DNA from: Chaetoceros tenuissimus
Taxonomy: Eukaryota > Bacillariophyta > Thalassiosirophyceae > Chaetocerotales > Chaetocerotaceae
Direction: 5' to 3'
NCBI GenBank assembly: GCA_021927905.1
Contig: BLLK01000013.1
Location: 1-64,000, forward strand
Length of the DNA: 64,000 bases
Shown here: in pieces, positions 1 to 64,000 of the stretch
Position numbering within the stretch: position 1 is the stretch's first letter
Layout: every line of letters starts with the position of its first letter
Notes under the pieces: model-generated
Databases searched by the model: none
Told to the model about the DNA's origin: nothing
The model's input: only the letters and a program-made list of their open reading frames with translations
Made by a program: the position numbers and the translations under genes

Positions 1-317
1 TGTTCCAAGTTCGTTACTTTATGGACTTAAATTAAAATATATTACAAAAAAAACCTTACATTTTTATTTTTCATAGTTATGAATACATGATTTACCCAAG
101 GATATTGTTCGCAAATCGCTCCTCGGGAAAATATATTGATAAAATTTACATTCATCATGAGGAAAACGCAACTTCTATCAAATTCTATAAGTTGCTTTCC
201 GCTTTCCGAAACAACATAATACTCTAGTCATATTATATTCAAGTGTTATGAAGTTTTTCTTTTTAATATTTAATCAATTTCTACCGTATAAAACAATATG
301 TTGAGAGAGTAGGAAAC
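1..317. other. AT-rich intergenic sequence
   Basis: No reading frame, RNA gene or repeat is visible here. The stretch lies immediately downstream of the transketolase stop codon and must hold its 3' UTR and polyadenylation site. Confidence 0.6.
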
Positions 318-2814
318 TTAGTTCATGCTCTTGATCTGTTCAGAAAGGTTCTCTGGGGTCATTCCGAGCTCAGTCATAACAATATCTCCTGGAGCAGAGA
401 ATCCGAATCTGTCAACACCTACAACTTTGGAAGCATACTTGTACCAAAGTCCGGAAACTCCAGCCTCCATAGCGATACGCTTGGTGCAGGAGGATGGCAT
501 AACGGACTCCTTGTACTCATCGGATTGAGCCTCGTAAAGCTCCATACATGGCATAGAAACAACACGTGCTCCTGGAAGATCAGCAGCAGCCTTAAGTGCG
601 TGCTGAACCTCAGATCCAGTAGCCATGATGATCAAGTCAAGATCCTCAGTCTCCTTCTTTGCGATGTAAGCTCCCTTAAGTGCTCCCTCACGACGCTCCA
701 TGTAGTCCATAGCATCGTTCTGGTCCATGTTCTGACGAGAGAAGACAAGAGCAGTTGGTCCTTCCTTGTGGGTAACAGAAGAAATCATAGCTGCAACAGT
801 CTCCTCAGCATCAGATGGACGCCATACGTTAAGGTTAGGGAATACACGAAGTCCAGAAACAGTCTCAACAGGCTGATGGGTTGGTCCATCCTCTCCAACT
901 CCGATAGAGTCGTGGGTAAGGATGTAAGAAACACGGTTGAGCTCAGCAAGAGCAGCAACACGGATAGTTGGACGGAAGTAGTCAACGAATACAGCGAAAG
1001 TGGATCCAGAAACCTTGAAAATTCCGTGGTATGCGAATCCGTTGAGGATGGATCCCATAGCGTGCTCACGGATTCCGAAGTACAAGTTCTTTCCAGCGTA
1101 AGTCTTGTCGAATCCAGCTCCGAAGTTTCCTCCGTCGTTGATGTAGTTACGGCAAGATCCGTGAAGATCAGCAGATCCAGAGATGTAGTTTGGTACCAAC
1201 TTAGAAATCTCTTGGATAGCAGCGTTTCCAGAAACACGGGTAGCCTCAGCTCCTGCCTCAGTAGCTGGGATAGCCTTGCACATGTCCTCAGCGGACATAA
1301 CATTGTCCTCAATAGCATCGGTGAGCTCCTTAGCCATCTCTGGGTTAGCCTCTGCCCATGCATCATAAGTCTTCTGCCACTCAGCATACTTGTCGTCATT
1401 TGCCTTCTGTACATCAGCGAAGAAATCTCTGGTTCCCTCAGAAACATACCACTTCTCATCTACTGGAAGTCCAATGTTCTTCTTTGCGTTGTCAACGTAT
1501 GGTACTCCAGCCTCTCCGTGAGCTGCGTTGGTTCCCTCAGTCTCTTCCATTCCCTTTCCGATGATGGTGTTACACTTGATGAACTTTGGCTTTCCGTTGT
1601 TGGAAGCCTTAGCAGAAGAGATAGCTTCGTTTACAGCATCAAGATCATGTCCATCAATGTCATAAACCTCCCATCCGTAAGCCTCGTATCTCTTAAGGAT
1701 ATCCTCAGACTGGGTGTATTCAGCCATCTTGTCAAGGGTTACCTCGTTTGCGTCGTACAAGATGACAAGGTTGTCAAGCTTCTCGTGAGCTGCGAAAGCA
1801 GCAGCCTCAGCGGAAACTCCCTCTTGGAAACATCCATCTCCAGCAAGAGCGAAAATGTGGTGATCGAAGATAGTGTGGTCTTCAGTGTTGTACTTAGCAG
1901 CAGCCATCTTCTCAGATGCAGCGAATCCTACAGCGTTAGCAACTCCCTGTCCAAGTGGTCCAGTGGTACATTCAATTCCTGGGGTGTTGTGCTCGGAGTT
2001 AGGGAATTCAGGGTGACCTGGGGTCATGGAGTGGTGCTGACGGAAATTCTTAACCTCATCCATAGGAAGATCGTATCCAGCAAGGTTAAGCCAGGAGTAG
2101 ATGAACATGGATCCGTGTCCAGCAGAAAGGATGAAACGATCACGGTTCATCCAGTCTGGGTGCTTAGCGTTGTATTGCATCTAGAGGAAGAATGAATGTC
2201 AATAAAAATGCTTGCATGATGGTATTTCATAGATATTTACAATCATAACAACTTACCTGTCCTCCGTAAAGGGTAGCTCCGATCTCAGCAGCTCCGAGTG
2301 GAAGACCCATGTGTCCAGAGTGTGCAGCAGCGATGGAGTCCATAGCAAGTCCACGTGCTTCGTTTGCAGCCTGAGCAAGTGCTGCCTTGGTATCAACATC
2401 AACAGCAGCAGACTTAAGAGCCATCTGTAGAAGGAAAGAGTATTGTTAGTAAGCTATAGATATCAAAGTAATTCCAAAGGTGCACCTAAGATGAAAGAAG
2501 CGAGAATCTTTTCTCTTTTCATGTTGTTGAACTTGTTCCATCTCACAGATCATTCACAAAAAACAACTATCTACAAAAATGATATGAACCAAGACAGCAA
2601 TTAGTGTCTAGGCATCAGATGCCATGAACATTTCCTTCTCAGATTCAGAGAGAATCTGTATTTGGCGATCACCCAGCTGAGAAAAAAGTCAGAGAAGCTA
2701 TGACAAACTCACGTTGCGTACAGCAGCTACAGAAGCAGCTCTGTTATTGATGGAGAAAGCGTTAACTCCAGCGGACATTGCCGCGAAGGTGAGTGCGAAT
2801 GCAGAGAACTTCAT
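318..2814 (-). CDS. transketolase, plastid-targeted
   Basis: Transketolase is the thiamine-diphosphate enzyme that moves two-carbon units in the Calvin cycle and pentose phosphate pathway. I read three exons on the minus strand: 2814-2713, 2424-2257 and 2180-318, joined in phase 0 by GT-AG introns of 288 and 76 nt, giving 710 aa. Exon 1 (34 aa) is a hydrophobic signal peptide ending in GVNAF-SINN, the ASAF-like plastid-entry motif of diatoms. The ThDP motif is GDG at residues 204-206 followed by YDANEVTLD. The family-diagnostic [11 protein letters not shown] and the [12 protein letters not shown] loop are present, and the length fits plastid transketolases. Codon use is strongly biased, as in highly expressed genes. 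Exon 2 starts with ATG directly at the splice site, so a shorter product without the targeting peptide is conceivable. Confidence 0.95.
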
Positions 2815-2986
2815 TGTTTTAGATAGTATTATTGATTGACAACTGAATTTGTGAGAAACCTGCATTAGAGTTTGAAGAAGGAAAGCAGTTGTCAAGCGAA
2901 AACAGAGAAGAGACCACATATCTTTTGAAATACGTATGTGGAGCCACGAAGCCAAAAAAGATTGCGTGTCGCACCATAAGGCAATC

Positions 2987-3016
2987 GTCACTACAAACGG
3001 AATAGCTTCCCTCCAT
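2987..3016. repeat. dispersed repeat, copy 1
   Basis: Thirty bases that match 4763-4792 at 27 positions, beginning GTCACTACAAACGGAA and ending CTCCCTCCAT on the plus strand. Weaker similarity continues upstream (GCACCATAAG against GCGCCAAAAC). Both copies lie just upstream of gene starts. Function is unknown. Confidence 0.6.
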
Positions 3017-3341
3017 GCAAATTCATCAAACTACCTACTTGACATGGATGACATGAGAATGCGGAAATTACAGGGGCATTTGAAAAACAAAAGAAACGTA
3101 GTGAAATCAGTTCTATGGTGAAATTTTTAAAGAAAAGTGTATTTTATTATGCTTCGTTGTTTCTTTATTATAGAAGTAAAATTGATGGTGCAGAAATAGA
3201 ACACTTTCATTTCAATTTTAAAAGATTTTGAAAGAATATCAGTGTCAGGAGACTATGAAGTGGAATGTCAAAAGATATTGTCCAGCAAAAGGAAAAAGAC
3301 AGTTCAAATTTCCATTGTAAAAATCTTTTTGTATGGTAGTA

Positions 3342-3349
3342 TGACGTCA
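3342..3349. promoter_or_regulatory. CRE-like palindrome TGACGTCA
   Basis: A perfect eight-base palindrome between divergent transketolase and panC. The core TGACGT/ACGTCA is that of the CO2/cAMP-responsive elements bound by bZIP factors in diatoms. Three further perfect copies occur in this window, also between divergent genes. Confidence 0.45.
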
Positions 3350-3565
3350 TGATTACGCAAATTTTTGTCCAAAAACAAGACTCGTGCGTACCAACAACTA
3401 GTATCGTACGCACTTGGTTATGTATTTTGTTGATTTCCAATATGGTAATTGCTCGAAAACTTCAAAATCCAAGCGATACGCAAAAGAAAAACAAATCTTC
3501 ATCGTAGTAGCTCCTCTCTAGAGGAGATAAATATCCACAACAAACATTCTCATTAATAAATAATC

Positions 3566-4501
3566 ATGACTATTAATTTACACAAAACAATACCAGCCTT
3601 TAGGGCTCTGCGAAGGACGATTTCGCCAGAGAAATCAATTGGTTTCGTCCCTACAATGGGGGCTTTGCATGCAGGTAAGATATTGGAACATTGCTTAAAC
3701 AAAATATACGTATCCAAATTTTACGAAATCTAACAATCTGCATTCATCCTAGGTCATTTGTCTCTCGTTGAAGCAGCAAGAAAAGATAATGATATCGTTG
3801 TTGCATCTATATATGTCAACCCAACTCAATTTGGGCCTAATGAAGATTTGGACAAATATCCAAGGCAATTTGAAGCAGATAGAAAGCTATTGGAAGAATT
3901 AGGAGTAGATCATTTGTTTTGTCCGAGTGAAATGTACACAAAAAATCATAGATGTTTTGTTGATCCAGTAGGTTTTGATGATTTGAGAGAAGGATCGGCT
4001 AGACCAGGGCACTTTAGAGGAGTGGCAACAATTGTGACAAAGTTATTCAATATCGTCAAACCTACCAGGGCGTATTTTGGTCAGAAAGATGCGGCTCAAT
4101 GTGTACTTATAAAAAGATTAGTTGAAGATTTTGATATGGATACTGAAATCAGAGTCATGCCTACGGTTAGAGAAAATGATGGTTTGGCAATGTCAAGTCG
4201 AAATGCTTATTTGAGTGATGAAGAGAGAGTGGTAGCAAATATAATCTACAAAAGTCTATCAGCGGCAAAAGAGGTTTTTGAAGGTGCTTTTGCTGGAAAT
4301 TTACCAATGGATTCAAATATTATTTCTGAAACTGTGATCAGCACACTAGAAACAGAGCCCTTGGTAAAGGAAATTGAATATGTCGCTGTCGATAGCAAAG
4401 AGACAATGGAGCCATTAAAAGAAATAGGACCAGAAGGAGCGATTGTTTCATTAGCTGTAAAGGTTGGAAAGGTTAGACTTATTGACAACTTTATCCTGTA
4501 G
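3566..4501 (+). CDS. panC: pantothenate synthetase (pantoate-beta-alanine ligase)
   Basis: The enzyme joins D-pantoate and beta-alanine with ATP to make pantothenate, the precursor of CoA. Two exons, 3566-3674 and 3753-4501, are split by a 78-nt intron inside the HIGH-like signature, which reads PTMGALHAGHLSLV only after splicing. The product is 285 aa, the normal length of the bacterial-type enzyme. Other family motifs are YVNPTQFGPNEDL, RPGHFRGVATIVTKLF, FGQKDAAQ and GLAMSSRN. ATG 3566 is the only start in frame upstream of the signature and leaves about 30 residues before it, so no long targeting peptide is seen; a cytosolic location is likely. It faces transketolase across a shared promoter. 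Confidence 0.95.
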
Positions 4502-5029
4502 AAAAAAATGACAAAGCATATGAAAACGAAAGTAGTGGCACCAACTGAAACTATCCTTCGTTTGGCCAGCAGCAATTTTATAGAAATGATGCATATTCTT
4601 TCTAATTATATTCGTATAATGTCCAAGACTATTCCAATATAATTTTTTAACCCATATGTTTAAAGTTTCATATCTATTTTACTAAAGTGCGCTCTCAGTC
4701 TCGCATTGACATTTTAATGGTAAGTCATTGGCAAGTATTATCTTCGCGCCAAAACAATTGAAGTCACTACAAACGGAAAAGGCTCCCTCCATTGAAGATG
4801 AAGTTTCACGCGTCTTCATGAAATGAAGAAAAACTGACGATTGCTTTCCTCCTTTCTTTGATAACCTTGATGCATTAAGTGCCAAACATAATCACTTCAT
4901 AGCTGTTATATATTCTGGCTGAATACCTCCCATAGCTACAAGATAAATCTCATTGTTTTTCTTCATCTTTTGGGGGAGAATTGTAAAAGTTTCGTACCAA
5001 TATATCTCTGAAAATATATATCTGGAAAA
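4502..5029. other. intergenic region, panC to threonine dehydratase
   Basis: Holds the panC 3' end and the promoter of the next gene, the second copy of the dispersed 30-base repeat (4763-4792), and an E2F-like site TTCGCGCCAAAA (4743-4754). The small minus-strand frame over the repeat is not supported as a gene. Confidence 0.5.
4763..4792. repeat. dispersed repeat, copy 2
   Basis: Partner of 2987-3016 with 27 of 30 identical bases in the same orientation, about 1.8 kb apart. It sits about 20 bases after an E2F-like site and about 240 bases before the threonine dehydratase start. Confidence 0.6.
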
Positions 5030-6875
5030 ATGTTCAAAATTCTTCGAACAAGTCAAACAAAGTCAATGCTCCGAGGGTTATCACGCCTCTCAAATGGCCC
5101 AGCACCTGTGCAAGTAATTAGATTTAAATCATCTCAACCAGTCGAAGATGTGGTGACATTTCCTTCCTCTGAAGATCCAGATCATGAGACACCAGTACTA
5201 TTGAATTCAAAAGAACATGCTGTTGGATATTTGAGTAAAATCTTAAATGCGAGAGTCTACGATGCAGCTATTGAAACTCAGCTACAGGAAGCAAAAAATC
5301 TTAGTGCAGTAAGTTTGGCATCATTGTGTATGTAATTTTCTGAAATATCATCTTTCTAATTTCTTCTCTAGCTTCTTGATAATAATATTCTTCTGAAACG
5401 TGAAGATACACAACCTGTATTTTCATTCAAAATCCGTGGAGCATACAATAAAATGGCACATCTTTCAAAAGAAGAATTGAGTAAAGGAGTAGTTGCTTGT
5501 TCAGCTGGAAATCATGCGCAAGGAGTTGCACTTTCAGCACGTAAGCTGCAATGTCATGCAGTAATTGTCATGCCACTTGCAACACCAACTATCAAAGTTG
5601 ATTCTGTTAGAATGCATGGTGGACCAACTGTCGAAGTTAGATTGTTTGGAAATAATTATGATGAAGCTGCTGCAGAAGCTAAGAGATTAGAAAAAGAAGA
5701 AGGAATGAGTATGGTGCATCCATTTGATGATCCTTATGTTATTGCAGGACAAGGAACAATTGGAGTGGAAATTTTGAAGGAATGCGTGAGCAAGCCTCTT
5801 GATGCAATCTTTGTTTGTTGCGGTGGAGGAGGAATGTTGGCAGGAATTGCAGCATATGTGAAGAGAGTAAGACCATCTACCAAAATCATTGGAGTAGAAG
5901 CTGCAGATGCAGCAGGAATGACAACTTCCATCAATGAAGGTGGTATTGCAACTTTGCCATCTGTTGGATTGTTTGCTGATGGAGCAGCAGTGAAAACTAT
6001 CGGAACTGAAACTTTCAGAGTCTGTAATGCACTTGTTGATGAAATGGTTACTGTAACAACGGATCAAATATGTAATGCTATCAAATTGACTTATAATGAT
6101 GCGTAAGTGCAAGAAGACAGTGAATTCTGCTGAAATTGATTCTTTTGTCTAATGACTTTTTTCTAGGCGTGTAATTCTTGAACCTGCTGGGGCATTGGCA
6201 GTTGCAGGATTGAAAAAGTATGTTGAGCAAAACAAAATCAAGGGGCAAACAATGGTAGCAATTACTTCTGGGGCAAACATGGATTTCACTAGATTACGAT
6301 TTGTGTCAGAACGTGCGGATGAGTCTGAAAAGACCCTAGTTGTAACTATTCCAGAAAGACCTGGAACATTCAGAGCTTTGTATGAACTCATTTGGCCAAG
6401 AAATGTAACTGCTTTCTCTTATAGATATGAAAGTGACAAACAGGCGAAAATATTGATTTCTTTTCAACCTGTAACGAATGTAGAAAATGATTTTGAGAAT
6501 GTTGTGAAAGCACTCGATGAGAATGATTTCAAGACTGTCGATGTTTCTGATAATGAGTTAGCTAAGGTTCATGTACGCCACATGGCAGGTGGAAGATCAG
6601 ATGTTCCAAAAGAAAGACTATTTAGATTTGAATTCCCTGAATCACCTGGAGCTTTGCAGCGATTCTTAGCATCCCTAGACATGTCCTGGAACGTTTCTTT
6701 ATTCCATTACCGCAACCATGGAGATGATTTTGGAAGAGTGCTTGTAGGAATTCAAGTTGGGCAATCATGCAAGAAACTTGAAGAATTTTTAGAGAAGCTT
6801 GGTTATTCTTACACTGAAGAAACTACTAACCCTGTATACCTCCAATTCCTAAAAGAGAATGGTAACGAGCATTAA
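5030..6875 (+). CDS. ilvA: threonine dehydratase, biosynthetic (isoleucine pathway)
   Basis: A PLP enzyme that deaminates threonine to 2-oxobutanoate, the first step of isoleucine synthesis. Three exons, 5030-5308, 5372-6102 and 6167-6875, give 572 aa; both introns are 63-64 nt with GTAAGT donors. The catalytic domain carries the PLP lysine in SFKIRGAYNKM, the substrate loop SAGNHAQGVALSA and the phosphate-binding CGGGGMLAG. The C-terminal third holds two ACT-like regulatory domains (starting ESEKTLVVTIPERPGTFRALY and RLFRFEFPESPGALQRFL), which in this family mediate isoleucine and valine control. The first 50 residues are basic and Ser-rich, as in a mitochondrial or other transit peptide, but no clear signal peptide is present. 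Confidence 0.95.
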
Positions 6876-7555
6876 AAGTTAAATTTAAATTATCGTATTA
6901 TGATCCTATTAAAAAGATTGTCTTGTAACTCACGTGAACACATGCTAATCATAATTTACAGCCATGAAAAGTTGTATTTTCTTTTGAGTCCTTTCTCCTC
7001 CTTGATGCCGTAGAAGGCTCTTTGATTGGCTGGTAACAGCATTAGACTACATTTAGAGTTTAGGCACTCTTATTCCATGGTAAGACCCCATTTGCTCAAT
7101 ACAAAAGGCGACAATTGCATAATATGAATATGTTTGGTAGAGACAATGAACTGATAGTAGAGAAAATCTACAGTCATTCATTCGGAGAGGATCTATTACT
7201 TCATAGTTTTATAGCTTCCCCCAGTCATGAGATCTATCCATTTGCTGTAGAACTTCAAAGCAAGCTTGTCATGAAGTATAAATTGAGAGGAATGCGAGCT
7301 AACTTGAAAATAGGCCTTTTCAAAATGAAAAATCGGTCATGGATCAAATGGGAACGATGTTCTTTTTGCTTCTTTTTGTTCTTTTGGCGCCAAACTTCAT
7401 TTCCTGCTTCTAACTTTCACTAATGCCATGAAACAAAAGGTTCAGTTACTCGAACGCTATCGCTTGCTCGAACCTTGCTTTGAAACCACTTTCATCTCTC
7501 CATTTCTTACATAGTTTATTATCTTCATAGTTTTCATATTGTCACGGCATAAGAG
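6876..7555. other. intergenic region upstream of MYND gene 1
   Basis: From about 7168 onward this region is repeated upstream of the second MYND gene (from about 9108), so it is part of the tandem duplication. It includes an E2F-like palindrome at 7382-7394. The reading frame at 7115-7423 lies in the duplicated non-coding part and is not conserved as a frame in the other copy. Confidence 0.6.
7382..7394. promoter_or_regulatory. E2F-like palindrome TTTTGGCGCCAAA
   Basis: A near-perfect inverted repeat matching the E2F/DP consensus TTTSSCGC on both strands, about 160 bases before the start of MYND gene 1. It is retained intact in the duplicated promoter (9333-9345), while the sequence around it has diverged. 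Confidence 0.5.
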
Positions 7556-8815
7556 ATGGGTAAAAAGAGTAAAAGAAGTAATCGAAAGGGCCGTTCTGTG
7601 ACTAACAGTAAGTTGAAATGATTAGATAGTTATACTTAGCACTAGACTTTATGAACACTCTCACAACAATTAAATCTAGTGTCTATGCTTAGTAGAAGAC
7701 TTGCGAAACTAGAAAAAGAGTCCGATGAAAGTTATCAAAACTGGTTATATTCCAAAGCTTCGAACAAGTTAAGGGAAGGCCTTGAGGCTATACAACAAGT
7801 TCAAGATGCAATGATGCTCATACATACTGGATTAATCGATTCTAGAGTGTTCGAAATGAAAGCTTCATTTTGCCAGAATCTCTTGATGCTAGAGTATAGT
7901 TCTTGTAGATTTGACAAAGTAATCCAAATCTATAATGATATTCAAATGTCACCTGAAATCGAAAAGGAAATGGTATTGTCTTTCATTTGTAAATTGTACG
8001 GTCGACTCGCTATGCTAAGACTAGATGCTTCAAATGAAAATAAGGACAAACTTGTCTCTCTTATCGAAGATCATATCTCTGAGGGAATGACAGCTCGTAA
8101 TGAAAAATACTTTTGTCTGGAGGCTGTGAGAGTACTAAGAAATTTGAAGGATTATGATGCATCAATCACTTTGTGCGAAAAGTTAGAGAGACTAGACCAG
8201 AGTGAAGTTGTGGCTGATTTTGAAATTGCAGTATCACATCTTGAACGATATCGAGAAGAGTATCATTGGCAGAAAGATAATGAGTTTGCCCTGGTCAGAG
8301 TCCTAGATGGATGGAAGGAGTTTTTTGATAAACAAAAACAGAATTTAGCGCCCAGACTTGGTACAATTTGGATGGTGTTTGCACAGAAGGACTATCTATG
8401 TCACCAAATAGATGACAAAGAATTATCTTCGCAATTTTGTCGCAATGCCATCGAAAATGTGGAAAAATACCTTGAGTGGAAATGGCACTTTGAGAGGCAT
8501 TGCTTTACTTGCAATCAAGCAGACACTCACTTTGTGTGTAGTGGATGTAGATTAGCGTGCTATTGTAGCCTCGACCATCAGCGGATGACCTGGAAAAAGG
8601 ATGCCGTTCAAGGAATGCTAATTGGTCACGAGATTCTATGCCCAATGATGAAAGCTTACAGAAAATGGAAGCTAGCGAGCAAAACAGGCGATCAAAAAGC
8701 TTTGAAACTGAGACGACGTCTGGATAGAGAATGTTTGTACTTCCTGTCTCATGGATTGGGCCTTGAAGACAAATGCTTTCGGGAGGAGGATGTACAAAAG
8801 TTACTTTCCTCATAG
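7556..8815 (+). CDS. MYND-type zinc finger protein, tandem copy 1
   Basis: Two exons, 7556-7607 and 7680-8815, give 395 aa. Exon 1 codes for a short basic start (MGKKSKRSNRKGRS) that resembles a nuclear localisation signal. The middle is helical and reads like degenerate TPR or solenoid repeats. The zinc finger lies near residues 310-350: CFTCNQ, FVCSGCRLACYC, SLDHQ, GHEILC. The usual second-to-last Cys is replaced by His (CSLDHQ rather than CSxxCQ), a pattern I associate with expanded diatom MYND families. MYND fingers bind proline-rich peptides in partner proteins; the particular role here is unknown. The intron donor GTAAGTTG and acceptor TCTAG are the same in copy 2, which fixes the gene model. 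Confidence 0.8.
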
Positions 8816-9474
8816 AATACATGCACATAGTTGTGAATCCAGCTTTCTTCCCATCATCGAATTATCTTTGTCCCAATGACTTTTCCACATGTGATTTCAT
8901 TAGAAAATGCAATATCTTTCTTGTAGCATACGAATACATGTAAATAGTAGTGAACTTTTCCAACATTTTCTTCCTTGATCCGAATGAATTTCTTTTTACA
9001 TATTTTAAAGCTTTGGAGAAAAGAAAAGAATTCAGTACTTGTCATCACATTCACTTTATTCTGGAATCTTAATAGCTTACGTGAGTACACCAGAAAACAA
9101 ACCTATACAGTCATTCATTGGGAGAGGCTATCTGACTTCATACTTACACAACTTACCTCTATCATAAGATCTATCCATAATCTGTTCATATTGAAAGTAG
9201 AACTTTGAAGCTAGCTTGTGGCGAAGTATAATAGAAATGAATGCGAGCCAACTTGAAAAGAGGCCATTTTTGAAAAGCAAAAGTCATTTAGGATTCAAGT
9301 GGGAACGGTGTTCTTTTGGCTTCTTTTTGTTCTTTTGGCGCCAAACCTATGAAATACTACCTCTTTTCACAACGACTCCGGTATTACCTTGATTTCAAAC
9401 CACTTCGATCACTTTCTGCATTAGTTCCCTAGCAATTTGTTTTGCAGATTTCGATATTTGTCACGGTATAGAAA
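8816..9474. other. spacer and duplicated promoter between MYND copies
   Basis: The first 290 bases appear unique. From about 9108 the sequence repeats the promoter of copy 1 and carries the second E2F-like palindrome. The small frames in both strands are not supported. Confidence 0.6.
9333..9345. promoter_or_regulatory. E2F-like palindrome TTTTGGCGCCAAA, copy 2
   Basis: Identical 13 bases to 7382-7394, about 130 bases before the start of MYND gene 2. Conservation of the site through the duplication suggests, but does not prove, a shared regulatory role. Confidence 0.5.
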
Positions 9475-10759
9475 ATGGGTAAAAAGAGTAGAAGAAGTAA
9501 TCGGAAGGGTCGTTCTTCGGTACAGAGTAAGTTGAGTTGTTTCGATAGCAATATAAATAGATGAACACCATTACTAACAAGTAAATCTAGTACCTACGGC
9601 TGATAGTCTGAGACAACTAAATAAAGAAGCCTTTAAAAGTCACGACAACCGATTATACTCCGAAGCTGTACACAAGTATGAGGAAGGTCTTGAGGCCATC
9701 AAGATACAATCCTCAAATACAATCGATTTATCGATTCTGGAGATTTTCAAAATGAAGTCTACATTTTCCCAGAATCTTATTATGATGGAATACAGCCGTT
9801 GCGGTTTTGACAGAGTTATTCAAATCTATAATGATATTCAAATGTCACCTGAAAATGAGAAGGTGCCATTGTCTTTCATGAATAAATTGCAAAGGCAACT
9901 CGCTATGCTAAGACTAGATTCTTCAAGTGAAAATAAGGACCAGCTTAAGTCTCTCATCAACGATCGCATTTCTGAAGGAATGAAAGGTTACAACGATTAT
10001 GACGAAATGTTCAGTTTTCTGGAGGCTGTGAGGTTACTTAGAAATTTGAAGTATTATGATGAAGCAATCACTTTGGGCGAAAAGTTGGAGAGACTAGACG
10101 AGAACGGAGTTGGAGCTGAATTTGAAAATGCAGTGTCTCATCTTGAACGATATCGATCAGGGTACCACAAGCAGACAGATAGTAGATTTCCCAATAATTT
10201 CTTACTACCAGTCAAAGATGCATGCTACAAGTTTGAAAATGGAAATGGAAAGGCTGAATGCATCAGAGGTGATGCATATATGATTATGGTCGCACAGAGC
10301 AACTTTCTATGTCACCAAATAGACAACAAGCAACATTCCTCACAACTATGCAGCAATGCCATCGAGCATGTAGAAAGATATCTTGAGTGGGAATGGTACT
10401 TGGACAGACGTTGCTTCACTTGCCTTCAAAAAGGTACTGCGACAGAAGTACAACTCGTTTGTAGTGGCTGTCGTTTTGCTTGCTACTGTAGCCTTGACCA
10501 TCAGAGGATGACCTGGAAAAAGGACGCTATCCAAGGAATGCGAATCGGTCACGAGATTCTATGTCCATTGATGAAAGCCTATAGAAAATGGAGGCTAGTG
10601 AGCAAGGAAGACAACGAAAGAGCTCTGAAACTGAGAAGGCGTCTGGATAGAGAGTGTGCGTACTTTCTGTCTGATGGGTTAGGCCTGAAGGACAAATGCT
10701 TTCAGGAGAGGGACGTACAGGAGTTTCTTTATTCACAAAATACATGCACATTGTTGTGA
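9475..10759 (+). CDS. MYND-type zinc finger protein, tandem copy 2
   Basis: Paralogue of the preceding gene, with exons 9475-9526 and 9591-10759 and 406 aa. The basic N-terminus (MGKKSRRSNRKGRSS) is nearly identical to copy 1 and the intron sits at the same phase-1 site. The middle helical region keeps blocks such as VIQIYNDIQMSPE. The finger is CFTCLQK, LVCSGCRFACYC, SLDHQRMTWKKDAIQGMRIGH, LC, again with His in the place of a Cys. The sequence is longer around residues 195-215 and in the finger linker. Both frames are fully open, so both copies look functional. The exact function is unknown; protein-protein binding through MYND is the family expectation. Confidence 0.8.
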
Positions 10760-10979
10760 ATCCAGTTTTCGATTGCAAAAACGCCTTGTGCCCGAATATA
10801 TTTTCTTATAATGTATAGAAGAACTGTTTTCTTTAGAAGGATGCAACGTATAGTAATAGTTTATCCAATTACAATCCTCTCCGTGGATGGAGTGAGTAGA
10901 ATATCGCTCGAATTGAAGAAAGAAAACGAAATAAATAGAGCTTAGCTTATGAATCAATTTTTAAACAGATAAACCTATC

Positions 10980-13900
10980 CTACCCTGAATAGTTTCCATA
11001 GTACGATTGCTGAGGAGCAGCATACGCACGCTGAGCATTTTGCAGGCTAGTATCGAACGAGGTTCCAAGTCGGCCACTTTCTTTTGCAAAGTTAATTCGC
11101 AACGGGCCACCGTTAACTAATGTGCCTGTGAGTGCCTGTCTTGCATCAATGGCAGATTTTTTCTCTGCGGTGTTAACAAAAGAAAATGTAGTTTTCATAA
11201 CAATCTTTGTTACGGTACAAAACTGTGAAAACAATGATTTCAATTGTTCTTCGCTTGTGCCAACACCATACCCAGCGACAAAGAGATTCCTGGTAGCAGG
11301 ATTTCCTCTATCATCCTTTACATTGCTGTAATCAATCTGTCCGAGAGCATCTCTAGGAAGCGGTGCAGATTGAGGAATGGGAGTACTTGTGCTGACTGCC
11401 TTGTTTTTACGTACTGCAGGGTTGATGCGGAGGGGGCTTCCTCCAACCATGACACCAGTTAATGCTTCCTTTGCGCGGTTTGCACCATCAGGATCTGATG
11501 TATTTAAAAACATGAAGTTGTTCTTGACTACAACCTCATCCACGCGAACATAGGGAGAGAAAAGTTGAATAATCATTTCCTTTGTAGTCATTGGACCCTG
11601 TTCAAATTAAAGATAAGTTAGTGTTGACTCATTCAAGAAAAACGCTAGTAACTGAGTTTAGTATTCTGCAAAACTTACATATCCACTCAAATGCAAGTTT
11701 CCTTCATTTGATGGCTGCGCAGCTTGTGATTGAAAAGTAGTCGCCACTATTATTTAGAATGTTTGTTAGTAATATTTGGTAAATTTGAATCACAACGAAC
11801 ATATTTCCACGCTTACCTGTTTGAGTTGGAGGCGGAGGAGGTATCTGGAAGGTACTTGGTTGGGGAGGAACAGATCCATAAGTCTGTACAGACTGCTGCA
11901 TATACTGTTGTACTGCAGGTTTAGGTGGAGGAGGTGGGATCGCTGCAGGTGCAGAAGGAGTTCCACCAAGACTGGCAGTAAGAGTTTGCACAAGAGTCAG
12001 GATTTTCGTTTGATCATAGTTGCCATATGGATCACGGAAAGAATCCAACAATCCCGGAGATTGAGCAAGCGTCTGCACGGCACTTATATTTTGGCCTACA
12101 AGGAACGTTGGCAAGCCTAATGACTGCAATAACTCAATAGTAGCTCCACTAGATTGAGCAGGTGGTGGTGGAGGGGGGACTGCAGATACTGCAGGGATAA
12201 AACTATTCTGTAGCGGAGCTGGTGCGGGGACTGACAAAGGTGCTGGAACAGTAGCTGCGACTGGTGGCTCTGGCTCAGGGGTGACAAATAGTGGAATCTT
12301 TTGAGGAACCGTTGCCGACTGAGAGGCGAGGTCAAGTGTTTGCTCCATTTCAGTAAGTGGAGTTGGGTCACTTGGTACATCCTCCTCAGACAAGAAATTT
12401 GCAGGCAAAGTACTGAGAACTCTTCTCATTTGGTTGTTGAGCTCTTCTGAAGAAACATCAATAGGAGGATTATTGGTTGGAGTCAGCTGTGGCTGCTTCC
12501 AAGAATTAGAATACATCATGACCATGGTATCAAGGCTATCATTTTGGTCTTCGAGTTTACCCCTCTTTGCCTTGTTCAAAATGTCTCTTTCACCAGCACG
12601 ATCACGTCTATGATCTGATACGGTGTGAGAAATGGACAAGGGACCACCGAACGAGTCTGCCCATTTTACACGACGTTGTTGTTCTCCATTGTCGTTCGCA
12701 GAGCCATTGTCAACTCCAGCATTATCATGAATCGCTTGCTCTTCAATTTGCTGATGTCTTCGTTCCTCTTCCTTCTTTGCGAGTTTTTCTCTGAGCTTTG
12801 CTGCTCTCTCCTGTGCTCTTTTTCGAGCTTCTTCTACAGCCGACTCTTCCTTTTCAGCAGAAGCAGTCACTTTACTCAAATAGCTTGAAAGTGATGACTT
12901 TTTTGGAGCTTCAGATTTAGCAGGCTCACTAGCTTTGCTTCTTTTCGCTGCCGGTGCAACTGGAGAGGAAGGCTCTGAATCCAGAGATCGTTTCGACGAT
13001 CCTCCCGATGCCTAAGCGAATGGAAAACAAACAAGGTTAGATACTGCACGTGACATTGATAAAATATCCTACAATCAAAACATAAAAGACTCACCTTTTT
13101 GAATCGTTTTACAGACGCGCTCCATTCCTCTTTTACTTTTGATACTCTCTCCTTGATAGCATTTTCATTGAGGGTGCCTTTGCAGATTTTATCCTTTTCA
13201 ACTGCCGCAACAAGCTTCCCAAGTTTGGACTGAGTTACATGTTCCTTTGTGACTGGAAGCATTGCAATGTTTCCTAAAAGATATAAAAGAAGATCTACAC
13301 CACCTAATCCTTTAGTAAGAATATCATCTAACCATGATTTAATTGTAAATAGTAGTCCATTGTCTAGAATAGCTTTTAAACTAGAACTTTCTGGAGATGT
13401 TGCTCCAATAATTGTTAGCATGACTGCTTTTTTCGCTGTTATAGAAGTCTTTTCCGCTTCGTCAGTGATACTTCCCTCATTACTGCCGCTACAAAGCTAC
13501 GTGAAAAGAAGTTGGAAAGGGTAAGATATTAGAAAGTGGATTGTAAAAATTTCAAAACAGATGGACAAGAGTCCAAGCGGATACGTAATATAGAGTCTAT
13601 TCACTGGAACCTGATGCATCTAGCAAGGGCACTTTGTAGAATGTAGAGGTGTAGCTATGGTGGTAACGTAGTCTAGCCATCCGGCAACCTTCTAACCAAG
13701 ACAGGATTCTTCTCAAGTCCATAAAAATGAGACTTTCTCAAGGATTTACCAATGGAGTTGAATCCCTGTCCATTTTCCAAGTCTGATAGACAATATTCGC
13801 GTGTTGAAGCACACGTAAAACTCGCCAATAGAAGAAGATCTTTCGTTGAAACGAGCGCAAACTACCACCATAAAAAAGAGGTGCATGGAACAAGCCGAAA

Positions 13901-14943
13901 GGATCCGTAACAAAAACAGTTGCTCCAACACGTAGTATAGTACCCGACAAATCTAGTACTATCTATCTAGTAGTTGTACGTACGATAAATATTCAATCGC
14001 AATCAAAATCGATGCTAGTGGTATGAATTTGATATTGATTTGATACGAAACTGTACATCGTATTATATCCAATGAATTTGTTTTTGTTTTTATTACTTCG
14101 TACTGGTCATTCAATGGTTACAATAAAGAAAGAGTATCAAGTATTTTTCTCCATTCAATCGGTCGATTGTCCAAAAGAACCTTGTTCGTCTAGCTAGCTA
14201 TTTGTAGACTCTCGGTACGATACGACAGAATGAAAAAAGCCTCGTGTTATTCTTTCTTCCTCTTTTCTCTAGTAGACACAACACACAAACAACTGCTCTA
14301 CTAGGGAGATCTTAGTTCGAGAAGATCCGTATTCTGGCCATGGTGCCATGTAGCATGCGACACAATGACGGACGGCAGCTCATTCTTTACAAGCACGGCT
14401 TCCAAGAGAAGCACAACGTATCCCGTTGACATCAAGCTCCATGCAGGAAAGGCACAAGATTCTCAACGCTACTCTCGATCTACTCTAGAATTCTCAAGCA
14501 AAGCTCGGATTGCGGTACCAGCTACATCTAGGCGTTCCATTTCTATTGTACTCTTGCATGTACTCTTGCTTTCAAGACACACGGCACAGACTCATTCCGC
14601 TCGAAACAAGGCAGTCCGTTTCGAAACGTCAACAAAACAAGCAATCACTCACCTTCAGACACTCTTGAATTTCCTCCACGGTAGCATCATCTCTCAAGCT
14701 TAAACCTAATTAAACGAAAACAAAAAGAGGTTAGAATTTATCTATTTTCATTTCTAATTCGATCCGTCAGCCAAAACGGACGAAGGACAAACCGTCAACC
14801 TTTTCAATCTTACCATCTTGAAGAAGTAATGCAACCTTTTGCAAAAACGCATCTTCTTTTGTCGAATCTTCCTTGACTAATAGAGACGGTGGGCAATTTC
14901 CAAGAGTCCGTAGTCTAGATTTCAATATTGCGGTGGAAGTCAT
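10980..14943 (-). CDS. TFIIS-N-domain, RVxW and double-RRM protein, PNUTS-like layout
   Basis: Six exons on the minus strand: 14943-14778, 14705-14653, 13496-13095, 13011-11817, 11746-11679 and 11597-10980. They sum to 2502 nt (833 aa) with every junction in frame. Residues 1-190 look like a TFIIS N-terminal (LW) helical bundle. A Ser/Pro/Lys-rich linker, a charged helix (residues about 260-300) and a RVKWADSFGG motif at 321-330 follow; RVKW matches the PP1-docking RVx[FW] pattern. Then come Pro-rich stretches and two RRM-like domains (about 622-690 and 730-800, with NLFVAGYGVG as RNP2). TFIIS-N plus PP1 docking recalls PNUTS, a nuclear phosphatase scaffold of transcription termination, but the RRMs differ from it. 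The first donor could be C/GTTTTG or G/GCTGAC; both keep the frame and differ by little. One intron is about 1.16 kb. Confidence 0.75.
13497..14652 (-). other. 1156-nt intron of the TFIIS-N/RRM gene
   Basis: This intron (donor GTGAGT at 14652, acceptor at 13497) is more than ten times longer than most introns in the window. It contains no recognised gene in either strand. A short perfect hairpin, CGTGT-TGAAGC-ACACG, lies at about 13800-13815. I saw no snoRNA, tRNA or transposon signature. Confidence 0.65.
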
Positions 14944-15636
14944 GTTGATTTTGTAAATTCTTTTGGTGAGATTATGATGTTGTGTGAGCATCAGGTGGTT
15001 CTGCTGCAAAGCGACGGCTTTCTTCTGTACTATTCCTCGTAGGTACTAGTGAATAATATTGGAAAAGAAAAAGAAGGGGAGAGTAAGTAAAGAGAGGGAG
15101 AGAACAAAAAAATTATTCTTTTCCTTACAATTATTTGAATTCTTTTCAATATCATTAGACTACAATAATTTCATCATTATTCTATTATAAGAAAGTTGTA
15201 GTGAAGCTTTTTATTCAATCTAATAGCACTTCATCTTTTAAATCATTAATTTATTCGGTACATTTTCACGAGCCGTTACGGGGCTGTTATCCCCCCACCC
15301 TAGCTTACCGTTTTTTGGGATTCAAAAATCACATCGTGTTTATCGTGTTGGATCAAGAAAGAACTGAACTACTACAGTGTTTTCCACTACTGCAGACCAT
15401 CACTTTGTGTATCTTTCCATAGTGATACAGTACACCAGTGATTCGCAAGTGTTCCTCCACGATTCAGTGTGTCAAGACGTTGTTTGAGTTCTCATTTTGA
15501 AACTAATAGGTGCACGAGGAAATACAGTACTGCAGATCAAAGATCAAGTGAAAATCAGAAATAGAACGAGAAAGCACAAAGAAAGAAAGTACCATCAAAT
15601 CAAATCATTCTTGGCGACCTACGCAAAAGTAAAAAG
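14944..15636. other. divergent promoter region upstream of kinesin
   Basis: It separates the TFIIS-N/RRM gene (minus) from the kinesin gene (plus). I see a purine-rich tract near 15060-15110 and no supported gene, repeat or RNA. Confidence 0.5.
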
Positions 15637-18600
15637 ATGGCTGGCGATGATACATCCTTCATAGAGACACCAAGACAGCCTCAACATTCCATTGACAATA
15701 CTACTACTACTACATCATCATCACCTGAAGACTCATCGTGTGTACAAGTAGCCATTCGAGTGCGACCATTCTTACCAAATGAACCGAGTCAAAAATGTAT
15801 TCACGTATTTCATCAACATGGCTCATCGCCAATGATACAAATTGGTTCTGCGTCAAATAGTACAGCCAGTACCATCAGTTCTCTATCGTCTTCATCCCAT
15901 AGCTCGCATTTACCAAACAAGACATTTCTATTCGATCAAGCTTATCCACCTGAAACGAAACAAAAACATATCTTTCAACAATCTATTCAACCACTCGTAG
16001 AAGCATGTTTAAAAGGGTATAATGCTACTGTATTAGCATATGGTCAAACAGGTTCAGGTAAAACATTTACAATACTAGGTCCATCACCTGATGCTGTACT
16101 CAGTGAAGAATATACATTTACAAATCAGTCAAATAATAATGATGCTAGAAATGAATCCTTGAGTCCAAATCATAATCAAATTGCAGCACAGGCAGGTGTT
16201 ATTCCGAGAGCTTTGAGAGATTTATTCCATAGATTGGAAATGACTCAACAGAAATGGGATACACATGCTGGAAAATCTAAACATGGTCAAAAGCCATTTG
16301 AATATGAAGTTCGAGTTCAATTTTTAGAAGTTTATGGTGAAGATATTCGAGATTTGTTAAGGCCGAATAATAGTGGTGGGAATAAACTTGTTATAAGAGA
16401 TGGAGGGGGTAATTTGGAGCCGGAAGTGATTGGTGCTAGTGAAGTCAAGGTGAATTCTGCTGAAGAAGCATTGTTGTGTCTTACTCGTGGGACATTGAGG
16501 CGTGTGACTGGGGCGACTGCCATGAACAGTGAAAGTTCTAGATCACATGCCATCATGACTGTAATTGTGGAACAGACAACTATTGTCAGACCTACCAGTG
16601 GTAACAGTGTTGATAGTGGTAATACTAGTGATGGGACTGGTCGAGGCGGAAAATTGTCGAGAAGGACCGAAATGGAATCCAAACGATCTAAATTTCATTT
16701 TGTTGATTTGGCAGGAAGTGAGCGACAAAAGAGGACATTATCGACTGGGAATAGATTGAGGGAAGGTATTGACATCAATAAGGGATTGCTAGTGCTTGGT
16801 AATGTGATTTCTGCTCTTGGGGACCCGAAACGTCGAGGAAGCTCATTTGTTCCATACCGTGACAGTAAGTTGACTAGACTACTCAAGGGATCTCTGGGCG
16901 GAAACCATAAAACTCTCATGATTGCATGTGTGAGTCCTTCTTCTATCAACATGGAAGAAAGTTTGAATTGTCTCAGGTATGCAAATCGTGCCAAGAATAT
17001 TCAAAACAACGCAGTCATCAATCTTGATGCAGGCTCCAAATTGGTTGCTGAGTTGAGATTGCAAGTACAGGCTTTAGCAGGCGAACTACTTATTGTTCAA
17101 GAAATGACTGGTAATAATTCATCACGGAAGTTTACGATTGACACACTCAAAGTTTTGGCAAAGGGTGGGAATTCAATCAACCTCAATATTTCCAACAAGA
17201 CATCTGATTCTGGTTTCAAACGATCAAAGTCCAATGAAAGTCTAAAAAGCCTTCAGAGCAGCGCAATCGATACCTCAAAGGATGATACAATCAAAGATTT
17301 ACAGGCAGAAAATGAAAAATTGAAAACTACCAACAAAGAGCTCAAGGATAATCTCAAGACCAAATCGGAAGAATTGTTTGCAGCCAAGGCTGAAGCGGAA
17401 TACTACCGCTTGCAGATAGAAGGTGATAACGGGGCAGCATCAGAAAATGATGAATCCAAAGATAAGTTTATTCACCGAATGCAATCATACGAAAGAGAAA
17501 TTAGTGGGTTGAAGAAGCGACTTCGAAATGCAAATGTGCAATCCTCTTCTGCTTTTACTCTGCCACTTTCTCCGAAAAAGAGGGATATTTCCGATGAGCC
17601 TTCTTTGCCAACTCCATCATCAGAACAGTCTAGCCGTTTTAAAGCAAAAACTTTCAAACCAATCATCATCGAAGATGACGAAGATAGGGAAGAGAATGAT
17701 CAAGTACAGAAAATGGCGAAGAAGTATGCAAAAATAGGTTATAGAGAAGGTAGAGGACCAGTGGACGACGAAGACGATGCTGATAATGAGGAGGAATATG
17801 ATGGCGAGGATAGCGAGGATGAGGATGAGACATTCATGACCAGAGAGTCGATTTTGTCGTCTCATATGATTCAACTCACAAAAGGTATTGCAGCCAAGCA
17901 AGAACTTATTGGGCAGCTTGAACAAAGCCAGCTCAAATATGAGGTAAGTTTTTGCTTTATTCATTGAAAATTCATTTCAAATATACATATTTATCTCACA
18001 CGTCATGTCAACAATAGAAAATGAAATCTTTTTATCAAGATAAGCTCAAACGCATGACTATGCAACTGACCGTTCAGGAGGCAGAAAAGGTGAAACTAGA
18101 AGGGGAATTGAAAAAGATCGAGAAGGACTCTCAGAAGTATATCGAGTTGCAGGAGCTTTTACGGGCGAAAGAGAAGCATATTGGCCAATTAAAGAAACGT
18201 CAAAATGAAGTGAAAGGATTGACCTCAATTGCATCTCGCAATGAGGAAGTAATAAAGAATTTGAGGACAGAAATAGAAGAAATGAAAAGGAAGAAAGCAT
18301 CTCTTGAAAATCAGCTCATAAAGGAGAGAAAAGAACATGCTCAAATGATCCAAGACCTGCAAAAGAAGGCTAACAAGCAGCAAATTAGTGAACAGAAGAT
18401 GCGAAGACAACTAGCAGCAACTATGGCCCAAAAGAAAAAGGTACAAGAGATTGCTAAAGCACACTCAGAGGAAATTGCTTCACTTCGAACCAAGTATCAA
18501 AATGCTGAGAAGAAGCTGAGAATGCAGACTCTGAAGCGTGGAGTGATGGAGCGAGCAGGTATTGATCCAGTCCTAGTTGGTAGAAACGATAACAAAAGAC

Positions 18601-20270
18601 AAGGATCAAACAAATCAAGACCTACAAGCAGAGGCAAGGGAGAAGGTCGACCTAATCCTGCTGGAGATATACATAGACTTCGTGATATTCTTGACGAGAG
18701 AATACTTGAGGTTTCGAGAAAAGAAGCAGCAGCTGATAAGCTTGCACATGAATGGGAAGATCACCTTGATCTTTCTAACAGAAAACAACAACTTTTATCA
18801 GAGTCTAAAGGTAAAAGATCAGACCAGGTCTCTGACGAAATTGAGGCACTCGATTTCCAAATCAAGTACAAGGAGAGTAGAATCCGACAGTTAGCTTCCA
18901 AACTTAGTCAGAAATCTAGCAAAGCTGAAGGAAGTAATAAATCCATGTTCCAGGATTCACTAATTGATGAAAGAGACTTGAAGGCTCTTACATCTGATTT
19001 GCCACCTCTCGCAGGGGCTCAATTAGTATCTCGTGTCCTATTTGGTATGGTGATAAGAGAAAGGCGAAGGGTTTCAGCACTTGCAAGAGCAGCATCCAAA
19101 TTGGATGGAGAGAAATTAGTTGCTGAAAAATTGGCCGCAGATAAGGACTCAGCTCTGAAGGCACTCATTGACGAAGCCAAAAATGAGCGTGTTGCAATGG
19201 CACAAAATCAAAACGAAAAGATTCTATCCCTAATGGAAATTGTCCAAGAAGACGACATTGACGACGAAAGCACTGTTGTTGGTAACAACTTGCGAAGTTC
19301 TTTATCAGAATCAGTAGCGCTTAGATTATCAAATGAGAGGATAGAAGCACTCGAATCCCAACTTTCAGACTTAGAATATGAAAAAGAAAACAGAGAGAAT
19401 TATCAAGCAAGGGAAGCTGAAACCATTGGCGAACTCAAGCAACTAACCACTGACTATGGAAAACTTTTGGAAACCTCCACGTCCCTACGCAAATCTTTGG
19501 TTAAGATCAAGACAAAGATTTCATCTACTGCCCAATATCATGATCCAGAAATTTTGAGCACAATCAACAAAATCATTGACAAGGTTCTGAAGTCAACAAG
19601 TGGACCGTCCAAAGAAGGCAAAGAGAAAGCTTCAGAGAGGGGCATTGGACGCCACTATGAATCAGACAGCGAAGTGGAAGATGAGGGTAGTGAAACACCT
19701 GAATGGGCTACTCACATCATGAAAGATTTAGCCATCATTGCAGCTGGTGATGTTCCAGAATCTTTGAAAACACCTAGGGGTGGTAGTCAACAGAGGTTAC
19801 CTCGAACACCTTTTACAAATTCCCATTATGAAAGACTCTCCGATAATGGGAGTGTAGGTAGTGTAAGATCGAATAGATCAAATTCACGAAGTCGATCAGG
19901 TGCCAGACCAAGATATCAAACGCCAACAAAAGCACATGCAATGAGAGCAGCTTCTCCATTGCGACAAAGGTCACCTAGACTGGAAGAAACAGTTGAATCT
20001 GACAGACTCTCATCAATTTTGAAGAACAAATTGCATGTTTCCGTTCCATCAAATCTCATGGATGACGACGACCATAGTGTACACAGTATGCAAAGCTTCA
20101 GAAGCATTGGAAGCCGAAGCGATAAGAGCAACAGAAGTCGACGACGAATGATACCGGAATCAAAGTTTGTCAAAGCATATACAAACAAAAATGTGTTTGA
20201 ACGACTGCAAAAGAAGCATACAAACTCTTTTAATCTCAACATGAAGTCACATCTTGACCAAGATAACTAG
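15637..20270 (+). CDS. kinesin-4-like motor protein
   Basis: Two exons, 15637-17943 and 18018-20270, joined in phase 0 across a 74-nt intron, give 1519 aa. The motor domain is N-terminal (about residues 34-458): P-loop GQTGSGKT at 136-143, switch I SSRSHA at 300-305, switch II DLAGSE at 357-362, then RLREGIDINKGLLVLGNVISALG, which is the form seen in the kinesin-4/chromokinesin family. Low-complexity Ser/Thr tracts precede the motor and an insert (about 318-350) interrupts it before switch II. After the motor come coiled coils, an acidic Asp/Glu stretch near residues 690-720, a long coiled coil and a Ser/Arg-rich basic tail. By family it should be a plus-end microtubule motor in spindle midzone or chromosome arm movement; flagellar kinesin-4 roles are an alternative. 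Confidence 0.9.
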
Positions 20271-20353
20271 ACAAAGATGGATTTTATCTGATGCATAATG
20301 TATAAACTCTAGTATAACCTTAGCTATTCAATCCTATTGATTGTGGTACCATA

Positions 20354-21331
20354 TTATTCCATGAAAACTCGAAATGCGTAGTTGACATTCTCTAACCATG
20401 TCGATTTTGGCAACTTCTTCTCCAAATAATCCAAACGCTCGGATATTGACGTAGTTCTAAGCATTTGCAGCATCTCTTCGGCAGGAGCAGTTGCTTCTAA
20501 ATTTGATACAAGTGAAAACGTGCTCATCTGTTGCTTTTGCAAGTGCTCGTTGCCTTTCATGAAGGTATAGGAGTAAATGTCATCATTGGAGTCACGAAAA
20601 AATCCATATTCCTTTCGTCGAGACGCTAGTGTTTTAATTCGATCATCAATCATTAACATTTCTTCTTCATTTAGTTCTTCATAGACATGACTATCGTCAA
20701 TACGTGTAGCTTCCACGATGAGAAATGGCAATGACGAACTATTGTCATCATCTAGTCTACCATCTAGACCATCACTAATTACGCGCTTCACCTGAAATCT
20801 TGTCAATCCCCGACCCCATAATCTAATTTTTTGAACATTTTCATCATCTTTTCTTTCCAACGCAACTTCTTCGCCATCTATGTACACTTCACTACTTGAT
20901 ACACCGCATAATATCCCGACATCTCCTTCTTCAATCAATGGAGTGATGGGCAAAGTTCCTTTTGGCACAATCTGCGTCTTGTGACTACAATACAGCGCTC
21001 CAAACATTGGAAGATTTGTATTCTCATTCAACGAAACAGGATTATCTAATACATATCGTGATAAAGCCTTATACCTTTCCTCCCATAATGTAAGCTTTAG
21101 TGACTCTGTCGGAAATTTTACTCTCTTTCTGATATGAGATGATGAATGAAATGTTCAGCTTATTTAACATTACTTTTAAAGATGAGGAAGAACTCACCTT
21201 AGTGGAAACACTGGTATTGTGAATGTATCAGCTGCTTGATGCGATGAAGGAAAGGAAAGCGCAGATATCTCTTCTAACGGAAATAGTAGAAGTAGCAGAT
21301 TCAGATGAAAAATGAGGCAGAGTGGAAACAT
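20354..21331 (-). CDS. LON substrate-binding-domain protein, secreted or plastid
   Basis: Two exons on the minus strand, 21331-21198 and 21128-20354, joined in phase 2, give 302 aa. Residues 1-25 form a strong hydrophobic signal (LIFHLNLLLLLFPL) followed by SALSFPSS, which could be a plastid cleavage site. The body matches the N-terminal LON domain: VFPLR, then LTLWEERY, FGALY, GTLPITPLIEEGDVGILCGV, GLTRFQVKRV and FLIVEATRIDD. The protein has no AAA or protease domain, so it is a stand-alone LON-domain protein, like bacterial and plastid homologues proposed to bind protein substrates. The splice restores the conserved FPL-R start of the domain, which supports the model. Confidence 0.75.
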
Positions 21332-21463
21332 GTTGTCGGGTGGGAGCAAACTTATGGAGTATTTGATGCATTGAAGACAGTAAATTTGTAATAAAATCCA
21401 CTGTGATGAGAGTGATTATTGATTATTTACCCTTTTACAATGTCAAGCGAAAAAATGCATCTA

Positions 21464-21471
21464 TGACGTCA
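21464..21471. promoter_or_regulatory. CRE-like palindrome TGACGTCA
   Basis: A perfect copy of the octamer, about 133 bases upstream of the LON-domain gene start, in a shared divergent promoter. Confidence 0.45.
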
Positions 21472-21573
21472 TTATTTATACATATGTAATCCAAAAATAG
21501 CCAATAAAGTCGTAGAAATTTCGAATTTTCATTCCATCTAAGTCACTCCGTATGTAGTAAGTAGAACACTGTA

Positions 21574-21596
21574 TAACCCTAACCCTAACCCTAACC
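21574..21596. repeat. interstitial telomeric repeat (CCCTAA)n
   Basis: Twenty-three bases of uninterrupted CCCTAA repeat (about 3.8 units), the complement of TTAGGG used at telomeres of many stramenopiles. It is surrounded by ordinary genes, so it is interstitial. Confidence 0.9.
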
Positions 21597-21800
21597 TCGA
21601 TCTCCTCTCACAGCAGATTTAAAATTCAATCTTGTTTACTCGAGTCTTGGCTGATTTGAATATGTATACTCCAACGATAACACTCCGTTCAAAACTAGTT
21701 GCTCCAACAGTGATTCAGCACGTAGCACAAAAAGAAAACATATAATTTTCAAAGTTCAGAATTATATTTTCAATTAAATTACTTTCGATTTGTTTCCAAG

Positions 21801-22797
21801 ATGATTGAAAGATATTACACTCTTAGAAACCAGGATACTGTATGGGTTACTGACGATTACTCATATGAAAGGTAAGATTGGATATGGTACTGTTTTATGA
21901 AGAATACAATAACATTATTCATCTCACTAGCTTTTGATTTCTTTATACCTACTGTCCAAAAGAAACGACTTTGGTGACACACTTCTAAATACAAAATGTT
22001 TCTTTCTAGACTCAAGGGAAGTGGAGGAAGAATTATCAAAATGTTCTAGAGACCCAAATTACCTTTTGCAGGTAAATAACCACGGTGACAATCTTGCACA
22101 CCGGTTAGTTAAGTAATACAAAAAAAGAAATAAAGGTGCAAAGCGCGAAACTATTCTTGCTATCATTGATCAAATTTACAATGTCTGTCCTGGCCTTTTT
22201 TTCGACATTCTTGCTATGGAGAATAATTCTGATTTCAATGTTCTCTACCTTGCAATCCATCAAGGAGTGGAGCATGTAGAAATTATAATGGCATTGCTAT
22301 CCAAATTGAGTCCTTCTGATCAAAAATTACTCGTTACTAAGGAGAATACAAACAAGCAGACTGCACTTATGATTGCAGAGAAAAAGAAACACGAAGCAAA
22401 TCAAGTGAGATGCACTGCCAAAGAGAAATATTTGAAAAAGGAGAAAAACTTCCAAAATCTCAAGGATGTGAGTGTTTTGAATCCGCAAATTCTAGACACC
22501 TTGGCTGACAATGAAGAGGAAAGAGATGAAGCAAAGAGAGAAAGCGATGACGCTGAAGAGATTTATTCCAACATGCAGGCAATCCATAAGTATCTACTGA
22601 ACAGTTTAGATGCACCAGATACTCACAAAGACATTGTATCCGACCCCGACACAAGCTTCTGCTCTGATTTCAGTGGCGAATCTGAATCCACTTTGCTAGA
22701 ACATGCAAGGTCGCCAGCTACATTTTCTGATGGTATGTACGAGGAGTCTGGATACAGCAGCAACGAAGAGATTGTTTTCAAAAGACCACGTATTTAG
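21801..22797 (+). pseudogene. ankyrin-like gene interrupted by an in-frame TAA
   Basis: Exon 1 (21801-21871) and exon 2 (from 21963) are joined by a 91-nt intron in phase 2, reading SYERNDFGDTLL. The frame continues through NNHGDNLAHRLVK to a TAA at 22114-22116 and stays open in the same frame for 33 further codons to an ATG at 22216, and on to 22797. Downstream residues (NTNKQTALMIA) resemble an ankyrin repeat, as do NDFGDTLL and NNHGDNLAH upstream. A coiled, charged region and a Ser-rich tail ending KRPRI (basic, nuclear-like) follow. The stop may be a true nonsense mutation or an assembly error. A 36-nt segment, 22108-22143, starts GTTAAG, ends CAAAG and is a multiple of three, so its removal would restore the frame, but it is shorter than any other intron here. 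Confidence 0.5.
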
Positions 22798-22959
22798 AGT
22801 ATAATTTCAAAGTTTGTACGCAGAAGTAGTAGTCTATGTTTATTCAAATTTCCATTAACATAAACTACCTGTTTTATAAGGAAAATATTTATCCACTGGT
22901 ATGACTAACAATATATCTAAGGATACATGTCCTATATTGCTAATAACTGCTTTGTGCTT

Positions 22960-23979
22960 CTAAAATGCTCCAGCGTTGAGATGTCTTGTCGAAATTGACG
23001 GCTGGAAACCTCGTCTAACTTCACCACCAAATGCTTCTTGGAACAAATCCTTAACTTCACCCTTCTTATTACGAATATGGAATGTAATTGGCTGGAAGAA
23101 CCCATCAAATGGCTTTGGCATATTGATTTGGATACCTGTGAGCACCATCAACTGAGTATTATCATCTCCAAAGTCCATGGTACAAATTCTATTCAACATA
23201 TCACGCCCGACATCATGAGCGACTCTAGCTGCCATAGCTTGCATAGCATTCTCACTTTTCTCCTTTTCTGCAAGGATTCTTTCTTTGTTCTTGTTGATTT
23301 GATGAATGATATAACACATTTGCGCGTCGTCTCCAGCTTCGGCAAAATCTGGTAATGGTTTATTACACATGCAGTGATTAAGAGCTCCTACAACTGCTCC
23401 ACAAGCACCACCTTCTTCGGACTGACCTATGCGAGAATATTTGCCTAGTTTGTTACTCTCAGATAAACCAATATGCGGGGCCATGAAAATAAAAGCATGT
23501 CCTTCCTCAGGTACATGATGTGAGAAAGCTGCAAATCCAGTCTTTCCTGTGAAGGGAATACCAGCTAGTCCACCCATATGGAATACCTCACCAAGGTGTT
23601 TGGCAAAGAGGTCTGGGGTATCACCGTCTTCGTGATTGATTTCATCAGGGCAACAACTTTGAGCGAAAAGAGTGTTGTCATCAGTTAATCCGTATTTCTC
23701 AATCACAGGAGCAACTTTGGCTAGTATGTCAGCTCCAGTCATGGCGCCTGGAAAATGCTCTTCAATAAGATCATGCACATCTTTCTTATTGTGCAAGACT
23801 TTCACGATGTGAGACATATCGAGAGAACCGCTCTTTTTGAGAGAAGACTTTAAATCTCTGCATGCTGCGTCAAATGCTGCTTCATCGTTGAATACAAGCT
23901 CTTTTCGGTCTTCTTCAGGTTTAGTTGGTGTACTTGGTTTGCTTTTTCCAAAGCTTCTTGATGACATAGAACGAAACAT
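22960..23979 (-). CDS. LCIB-like (theta-type) carbonic anhydrase family protein
   Basis: A single-exon protein of 339 aa. It carries motifs I associate with the low-CO2-inducible LCIB/C family: CCPDEIN at 109-115, FHMGGLAGIPFTGKTGFAAFSHH at 133-155, PHIG at 168-171, R183 and GGACGA at 190-195. In that family a zinc ion is held by Cys and His residues and the protein hydrates CO2 or helps retrieve it around the pyrenoid. Here the N-terminus (MFRSMSSRSFGKSKP) is short, basic and Ser-rich, with no signal peptide, so a plastid location is not supported; cytosol or mitochondrion is more likely. Domain residues 30-335 make up nearly the whole protein. Activity is inferred from the motifs only. Confidence 0.75.
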   Translation of the reverse strand: MFRSMSSRSFGKSKPSTPTKPEEDRKELVFNDEAAFDAACRDLKSSLKKSGSLDMSHIVKVLHNKKDVHDLIEEHFPGAMTGADILAKVAPVIEKYGLTDDNTLFAQSCCPDEINHEDGDTPDLFAKHLGEVFHMGGLAGIPFTGKTGFAAFSHHVPEEGHAFIFMAPHIGLSESNKLGKYSRIGQSEEGGACGAVVGALNHCMCNKPLPDFAEAGDDAQMCYIIHQINKNKERILAEKEKSENAMQAMAARVAHDVGRDMLNRICTMDFGDDNTQLMVLTGIQINMPKPFDGFFQPITFHIRNKKGEVKDLFQEAFGGEVRRGFQPSISTRHLNAGAF

Positions 23980-24392
23980 GATGCTTGGTTTGAGTAGATT
24001 GAAAGAATACCTTTCAAACTCGATTTATATGCAAAGGGGAAAGAAAACAAATCTGTTGGCTACGAGGAGCTTTCCTACTCTAGGGCTTTCCTACTAGTAC
24101 TTTGTTGGTTCAAAAAAATGAAAGATATGCTCGCACAGAGGTGGCACAGTGCTCGTCTCACGCTGACGTCGTCGATGAGAACTCTTAATTTGTCGATGTG
24201 GGTCATTTGTTGGCACTCGACAAAGAAGAGAAGCGGAAAAGGAAAGATATTTACAATTTAGATAGACGTACGTTGAACGTACTTACTGATATTAGTTTGA
24301 GTGTTCATTTTTGGATTTCAGATTTCAGAATTTATTTTGATTGCATTACCATAATATTCATTCCTTTACCAACTTAAGTACTAACATTCATA
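23980..24392. other. divergent promoter region, LCIB-like / UPRT
   Basis: A 413-base spacer between divergent genes. It contains CTGACGTCG near 24163, an imperfect CRE-like site that keeps TGACGTC. Nothing else is recognised. Confidence 0.5.
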
Positions 24393-25055
24393 ATGTCACC
24401 AAAGATTTCACATCCTAATCTGGTTGTGCCTCATTCAAAAGCGTTGAGAGGACTCTTTACGAAGCTTCGAGATGTAAACACAAACTGTCAAGATTTTACA
24501 TTCTATGCAAAACGTGCGATGCGAATTCTAGCTGAAGAAGCTATTGCAGAACTCCCAAGTAAAGAGAAGACAATCAATACCCCGATAGGTCCATATAACG
24601 GAGTAGATATTGAAGTAGAAAAAGTTTGCGCAGTGTCAATCATCCGATCTGGAGATGCACTCTTAGAGTCTGTGCGAGAATGTCTTCCTTCTGTCGCAGT
24701 TGGGAAAATATTGATTCAGAGAAATGAAGCTTCAAAAGAGAAAGAACCAATATTCTATTACTCCAAAATGCCACCAGGTGTTGAAGATATGCATATATTA
24801 CTCTGTGACCCTATGCTAGCAACTGGAGGAAGTGCCAAAGCTGCTATTGACTGTATGATTGAGAAGTACAACATAAAAAAAGATCGCATCATCTTTGCGA
24901 ATATTATCACTTGTCCAGAAGGTTTGCAAGCCATGGCAGAATCCTATCCTGAAGTAAAAATTGTAACTGCTTGCATCGATGAAGGACTGAACGAAGATAA
25001 ATATATTGTTCCAGGGCTCGGAGATTATGGTGACAGATTCTTCAACACAATGTAA
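24393..25055 (+). CDS. uracil phosphoribosyltransferase
   Basis: Pyrimidine salvage enzyme that makes UMP from uracil and PRPP. Single exon, 220 aa, the usual length. The PRPP loop is LLCDPMLATGGSAKAA at residues 136-151; NIITCPEGLQAMAE at 170-183 and GLGDYGDRFFNT at 208-219 are the uracil-binding and C-terminal family motifs. The N-terminal HSKALRGLFTKLRD matches the eukaryotic and eubacterial conserved start. There is no targeting peptide, so cytosol is likely. The start at 24393 follows AT-rich sequence and gives the full conserved domain. Confidence 0.95.
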   Translation: MSPKISHPNLVVPHSKALRGLFTKLRDVNTNCQDFTFYAKRAMRILAEEAIAELPSKEKTINTPIGPYNGVDIEVEKVCAVSIIRSGDALLESVRECLPSVAVGKILIQRNEASKEKEPIFYYSKMPPGVEDMHILLCDPMLATGGSAKAAIDCMIEKYNIKKDRIIFANIITCPEGLQAMAESYPEVKIVTACIDEGLNEDKYIVPGLGDYGDRFFNTM

Positions 25056-25182
25056 AATTTTGGTAGTAAGGATGAGTACCTTCATTATTCTTCTAATTTT
25101 ACAAGTTATAATATCTATGCAGTAGTACTGGAATAAGTCAACATTCGAAATTCTTCAAACGAACGAAGGCACCAATTACAAA

Positions 25183-26805
25183 TCATACAATTTCCAAGTG
25201 ATCAAACATTTCATCTCGTTGCCCTAGAAGTCTCTTGTTTTCTCTAACAACATGCGCCGGCCTCCCTCCCATTCCTGGAATGCAACCAAATACTCCCGAA
25301 AATAAGACTGTCACCAGAGCGGGATATAGAGCAAACCAAGTAAGCGCCAGATCAACTGCATAACTTATCAGAAAAAGTCGAACTTCAGTCTCGAAGATTT
25401 CTTCTCGAATTTCATCTTTATCAACGTTACCACCTTGACCTTCTTGTTCTGCGATTTCGTTCGCACTCAACTTGGTGATGCGATAGAGAACTGTGACACC
25501 AGCGAGAGCTACTACGGTTGCACATATTGCAAGGACTGTGTATCTACCAAATCTGACATATTTGCGAAAATTCGCGCGTTGTGTAAAGCATCCACACGCT
25601 GCAATGTACCAAAGAGCAAGATCAAATATTGCATGGAGTAGGCCATTGTATGTCCATAATGAGAGCATGCCCTTGGTAACTTGGATGTAGGTTGATTGTC
25701 CATCCTTTAGTTCAATGTAAAGTTTGAACATTTCTTGATCAAATGTTTCTGATGTCATAAAGTAAAGATAAACACAGTTGGAAGCCAAGACTCCAAAGCT
25801 TAAACTAGCAATGAATATAAATATCCTTTGGTTGAAACGAAGTGGATGCAACTTGTGATGGAAGCAAAGCCCAAAGAGAGGATGATTGTTCTGCATATAT
25901 TGCAACCAATCTTGAGCCCAATTGTTTCCTGGTAGATGGGCTGATCTTATTCTCAATAGCCTGATCACATTTTCTTCTTCTATTTCCTTCATCATAGCTC
26001 TTGAAAACTCTTTCTTTGTAGTAATTATGTCATTTTCCGCAATATTTGGCTGTAAGCAACTAATATTACTACTTTCTTGAATATGTGTATCATGAATCTT
26101 TTCCTCCATTTGTTTCATGACTTCTTTTCTCTCTTGAAAGACATCCCTATTGGAATATTCCTGAAATATTTCTAATTCGTTTCGGGCAGTCGACATTGTC
26201 TGATCATTCTCAAATAGTTGTAAATGTTCGACTGTCTTTTCGCACTTATCTTCTACTCGTATGGAATTGTTTTCTACTTCCTCCTTTGAATTGTAAACTT
26301 TTATATCGTTTTGAGGGTTATTCATAGCACAGATAGTACTTGAGACATAATGTGTCGACGAATCACTTGGCTTTAGATGCTCCATAGTGATAGAATTTTC
26401 CTCTTCCTCAGAATTTACAAGGATATCATTGTCATTTGTTTCCATCTCGATATTTTTATCAATACTGTAGCCTTTTTCGTCCCCTTTATCTTTGCTATCT
26501 TTACCAGGATCAATTCCAGTATCTACTGTTGAGTTTTCATTTGCTTCATTCACTGTGCTTGTAATCTGATTCACAAAAGTATCAATACCATTGATTACAG
26601 TAGCCAATACTCTTTGTGATTGAGCAAAGAGAGGTATATGTGTATGAGTATCATCATTTTCATCTGGGATCTGGAGCTGCTGCATTGAGTCTGTCCGTTC
26701 CTGCTCTTCATCCGATGAAGAAGATGACGAAGAAACATGTTGATTTCTAAAGAATTCTTGATGACTAAGACCGGAAATGGCTTGATTTTCTCCTTCTGCA
26801 CTCAT
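25183..26805 (-). CDS. multi-pass membrane protein, paralogue A
   Basis: A 540-aa single-exon protein not assigned to a named family. The first 280 residues are acidic, polar and low-complexity (many Asn, Glu, Ser). Then comes a conserved cytosolic block, NNHPLFGLCFHHKLHPLRF, followed by about five hydrophobic segments (RIFIFIASLSFGVLASNC; LHAIFDLALWYIAACGC; TVLAICATVVALAGVTVL; LFLISYAVDLALTWFALY; PALVTVLFSGVFGCIPGM). The gene at 28827-29951 shares the block, the number and order of hydrophobic segments and the acidic entry motif (EEENVIRLLRIRSAHLPGN against EEEEYMMRLLSRKAMHLPN). Both are on the minus strand, separated by the pseudouridine synthase. A family restricted to diatoms is likely; no function can be proposed. 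Confidence 0.75.
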   Translation of the reverse strand: MSAEGENQAISGLSHQEFFRNQHVSSSSSSSDEEQERTDSMQQLQIPDENDDTHTHIPLFAQSQRVLATVINGIDTFVNQITSTVNEANENSTVDTGIDPGKDSKDKGDEKGYSIDKNIEMETNDNDILVNSEEEENSITMEHLKPSDSSTHYVSSTICAMNNPQNDIKVYNSKEEVENNSIRVEDKCEKTVEHLQLFENDQTMSTARNELEIFQEYSNRDVFQERKEVMKQMEEKIHDTHIQESSNISCLQPNIAENDIITTKKEFSRAMMKEIEEENVIRLLRIRSAHLPGNNWAQDWLQYMQNNHPLFGLCFHHKLHPLRFNQRIFIFIASLSFGVLASNCVYLYFMTSETFDQEMFKLYIELKDGQSTYIQVTKGMLSLWTYNGLLHAIFDLALWYIAACGCFTQRANFRKYVRFGRYTVLAICATVVALAGVTVLYRITKLSANEIAEQEGQGGNVDKDEIREEIFETEVRLFLISYAVDLALTWFALYPALVTVLFSGVFGCIPGMGGRPAHVVRENKRLLGQRDEMFDHLEIV

Positions 26806-27170
26806 ATTCTTGACAATCTAATTTCTAATGAATAACTTTTTCTTAGAGTGACAATTGAAATTACAGCTATTCAATAAGGTTTGTGACTGCTACTTTCACA
26901 AGAAGACTGTGTTGAAATAATGTTTTTTCGTATCATCATCGCCAAAACTAGTCGTGGTTTAGAGAAACCATAATTTAACGTATAAATTTTGGCATCATGT
27001 TTTGAGGAAAGTGTAAAGTGTTTGTTGGCCAGTCATTATCACGACACATGCACCAATAACTGGACTCAACGTATTTCAGAGATTGTAGAAATTAGAAAGC
27101 CGAAGCGTGGTTCTTGATTACAGATAAGTTCCTCCTTCTTGCCCATATCTCCTCTTTGAATGGTCCTCAA
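26806..27170. other. divergent promoter region, membrane protein A / pseudouridine synthase
   Basis: A 365-base spacer. No ATG-initiated exon is found that could extend the synthase upstream. No motif stands out. Confidence 0.5.
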
Positions 27171-28725
27171 ATGTCAGAGAAAGAAGAATCGTTAAAGCGC
27201 ATGCAAACTCATCAAGAAAAGAAACAAGATGGCAGAAATTGGAAAACTGACTTGATTTGTCTGGAAACGAAATCATCTCATGTTGATAATATAAATGTAC
27301 CTATAAGTGGTGAATACTCATTCATTTTTGGGAAGAAAGTACACGGTGATGACTTTGAGCAGGTTGACCCCACACAAAGCAAAAATGGAAACGAAAATGT
27401 ATATTGTGGATGTTCCTTTCAAGCAGTATTTACGAAAGATGATAAAGAAGAATCGCTGAACCTACCTTTAGCCGGGAAGAAAGGGAAATTGATCACATCT
27501 TCGAGAGTAGGGAAACGAATAATTCTTTCCAAAAATACTCAAGTCAAAGTCATCTCTGTGTCAAAATGTCAAAAGACAGATGAATTTGTATGTTCTTTTG
27601 TTTGGGGTCTTCGATTGGTAAAATGCAATAAACAAGTATCTGATAAGCGGCCAAAGACAGACGAGGAAGAGCACAGTTTCGTAGATTTCTCAACAACATC
27701 TAAAAAGAACATTATTTGCTCCGAATGTGGCAGAGGTTTTCCTGATTGCGTAGGATGCAAAAATCATTATGTGAGTACCCACGCACCAAAGGTGGGAGAA
27801 GAATATTCATATGGGACCAATAGAGATGATGACTATGAAGATCTTGTCGGCCCAAAAATATTTCGAAAGCCTCTTTTATCTGTTTTCCAAGATGATGATT
27901 TAGCTATTGTGGTGAAGCCCCAAGGAATGGCGGTGCAAGGACCACGCTTTACCCTCCCGAAGTCAGACTTATTATTACAATTCAAATCAACAACGGATAG
28001 AAATGATAATTTATCAAAACCAAGAATAGCTCATAGGCTTGATGCTGATACCGGGGGGTTACTGGTCGTTGCGAAAACTTCTCTAGCTGAGAAGAGAATA
28101 AAGAAAAGTTTCGAGCATAAAAAGTGCAGGAAAAGATACCAAGCAATTGTATTCGGAAAACTGGAACTCAACAATCATGCATACACAGACATGGACGAAA
28201 AAGATATTGATATATCATCTAGGGACGAAGAAAAAGAATGGGGAATCATCAACGCGCCTCTTAGCGGTAAAGAATCTGTGACTAGGTACAAAATTGTAAC
28301 TCATACACAGTGCAATCATCCCATGGTGAGTGATTATTTTGAATTGATCATCTATTGGTATTTCAAGCCTTAACATCTATTTGATACAGGCGAATGGCTT
28401 TATTACAACTGTTGACTTATACCCATTACACGGAAGACAACATCAACTGAGAAGGCATTTGCAAATGATTGGGCATCCTATCTGGGGAGATCTAAGATAT
28501 GCTGATTACCAAAAAGAAATGAAGCAAAAGATCAAGGAATGCAGATCTTCGATGAAAGAGTTCCAAGAAAATGACGAGAAAGATGAAGTGAAATTACACA
28601 GCAAAATGTGTCTATGGGCACTATCAATACAGTTTCCTCATCCTTGCAACGATGAATTGGTTAAAGCTAGTATAGAAGAGCCAAACTGGTATCAGTACCT
28701 TCGAAAAACATTTAATGAATCATAG
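27171..28725 (+). CDS. RluA-type pseudouridine synthase with N-terminal C2H2 finger
   Basis: Two exons, 27171-28325 and 28390-28725, are joined in phase 0 by a 64-nt intron and give 496 aa. The C-terminal half is an RluA/RluD-type pseudouridine synthase: SVFQDDDLAIVVKPQGM, the catalytic Asp block RIAHRLDADTGGLLVVAKT, RYQAIVFG, and after the splice VDLYPLHGRQHQLRRHL and HPIWGDLRY. The intron separates the catalytic block from the RQHQLR block, so splicing is needed for the domain. Around residues 182-205 there is a C2H2-type finger, C-x2-C-x12-H-x4-H, in CSECGRGFPDC. The N-terminal 180 residues are unassigned. These enzymes isomerise uridine in rRNA or tRNA; the RNA target is unknown. Confidence 0.88.
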
Positions 28726-28826
28726 GTAGGAATTAAAAATCTTGCGGTTCTTATTTTGAAAATTGACAATTTTAAATTTTAGCACTGCGCATTACATTCA
28801 AATATTTCTATTCTCTGGCATTTGAC

Positions 28827-29951
28827 TTATTGAATCTCATATTCTTCATCAACAAGCCCCAGTCTCTTGTCTCTTGCAACTCTTTCTCTATACTGCTTTT
28901 TGATTTCACGATCTCTCCCAATAACAGGGAAGAGACCATTGAAAAGAAGAAAAATGAGGGTTGGATACCAGGCAAAGTACACCAATAGTAATTCTATAAA
29001 ATATCCAATCAAGAATGAAAAGCTTTGTACTTTTCGAACTTCATTCCAATCAAACTCATCCAGTACAAACCCTTCTCCTGCCATCCTTATTCTCTCTTCG
29101 TAAATAGCTCTAATCAGTACAACATATATAGCAACAGCACTTAGAATCCCAGTGATACCAATGACGATGTAATTGCCAACGTACTGATACTTTCCTCTCG
29201 AACCACAACTTGCTCCATTTAGAAAACAGCTACATGCTGAAAGATACCACATTGAAATATCATATGCTGAATGAAGAAAACAACCAATAGTCAACAGATA
29301 CACCATGCCGTAGGTAATTTCTAGTGCTTCTATATCACTAAAGTTCAAGGCATGATCACCTATTGCAATTTCGACAAAAAGTTTGTTCATCTCAGCATCA
29401 TTTGCAACGTACAAAATATAAATCACATTTGAAACTGTAAGTCCAAACGCTATCGACCCCATGAGAATATATAGGCGATGACTGAAGCGTAATGGATGTA
29501 GTCTATGATGAAAACAGCAACCAAAGAGTGGGTGATTATTTTTCATAAATTGAAAATAATCTCCCCAATATGAATGATTTGGTAAATGCATTGCTTTTCT
29601 TGATAACAGCCTCATCATATATTCTTCTTCCTCTCGTTCAAGGTCAACTGCAGTTACTTCTATACCATGATCTTGAAATGTATCTGCTGATTTAACTTGA
29701 CGAATATCTGTGGGTGATATTGGTCGACTACGTTTTGGAGTTGTCGACCTAGGTCTACTCATTGACGACCTTGGTCGATATGCATTTGTTGATGTAGGAG
29801 AAATTGGCCGACTTTTTCTATTAGGTGTTGTGGACCTTGGTCTATCAAGAGGTAGCCTCTCTGGATGGATACGGACATTGTTGGTAGGTGAAAGCGGTCG
29901 ATTTCTCTGGTTTGAAGGACTCATGGGTCTTTCATCACGAAGTCCTTGCAT
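28827..29951 (-). CDS. multi-pass membrane protein, paralogue B
   Basis: A 374-aa protein starting at ATG 29951; the longer frame begins with a TTG and is not used. It is the paralogue of the 25183-26805 gene. The N-terminus is a set of Arg/Ser/Pro repeats (RPRSTTPxRxSRPISPT, at least three), rich in SP and TP sites that proline-directed kinases could use. Then comes EEEYMMRLLSRKAMHLPN, the NNHPLFGCCFHHRLHPLRF block and about five membrane segments. The two paralogues differ mostly in the cytosolic N-terminus (acidic in A, basic and Ser/Pro-rich in B). The family is unassigned. Confidence 0.75.
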   Translation of the reverse strand: MQGLRDERPMSPSNQRNRPLSPTNNVRIHPERLPLDRPRSTTPNRKSRPISPTSTNAYRPRSSMSRPRSTTPKRSRPISPTDIRQVKSADTFQDHGIEVTAVDLEREEEEYMMRLLSRKAMHLPNHSYWGDYFQFMKNNHPLFGCCFHHRLHPLRFSHRLYILMGSIAFGLTVSNVIYILYVANDAEMNKLFVEIAIGDHALNFSDIEALEITYGMVYLLTIGCFLHSAYDISMWYLSACSCFLNGASCGSRGKYQYVGNYIVIGITGILSAVAIYVVLIRAIYEERIRMAGEGFVLDEFDWNEVRKVQSFSFLIGYFIELLLVYFAWYPTLIFLLFNGLFPVIGRDREIKKQYRERVARDKRLGLVDEEYEIQ

Positions 29952-30931
29952 GTTTTTCCAGTATTCGGAGTAGAACAAAAAGATTCCTCAGGTTCCACAG
30001 ACGCAGTCTCAATAGCTCGGATCCAAAATCACAATCCAACGGCTCAAATTAATCGGAGTACGAAGCACGAGTTGGTGGCGCAAAAGGAGCAAGGAATTAA
30101 TCAGAATCTTGATGAGAGATGCTCGAAAGTGAATTGGCACGTGAGAAAGGATGGCTTAAAATGTGCGCCTAGATTTGCACGAAAAAAGAAAAAATGTAGC
30201 ACGACTAAAGACTCAACGTATGAAGGGGAACATAACCTATTGGATGTTTTTGTAAAAGGTGACTGAAAAATGAGAATGATGTGAATCTGATGTAATATTC
30301 ATCTCAAAGGTGAGGTGCAGCAAAGCAGTAAGCATAATAAGATTTTTTTAAATAATAATAATAAAAGAAAGATCATAGAAAAATTCAAAATGAATGATGT
30401 TATGCATTGCATACGTACCATACAAAAAACTAAATAAACTCTTGTTAGACTCTCACTCTTTATCCGCTTCAGGTAGGGAGGAGTTGACACTCCGTCTTTC
30501 CGCCATTCCTTCCCCTTCCCCTCCAGATAGGCCTATCGGTACAAGATGAACGGGTGACCCCCGTTTTTCGGAAAAAATCTGAGGGGCCAAAATATGCGAA
30601 AACCAGCCTAAATATTTGATTTTTCCAGGGAAATCAGTAAGAAAATGCTTTTTCCCTCCCCTTTTACCCCGCCGCGGACAGTCCCTGTTTCTAAAAAATA
30701 TTTTCCCCTCCTACCGATTGGCCTAACCAGATGAAGCCTTTTGTGTCACCAAACACGTTTTCCGACTCACCAACTCAACTCAACTCCGATTTCCCTTGCT
30801 TTCTGCTTTCACTTTACTCACAAAATCTTTGGATTTCCCCTTTCATAAATTATTACCATCTGTTTACAACAGCATTACCACTACCGTCCCATATTTATTC
30901 CATTTGCACCAACAGACACAAATTTGAAAGC
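29952..30931. other. gene-poor stretch with MITE-like element
   Basis: Nearly 1 kb with no supported gene. It includes the MITE-like element (30528-30725), and composition around 30480-30720 (C/T- and G-rich runs) differs from its AT-rich surroundings. An antisense-looking frame at 29946-30266 is not supported. Confidence 0.6.
30528..30725. mobile_element. MITE-like element with 14-bp inverted termini
   Basis: The left end reads TAGGCCTATCGGTA (30528-30541) and the right end TACCGATTGGCCTA (30712-30725); these are inverted repeats with 13 of 14 matches. The outer TA at each end could be a duplicated TA target, as for Tc1/mariner or PIF-type elements. The 198 bases between have no coding capacity and differ in composition from the flanks. 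CCAGAT occurs just outside both ends. No other copy was found in this window. Confidence 0.5.
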
Positions 30932-31135
30932 ATGAGCCACGAGAGAAAGACTAGACCATGCACCTGCCGCAATGTTGATGTGAGAGAGGAAGAGAGACAC
31001 GTTGCTAGAAGATTGCACCGTATCAAGAGAAGGCTACTTATTGACATTGAAAATGAGAGAAATGCATTGACCCTGAACTCGGTCAAGGCACACTCAATGA
31101 AGCCATCAGGTCTTTCAACCAGGCTTGCAGTTTAA
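30932..31135 (+). CDS. small basic hypothetical protein
   Basis: A 67-aa frame that starts MSHERKTRPCTCRN and is rich in Arg, Glu and His (VREEERHVARRLHRIKRRL), with a predicted helix. The frame extends upstream to 30731 but that part is hydrophobic and poorly composed. I do not recognise a family. It could be a real small gene in an otherwise gene-poor region or a chance frame; nothing else supports it. Confidence 0.25.
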   Translation: MSHERKTRPCTCRNVDVREEERHVARRLHRIKRRLLIDIENERNALTLNSVKAHSMKPSGLSTRLAV

Positions 31136-31978
31136 GCAAGTATCATGAGTTCCTTCAGCCTTCCCTGTAAGTGAATCGAGCTCTGTGTTGATTTCAGGTG
31201 TCAGATCTTTGGATACTTCACCTCCAATTTCATATTAGATATCGCAGATAGCTCTTCATTACAGGATCACAGAGATACATTGGATACATGCAGTCAGATG
31301 AAGATGTATACATTCTATATTGATACATATTACACATATACCATTCTGAAGAATATCGTCCGATGGAGGCTTTCTTTAACTAGATGTACATTTATTTATA
31401 TAATTATCAATTTTTAAAATCCAATAGTAGCTTGAAATCATATGGTACCTTTTATTTGAATAGTCTTTACATTCTCTAGATTTTTTTTCGTAATCAAAAA
31501 TTCCTTCTTGGTAGTCTACCTGCTCCCATGTTTTCGATAGAGATCCAAGTGAGTCAAGTGCAGCTAAAGAACTCCTCGCTATTCCGTGTCGCTGTGTCAT
31601 CGTATTTGTCACTAAATATGACAAGCGCATAACAATGCCTCATTATAAAAAAAACTCAATGAAGAAAAAAACATTGTAAATTTAGTTTGATTTAATAAAC
31701 CATAGATTAATTCTTTTAAATAGACTATTCCTTTTCCAATAGACAGCGCAGTAATCTATATAGAGGAAAGCAATCAATTTACCATTAACTGATTGCTGTG
31801 ATAGTTTTATCCATTCATGTATCAATCTAAAGCTTACACTTTTTCTAGATTCATTAGTAGCATTCAACTTCTATTTTTGAAATCAACGACGCATTGATGA
31901 TTTTCAATCTATTAGAAGCATATACGAAAATAAATTTTTCCAATATACTTTGCTCACTACAATGGAGATGCGGACCAT
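31136..31978. other. intergenic region with weak small frames
   Basis: Two minus-strand frames (31376-31630, 84 codons; 31682-31867, 61 codons) are present but neither shows a family motif. The first has a balanced composition (SSLAALDSLGSLSKTWEQVDYQ) and might be an exon. Nothing else is recognised. Confidence 0.35.
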
Positions 31979-34900
31979 TTACATTCCCCAATTTGATGAA
32001 GTATTTGGATTGTTGCCATGTGACGAATTTCTCTTTGGTGATTCTTGATCAAGTTGCACACCACCAAGACCAAATTTGTGATCATTAGTATTATCATCCA
32101 AGAGACCGTCGAAATTCCAATTCACTCCAAGTCCAAGGTCGTTATTATCTGTCTCACCAAAGGACAAGTTGTTCAAACCTGGCAAAAGAGAGTCAGGACC
32201 TTCACTACGGGAAACTGGAATAGAAGACGTGTTTTGGGAGGAAGTTGTTGGTAGAGGCTGACCAAAAATGCTGTTGAATATATCGCCATCATTTTGAGAT
32301 TGTTGGTTGGAGCCAAACAGTCCACCTACTCCACTAAGCCCTGGAAGTTGACTTGTAGTATCAGCCTGAGGCTGTCTGGAGTCACCACGAAGAAAGTCAC
32401 GATCGAAAGCATTTGGTACACCTCCAATTGACCCTCTGTTGTTCATGTCCATGCTCAGTTGCTGTGAAGGATGTGGTGCCGATTGGTTTCTCTGAAGAAA
32501 GTTTTGGGAAGGATTAAGTTGGCTGGATTGTGAGCTGAATGCATTACCACTTTGAAATGGCGACTGTTGATTCATCTGCTGTCCATAACCAAACATGCTT
32601 GATTGCGGCAATGTATTGTCCTTAGAAGAGTTACCGAGACCACTATAATAGAGTGGCAAGTTTGAAAGATTGGAGGTTTCACCCTGCATTTGACCAAACA
32701 GACTTTGTCCCCCAATATCCTGTTGCAAACTTGAAGAAAAGCCACCTGACTCGCGAAGACTTGCAAAAATATCAAGATCGTCTTCGTCAGCTTCACCCGT
32801 GCTGTAATTGGACTGAGCATGAGGATAGCTCAACACCTCGTTGACCTGTCTTATAGCCTCCTTTACTTGCATTTCAGTTCCTGAAATAATAATTTTGCGA
32901 GGAGTTACTTTTTGATCAATATCAACTCTAGCACCACTAGTGTCTTGAATATTTTTCACAGCCCAACCTCTTTTACCAATCAAGAGTGGAACGAAGCGAG
33001 GTTCGCAATAAAGTTCCTGAACAACCTTTGGTACTGCTGGACTTGCAAAGCCACTTCCTACAGTTTCATTCATAGAAGGAGGTATCAATCCCTGTCTAGA
33101 CATCTGGTTGAGACCTGGTGGAAGAGAAGGTGCAGACGGAAGTGAGACAGATCTCTGCGCAGCTTGCATCTTTTGAGGGGATATCACTTGACTCATTGCT
33201 TGTGGTTGTTGATGTTGGAATGGCTGGGATGTAAAGTCCTTTTTAATTGGAGAAATGATAGGTTTCTGAGCTGCAGGAGTTGATGGATGCGAACCACCAG
33301 TCAACATTGAAACTGGTGTGGATGTGAGGCTGCTTCTTGTACTTGTGACACTACCATTATCATTCACTACGTTTGGAACTGATAGACTTGATGCAACTGT
33401 GAATGACGAAACAGTATTAGCAGCAGTGACAGTGTTAGGTGGTGGAGCAACAGGGGCATTAGTTGGAGCTGTAGTTCCACCGATTGGAGCTTTTGCAACC
33501 AAATCTTTAATTGTGCGCACGGCTGAATCAATTGACTTTTTAGTTCCGCTAACATAAACAATCCGCATTTCTTGAGGACCCATACTCTCTTGATCGATCC
33601 ATACTTTTGCACCGCTTTCTTCCATGAGATCACGAATACGCTGACCACCTTTACCAATGACCCATCCAACAACACTAGGTGCCATATGCATTACACATTC
33701 AGATCGAGGCTGTGATCCTGCTGGTTGAACGCGATGGACATTTGAAACAAGTTTTAGAAGAGGCTCAGTTGCTTTGTACCCAGAAGTTTGCTGGTCTGCA
33801 TTTTCTACTATCTTTTTAGGTGAAACAGCTGCACGGGCCGCCATCTCTTTTTGCAATTTCGCTTCTTCCTTCGCAGCACGTTCCTCTCTAATACGCTTCA
33901 GCGCTTTCTTTGCATTCTTTCGTAATGCTGCACGACCTGGTACACCCTTTAACTCTGCCAAAACTTCTTCTATGCCCTCTTCGTTATTTGCGGTGATTAG
34001 ATTAGCCAAACGACTTTCGATGTCATCTTCACCACGATTTTCTCTATTTTCCACCTTCGGTAGTTGTGCAGTATTCACATGGATACCAGTAGCTTCAGCA
34101 AGTCTGATAAGATCGTCATCCTCACTCTCATCATTGTTTGAATCTGAAAAGGAAGAATTCTGCTTCAAGTTTGCAGCTTTCTTTTTCTTCTTCTTTTTCT
34201 TCTTCTTGGAAGTAGTTTCCTCAGCCTCCTTAGCTTTTTCAGACTTTTTCTCCATTTCCTTGGCTTTCTTTTTCTTGAGCTCATCAGCGATTCGCTTTGC
34301 TTCTTCCTCTGCAGCTTTCTTAGCCTGCTCTTCCTTCTCTTTTTCACGAGCAGCCTGACGTTCTTTCTTCTTCTTCTTTTTGTTTTTCTTAGCCTTGGAA
34401 CTAGCCTCTACTTGTTGCTGTTCTTCATCCAGTTCTGCCAAAAGAGCTGCTGCGGCGGCATCTGCTTCTTCCTTAGTTCGAGATGCAAACTTATCGGACT
34501 CATTTTTCTTAGGTTCTTTTCTATGGGAGCGCCCATCTTGTTTCCAAGGAGGCATAAAGTTGTCTGCATTGGTAGGTATATTTCCAAGTGATGAGTCTTT
34601 GTCATTTGATGGATTTGAACATTTGGATCCCTTCCCAGAAGCTGCTACTGATGCTGTTGCAGCAGCAGCTACCTTTAACATTGCTCCAACATCACCATTC
34701 ATAGGATCACCTCCAGAATACGTATTTGAACGACCTCCACCAGACTCTTTTCCATCAGGTCCACAATTAGAAGATTTGGACTGTCGAGAAGCGTTAGAAC
34801 CTGATCCATCCTTATTTCCGCTATTTTTGTAATCAATTTTTGCCCCACTCTGTTTGAATGCTTTGTAAATAGATTTCAATCTTAAATGTACCAACTGCTC

Positions 34901-36031
34901 TACACGTTTACTTGTTCTATGACCACATCGCACACATGGATCTTTTGTGCCACTAGCTAAGCAGACGAGACAATATGACATTCGACATGTATCACATTCC
35001 ACTGCAAATTTCGCATCGCGCTGACATAAAACAATACCGCAACTATAGATGCAATGTGTTAGTTAAACATTCTCACTCGAAATATAATGCCATAGCTAGC
35101 TTGTTTCAACTTACCGTCCACATGCAGTAGCACAATCTTCGCACAAACCACAGCCACAAAATTTACAGCTACATAGTGCTCCACATCCTCCACAGACAAC
35201 TTCTCCACAGTCTTCACATTGGTCCATTTCATCACATTTCTTACAATAAAAAGCATCACATCGATCGCACACCCTAATTTCATGATTCGCCTGATATTCA
35301 TGACACCAATGGCAACCTGAACAGATAAAGGAATGACAGTCATCACAAGAAACCTGGATACCAGGGGCAGTATTGGTCGATATAGAATTATTGTGACTCT
35401 CAGAGTTATCCACAGGAGGCGGCTCTAGGCCACAATGTAGACACACTCCAACCACGTGATCTTCATCATCGTCATCGTAATCATCTTCACTAAAGTCTTC
35501 ATCACCGCGATCGTCTTCCGAGTCTTTTCGTTTCAAATCTAGACTGGCCTTCAATTTCTCCGAAATTAAATTCAAATCATCAGTTTCAAAAGCTGGACAA
35601 TCTCTAGGCCTCTTTTTACCTCCTAATGAAGTGTTGGCAGGTACACTCGCACCCTTCTCAACCTTCATACTCACCGACACTGTCGGCGTCAATTTATTTC
35701 CAGTCACTGTAAACTCTTCAATCACACGGCTAACCCTTCCCTCTTTTTCTTCTAACCCAGCCTTATTGACAACCTGATCTACCATGGACTCTATACTATT
35801 CTGTACAGATTTTGGAATCACAGCATCCACCTTTGCTTCTAATTTGGATAGACTTTCCTTATCCATGGTATGCCTAGAGGATAATTGATTCATGAGACTT
35901 TGAATTTCTTTAGGAGATGGTTCTACTTGTACCCCATTGCTAGAGGTACTCGATTCTGTTTTTGATTTTGGTGCAGCCGCAGGGGCTGCTGTCGATGCCT
36001 TGTTACTACGGCCTTTGGTTTTGCGTGGCAT
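31979..36031 (-). CDS. Cys-rich zinc-binding and double-KH protein
   Basis: Two exons, 36031-35115 and 35042-31979, joined in phase 2 by a 72-nt intron, give 1326 aa. Residues about 190-350 form a dense series of CxxC pairs (CLHCG, CDDC, CSGCHWC, CDRC, CEDCG, CGGCG, CKFCGCGLCEDC, CDTC, CVRCG), like stacked B-box or treble-clef fingers, and the intron falls inside it. A Lys/Glu-rich coiled coil with poly-Lys runs covers about 510-720. Two KH domains follow: 754-822 with GKGG and 983-1045 with GKRG, both with the GxxG loop that binds single-stranded RNA. The last 280 residues are Gln/Ser/Asn-rich, prion-like. It is likely an RNA-binding regulator, perhaps of granules. The family combination is not one I know from animals or plants. 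Confidence 0.8.
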
Positions 36032-36834
36032 TCGTATGTTTTTAATTTGGAAAAAAAGATTTACTATTGTTGTTGCTTCATTCAAATTCAATTCCTTGGA
36101 GTTTGATACTTTAGCTTCTCTTTCAAATTCTTGTGTATAGTCTATTGCTTTCAATAGATTGTGAGGGTGAGGTGAATTATTTGATGGTCACTAATAAAAT
36201 GAAAAAGGATTTGAAACTGGCGGGCTCAGTCTGAGCGCTGATGATTGTCTCTTGTTCTCTCTCAGACCTTGACCATGTCGATGTAGGGAGACGAAGTCAT
36301 TGTTATATTTTACAGTTTTTTTACTTAGTAAGTAATTATCGGACACTCTCCAAAATTTTCAGATTGCAAAGTAAACTTGCATGGATATTATTTTTGATAT
36401 ATTTATTACAAATGCACTATATTTAGATAGTGCTTTTTCACATGCACTAGGAGAAGGGAAAAAGGATAATTACATTCATTCTGTTCCATGAGAATTTTAA
36501 AAATATTATAAGAAAGATTTGTCTGGTAGAACTCTATCTTATGAAAGTAATGCATATTGAAGTTTTACTACGTACTGCAATTTGTTAACCTAGAGAGTTG
36601 CAAATTAGAATGTGAGAAATAATTGTAGTGCGGGGACCTGCTAGCTAGGCTACTAAAGCAGTCAAACTATTTCTTCTTGAAGAAATAGATGATTCTCTCA
36701 AAATAGTTCTTTGGAGTTTACTTTCATTCAACAACAACTTAAGATAATACATAATCCACCATTGTTTGTATTTCAAGAACATAATACATAATTGTGTTAC
36801 AAATTCGTTTACTTTTATTATCAATCGTACCTCC
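36032..36834. other. intergenic region between KH protein and uS7
   Basis: It contains the KH-protein promoter and the uS7 3' UTR. It is AT-rich and no feature is recognised. Confidence 0.5.
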
Positions 36835-37857
36835 TTAACGGTTAGACTTGGAAACACGCTCGATCTCATCCTTCTTCTTGATAGCATAAGAGTTGGAAGA
36901 TCCACGAGCAGCGTTAATAAGCTCCTCAGCCAAGCACTCTGCCATGGTCTTGAGGTTTCTGAAACTAGCCTCTCTTGCTCCAGTAGCAAGAAGGTAGAGA
37001 GCGTAGTTAACTCTGCGGAATGGAGACATATCAACAGCCTGTCTTCTTACCACTCCAGCTCCTCCTACACGAGTGGAATCCTCACGTGGTCCAGAGTTGA
37101 TTACAGCATCAACAACAATCTGGATTGGGTTTTGGTCGGTAAGAAGGTGGATGATTTCAAGAGTGTGCTGAACAATACGGGTAGCCATGATCTTCTTTCC
37201 GGAGTTACGTCCCTTCTTCATGAGGCAACATGCGAGGCGCTCAACAATTGGGCAGGATGCCTTGCGGAAACGCTTCATTTGGTAACGTCCAGCAGTATGT
37301 GGAAGGTATACAGCATGGTCTCCAGTGCATGCAATGTAATCCTGTAAAAGCAAGAAAAAATGGTGAGACTATTTGTTCTTTTTCTCAAATATTAAATTCA
37401 TTTCTTTTGAGATTATTCCATGGTCGTGATATAGATAGATATGCATTGCTTTATTTCTTCTTTTCGCAGTTTTCTTTTCTTTTTCATACTTTGTTTGCCT
37501 TCATTTCATTACATGTGTTTGCTTCTTCTGTTTCTCATTCACATTTTCTGTCTTTTTCTTGAAGAGATGGCATTATTCTTTTCCAACTCCTTTGAATTAC
37601 CATCATCTTCCCAGGTATTCCTATCTTCTTCATTTTGATTACTTTGTTTTCTTTTTCATTTTATTCATCACGACCGAGGGTATCTCTTTCATGGAGATAC
37701 ATACCTGAAGGGAGATATCGCGGACCTCAATATCCTCGAAAGACCACTTTCCGAAAAGCATGATCTTAGGAGCAGCATCTCCTCCTACAAACTCTGCAGC
37801 ATCTTCCTCTACCTCGTAGGTAGTTTCTTCAACAGTTGGCTCCTCAACGTCAGACAT
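36835..37857 (-). CDS. RPS5: 40S ribosomal protein S5 (uS7)
   Basis: Two exons, 37857-37705 and 37341-36835, joined in phase 0, give 219 aa. The exon 2 sequence is the conserved uS7 body ([78 protein letters not shown] at the C-terminus). uS7 binds 18S rRNA at the head of the small subunit near the E site. The acidic first 30 residues are a eukaryote-type N-terminal extension. The 363-nt intron is one of the longest here; codon use is strongly biased, as expected for a ribosomal protein. Confidence 0.97.
37680..37700 (-). other. hairpin beside the uS7 5' splice site
   Basis: On the transcript strand GTATCTC and GAGATAC form a perfect 7-bp stem with a 7-nt loop, starting 4 nt inside the intron. 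It could mask the donor. No snoRNA D box was seen in the intron. Confidence 0.4.
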
Positions 37858-38237
37858 GGTGTTGATATTATTGCACGAAAGTGTATTACCGTGTATTGGG
37901 TTGGTGTTGATAGCTCTCTCCTGCTTGGAGCTTTGTGGTGAGGTTTAGTAAAAGGTAGCCAAAAGAGGTGAGACCGTAGTGAAGTCAGACGTTCGCGCAA
38001 TTTTATCCTTTCCTTTTTTCCTTTTCCCCCTTTCTTTTGCAAGAGAATCATAAGGCGCCTTGCTATTTATCCTATATGGCAAGTCTTTGTCGATGCGTTC
38101 CTCTGCAGATTTTGTTGAACTTTCATGACAACCCTTCCTCCTTCCTTTTCAAAAGATACTCGTTTGCTTCAATGCAATTACATGCAATATTAATTACATA
38201 AATAAGTAACTCACAAGCAAACGTATAATTTACAATA
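37858..38237. other. divergent promoter region, uS7 / multicopper oxidase
   Basis: A 380-base spacer; pyrimidine-rich near 37999-38040, which on the minus strand gives a purine-rich 5' UTR for uS7. No other signal is seen. Confidence 0.45.
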
Positions 38238-40179
38238 ATGCAGAGATATCTGGCAGTCGCATGTCAGTTCCTCATTCTTCTTCAAGCAGCTGTCGCAAAA
38301 ACAGACTTTATTGACTGTAACAATCCGTGCAATGGAGGTGATGTGAACTATCATTTGAAGGCATCAGTCCGCATAATGCCCATGTTAAATTATACCTATA
38401 TGGGACGTACCTATTCCAATGAATCATTGCCAAATCATATGGGGCCTACTATGAGAGTGAAACCTGGTCAGACCATGTGGATAAAGTTGAGTAATGAACT
38501 CTATGGAAATATTGGACCGAAACCTCCTACAGCTGTCGAATACTGGAATATGCTTCAGGATCCCGGCGAGAAAATCAAGTATCAAAGGTGAGAACATGCA
38601 AAATTGTTGTGTATATTCTCGTATAGCATATTCATATAGATATGTCACTCATTGCTTTATGATAACCTACTCTAGATACAAGAGACGAGTGTCTAGTCCG
38701 TCTGAAATGAAGGTAGATACTGCGAATATGCCACATGACTTTGACACTACCAATTTGCATTTGCATGGACTTGACGTAGATGTCCACATGTTTGATCCTG
38801 TAGGAACGCATAATCCTGATGCACCACATATTGCAATCAAACCTGGACAATGTTATTGCTACAAATTTACAGTACCCAAACATCATCCCGGTGGAATGTA
38901 TTGGTATCACCCTCATGTACATGGATCTACAGCTGTTCAAATGTGGGGAGGAATGATGGGGCTACTCTATATTGATGGACCATTAGAAGAAGAATTGAAA
39001 AATTATGGTGTAACGAATACACAAGAATATGTTATTTGGGATCCAGCCTTTAAGCAAGTTGAAAAAGAAACTCATAATCTTGAAGTGGACGAGTTCCTAC
39101 TAGGCCAAACTACTTTGAGTAAGATTCACCCTTTTCTCATTAATGGTCAAATCACGCCAGATTTTCAAGTTTATGTTGGTCAAGTACTTCATTTACGGGT
39201 TCTTTGTGCTACTATCGAGAATGAGAATACATTTATTGTGTACCCAGAAGGAGAAGAAACTAAACATTGGAACGAAGCTGCAATTCCATTTTGGATCATC
39301 GGCTCTGATGGTGTTACTCGATCCAAGCCAAAAAAGAAAAATATAATTGTGCTAAGTGGAGGACAACGTGAGGAAATCTTACTACAGTTTGACAAACCAG
39401 GAAAGTATGTCGTATCGCAACAGGGAATCCAAGGAATGCAGTTTTTCGATATGCGTGGTCATCCCCATGATGCAATATTGAGTACAATTACAGTAACGGA
39501 AGCACCAAAAGATGTTGATGTTACACCTACGATGCCAATCGCAAATATGACATTTACACCAGGCTATGCAGAGGAAGAATCTATTTCACCAGAGGAAATT
39601 ATGGGATCTGAGACCATCGTCTTCTCAATGGGTTCTGAATTTGACAAAGCACCTTTTCCACAATATTTTGTAAACGGAAAGCCATTTGATCCAAATCAAA
39701 TCAATTTTCATGCAAAACCCGGTGAAGCTAGAGAATATATCCTCATCAATGCAAACCACAATGCACATCCCTTTCATATCCATGTCAATAGATTCCAAGT
39801 GAAAAAGATGTCATCAGGTCTATCTTCAGAGAAATATCCTGTGTTGGAGTCAGTACTCGATCATGATCCAGATGTATGGAGGGATACATTCATGGTTCCT
39901 CCAAATGGGAAGACGGAAATCTGGGTCAAATTCAAGGAATATACTGGAAAGACAGTTTTGCACTGCCACTTTCTAGCTCATGAAGATACTGGAATGATGT
40001 CAACATTATTCATAGGAGAAGAAGATTTTGTATTTCGACTCAAGGATCATATACAATGGATTGTAGGGAGCGTCATTGGATTAATTGTTTCGTTCTTGTT
40101 CTTCCATTTCTTCACGAAGCAAAGTAGAGATTACTCTGCAGTATCCATGAACGAACTCAAATCAAAAGCACGTGATTAA
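38238..40179 (+). CDS. membrane-anchored multicopper oxidase
   Basis: Two exons, 38238-38587 and 38676-40179, joined in phase 2 by an 88-nt intron, give 617 aa. There is an N-terminal signal peptide (LAVACQFLILLQAAVA) and one C-terminal membrane segment (IVGSVIGLIVSFLFFHFF) with a short cytosolic tail. The four copper-ligand blocks are in order: LHLHG (145-147), WYHPHVHG (193-200), HPFHIHVNRF and the C-terminal HCHFLAHEDTGMM. The last has the HCH-x3-H spacing and a following Met that make type 1 copper. Type I topology with the active domain outside fits Fet3-type ferroxidases used in iron uptake; laccase-like or other metal oxidase roles cannot be excluded. Confidence 0.9.
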
Positions 40180-40694
40180 AATTTGCTTTACTTTTCAACT
40201 TGTTTCTATGTATGTACAAAAATATAAAAAAGATAATAACAATTTCGAGATCAAATCTTCTTATATCTAATCCTTATGATCATATTCCACCATACGAAAT
40301 ATAATGGAGTTATAAGAAAGGAAAAAGCGAAATGAATTTTTAAAATTATGGCTAACTAGCCACAGAAACGCTGCTTTGAGTTGCCCTATGGTGTGTTGGT
40401 GACTTACTTACTAAACAAACTCTAGAAAACGAGAAGGTGGGTCTACTTACGCATTGAGTGACGAGGAGAGGAAGATGATGTCGTTTTACTTACTACTTTT
40501 ATCACAATTATAGGACTTTGCCAGTAAAAGTAAACACTGCAAATACTTATAACAATCCCAAGTTCAGTTCAGCCTTAAGGACGTGAATAATCTAGATTCC
40601 TGATTTTCTGGCTATTGGAGGAGATACTCTGCCCTCTGCCCTTCTCTTGTCCGTGCAAAGGTTTCCACGACGTATTTTCATATTTTTTCCAAAG
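40180..40694. other. intergenic region
   Basis: About 515 bases with the multicopper oxidase 3' end and the promoter of the next gene. The frame upstream of 40695 starts with TTG and is not used. Nothing else is recognised. Confidence 0.45.
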
Positions 40695-42101
40695 ATGGCA
40701 TCAGAAAGTACAACAACTTCGTTGGTTTCCTTGAAAGATGCGGTGACTGAGGAAGTTTCAGCTACCAAAGGACCGCTTGCTCCATTGATCACTGCTATGA
40801 CTTTGTACATAATCATTGCAGCATTTGCCTTTCATGAGTATCTCAAGACACCTGGCCATAAGTCAGCAAACTCGAGACACGGAGATAGAGACAATCAAAA
40901 TGGAGGTAGACCTAACAGAACTCTCCGGAGAGAGTATTCTTCGCCACTAGATGGTAGTAACACCCGGGACAATAGTCCATCTCCCTCTACTTCAAATAAT
41001 AGTCCATCGCAACAAAGATCAGGAGAAATGAACCGCAAAAACTTTTATCATCATCTTTTGATAGCGCTGATTATTCGTATTGTATTTCTACCGCTAGGAT
41101 ATATGTTTACTGACCATACGCAGATTACATCTATTGTCTCTTGGTCACTTCCAAATCTTTCGTCAGCTATGGCATATTCAGTACTTGTACTTTTTTATGC
41201 ACAAGTGGTTGCAACTGTCAGCGGGACTCCTAATACGTATAGTAATCTGGAAGGGAAACTTGTGAAAGGATCATACATTGCATATGCAACGATAGTTGCA
41301 TTGAATTGCGTCATTCCTGTGATTTCTGGAAGATATACGCTTTTTTCACTTTGGGCGATTCTATGTGGAGTCTACCTCGCACTTTTCATTAGTATGATTA
41401 TACTATCTTCGAGATTGATGGACTTGCTAAAATCTAGTATGAATCCATCTCTTCTGTGGAGGCTCATGACAATGTCGACAATATGCTGTCTTGCATTTTC
41501 TGTTCGAAGTGTTATTTATGGATGGGAGGCATTTATTGGCTTTGTAGGGACTGGAAGTAGACTCTTTCCAAACTTGACTTTCTGGAATGGGTTCTTTGGA
41601 AGAACTGTCATTGGGTTGATCTGTTTAGAGTGCCTTCCCGCACTAGTAATCTTGATTTTGATGCATAAAAAGACCGAAGACGAGTCGGCTGCACAGCAGC
41701 AATCTGCTTCGATGATGGCACAATTGGAAGCTGGTCTGAGAGCACAGATATCACCGACCATAGAAGGCTATAATCCTGTTCAACAGCAACAGGAAGGTGC
41801 AAATGCGATGCCTGGAATGAAAAAGTCATTGTCTGCCAATGGCGGTGAAGCAGCTGCATTTAGAAGACCTTCACTTAATCAACAGCACCAGCAGCAACAA
41901 CAGATACCAGGTCAACCTCAACAACCATATGGTGGTAGATTTCAAAGGATGGGAATGCCGAACCTCGGCACCGGAGCGATGAACAATACCATGAGTAGAT
42001 CAATGTCTGGAGGAAGGCAAGAAACTATTTCATTGCTAGGTGACAGGAGCAAAAGTGCTCAAGCTGCTACAGGAAATTCCACATACGGTGCAACGAAATA
42101 A
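40695..42101 (+). CDS. TOM1/THH1-like multi-pass membrane protein
   Basis: A 468-aa protein starting at ATG 40695. It has about seven hydrophobic segments (first at about 30-50, others at about 115-350) and two low-complexity parts: a Ser/Asn/Pro-rich loop after the first segment (residues 55-110) and a Gln-rich C-terminal tail from about 345. SLPNLSSAMAYSVLVLFYAQ and the late FFGRTVIGLICLECLPALVIL resemble the THH1/TOM1/TOM3 domain, a plant and protist family of tonoplast or endomembrane proteins related to GPCR-fold receptors. The first and sixth segments are less typical. Family assignment is by motif resemblance only; a different seven-helix family is possible. Confidence 0.6.
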   Translation: MASESTTTSLVSLKDAVTEEVSATKGPLAPLITAMTLYIIIAAFAFHEYLKTPGHKSANSRHGDRDNQNGGRPNRTLRREYSSPLDGSNTRDNSPSPSTSNNSPSQQRSGEMNRKNFYHHLLIALIIRIVFLPLGYMFTDHTQITSIVSWSLPNLSSAMAYSVLVLFYAQVVATVSGTPNTYSNLEGKLVKGSYIAYATIVALNCVIPVISGRYTLFSLWAILCGVYLALFISMIILSSRLMDLLKSSMNPSLLWRLMTMSTICCLAFSVRSVIYGWEAFIGFVGTGSRLFPNLTFWNGFFGRTVIGLICLECLPALVILILMHKKTEDESAAQQQSASMMAQLEAGLRAQISPTIEGYNPVQQQQEGANAMPGMKKSLSANGGEAAAFRRPSLNQQHQQQQQIPGQPQQPYGGRFQRMGMPNLGTGAMNNTMSRSMSGGRQETISLLGDRSKSAQAATGNSTYGATK

Positions 42102-42266
42102 AGATGCACTGGACAAAGAGGGAATCATCATCCCAAGTTTATTTTTCTGAACGTCCTATTGTACAAAAAAGTGATTGAACAAATTCACGTGGGTGTATCA
42201 CTACTACGGCTATCTATACATACATTTCTTAATAAGGTTTAGTTGTTCACATTTCAATTCATTTTA

Positions 42267-43127
42267 TTATCTAAAAGTTTTCACATTAAAGCTTTCTACT
42301 GGCTCGATCCAAGTAGAAGTCGGTCTACGATTATGGTAAACATCAGCAAACTCATCTTCACATTCGCTGTCACTTGCATCCTCAACTATGACAGGCGCCT
42401 TCTTTTTCTTTGTTGTCTTTTTGGTATTGGAAGGCTTTTTCTTCTTCTGCAAGTCTTGGGCATTGATGTTAATATTGACAGTAACATTCCTTGGCTTCTT
42501 CACTTCCTGTTCTTCAGTTGACAACATGGATGAATCATCAGATGTTTGGTCGATGGAAGATGTACTGGAAGTATCAGGAGTGTTGCTGCACTTTGGTGCA
42601 TCAACATCCATCCTATACTTGTCTGATTCATTTTCATCTGGCTGTAGAAGAAATTTGTAAAGGCATCCATCAGGTCCACGCACAATTTGGTAAGTTGGTC
42701 TTCGAGCTCTAGCTGCTGCTTCACGTCTTCTTGCCTTTTCCATTTCTTCTTTCTGCTTCTGTAGTTTTAGTTTGCGTTCGTAGGCCTTCTGTCTTTCCAA
42801 AGCAAGTCTCTTTCTCTCCATTTCTTCTTCATAAAGACGCCTCATGCGTTCTTGTCTTTCACGTTCTAGAGCTCTTTCGCGAAGGGCCTTCTCTCTTCTT
42901 CGAGCCATCTCCTCTTCGTAGATTCTTCTCTGTCTACGTCTTTCTAGTTCCTCATAGTATGCTTGTTCCTCCAAAGCAGCTTGTCGGCGCTGTTGCTCTC
43001 TCGCACGAGCAGCAAGATAACGTTGACGTTGCTCCTCCTCAGGATCATAGAAGCTAAAAGGAGATCTTACATATGAGTCTCCAACAGTGTAGTGTGGTAG
43101 GTAATGAAAAAACTTATCGTTGAGCAT
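42267..43127 (-). CDS. coiled-coil protein with YQIVRGPDGCLY motif
   Basis: A 286-aa single-exon protein with its start at ATG 43127 (the longer frame starts with GTG). Residues about 30-145 are a long, highly charged Arg/Glu coiled coil with an approximate repeat (RRRIYEEEMARRREKAL, RRLYEEEMERKRLAL). A short block YQIVRGPDGCLYKFLLQ at about 148-164 follows; I have seen similar R-I-V-R-G-P-D-G-x-L-Y motifs in algal proteins but cannot name the domain. The tail is Ser/Thr-rich then Lys-rich and acidic (KKKKKAP, EDASDSECEDEF). No membrane segment or signal is present. Function is not known. Confidence 0.65.
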   Translation of the reverse strand: MLNDKFFHYLPHYTVGDSYVRSPFSFYDPEEEQRQRYLAARAREQQRRQAALEEQAYYEELERRRQRRIYEEEMARRREKALRERALERERQERMRRLYEEEMERKRLALERQKAYERKLKLQKQKEEMEKARRREAAARARRPTYQIVRGPDGCLYKFLLQPDENESDKYRMDVDAPKCSNTPDTSSTSSIDQTSDDSSMLSTEEQEVKKPRNVTVNININAQDLQKKKKPSNTKKTTKKKKAPVIVEDASDSECEDEFADVYHNRRPTSTWIEPVESFNVKTFR

Positions 43128-43496
43128 GGTTCTGTGTTTGATTTGTATGTTTTCTCTTTTTATGAGCAATTCGTTGGAGATTTTGGTTTGGAACACAAAA
43201 AGAAAGGATTCTTAGAATTTCCAAAATCTGAGCTCCAAGAGAGACGTCGAGCTTCTTGGAGAAAGACAGAGAATAGGCTATTTTTGCCTCCAATTTAACG
43301 CTTCAATACCCGCATGTTTCCATGATGTTCCAAATTGTTCTTTTGCCAATCCAAGATCTAAATCTATTCATGACTGTGCACTTTTGCTCTTGGGATCTTG
43401 GGATGAAATGGAATAGATTTTACATTTTATTGATGTGTTCATAGATCAGTAACCTTCACCGTTGTTTGAGTATTAGTTTATAAATTATCTACAGCA
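43128..43496. other. divergent promoter region, coiled-coil protein / F-box protein
   Basis: A 369-base spacer between divergent genes, with no recognised motif. Confidence 0.45.
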
Positions 43497-44054
43497 ATGA
43501 ATATCGACTCCTCCTATCACATTAATTCTATGCCTTCTGAGGTAATGCTTAGCATTTCGGAATATCTTGAACCAAGCGATATAGGACGGTACAAACGCAC
43601 CAGCAAAAAGTCCAATCAGTCCCTCAACTTTAGAGTATCAGCCAATGCTTCTTCTACTGCAAACAACCTTCGTAACTTTCACGACTATCCAGGACGCGAG
43701 GAGTGGAACAAGACAAAAAGATGTGCTGATCTCGGCAAATTTCCAAGGAATACTCACACAGCATGGCTTTCTTTCAACGGCGTTGACCAAGGTTGGGGAA
43801 ATAGAAAGGGCCGGATTTATATTTCTGAATCTGAGGTACCATTTCCATCAGATAACAATGAGGAATGTGGAAAATTAATTACTACAAGTCCAACTTTTGA
43901 GCATAAACCACGGAATTACGTCTTAAAGTTTCGACCAAAACAAGATAAGTTTTATGCAGTTTCATATCACGTGGGAGGCGGAGGAGGACATCAGTTATAT
44001 ATGAGGAATCCAGTGATCAAGGCAGCAACATTTCATCTAGATCACAATGTGTAG
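43497..44054 (+). CDS. F-box protein
   Basis: A 185-aa single-exon protein. Residues 12-45 (MPSEVMLSISEYLEPSDIGRYKRTSKKSN) match an F-box, the segment by which SCF ubiquitin ligase subunits bind SKP1. The C-terminal part (TAWLSFNGVDQGWGNRKGRIYI; FYAVSYHVGGGGGHQLYMRN) is a beta-rich domain that could hold the substrate; I have seen the same pattern in short plant and algal F-box proteins but cannot name it. No signal or membrane segment. Confidence 0.7.
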   Translation: MNIDSSYHINSMPSEVMLSISEYLEPSDIGRYKRTSKKSNQSLNFRVSANASSTANNLRNFHDYPGREEWNKTKRCADLGKFPRNTHTAWLSFNGVDQGWGNRKGRIYISESEVPFPSDNNEECGKLITTSPTFEHKPRNYVLKFRPKQDKFYAVSYHVGGGGGHQLYMRNPVIKAATFHLDHNV

Positions 44055-44327
44055 GTTGCTATTCAGTGTAGACTAGCATATCAAACTCTATTCATTAAAT
44101 TCGAAGACACTGCTATTCATTTAGACTTGCTGGTTGTAAATAATTTTATAAAGTTATTAATAAACAAGTTCAATCCAATACAGAACTCGTTGTATATATG
44201 TATGTATATATTATTCTTTTTCTTTTATTTCCCCTTGGTTACCTAGCATTCAAACACTGTTATTTGTCTTCATTTTACTTTCAGGAAGACTTGTTACAAT
44301 GTTTCGTTCGTTACATGCGACCTATGA

Positions 44328-47300
44328 TCATGTCCATACCACAGCATGTGCTTTCTTTTCTTGGACTGTGTCTCTACTCATTCGCTGATCTAATGGAGTG
44401 GAATAGTCTGAGTATGAGTTTCGGGACTTGCGAGACTGCTGCGTTCTATCCCTATACTGAGGATTCCTATTTGGAATGCGGGTCATGTTCGGAGCTTTTT
44501 CGTGTGCGACAGTACTACGAACCTTTGCCTTTAGTAATTCAAGCTCTTTGTCCAAGAGATGAAACTGGTCATCATCTAGTTGTGCAGGAGTCTTTTTCAA
44601 AACTTCACTAGTTCTACTCTCAAACATGTTGCTGTTACCGTGGACCTTACTCTTGAGAAGTCGCAACTCTTCGTCCAATAGTTGAAGTTGTTCATCCTCG
44701 GATAAGATTTTACGCTTTGCCTGCATGTCACCTCCTTGGACCTTTAACCTAAGCTTATTGAATTCCTCGTCAAGCAATCTGAGACTTTCATCTTCAACTA
44801 CCTTTGCAGATTCAGATTTCATTATTGGACTTGCTGTCTGTACCTTTGCCTTGAGAAGTTGCAATTCTTTCTCGAGTAAACTGATCTCCTGATCTTCAGA
44901 TATTTGAACCACTTTTTCTTTTATCTTGGATGAAGCACCCTCTACGTTTGTATGGACCTTTTTCTTTAGTTGATTCAATTCCTCATTGAGAAGATTCAGT
45001 TCTTCTACAGCTGCTTCCTCGGTATTCTCATTTAGGATTCCTTGTGCTCCAAGATAAGTGTCGGTGGTATTCAAAGAAATAGCGGTGTCATCTTCAGCAA
45101 CGTTTCCATGAAGTTCAATGACATCTTCAAGGTTATCCTCAGGTGGATCTTCATTACTTTTTGATTTTTGAAGTTCAAGATCTCTCTTATCTTTTTCTAC
45201 TCTCAACTCCTCCATGACATCTTCAACAGTCAAGTGCTTATCCCCGTTTTTATCTATAATACTTTCTTTTTCAACTTCTCTTCTCAAAGCTTCTAGCTTT
45301 AGTGCAATTGAAGCAGAATCATCATCATTAGAAGTTGCTTTGCCGATTTTTTCTTCTTCTGCTTTCACCTCTGGAACTTCAAACTCTTCAGTCTGGATAG
45401 TCATCTCTTCAATAGCAGCCACAGACTCAACTTCCTCTAGTGCATTTTCTTCGTACTCTTCAGTTGAAACGGCAGACAATTTTTCTGTTTTAAGCTCATT
45501 TTCATCAAACTTAGGTTCTTCAAGCTCGTCAGATTCGATGGTCATGTCGTCTGTGGAAGCTACAAACATTTCATCTGCTACTACAGGCTCTATTTCTACA
45601 TGTTTCTTTTGTTTTTGAAGCTTGACCTTTTCTTCCTGTACCTTAGCAGCAGTGCGATAGAAGCTGCTATCACTCTTTACATACGCCCCCAAAAGGTCTT
45701 CTCCAGACACAGTGTAATCAGAGTATTTGCTTCGCCTTTTGTTCATTGGACTCTTTGTAGTGACAGGCTTGTTGTATGTGACAACATGCTTCTTGATTCC
45801 AACAAGGTCTTCGTTGGACCTCACAGAAGACCAAGAGTTAGATTTTTGTCTTCTCTCTACATTTCTATTGTAGGTGACAACATGCTTCTTGATTCCAACA
45901 AGATCCTCGTTAGACTTGATAGAAGACCATTCACCATTCTTTTGTCTTTGTTGCGAGCCTTTACTGTATGTGACAACGTGCTTCTTGATTCCAACTAGGT
46001 CTTCATCAGACTGGACATTATTTGCTGACATGACTTTTTTCTTGTCTTGTACTGACGCTTGAACATTTTCTTCCATTTTTCTTGGAAGTTTTACAACATT
46101 TTCATTTCCAGATGAGGGCGGTTTAGCTACAGCATCAGAGGTATAAGCGCTAGACATCGTTCGTTTATTCATAGACATATCGCCAGTCTTGGTAAGATCA
46201 CTTGAGTCCTTCCTAGTCTTCATCTCTTCTACAGGAGATTCTTTTAATTGCTCTTCACAACCTTCCAAATCAGCACAAGTGAACATTTCCTGTTCCTTCT
46301 CGGACATGTAGTCACGATCTTCTTGTCTCTTTTCGAGCTCAGCTTTGTACATATTTTTCACTGTTGCATCACTGTTCTCAATTTCTAATTCTGCTTTCTT
46401 TTCAACACTAAGTTCTTCATGTTCATGTCTCTTCTCCAACTCAGCAGCGTACAAATTTTTCACAGAGTCTTCTTCCTTTTGCGGTGTGTCTTTCTTAATT
46501 GCAACAGCTTGTGGTCGCTGAACCAACATTTCAAATCTGTCTTCACCACTTTTAGAATATTCGTTTGCGGCCTTTGGATCTCTACGGGTCCTTTTTACCT
46601 GAGGAGTAGGATTGATGCTTGTCTGAACAGATTTTGCCTCAAACTTCTCCTTGAAGCTCTCCTCGGTCTCTTCGTAGTAAGGAGTCCTCAAGTAAGAATT
46701 TTGCTCACTCTCAAAGTTACTGAAGGAAAATTGACTCTGTTCACTGAGATAAGCCATGACAGCCTCGTCGCGCTCACGTTCAGCTTGTCTACCCTTAATT
46801 TCAGCCTCATAAATTTTCTTCAAGGAGGATTCCTTACTTTCTTCGAGGTCACGATAGAATGAACCCGATGACTTTACTGGTTCTTGCTCAAGAGTTCTCC
46901 TCTTGTTGTGACGAGCACTTCGTTGATGATGATTCTTGGAATCAAAGTTAAGAAGGTTGAGGCGATCTTCTCCGCTCGTCATGTAGTCTTTAGCAGCTCT
47001 AGGATCTCGGCGTTTCTTGACTTGTGTTGGTACACTTTCATCAATTGTAAACCTTGGGATATCTTCCTGTTCCATAGTGAAATCACTAAAGGCAAATTCA
47101 GTTTGCATATTCAACTCTTTGATGGCTACTGCACTTTCTTCCGTAGGAATTCTTACAAAATCTTCCTGTTCAGTGGTATAGTCTGTGAAAACAAACAAAC
47201 TTTGACTGTTAAGAAAGATCTTTGCAGACTCAGAACATGCATGTTGTATTTGATTTTGTTTCTCCACAAAGTTGCGATAGAAGGAGTTTTTCTTTTGCTG

Positions 47301-47995
47301 TTGAACTCTCCTCTGCTGCTGTTGCTGCTTCTGCTGATTGAAAACAACATTTTTATCCCTGTTGAAAAGTCCAATACGGTCTTCTCCACTTGTGGAGTAA
47401 TCTGAAAAGGCATTTGGGGCTCTTCTAGGCATGTTGCGTCTATCTTTCCTTGGCATTGATCCAGTATTCGGAACAATATTAACATCTTGGAGAGAAACAC
47501 CAAGCTTATTTTCTACAACAGTTTTCTTGCCAACCTTTCTTTCATCGGATTTGCGCTGAAGCCAACGATAAGCTTTGTTGATTTTACTAAAGTGATCATG
47601 AGCTGCTTGCTTCTCCTCGTCAGTAGAATCACTAGTCAAAACATTGTCAGGGTGATGCTCCTAACGGTAAAAATAGAGTCAGCTCGTTGTTGCATTCTAA
47701 CAATGAAAATTTCCTTGCTGTGGTTTGTTCTTACCTTTGCTGCGAGCAAATACGCCTTTTTAATTTCTTTCTTATCCAACTCTACAATGAAGTTAGACCC
47801 ATACTGTTTCTTAGTTGGAGAGAAGCTAAGTATTCTACATGCATCTCTAACGAGCATAGAGTTAGACTCTCCTTTTGTTTTAAGAGAAAAGTTTGGAGGC
47901 GATTTCGTTTGAGGAGCAGCTCCAAGGTAACCAAAAGTCACGCCTGTATGGAGGCAGAGGCTCACGACAGCGAGGCTAGTGCTTGAAAATTTCAT
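44328..47995 (-). CDS. J-domain protein with long repetitive C-terminal region
   Basis: Two exons, 47995-47735 and 47660-44328, are joined in phase 0 and give 1197 aa. The N-terminus is hydrophobic (LAVVSLCLHTGVTFGYLGAAP), consistent with a signal peptide and perhaps a plastid cleavage site. The J-domain spans about residues 45-120 with HPD at 90-92; the intron splits it just before HPD. The remaining thousand residues are low in hydrophobicity and full of repeats: DYSTSGEDR-type units (about six), MYKAELEKRQE-type units, three copies of a 32-residue unit (SNEDLVGIKKHVVTY), and five LLDEEL-x-LLK-x-KV coiled units near the C-terminus. J-domains recruit Hsp70 chaperones; the repeats suggest a scaffold, but the client is unknown. 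Confidence 0.85.
45770..46015 (-). repeat. three 96-bp tandem units in the J-protein gene
   Basis: TGACAACATGCTTCTTGATTC-type segments recur with first bases at 45779, 45875 and 45971, exactly 96 bases apart. Each codes for a 32-residue unit containing EDLVGIKKHVVTY. The DNA between copies has diverged more than the protein core, so the units are under coding constraint. Confidence 0.85.
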
Positions 47996-48405
47996 TTTGA
48001 AATTTCGCAAGAAGTAAAAAGATTATTGCGTGTGATTATAAAGATTAGTTATTCTTTGGAAAAAGAAACGGAATCTATTTTGTGAAGAACAAAAACGGAT
48101 TTTGTCGTTGGTTCATTTTTTCCGTTATCCCTTTTTTGAGTAATACATTTTGAACTTGAATGAGGGTAGGGCTTATGTAAAAATCATAAAATGGCCTGCT
48201 GCATAGCTAAAAATAGTAAAATCTCTGACACTCCCGTTATTGAACCGTTTTACCAGCGGTTTACGTTGGAAGAAAATTTCGTCTTGTCACTTTTTGCGTG
48301 TCTATTTCCTCAAGAGTATGAATTCGATGAATGAGTATTTGCTGTAGTGCTGTAGTCAAATTATGATAGCGACGTAGCTTGTAGACCAGAACAACGTAGC
48401 TTAGA
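47996..48405. other. divergent promoter region, J-protein / TPR protein
   Basis: A 410-base spacer; nothing beyond AT-rich promoter-like sequence is recognised. Confidence 0.45.
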
Positions 48406-50067
48406 ATGAAGTTCGCTGTGTTTTTATCTCAATTACTATTATCTTGGACAAGTCGCTCGCCCCTATGCGAAGCAGTACGGGTACAATTCTCAATCAGCCC
48501 AACTTACCTCCATACCAAGACTCTTTCTTTCAAGACGTTACATATACGAGGAGGTAGTAATGGCTACAGTGAAGATCAAGCAAAAGGATTCATTGCAGAT
48601 ATTTTGGAAGATTGGAAGTCTAGAATAGATGAAAAGCGCCTACTGGATCCAGAATATGACCTCCGAAAAGAATACGAAGAATTGCGTCTATTAATTTCTT
48701 CATTTTCATCATCAGTGGATAATATCGACCAAACTGTGGCAGACATTTGCTTCGAAAAGGCTATAAATTGCTTTGAGGAATCCATAAGCAAAAAAATAGA
48801 ACGAACTGACGCAGAAGTAGCCTTTGCACACATGAACATAGGTATCATTCATGTTCAAAATGAGAACAATGACAAGGCTCTGTATTATTTCAAAGAAGCA
48901 GTTGAGACTTACAAATCGTGCTTTGATGAGACAAAACTTGCACTCATGTTGAGAGAGATGGGTAAAATTTATTGTGGCAAAGATCAGCCTGAGGAAGCGA
49001 TAGAGTGCTTTCTATCAGCCCATGAAATGAATGACAAACTCTTGAAAGGACCAAATCTATCAGTTACAGATGAGAGCGATTACAAAATAAATAACGCAGT
49101 CATTGATGAATACTTGGGGTGCATATATAATTCGCAAGGAAAGCAGGAAAAAGCACTTGCATGCCATCGAAAAGCACTTTCAACCTGGTTGGATCATGCC
49201 CATGAAATCAATGATGATGCCCACAATGTAACACAGTGTTACTTCAACATTGGCAAATGCTACACTGAAATGGGACAACCACAAGAAGCTCTGAAAAACT
49301 ACAACATGGCCATCGAGAAAATTGGGCCAAAAACTGAAAATAAAATCACCCATGCTAAATTGCTTGCGCGAATATGCTGTTCAATCGGTGTTGCTTTTTA
49401 TAAATTGGGAGAGTTTGGTCAGAGCGAAAAATATTACCTCCATTCTATAGATATCAGAAAGACCAGTTTCGGGGAAGACCAGACAAGTTTGGCTCAAACA
49501 TACAAACATCTTGGTATAACTCTTATGGATAAAAGAAATCCTGAGTTGACTAGAAGTCGGGAATACTTTTTAAAAGCACTCCAAATTTATCAAAGCCTCT
49601 ATGGAGAAATGCATGAAACATGTGCTTCCGTATATTCTAGGATTGGAAGTACATTTATGTTGAATGGTAACTTTGAGCTTTGCATGAAAAACTATTTGAA
49701 AGCCTTTGAGATTTATAAAGAAAAATATGGGGAGGATCATGTGAAAATAACTGAGATGTTGCTGAATATTGGAGGAGCATATTATTCAATTAAAAAGGAC
49801 TTTCCTACAGCAATTGAATATTATATCAAAGCAATCACCATTCACAAACGTGTCGATGAGGAAGAAATTGATTATCAATCTCTTGGTGAGCTATACGCGA
49901 ATGTTGCGAATGCTTATTTGGAAATGAAAAGATACAAAGATGCATATGAGTACTTTTTTCAATGCCGCAATATCCATGAAAAATGTAGTCCAGAAGATCA
50001 GGATTCTCTTTTGCAATTAAATCAGTTTCTAGCTCAATTGAAGCATTATTTAGATGAAGATGAATAA
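48406..50067 (+). CDS. secreted or plastid TPR protein, kinesin-light-chain type
   Basis: A 553-aa single-exon protein. Residues 1-22 form a signal peptide (FAVFLSQLLLSWTSRSPLC) followed by a basic stretch ending IRGGS, a common element after signal peptides in diatom proteins. From about 130 to 540 there are at least eight TPR units of the kinesin-light-chain spacing (about 42 residues): for example AFAHMNIGIIHVQNENNDKAL, TQCYFNIGKCYTEMGQPQEAL, ITEMLLNIGGAYYSIKKDFP. TPR arrays bind partner proteins. The compartment (ER, periplastid space or plastid) cannot be decided from the sequence. No catalytic motif is visible. Confidence 0.8.
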   Translation: MKFAVFLSQLLLSWTSRSPLCEAVRVQFSISPTYLHTKTLSFKTLHIRGGSNGYSEDQAKGFIADILEDWKSRIDEKRLLDPEYDLRKEYEELRLLISSFSSSVDNIDQTVADICFEKAINCFEESISKKIERTDAEVAFAHMNIGIIHVQNENNDKALYYFKEAVETYKSCFDETKLALMLREMGKIYCGKDQPEEAIECFLSAHEMNDKLLKGPNLSVTDESDYKINNAVIDEYLGCIYNSQGKQEKALACHRKALSTWLDHAHEINDDAHNVTQCYFNIGKCYTEMGQPQEALKNYNMAIEKIGPKTENKITHAKLLARICCSIGVAFYKLGEFGQSEKYYLHSIDIRKTSFGEDQTSLAQTYKHLGITLMDKRNPELTRSREYFLKALQIYQSLYGEMHETCASVYSRIGSTFMLNGNFELCMKNYLKAFEIYKEKYGEDHVKITEMLLNIGGAYYSIKKDFPTAIEYYIKAITIHKRVDEEEIDYQSLGELYANVANAYLEMKRYKDAYEYFFQCRNIHEKCSPEDQDSLLQLNQFLAQLKHYLDEDE

Positions 50068-50247
50068 ATTCTAGCTTGGTGATGGCTGATATGCTCAATG
50101 ATCATTCGAATAGAGTAGTTTATTTCTGCCTAACATATCCAGGTATCTCATTTCGAATAAGACATTCATCTCAGTACTGAAATAACATTGTACATTAGTC
50201 AAGTAAAAAAGAATTTTAATTGCTTTTACTTATATGTCCATTAATGA

Positions 50248-51774
50248 TTACTTCAATTTTGCTAGATTGAGAGTTTTCTCCATGTTTCCTTCCCCATTGC
50301 AATGGTTTTTCTTGTAAAACACTGCAGCTTCATTCAATGCAGAAGTGATTGAACATACCATGAATCCTTCTCTTTGTGCAGTTTTTGTATCAATTTCCTT
50401 GCGGGTGCCTCCTGGAGGGAATTTGTAGTCACTTTCAACAACCACATTGCTCGGCGGTTCTTCCATGAGCGGGGACTCGCATTCAAAGAAATCTTTTGTC
50501 ATTTTACGTTTACCAAAGAACCAATCTCCAACACTATACCTTTGACAAAGATGGATGACTGATGGAACTGCATACTTGGAATGATCAGGATGTCTTGCAA
50601 AATCGCATGCTTCCTCGTGTGGAATTTTATCCACCATTGGCCATCCCTCACCTCCAGCTCCAGTGTTTGAAATCATAAGAGAATCAATTAACTGATATGG
50701 CAATTCCAAATGTGCAGCTGCAATGCAGTAAGCATACATTTCAGCAAGCAAATATGGGTATTCTTTGTGAACACGAGGTACAAACTCAGTCCATTTTTGA
50801 GAAATTGCATACATGTCTCTGACGGTTCCAATATACGGAGGACCAACTGGATAATGAACATTTGCATCATTTTGAGTAACCTTTTTCGCTGGTGAGTCAG
50901 CTCCAGCAATCTCATGCAAGTTAAATGTTCGCCACTGAGCTCCCAATCCATACTTTTGAGCAAAAGGGGATCCATGTTCCACCTTCAATTTGCGATCCTT
51001 TTCATTTTCCTTTCCAATGACTACATCTCGATCATTGCTAAAGTCACCAGTGATTGGTCGTAAAAGAATCATATCTGGGTCAATCAAAATAACTACATCA
51101 TCTTCGTTATTCAACTTTGTTTTAGAATTCTCAGCGAATCCTAAACCAATTTCTAGCCAATGTTTGAGACCAAATGGCTTATTGAAGAACTTGTAATCTC
51201 CGACAGTTTTTCCATCTTTGTCTTTGACCCCACTGAAATGAGGGGTTAAATGAAGTATAAAATGATTACCAAAAACGTCAGACACATGCTCTTTATGCCA
51301 TTTCTTAGCTTTCACCGCATCATCCTCGGAACAACCAGATGCAATACGAGTCACAGTTCCAGGTTGCTTCACTTTCATAGCTGTATGAAACAACAGATAT
51401 GACTGCCAATGCTGAAATTCAGAGCAATCAGTTGAAAATATGAGATGATACATTCTTCCATCATCGGCATGCAGATTATCATTGCTGTAAGCAGCATTAC
51501 TGTTACTCTTGTACAATTCAGCTTCTTGCTTAGACATTTTATAGTTGTCTCCTTCAGGTATGTGCAGTCTATGACGTATATTGGAATGAGTGATATGATC
51601 CACATAGAAAAGGCCACCGAAGAGGATAAGTCCAAAAATGAACAATAGAAATGCTGATACACCTCCCTTTTTCTCATTTACATTTAATGAACTTTTGGAG
51701 TACTTGTTGCCTTGCGATGGAGCGCCTTTTGGTCGAATACGGTTTCGACGTTGTTGAAGAGATGGGTTTTGCAT
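50248..51774 (-). CDS. type II membrane glycosyltransferase, HPAT/serine galactosyltransferase-like
   Basis: A 508-aa protein with one membrane anchor near residues 38-58 (VSAFLLFIFGLILFGGLFYV) after a basic cytosolic tail, i.e. type II Golgi topology. The lumenal part starts MYHLIFSTDCSEFQHWQSYL, then VTRIASGC, and has a metal-binding-like DPDMILLRP (an aspartate-rich D-x-D). These motifs match hydroxyproline O-arabinosyltransferase and peptidyl serine alpha-galactosyltransferase families, which glycosylate secreted Hyp/Ser-rich proteins. LVRP-type C-terminal blocks and a Cys-rich region (FARHPDHSKYAVPSVIHLCQ) agree. The exact donor sugar and acceptor are unknown. The start at 51774 gives the only cytosolic tail before the anchor. 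Confidence 0.78.
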   Translation of the reverse strand: MQNPSLQQRRNRIRPKGAPSQGNKYSKSSLNVNEKKGGVSAFLLFIFGLILFGGLFYVDHITHSNIRHRLHIPEGDNYKMSKQEAELYKSNSNAAYSNDNLHADDGRMYHLIFSTDCSEFQHWQSYLLFHTAMKVKQPGTVTRIASGCSEDDAVKAKKWHKEHVSDVFGNHFILHLTPHFSGVKDKDGKTVGDYKFFNKPFGLKHWLEIGLGFAENSKTKLNNEDDVVILIDPDMILLRPITGDFSNDRDVVIGKENEKDRKLKVEHGSPFAQKYGLGAQWRTFNLHEIAGADSPAKKVTQNDANVHYPVGPPYIGTVRDMYAISQKWTEFVPRVHKEYPYLLAEMYAYCIAAAHLELPYQLIDSLMISNTGAGGEGWPMVDKIPHEEACDFARHPDHSKYAVPSVIHLCQRYSVGDWFFGKRKMTKDFFECESPLMEEPPSNVVVESDYKFPPGGTRKEIDTKTAQREGFMVCSITSALNEAAVFYKKNHCNGEGNMEKTLNLAKLK

Positions 51775-52329
51775 CTTGATCTTGAATCTTCAATCTTTTT
51801 CCAAAGTCTCTGTAGCTGCAATATGTATGATTTAGATGAAGGGATATTAAGAAATCAAGATATCTATGTATGGTTCCTATCATAGGTAACTTCTTTCAAT
51901 GTTACTGGCTTTTTATCTAGAACAATTTTTCTCATCGGTCGTCTTTTTCAATTTTTGGCGAGCCGTTATTTTATAACTCGTATAGCTATGCTTAGTGAGG
52001 TTATGATCCCCACAATTGTACCAGTTTCTATCTCGTCATTGGAATTTTGAAGAAGGGAAAAATAGATAAGGTACCAAGATACATACATTTATTGTGGCCT
52101 GCTTAAAAATTCTCTTTGCTCGTCAGTTTTTTTCTCAAGTTTTATAAAGTTCTCAAGAAGAGACCCCTTGAAGTTCTTCGCAAAAACACTCCTCCCTTCC
52201 AATCGTACATAGAAAGAACTATAATCAAAATTTTATTGTTTCTAATTTATTAAGGATTATATGTTATCAATACTATCAAATTGATGTTATAGGTACATTG
52301 AACATTGAACAAAAGCTCTTTCAAATTGA
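51775..52329. other. intergenic region
   Basis: It includes the glycosyltransferase promoter and the 3' end of the Cys-rich protein. No feature is recognised. Confidence 0.45.
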
Positions 52330-53502
52330 TTAATCTGAAAGGTTAACGCTTCCACGCTCAAGCTTCTGCTTAAGGTAGTATACGTATGCTCCAAGGAGAA
52401 CAAATGAAGTGGTGAAGATTCCAATAAAAGCGCTTGCAACCTTGTTTCCAGTAGCTGCTCCAGCAATGATAATTCCGTTGCTTCTGGTGATCTTGATTCC
52501 CTCCATGTAAGTACATGCGTTCTCGTTGATATTGTTGTATCCGAGTTCGTTGGTGAGCTTGGATTCACACTTTCCAGCATTCTCGTACATCATAGTACAT
52601 GACTCCTTTGGCTCCTTCGCTTGGTATCCGTAAGCGTTGTTTGCGTTAGCCTCAGCATCTCCGTCTTCACATGAGTAACAGGAAGTATCAACAATGGAAG
52701 TAGAAGAATATGGAAGGTTTCCTCCAGCAATAGATTGGAAAGTAACACGTCCTCCGTATTCATCAGCAAATTCAGTACAGGTGTCATCAGTGAAAAGACC
52801 AAGAACAATCTTTCCTCCCTGGTCTGAACAGTATGGTCCAACGAAGTATTCTGCTCCATCATCTCCTCCATTGTTGTTTCCATTTGCTCCTTGATATTGT
52901 GCACACTCCATGTAGTCCATGTAGTTAAGCTTTACCTCTCCGTTCGCGTTGAGGTTATTGTATCCGTAAGCATTCTGCTCTTCCTCCTCCTCGATACAAT
53001 CATAGTAGTCAGCTCCTGCGTTGGTGAAGCAGTTCTGAAGACATGCCTGCTCATCGTCAGATCCATCACATCCACAGTAGTACTTCTTGGATTCGCACTT
53101 CTCCTCAAGTTCCTCCTGCTTGGTCTCTACATAAGTTTGAAGGAAAGTATCCATGTCAACAACGTAGTCTCCGTACTTTCCAGAGCATCCAGCTCCACTG
53201 CTGCTGGAACAGCTCTCAATTGGACAAAGACGGAATCTAGCAAGACGCTTAGTCTCGATACGTACATCCTCATCTCCCTCAGCCTCAGCATTCCACTGAG
53301 AGATGTGGTGACATCCCTGGAACTTAAGAGCATATCCGCTGATCCAAGTCATATCTGCCTCTCCGTCTTCAGCATTTTGTTCAGCACGGCGTGCCTTGGA
53401 AAGAAGGTTCATTCCTAGCTTGGATTCAGCTGGTACAGAGGAGATCTCTACTGCAGCAGCTGATGCAAAAAGTGATGCGATAGTTGCGATTGCTAGCTTC
53501 AT
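52330..53502 (-). CDS. Cys-rich type I membrane protein, paralogue 1
   Basis: A 390-aa single-exon protein with an N-terminal signal peptide (IATIASLFASAAA), a large acidic lumenal or extracellular part with about 25 Cys, a single membrane segment near the C-terminus (AFIGIFTTSFVLLGAYVYYL) and a short tail KQKLERGSVNLSD. The pattern Y-A-L-K-F-Q-G-C, RLCP-x2-SC, GDYVVDMDTFL and G-PYC-S-DQGG-K-I is shared with the gene at 54468-55724 (YSLRFEKC, RLCPSDTC, GEYMVDMEEYL, GPICASQGAKIKIG). I do not recognise the family; I believe it is widespread in diatoms. Codon use is strongly biased as for highly expressed genes. Confidence 0.8.
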   Translation of the reverse strand: MKLAIATIASLFASAAAVEISSVPAESKLGMNLLSKARRAEQNAEDGEADMTWISGYALKFQGCHHISQWNAEAEGDEDVRIETKRLARFRLCPIESCSSSSGAGCSGKYGDYVVDMDTFLQTYVETKQEELEEKCESKKYYCGCDGSDDEQACLQNCFTNAGADYYDCIEEEEEQNAYGYNNLNANGEVKLNYMDYMECAQYQGANGNNNGGDDGAEYFVGPYCSDQGGKIVLGLFTDDTCTEFADEYGGRVTFQSIAGGNLPYSSTSIVDTSCYSCEDGDAEANANNAYGYQAKEPKESCTMMYENAGKCESKLTNELGYNNINENACTYMEGIKITRSNGIIIAGAATGNKVASAFIGIFTTSFVLLGAYVYYLKQKLERGSVNLSD

Positions 53503-54467
53503 CTTTTAATCTGTTTTCAAGAGAAATAAGAGCAGTTAGTAAGAGCTTAGGCTTTGATAGATTAGGATGGACAGATTCATTCTCTTCAGTCTGAGTACAT
53601 ATGAGCAGCATTGCCATCGAATCGCCAAAATGGACAGAGGATAACATATCTTTTCAAGTCTGATACCCCAACTCCTCCTCAAGCCAACAACACACTCTAA
53701 GCAAATATCATGTCGTTTCTATAGAAGGGAATCAGGTCTCTATCTAGTTGCATTACTTACTGTCAGGTATTGATTAAATATGAGTGAGCAATGTAGATGC
53801 ACACAGATTGTTCACGGAAGTTGGCTGCTGAACACAAAGCCAGCATGCCGCCATATGCAAAAAACACCGGAGGCTATTTCTACCTTTTTAGACTTGTAAA
53901 GATGAAGCATATACTGGCATCATACGTACTGGGTTGTCTGTTGCACTTTTCCCGCCATTTCCAAGAATGATTGATCTTGCCAAAAAATTTATCTTGTGGG
54001 ATTCATCCGGATGGCTGCTTTGATTTTCGCGCCATAATAGAATGAATCGAATCATCTCTTTTCATTTCGTTGGAAGCCTTGGTCAATAAATAATTGGAAA
54101 AGTAAACCGAAGCTCGTTTAAGACTAGGCATCGCTAATTTTTACATCATTGTTGTCAATAAGTAATGCATACAAGAAACCGAAGCCCGTTGAAGACTGCA
54201 TCGCTAATTTCTACTTTCTTATGGGCTTATTGACCATTAAATGATTTGAATTTCATTTCAAAGTAAAAAGAATAAATTTGAGATAGTCTTCTCAGTCCAC
54301 CCTAATCTGTTTGCAAATATATGATTGCTATGTGTATAGGCATTCAACAAAGTCAACCCAACTCTACTTTAAAAATGTTTTTAAATTATTATATTTTAAT
54401 TAACTATCAACATGTCATCTTGAACTGGTACTCAGCACCAATAGATTCGTTAGGATTACAGAAACAT
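53503..54467. other. intergenic region with direct repeats
   Basis: Nearly 1 kb between the two Cys-rich paralogues. It holds an E2F-like site TTTTCGCGCC (54024-54033) and two direct repeats of about 62 bases (54082-54144 and 54154-54214). No gene is supported. Confidence 0.55.
54082..54214 (+). repeat. two adjacent direct repeats of about 62 bp
   Basis: Copies at 54082-54144 and 54154-54214 share GTCAATAA, AAACCGAAGC, CGTTxAAGACT and GCATCGCTAATTT, with small indels. They lie about 70 bases apart upstream of paralogue 1 and downstream of paralogue 2. Confidence 0.7.
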
Positions 54468-55724
54468 TTATGCCATTGCTCCTCCTTGAGCAGAAAGGCT
54501 TGGTCCACCTCCCTTGGTGAGCTGGGAGTGAAGCATTGCAGCGTAAGCAGCAAGTCCAAGAGTTCCAAGAATGAAGAAGGTAAGCGCAAACTTTTGGCCT
54601 CCAGTTGTTCTGGTTCCTCCCTTGGTGTATACTCTAGATCCTCCAATAACAATTTCTCCGTCTTGGCTGTAAGTTCCAGTCTTGATGGAAGAGATGAAGT
54701 CACATACCAATTCCTCGTTCGCCTGTTGGTTAGCAGCGTAGTAGTTGTTTGCGGAAGACATTCCTTGGAATCCGTGGTTCATCTCACACTTCGCAGCAGC
54801 GTCATAAAGCTCAGCACATACTTCCTTGTTTCCAGCGTTAGCCTTTGCTTGGTCGTCATCAGCGTCAACATCCTCAATACATGAGATGCACTCAGAAGTA
54901 GAGTAAGTGGTCTTAAGAAGTGCGTGGGAGAGTCTCATCTGGTTTCCATTCTCATCAGCCAAGTAAGTCTCAACATCCTTGGAAGAGTCAAGGAACATAC
55001 AGTCCTCATCCTTGAATACACCAATTTTGATCTTTGCTCCTTGAGATGCACAGATTGGTCCAGCGTAAAGTGCTCCATTGTATCCATCATCTTCCTTGAT
55101 CTGCTGACACTTGATGAAGTTGGTTGCATCGAGGTAGTAGTTAGCCTCCATGTTCTCAATCTTTGCACAGTCAGACTGGCAAGTGTCACAGTCAACACTC
55201 ATTGCAAGCTTTCTGCGCTCTCCGTCAGCATCTCCATCTGCCTCTTCTTCAGCATCAGCGTTATCAGCTTGGTAATATGCGTTGTTGTTACATGTCTCTT
55301 CACAAGTGTTACACATCTCCTCTTGCTCCTCCATACGATAGTCGGTAGCAATCTCAAGATATTCCTCCATGTCTACCATGTATTCACCGTAGTTGTAATT
55401 ACAGCTCTTGGAACAGGTATCAGAAGGACAAAGGCGGAAGAGAACGAAACGTGAAGTAGAAAGAACAGTGCTTGCTCCCTCCTCAGCAAGGTCCTGGGAG
55501 TAGGACTTTACAAATTGACACTTCTCGAATCTGAGAGAGTAGTTGGTAAGGTCAACCTCAACATCTGCAGCTTCTTCAAGCTTACGGACTGGAACAGCAG
55601 CAGCCATGAGTCTAGCATTGTATTCAGCCTTTGCATTGGTTGGGGTGGTCTTTGCTGCAAATGGATTTGCGGATGCAGCTCCTGCCATAAGGGCCATTGC
55701 GATGGAACAGAATTTGAACATCAT
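54468..55724 (-). CDS. Cys-rich type I membrane protein, paralogue 2
   Basis: A 418-aa single-exon paralogue of 52330-53502. It starts with a signal peptide (FCSIAMALMAGAASANP), continues with many Cys pairs in an acidic region (CNTCEETC, CDTCQSDC), then a KGGTRTTGGQK linker and one membrane segment (FALTFFILGTLGLAAYAAML), and ends in a short tail. RLCPSDTC, GEYMVDMEEYL and GPICASQGAKIKIGVF align with paralogue 1. The two genes share orientation and are 965 bases apart. The long antisense frame opposite is a codon-bias shadow. The family function is unknown; the Cys and acidic content would fit a metal-binding or structural surface protein, but this is inference. Confidence 0.8.
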   Translation of the reverse strand: MMFKFCSIAMALMAGAASANPFAAKTTPTNAKAEYNARLMAAAVPVRKLEEAADVEVDLTNYSLRFEKCQFVKSYSQDLAEEGASTVLSTSRFVLFRLCPSDTCSKSCNYNYGEYMVDMEEYLEIATDYRMEEQEEMCNTCEETCNNNAYYQADNADAEEEADGDADGERRKLAMSVDCDTCQSDCAKIENMEANYYLDATNFIKCQQIKEDDGYNGALYAGPICASQGAKIKIGVFKDEDCMFLDSSKDVETYLADENGNQMRLSHALLKTTYSTSECISCIEDVDADDDQAKANAGNKEVCAELYDAAAKCEMNHGFQGMSSANNYYAANQQANEELVCDFISSIKTGTYSQDGEIVIGGSRVYTKGGTRTTGGQKFALTFFILGTLGLAAYAAMLHSQLTKGGGPSLSAQGGAMA

Positions 55725-57408
55725 TTTGAATTGTATAAGACTAGAAAGAAGAGGAAACAGGAGTTAGTTGCAATGAATTGAGGAATAGATCAACTTTCAC
55801 TTCATTTATGAACACGAGCGAGCCCATCTATTCCCATCACAAATGACAAAATGGCGAACTCGGTAGAATCTCACATACAACCAATTGAGCCCGCACTTTC
55901 ACCACTCTATCATTTACAATTCTCTAGGATTGTAGATTTTGTGCTGATTAAAGGTTACAGATGCATGGCATTGAATCGCCTTAAAAGGTTCTTACCTGAA
56001 AAAATATGTGTGAACATAAGTATTGCAGAAGTTGGAAGGAGGAGGGCTACACAAGATTTTTGCCGCGCATGCTACATAGCTGTACTCTTACAAGATCCGA
56101 GTCCCGTGAAAATGGCGATTGTCAATAAACTAAATTTCTATGATTTATTGCTTTTGTTATTTTAGTAAGCATGGATGCAAAATCAGTCATCAGTCAGCCG
56201 TTCAAATGAAGAGTAATCGCTTATTAGAGTAATAATGATCCCGGTGCTTACATTAAAAATAACTTTATATTTATTTATTGCAATTTAAGAAGTCTGCTAT
56301 GATTGGCAGCTTGATATGAAAGCCGTATCGAAAATTCTATCTTCAATCTATCCGGAAACAAAAGAAGATTCAAGCAACCAAATTATTATTGGCTTCTTCA
56401 ACGAGATGGTTCATTCTTCCTGATTTTCCCATATCAAATCAAGATTCAGATGATTTTTCTTGGACTGATAGCTAGTAAAGATCTGATGACAACAATGAAA
56501 ACGATTAGAAAGATGTATTGAAGTCGAAACAAGTGCTCGACCTTACTTGAACGAGTAGTGAACAATCAGAAAGACTAATCTAAACCCCAGTATTACTCTG
56601 TTCTAAGAGAGCAATTTCGTGGAAAAATGCATATGATTTCCGCACTTTGCACACTAGCTCTTCGTTTTCATGAACCGAGAGGCAATTTTTGAATGACGCA
56701 CCTTTGCATATCTAAAGCGCCATAAAATGCAGTAAAACACGCGTTGCGCATCAACTTGGACTATTCTGAAAGTACAAAAGATGAAATCATTAGCTCAAAT
56801 CTTTTTCAAATAAAATAATTCTCAAACATTCAATCTTTCAAACAAAAAAGGTCAGGCAGAAATCTCATTTGTTGAACCCCGCATAGACATCGTAAGGTGA
56901 TATCCGATAGAGTTTGGTGAGTTTTTTCATCACTCCTTTCTCATGCTGAAACAATGTTGGATAGCTTAGCTAGTGCAACTGCTACGAGCAAACATTCTTA
57001 CCATATCATTTTGAAAAGGTTGGCGAACAATTTGTAAGAAGTTTGAGTTGTGGTATTTGCTCGGTCTGTTGTTTTACCACATATATTTCACACTTTGCGA
57101 TGAAATGAAAATGGATGGCTCACAAAAAAGGCTAATCATTTATCAGTAGCCATTTACCATTACCGTCAAATGGCTATCATCATGATGATGAGAACTTTGA
57201 CGAAGATATGGAGAGGGAAGAATCTTTCACCCTTCACGTGCAGATTTGATGAGAGGTTGATGATGTGGTGCACTCTGTTATTACTCGCTATTATTTGGTA
57301 CTGCAAAAGCATTCAATTGTTGCTAGTTGCTACTTTGCTATCGCTAACTTCCGTATTTAACATTCAAATCACAGGGGAAACTTTGGATTAAATACATTGT
57401 AATATTCC
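55725..57408. other. long intergenic region, no supported gene
   Basis: About 1.7 kb. Two open frames lie here (55851-56165, 104 codons; 57170-57391, 73 codons, with a hydrophobic stretch), but neither has a family motif, and the second ends 17 bases before the NAD kinase start. No tRNA, snRNA or repeat was found. Confidence 0.5.
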
Positions 57409-58582
57409 ATGTCACTTCTCAACGCATCTAGACATCTCTCGTCAGTATCCACACCTCACTTTCGCAAACTTCTTGTAGTCATCAAGCAAACTGCCTATGA
57501 AGAATATTCGCAACTTCGACTAAGAGGGAAAGCACCAAAGGCGTTGAGGTGGCAGCGTCTCGAAAACCGTTACAAATCGCATAAAGCATGTGTAAACGAT
57601 CTTTTGGGAATTTTGAGACATCACAATGTTGAATTTCAATGTGTGAATCGGGTTGAACTCGATAGGCAACATTTGAGAAATGTTGACCTTGTCGTGGCAG
57701 TTGGAGGCGATGGCACTGTTCTTAGCTCCGCTCATTTCCTAGATGCTGGAACGATTCCTCTTTTAGGAGTGGTAAGTTTGTTCTTTTTTGAGAATTCTTT
57801 TTGCTTGAAAGTATCTAACCAATTATGTTCAACACATGTCATAGAATTCGGATCCAATTCAGGATAGTGATCGTGATACAAGGAAAAATACAGATGAGAG
57901 AAGAAGTCATGGGGCATTATGTGTATGTACTGCAGATGATATGAGTGAAAGATTAGCGAAAGTATTACATGGTGGGGGAAAGATCCAAGAGAGAACAAGA
58001 ACCCAATGTATTGTAAAGTCTACCTTTTCAGAAACAAAATTAGTCCCAGGATTGAATGATATGCTTATTTCAAACCCAAGTCCAGCTGCTGTTTCGCGTT
58101 TTAGAATGGGATTTATGGAACCTATAGATTTAAGTGATCGTGCTCATTTGAAAGATGGGGGCAGCAGTGTGGATGAAAGAGAAACTTTGAGTTACAAGAA
58201 GTATGGGACAGTAACGCGTTTCAACAATATTGCATATGACATTAGAGACAGTATCAACATTTGGAGTTCAGGTATGTGGATATCGACTGCAACAGGTTCA
58301 ACTGCAGCAATAAAGGCTGCTGGAGGACAGCCAATGGATTTGGATTCATCAGATTTGCAATATTTGATTCGTGAACATATCCACGAACATGGTACTGAGG
58401 TTTCTCCAGAAATTGATAATGGTTTTGTACGAAATAATGAGCAACTTCATCTACGATGGAATAGTCAAAGTGGAACCATATTTATTGATGGCTCACACCT
58501 CACACACGATCTACACTTGGGAGATGAAATTTTGATCAACTCAAATGCACCCCCACTTCAATTGTTTGTGAACGATGAGTAA
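57409..58582 (+). CDS. NAD kinase (NADK2/NADK3-like)
   Basis: It phosphorylates NAD(H) to NADP(H). Two exons, 57409-57771 and 57845-58582, joined in phase 0 by a 73-nt intron, give 366 aa. The nucleotide-binding motif GGDGT is at 99-103. The intron splits GV-NSDP, so LLGVNSDP is formed only by splicing. ATGSTAAIKAAGG further on is the second ATP-grasp-like motif. The long insert and the last 50 residues match the eukaryotic NADK2/plant NADH kinase branch rather than the bacterial type. The N-terminal MSLLNASRHLSSVS is basic and Ser-rich, so mitochondrial targeting is likely. Confidence 0.9.
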
Positions 58583-58659
58583 AATGCAACCATTAGAACT
58601 GTTAAATGTATCATCATAACTATTTAAAGATAACTTTACATATATGTTTGCTTAGAAAA

Positions 58660-59400
58660 TTATTCCTCAGCTGGAAGATCTTCTGCCTCGTTTCCTGGTA
58701 GACCCTTCCCAGTCAAGAGGCAAGTTGCTACATGCATTAAGAAACCAGGAGGTCCAATAAGATTACAAAAAAGCACAGAGTGTGCTGTGAAAATGCCTCG
58801 TTTCAAACCATCCAACCAAACAATTCTTCCAACAAATAGATCCCAAGTCAAAACGTGCGACCATTCTTCAGATACAAAGTTTGGATACTTCATCATCCCC
58901 ATCATTGCTTTTTGTGGATCACCAGAAGGATCAAAGACATCATTAAATTCTACCAATGGAGCAGTTCCATTTTCTTGACTTGCCGAAACAATAACGATGA
59001 ATAGATGTACCAGAGAAAAGGCAATGATTGGAATATAGCTCCCCATGATCTTTTTGGTAATTTCATTTTTTGGCAAAAGAATCATAAATAACCAGAGAAT
59101 CTGTGGTCCAAAAGTTGCAACATTGAATGCTGTTTTGATTTCTTCATTTGATAATATTGATGTAGTAATGGAAGAAGATGCTACAAGAGAATTGATGGAG
59201 TCTAGATCTACTACTAGATTCAAAGCAGATTTTGAATGTGTGCTACTTAGATCTTTTGTTGCCAATGATGATACTGCTGGAAATTTTCTCACTACGGATG
59301 ATGGAGTGCTCATTGAATTTGGAGCAAAAGCCTGAACACTGACATTCGCCAGAGAAAGGTAAGCTAGAGCTGCATAAGTCTTCATTGAGATTTTCACCAT
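58660..59400 (-). CDS. ABA4-like plastid membrane protein
   Basis: A 246-aa single-exon protein. It begins with a signal peptide ending SVQA-FAPNS (residues 21-29), a clear ASAFAP-type motif for a diatom plastid protein. The mature part has four hydrophobic segments and the block EEWSHVLTWDLFVGRIVWLDG, with LIGPPGFLMH, which match the ABA4-like family (DUF4281). In plants ABA4 is needed for neoxanthin formation from violaxanthin in the plastid membrane. A carotenoid or photoprotection role in this alga follows by analogy; the family also has members of other function. Start could be Met 1 or Met 6; both keep the signal. Confidence 0.8.
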   Translation of the reverse strand: MVKISMKTYAALAYLSLANVSVQAFAPNSMSTPSSVVRKFPAVSSLATKDLSSTHSKSALNLVVDLDSINSLVASSSITTSILSNEEIKTAFNVATFGPQILWLFMILLPKNEITKKIMGSYIPIIAFSLVHLFIVIVSASQENGTAPLVEFNDVFDPSGDPQKAMMGMMKYPNFVSEEWSHVLTWDLFVGRIVWLDGLKRGIFTAHSVLFCNLIGPPGFLMHVATCLLTGKGLPGNEAEDLPAEE

Positions 59401-59543
59401 GATGGGAAACTTTGATATCTACGAGTATGCACTATGTATTCGGTTTGTAGTAAATGACTACCATGCACGAAAAAACACATCATCACACGATCTTCTCATT
59501 CTTCGCCGACAAAGTGCGATCGAAGTTATATCTTTCTTGTCAA

Positions 59544-59551
59544 TGACGTCA
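59544..59551. promoter_or_regulatory. CRE-like palindrome TGACGTCA
   Basis: A perfect octamer between the divergent ABA4-like gene (144 bases from its start) and the CysRS-tail/SAP gene (128 bases from its start). Both products carry plastid-type signals. Confidence 0.45.
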
Positions 59552-59678
59552 TCAGTCATTGGTCTTCGTCTAGCAGCCACCCATTATTTTCAATCGAGCG
59601 ACACTTGTAAGTACAATTTCCTCATTTCAATTCTAATATACCTAATCCTACTATTCCTTTCAAGTGTAATAAGCTAGG

Positions 59679-60848
59679 TTGAAAATGAAACTCACAAGTA
59701 TTCTATTCCTATCTACAATTGCATGTGTGGAAAGTTTTGTTGTCCATCGTTCGGGCACTCGAGACTTTATGCTTCCCATGGCAAAAGGAAATAATCGACA
59801 GCAGCAAAGAGGTTTCCAACAATATGGAGAAGAAATAAATCAAACATATTGCGCCCTGTCCAGAGATAGAATTATTCAAATGATTCGAGAGAGGTCACAA
59901 GCCAGAAGGCGACGCGACTTTGAGACTGCTGATCAGATTTTGAAAACACTCCAGATCAATCGCGTATTCATTGACGATAAGAAAAAACTATGGAGAGCTG
60001 ATGGAGAAGATTTCGACAGGCATGGATACAAAAACGCAGAATATACAAAGTCTTCCAGCTCAAGGCCAATATCTCCTCGAGAGGAAGAATACGTCAATCA
60101 GAAGCTGAAGGAGAGAAGTAATGCGAAGCTAATGAAAAACTACGATCTGGCTGATGATATCTTGGATGAGCTTCGATTTCTAAAGAATGTAGTTGTTGAT
60201 GATACAAAAAATACATGGAGTGTGACTGAACCATTTAAAGCTGAGTATTCATATGGTGGTAGAAGGTTGAACAATATCCCAGATGAAGAAATCCAAAAGA
60301 TTGAAAGATTGATAAGGGAGAGAGCAACTGCAAAGACAAACAAAGATTACAAGATTGCAGATGAAATTTTGGAGGAATTGAAAGTCGTGTATGGGGTAAG
60401 AGTTGACGATTCAAGAAAATCATGGTTCTTTCTGCCAAAATTTGATGACGAGAATGAACAATTCTCTGATAGAAGTAGGAGAAGTGATGGACAGGAGAAC
60501 GAGACATCAAGAAGAACAAAACAAGCAAGGAAACGCACATCTGATTGGTCTGAAGTTGACAAGCAAGAAGCTACTGCTCCTGATGGGATCACTCTTGAGT
60601 CAGAGCATTCTACTATGCCAGATGGAATCACAATAAGTGAAGAACCTGTCATGCCTGAAGGCATTAGTATCAGTGATGAATCGATAAGCATCCCAGAAGG
60701 TATCAGTATTGGGAATGACGAATCTGCTCTAAATACAGCAGAGTTAGAAAGTTTGACAGTGCCGCAACTGAAAGAAAAGCTCCGCGCTGCGGGCAAGCCA
60801 GTGTCTGGAAGAAAGGCTGAACTCATAGATAGATTAAAAAGTACATAG
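59679..60848 (+). CDS. plastid protein with three CysRS-tail-like repeats and a SAP domain
   Basis: A 389-aa single-exon protein. The signal peptide (LTSILFLSTIACVES) ends at CVES-FVVHR, an ASAF-like plastid motif. Three repeats of about 48 residues, 62-107, 134-181 and 202-250, follow the pattern I-x3-I-R-E-R-x2-A-x4-DY-x2-AD-x-I-L-x2-L-x5-V-x-V-DD-x3-x-W. This resembles the C-terminal anticodon-binding (DALR-type) tail of cysteinyl-tRNA synthetase (ERxxAxxxKDxxxADxIxxEL). Residues 305-350 are four short repeats (P[DE]GI[TS][IL]). The last 35 residues are a SAP domain (LTVPQLKEKLRAAGKPVSGRK), usually DNA- or RNA-binding. No synthetase catalytic part exists. A nucleic-acid role in the plastid is inferred. 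Confidence 0.8.
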   Translation: MKMKLTSILFLSTIACVESFVVHRSGTRDFMLPMAKGNNRQQQRGFQQYGEEINQTYCALSRDRIIQMIRERSQARRRRDFETADQILKTLQINRVFIDDKKKLWRADGEDFDRHGYKNAEYTKSSSSRPISPREEEYVNQKLKERSNAKLMKNYDLADDILDELRFLKNVVVDDTKNTWSVTEPFKAEYSYGGRRLNNIPDEEIQKIERLIRERATAKTNKDYKIADEILEELKVVYGVRVDDSRKSWFFLPKFDDENEQFSDRSRRSDGQENETSRRTKQARKRTSDWSEVDKQEATAPDGITLESEHSTMPDGITISEEPVMPEGISISDESISIPEGISIGNDESALNTAELESLTVPQLKEKLRAAGKPVSGRKAELIDRLKST

Positions 60849-60926
60849 AATGCCCTTTGTGATATGCTACAATTTAAAAATGAAGTGAAAGTAAAAATAC
60901 ACGAAAACATGCTAATTAATATACCC

Positions 60927-63038
60927 CTACGATGGACTCATGAAATTCCTCATAAATGACTGCATAAAAGTTTGGTATTGGTCACTATTATCACCACTAC
61001 TATGCTCTGAAAGTATATCTTCATTTTCAATTACTGCACCATTTTCCTCACCTTCCAACAAATCTGCATTCTCCCCATCTTCATTTGCGTCTTGATTTGC
61101 TTTCCTCATTAGGTTTAAACTCATCAGTAAGCAAGATAGACCAATGCTGAGAGCCAATATTATTTCTACTGTCAATAATACAACGACCCAGGCTCTCTGT
61201 ATAGGTGGAGAAGCATGATATGAAAACGGTTTGTCTTGAATAGCTAGATTGTATAGGACTGAGGCTGAGAGCACATTAGACTGAGAGCAAAGTTCGCTTG
61301 ACAATGGTACCCCACTTCTTGAATCAAATCTATCGGCAAATTGAACGTCGCCACAAGAAAGAGAAGGAAAGAATGAGGTAGCTGGCAGTGCTGAGTATGT
61401 ACTATTTGTACTTGAGCAAAACAATTTCAAAGTCATGTCTTCGATATAAGTGGCTAATCCATACGCATCATTACGCCTCAAGCCGGCTGCTAACCAGTAA
61501 TTCATAATTGGTTCTACAAATATACTTGTATTCTCATTTGCATTTGAACATGAGAATGATGGTAATATAAACGGATGACTTTCACAATTGAAGCTATAAT
61601 TTGCTTTCCGATCTAAAATAGGCAGGAGGACGTTATCATTGAAATTGTCATTGTCAAGTCTTTCATTTCCAATCAGTAAATCGGCAGCATTGTGTCCATA
61701 TATTGAGATCGATTCACCAGTATAATTATAATGGTATTTCGAAGCATTATTGCCACCGCTAGCTGTGAACTGTAAGTTCTTGGAGGAAAAACTGCTATTG
61801 TCATCCCAAATCAGCCTGGCCAACATATCACTTGTCAAATCAATCCAATTTTCGATCATCAACAACTGTGTCTTGGTAGGTGCATTTCGCGAATGTGATT
61901 CATGCAGTATCCATGCTATGGCATTCAAATCTTTGTGAGACTTTGAAAGTACAGCCAAATGAGATATATCTAGCATCGCAAAGGGACAGTGTTCGAGTAA
62001 CATATTCTCAAAGTTCCCTTTTGTCTTTCGTTGTGTACTATTGGAGTCGGACGCTCTTGCTATGGTGGCGTTTGTTTGACATTCCATCAAATACACCATC
62101 GCCTCGTATGATGAGTCGTCACGTGTATACTCATCAAGATTGAATCCAGAGATATTGATGTGTCTAGAAGGTTTCCAACCCCTTTCTTCTATGATATCAT
62201 TTATATATGAAAGAGCATCGTTCCATTGTGGAGAGCTCATTGGAACCAGTGACTCAAATGGATGTATTATATTGTAGCAAGGTTTTCTCATTCCATCATA
62301 TCGTTTCGAATAAAGGTTCTCAGAACAAAATTTCATCACATGTTCCATCCAATAGTTATGCATCTTGTATATTCTCTCAAAGTACCAATGGAGATGAAGT
62401 AAGTCATCGTTCGTTTGATTGCTCAAGTAAAACATCTCTAACAATACTGTACTATGTATGGGCAGAGCTGAAAGTCTACCTGAAGAAGATATATCCATTT
62501 CATCAATATGTAAATTATTACCACTGAAATCAAGACACGACGATGAATCTTTCGACTCTAACTGCACTTCCTCCTTCGAAGTCTTTGGACATGGTTGGTA
62601 ATTCGTAGGCATCAAGGATGTATCTACAAAAGAATCATATCTTGGTATACTAGTTCCATTGTAGAATATTTCGTTCGAAATATTCTCTTCTTCACTATTT
62701 GTATTCCAAAATATATATTTTGGCATGTATCCATTCATGCCTTGCATCGAGAAAAGTGATCGTAGATGTTCCCAAGCATCTGAGGTCCTATTAGCCTTCA
62801 TTAAAGTCCTTGCAGTGTAAAGCGAACTGGTAGACTCTTGAACTCTCATCACATTTGTCGTAGAACATGTAGATGTGTACAAGAATGAAACATTGCTACT
62901 GCTATTGTTACTATTTTCTGCTCTTCTAATTGAACCTTGTTCTTTTTGGTCTGCAACATTTAGTTTCCTATCGAACGTTGTCTGTACTTGATTAGATAGA
63001 ATCAATTTCAGTGACTCCTTCCCTAGCTCCTCCATCAT
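60927..63038 (-). CDS. glycosidase-like (GH63-type) membrane protein
   Basis: A 703-aa single-exon protein. Near residues 215-290, HLHWYFERIYKMHNYWMEH and IIHPFESLVPMSSPQWNDAL resemble the alpha/alpha-barrel of GH63-type and mannosylglycerate-hydrolase-like enzymes (HPWE-x3-DNSPxW). The protein has more than fifteen Asn-X-Ser/Thr sites and one membrane segment near 630-655 (VVVLLTVEIILALSIGLSC), followed by an acidic tail: this indicates an exoplasmic domain. But no signal peptide is visible at the N-terminus (MMEELGKESLKL), and the in-frame codons upstream meet a stop, so an upstream exon may be missing from the model. Catalytic residues cannot be assigned with confidence. Confidence 0.6.
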   Translation of the reverse strand: MMEELGKESLKLILSNQVQTTFDRKLNVADQKEQGSIRRAENSNNSSSNVSFLYTSTCSTTNVMRVQESTSSLYTARTLMKANRTSDAWEHLRSLFSMQGMNGYMPKYIFWNTNSEEENISNEIFYNGTSIPRYDSFVDTSLMPTNYQPCPKTSKEEVQLESKDSSSCLDFSGNNLHIDEMDISSSGRLSALPIHSTVLLEMFYLSNQTNDDLLHLHWYFERIYKMHNYWMEHVMKFCSENLYSKRYDGMRKPCYNIIHPFESLVPMSSPQWNDALSYINDIIEERGWKPSRHINISGFNLDEYTRDDSSYEAMVYLMECQTNATIARASDSNSTQRKTKGNFENMLLEHCPFAMLDISHLAVLSKSHKDLNAIAWILHESHSRNAPTKTQLLMIENWIDLTSDMLARLIWDDNSSFSSKNLQFTASGGNNASKYHYNYTGESISIYGHNAADLLIGNERLDNDNFNDNVLLPILDRKANYSFNCESHPFILPSFSCSNANENTSIFVEPIMNYWLAAGLRRNDAYGLATYIEDMTLKLFCSSTNSTYSALPATSFFPSLSCGDVQFADRFDSRSGVPLSSELCSQSNVLSASVLYNLAIQDKPFSYHASPPIQRAWVVVLLTVEIILALSIGLSCLLMSLNLMRKANQDANEDGENADLLEGEENGAVIENEDILSEHSSGDNSDQYQTFMQSFMRNFMSPS

Positions 63039-63352
63039 TGGTGGAAACGTTGAAATGTAATGAATTTAGGAAATGTGTGTACACGATCAGTTCAAATGTT
63101 GTTGATATCACAACATCAATGATAGTGTGCATTACATCATCACATTTCTGTTCTCTGTTCTCTGAAATCAATTATGAGGACACTCTAATTGAGATGACGT
63201 CAAGGAAGGGCCTAGAGGCTCATTTTTGGTGCTTTTCATTCCATCCATCAATTTTTCTATTTCTGTGTTTGGACGAAGTTAAAAAGTACAACACTTCAAA
63301 AAGAATATCTTCTTGAATAGTATCCTCTTCTGCAACAAAATTCTAGTTTTCC
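63039..63352. other. divergent promoter region with CRE palindrome
   Basis: A 314-base spacer between the glycosidase-like gene and the propeller-like gene. It contains TGACGTCA at 63195-63202, listed separately. Any missing first exon of the glycosidase-like gene would lie here. Confidence 0.5.
63195..63202. promoter_or_regulatory. CRE-like palindrome TGACGTCA
   Basis: The fourth perfect octamer, about 150 bases from each of two divergent starts. Confidence 0.45.
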
Positions 63353-64000
63353 ATGGTATCGCTACTATTAGTTCTTCTCCTGATAGTGGATTGCAGCGGG
63401 TTTCTCTTACCAAAGAGTAAAACTTCATCATCATTCAAACTATTGTCATCGGCAATTGATCAGTCCTTTATTGAAAGTGAAATCCAATCAGATGGAATAT
63501 TCATCAAAGGAAAGCATAAGTGGTTGGGTGGAGCAGTAGACTCTGAAGGGCGAATTTATGGAATTCCCTCAAATGCAAAAGAGGTGATATGTTTGGCGCC
63601 TCCTTCTCCTTCTTCCAGAGAACAAACTAGTGAATACGAAATGCATACAATACCTCTTCCACATGATATAGCGGAAGGACAGTTCAAGTGGCTGAGGGGT
63701 ATTATTGCGAGTGGTTATTTATATGGAATACCGGCTTGGAGCCGAGATGGGATCCTTCGAGTGGACATTGCATCTTATTGGAAAGATAAAGAATGTAATA
63801 GCTTAGAAGAGGATTTGACTTCCTACGCTACTGTTGTACCACTTCCCGAGAATGCTTTAGATAATGGTGCAAGTCGATGGTTATGGCATGGGGCGTCATT
63901 GAATCAAAATCAAACAGCAATTTATGCAATCCCGTCCAATGCTCATCATGTGTTGAAGTTGGACTTGGCAACACAAGAAACATCGTTATTGGATATACCG
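63353..64000 (+). CDS. propeller-like secreted or plastid protein, 3' truncated
   Basis: The frame starts at ATG 63353 and runs open to the end of the window (216 codons, incomplete). A signal peptide (SLLLVLLLIVDCSG) is followed by FLLPKS, which could be a plastid cleavage site. At least three repeats of about 60-70 residues are visible: KWLGGAVDSEGRIYGIPSNA, KWLRGIIASGYLYGIPAWS and RWLWHGASLNQNQTAIYAIP. Such W-L-x-G-x7-I-Y-G-I-P units resemble blades of a beta-propeller that I believe is common in diatom genomes. No catalytic motif is seen in the visible part. Confidence 0.65.
   Translation, partial: MVSLLLVLLLIVDCSGFLLPKSKTSSSFKLLSSAIDQSFIESEIQSDGIFIKGKHKWLGGAVDSEGRIYGIPSNAKEVICLAPPSPSSREQTSEYEMHTIPLPHDIAEGQFKWLRGIIASGYLYGIPAWSRDGILRVDIASYWKDKECNSLEEDLTSYATVVPLPENALDNGASRWLWHGASLNQNQTAIYAIPSNAHHVLKLDLATQETSLLDIP

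Follow-up and report, generated by a model that had tools for sequence, protein, structure and literature searches.

The window, that is, the whole 64,000-nucleotide stretch of diatom DNA analyzed here, encodes a 387-residue protein in which three tandem copies of a module homologous to the C-terminal tail of cysteinyl-tRNA synthetase (CysRS) are joined to a SAP domain, with no synthetase body attached. Judged from sequence, the homology of the repeats to the CysRS tail is firm. With regard to function we favor, with confidence that is about evenly balanced, a plastid RNA-binding protein in which each CysRS-tail module would grip an unpaired guanine; here we infer RNA binding, location, guanine preference and the role of the SAP domain alike.

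The gene was recovered as a single open frame when its protein was compared with its own genome by tblastn. The first-pass annotation had placed the open reading frame at 59679-60848; its frame and end stand but its start does not, because the codon at 59679 is TTG and the first in-frame start codon (ATG 59685) lies two codons further on; an in-frame TAA lies at 59670-59672, upstream of that ATG. As shown in Table 1, the protein consists, in order, of a signal-peptide-like start followed by F18, the three CysRS-tail repeats, a charged linker, the P[DE]GI units and the C-terminal SAP domain. The four PDGI-type repeats and the SAP domain described previously were both confirmed: the P[DE]GI units begin at P299, P312, P324 and P337 (spacings of 13, 12 and 13 residues), and the Pfam SAP profile matched at 6e-12 (45.3 bits against a cut-off of 23.9).

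Table 1. Features of the repeat-protein gene (window coordinates) and its paralogues elsewhere in the genome
Feature	Position	Strand	Basis or description
Whole coding sequence, 387 aa, one open frame (protein P0001)	59685..60848	+	ORF reading; tblastn
Signal-peptide-like start, residues 1-17, then F18	59685..59735	+	sequence by eye
Gln/Arg-rich basic stretch, residues 18-55, possible transit-peptide-like region	59736..59849	+	net charge +2
CysRS-tail repeat 1, residues 56-106	59850..60002	+	18.2 bits, CysRS-tail model
Repeat 1, putative guanine-pocket residues	R70, R74, F79, D83	+	E. coli CysRS contacts, PMC12684709
CysRS-tail repeat 2, residues 130-180	60072..60224	+	20.2 bits, CysRS-tail model
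Repeat 2, putative guanine-pocket residues	R144, K148, Y153, D157	+	E. coli CysRS contacts, PMC12684709
CysRS-tail repeat 3, residues 198-248	60276..60428	+	29.4 bits; best Pfam CysS_C stretch
Repeat 3, putative guanine-pocket residues	R213, K217, Y222, D226	+	E. coli CysRS contacts, PMC12684709
Acidic linker, four P[DE]GI units	60570..60719	+	net charge -13, residues 295-350
SAP domain, residues 351-385	60735..60839	+	Pfam SAP 6e-12
Paralogue L015	C34		723 residues: six repeats, RGG-rich region, SAP
Paralogue L016	C33		664 residues: six repeats and SAP
Paralogue L018:1096-2346	G000:C16:2706095-2707342	+	416 residues: RRM and two repeats
Paralogue L017:1424-3118	C34	+	564 residues: one repeat

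Consistent with the earlier description of three CysRS-tail-like repeats, Pfam assigned CysS_C to the 387-residue protein (1.6e-6, 28.5 bits against a cut-off of 23) and to paralogues (31.7, 42.4 and 23 bits), and the NCBIfam CysRS model PRK14536 matched three stretches of the protein (E = 6.9e-16), the full-length NCBIfam CysRS models aligning through their final ~45 positions only. When the repeats were compared with one another by Smith-Waterman alignment, z scores of 12.1, 13.3 and 16.2 were obtained, and 0 of 5000 shuffles was as good. When eight CysRS tails from outside the diatoms were made into a model, it scored the repeats at 18.2, 20.2 and 29.4 bits, against at most 7.8 bits in 5000 shuffled versions of the 387-residue protein, and it picked up every repeat of the family, a degenerate one weakly. 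Further, a PDB search with a profile that combined 18 repeats with the tail of the plastid-type CysRS, 19 tails in all from the same genome, returned five CysRS chains (1.9e-11 to 3e-6) and no non-CysRS match below E = 1.8. Because this profile contains one true CysRS tail, the three repeats of the 387-residue protein were searched alone as a control, and the best match was a CysRS (3tqo, 2.5e-5).

The absence of a synthetase body held as well: Pfam found neither the class I catalytic domain (tRNA-synt_1e) nor the DALR domain in the 387-residue protein, and it detected both in the plastid-type CysRS of the same genome. The bacterial matches to the repeats are the C-termini of full-length CysRS, and comparison with these by eye indicated that the repeats run beyond the hairpin into a terminal strand and Trp, like CysRS. 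A first scan of genome contigs returned nothing, and the four loci obtained in a second scan each proved to be the C-terminus of an ordinary bacterial CysRS (one checked with Pfam). Phage and plasmid records yielded no relatives; in viral contigs the repeat queries had no match, and only the SAP domain gave matches.

The structure-prediction check proposed with the first-pass annotation gave a divided result. AlphaFold2, run on the three aligned repeats of the 387-residue protein alone, confidently predicted a helix-helix-beta hairpin (mean pLDDT 89.9), but neither Foldseek nor VIA-align found a significant relative of this model, CysRS not being listed. The missing match may reflect the small size of the module; disorder of the tail in unbound CysRS, together with a library holding one chain per sequence, could possibly hide a match too. 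Folding the whole protein from its single sequence gave a poor model (pLDDT 41), which was left out of the analysis.

The role of the CysRS tail is to read the tRNA anticodon, and the contact invoked in the first-pass annotation is documented (PMC12684709). In the E. coli CysRS-tRNA complex, R427 and D436 hydrogen-bond G34, W432 stacks on G34, and R423 and D436 belong to a water network (PMC12684709). Across the 18 repeats of the window protein and its four paralogues, aligned by eye, the R423 column is R throughout (18/18), the R427 column is R or K in 16, the W432 column is F or Y in place of W in 17, and the D436 column is D in 17; all three repeats of the 387-residue protein keep R, R/K, F/Y and D at the CysRS spacing. 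By conservation these columns rank 2, 14, 6 and 8 of 49, the other top-ranked columns being mostly hydrophobic core, the terminal Trp and an Asp, and elsewhere the repeats have diverged to roughly 20-40% identity. In the degenerate repeat 5 of L016, three of the four pocket residues are gone together, replaced by K, M and Q, as would be expected if the residues form one site. The retention of G34-contact residues strengthens the RNA-binding idea, and the conserved columns and their joint loss in this repeat underlie the proposal of a guanine grip. The pocket residues could alternatively be kept for folding, and R423 and D436 may have structural roles.

A search of the genome (41 Mb, 68 contigs) found four paralogues (Table 1). 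The triple layout of the first-pass annotation is correct for the window protein but is one of several, repeat number in the family being three in the window protein, six in both L015 and L016, two in L018 and one in L017. Repeat 1 of the window protein is closest to repeat 2 of L015 and L016, with which it has in common a one-residue-shorter loop and a WRAD ending, and its repeat 3 is closest to repeat 6 of L016. These repeat-to-repeat likenesses suggest that the three SAP proteins derive from a common multi-repeat ancestor. The genome also contains three CysRS loci, separate from the repeat family; in other diatoms, three CysRS are predicted for the cytosol, mitochondrion and plastid (PMC4494062). 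In the Pfam test for the tail, the C27 enzyme, whose start is of SAF type, is alone in exceeding the cut-off; the remaining two end differently.

Among the paralogues, L018 provides a second, clearly RNA-linked architecture for the CysRS-tail module, behind a plastid-type start. L017 gives a weak C2H2-like match, and on visual inspection its C-terminal part resembles a 2OG-Fe(II) oxygenase (HxD...H...R), a likeness backed by no Pfam or PDB match. Many repeats have a tyrosine-containing linker (GYTKS, GYVKS, EYTK, MYTLS or similar) ahead of helix 1; it recurs before most repeats of the window protein, L015 and L016, and may mean that the duplicated unit extends beyond the CysRS tail.

Judged from its N-terminus, the window protein is probably plastid-targeted. 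A plastid-type start in diatoms consists of a signal peptide whose cleavage site is marked by an aromatic residue, usually F, followed by a transit-like region. In the window protein, inspected by eye, F18 follows the signal-peptide-like stretch (CVES/FVVHR), and the corresponding sites are LVEA/FAP in L015, RVVA/FSP in L016 and LVSA/FVK in L018. Plastid-type starts are thus present in four of the five family members, L017 having none, and by eye those of L015, L016 and L018 fit the diatom plastid presequence pattern better than that of the window protein. ASAFAP-type presequences, together with the gene content, also point to a diatom as the source of the genome.

The SAP domain is C-terminal in the window protein and in both six-repeat paralogues. 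Because this genome also puts SAP on unrelated proteins, the domain alone argues weakly for DNA binding, more weakly than the first-pass annotation implied. A SAP domain also ends L029, an ankyrin-repeat protein, L028, which is of secreted or ER type, and L026, which is acidic; in L030, which is hydrolase-like and has a plastid-type start, it lies close to the N-terminus. All these types were assigned by eye.

In the mechanism we propose, a nucleus-encoded protein would have arisen when the C-terminal domain with which a bacterial or plastid-type CysRS reads the anticodon was duplicated in tandem. Each module of two helices and a beta hairpin would form a pocket like that for G34 in CysRS, in which two basic residues and the Asp would bind guanine and the aromatic residue would stack on it. 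Three modules on short flexible linkers would provide avidity for RNA with several exposed guanines, candidate targets being anticodon loops that contain G34 and single-stranded mRNA or precursor RNA. The SAP domain, which the acidic P[DE]GI linker would set apart from the modules, may tether the protein to nucleic acid or to a partner. The model is supported by related proteins that join the module to an RRM or an RGG-rich region. Against it, repeats 2 and 3 carry no net positive charge (-3 and 0), the tail in CysRS acts jointly with the synthetase body, and the SAP domains of this genome sit on proteins without evident nucleic-acid function. More speculatively, and in our view doubtful at present, the family could be a lineage-specific modular RNA-binding system of complex plastids in which each repeat recognizes a single guanine and the RNA target depends on how many repeats there are and how they are spaced; it would then be the diatom equivalent of PPR and OPR proteins, derived from a tRNA synthetase tail.

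The same pocket could serve tRNA rather than mRNA: the modules would hold plastid tRNAs by anticodon loops that contain G34, so as to store, protect, process or modify them. Its residues are indeed those that read G34 of tRNA-Cys, but there is no synthetase body to position the remainder of the tRNA, three copies on flexible linkers would better suit multivalent binding to one RNA, and several genes with three to six modules are many for tRNA alone; we therefore regard a dedicated tRNA binder as rather unlikely. The plastid-type starts and the shared C-terminal SAP domain of the window protein and the six-repeat paralogues would also fit a plastid nucleoid protein, with SAP on DNA and the tail modules structural or bound to single-stranded DNA. 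This we hold to be distinctly improbable, since SAP also occurs here on ankyrin-repeat, secreted/ER-type and hydrolase-like proteins and the tail reads RNA in its parent enzyme.

A loss of RNA binding altogether would leave the modules as protein-protein scaffolds, for instance for the plastid CysRS or translation proteins. Small helical hairpins often turn into scaffolds, and acidic and P[DE]GI linkers would suggest partners; yet few polar positions in the repeat are better conserved than the RNA-contacting residues, and we give this reading little credence. Derivation from something other than CysRS, by convergence on a helical hairpin such as the UVR-type motif, has in its favor a superficial resemblance to 'DFxxAAxLRDxI' and the lack of a significant CysRS match in Foldseek. 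A UVR-type motif was rejected because Pfam gave CysS_C and not UVR; with CysRS the sole outcome of the PDB profile search and the repeats reaching the terminal strand and Trp, convergence is close to negligible.

Compared with the C-terminal anticodon-binding domain of CysRS (CysS_C, PF23493; E. coli residues 403-461, PDB 1u0b), the repeats are the same ~45-residue module, with the same spacing of R, R/K, aromatic residue and D at the G34 contacts and a terminal aromatic residue in common (Trp in 15/18 repeats). Unlike CysRS, the SAP proteins have three to six tandem copies with linkers and an added SAP domain, lack the catalytic and DALR domains and carry Y or F in place of W432. WHEP domains of animal aminoacyl-tRNA synthetases are likewise a small helical, synthetase-associated module found in tandem. 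Three are present in EPRS, and they bind RNA or protein outside charging; they remain attached to a synthetase, however, and are not known to be related in sequence to the CysRS tail. pTAC3 resembles the window protein as a plastid-directed protein with a SAP domain, but we know of no CysRS-tail modules in plastid SAP proteins such as pTAC3. PPR and OPR proteins are also nucleus-encoded tandem helical repeats for organelle RNA, but they form continuous alpha-solenoids of ~35-38 residues per repeat (PMC13126933, PMC4029402), whereas the CysRS-tail repeats are separate beta-hairpin mini-domains 64-107 residues apart.

The literature searched contained no description of synthetase-free tandem CysRS tails combined with SAP, RGG or RRM parts, and such proteins may already stand unremarked in public diatom annotations. 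The novelty thus lies in this arrangement, the domain itself being known, and three to six CysRS tails without the enzyme suggest an undescribed kind of modular RNA-binding repeat. If the modules bind RNA via the guanine pocket, an anticodon reader would have become a stand-alone, multipliable repeat that can be combined with RRM, RGG and SAP parts. Plastid RNA control in algae with complex plastids is largely unexplored, and diatoms have been named as a case to study (PMC13126933). The RNA-binding claim is directly testable, since each predicted contact residue is known individually.

Two further genes were noted beside that of the repeat protein. An ABA4-like protein with an AFAP-type presequence (Pfam PF14108, 1.2e-33) is encoded at window positions 58660-59400 on the minus strand, divergent from the repeat-protein gene at 59685. 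A NAD kinase-like gene lies at 57409-58582 on the plus strand (Pfam NAD_kinase 5e-9 on the first ORF), with an intron apparently separating its two open frames.
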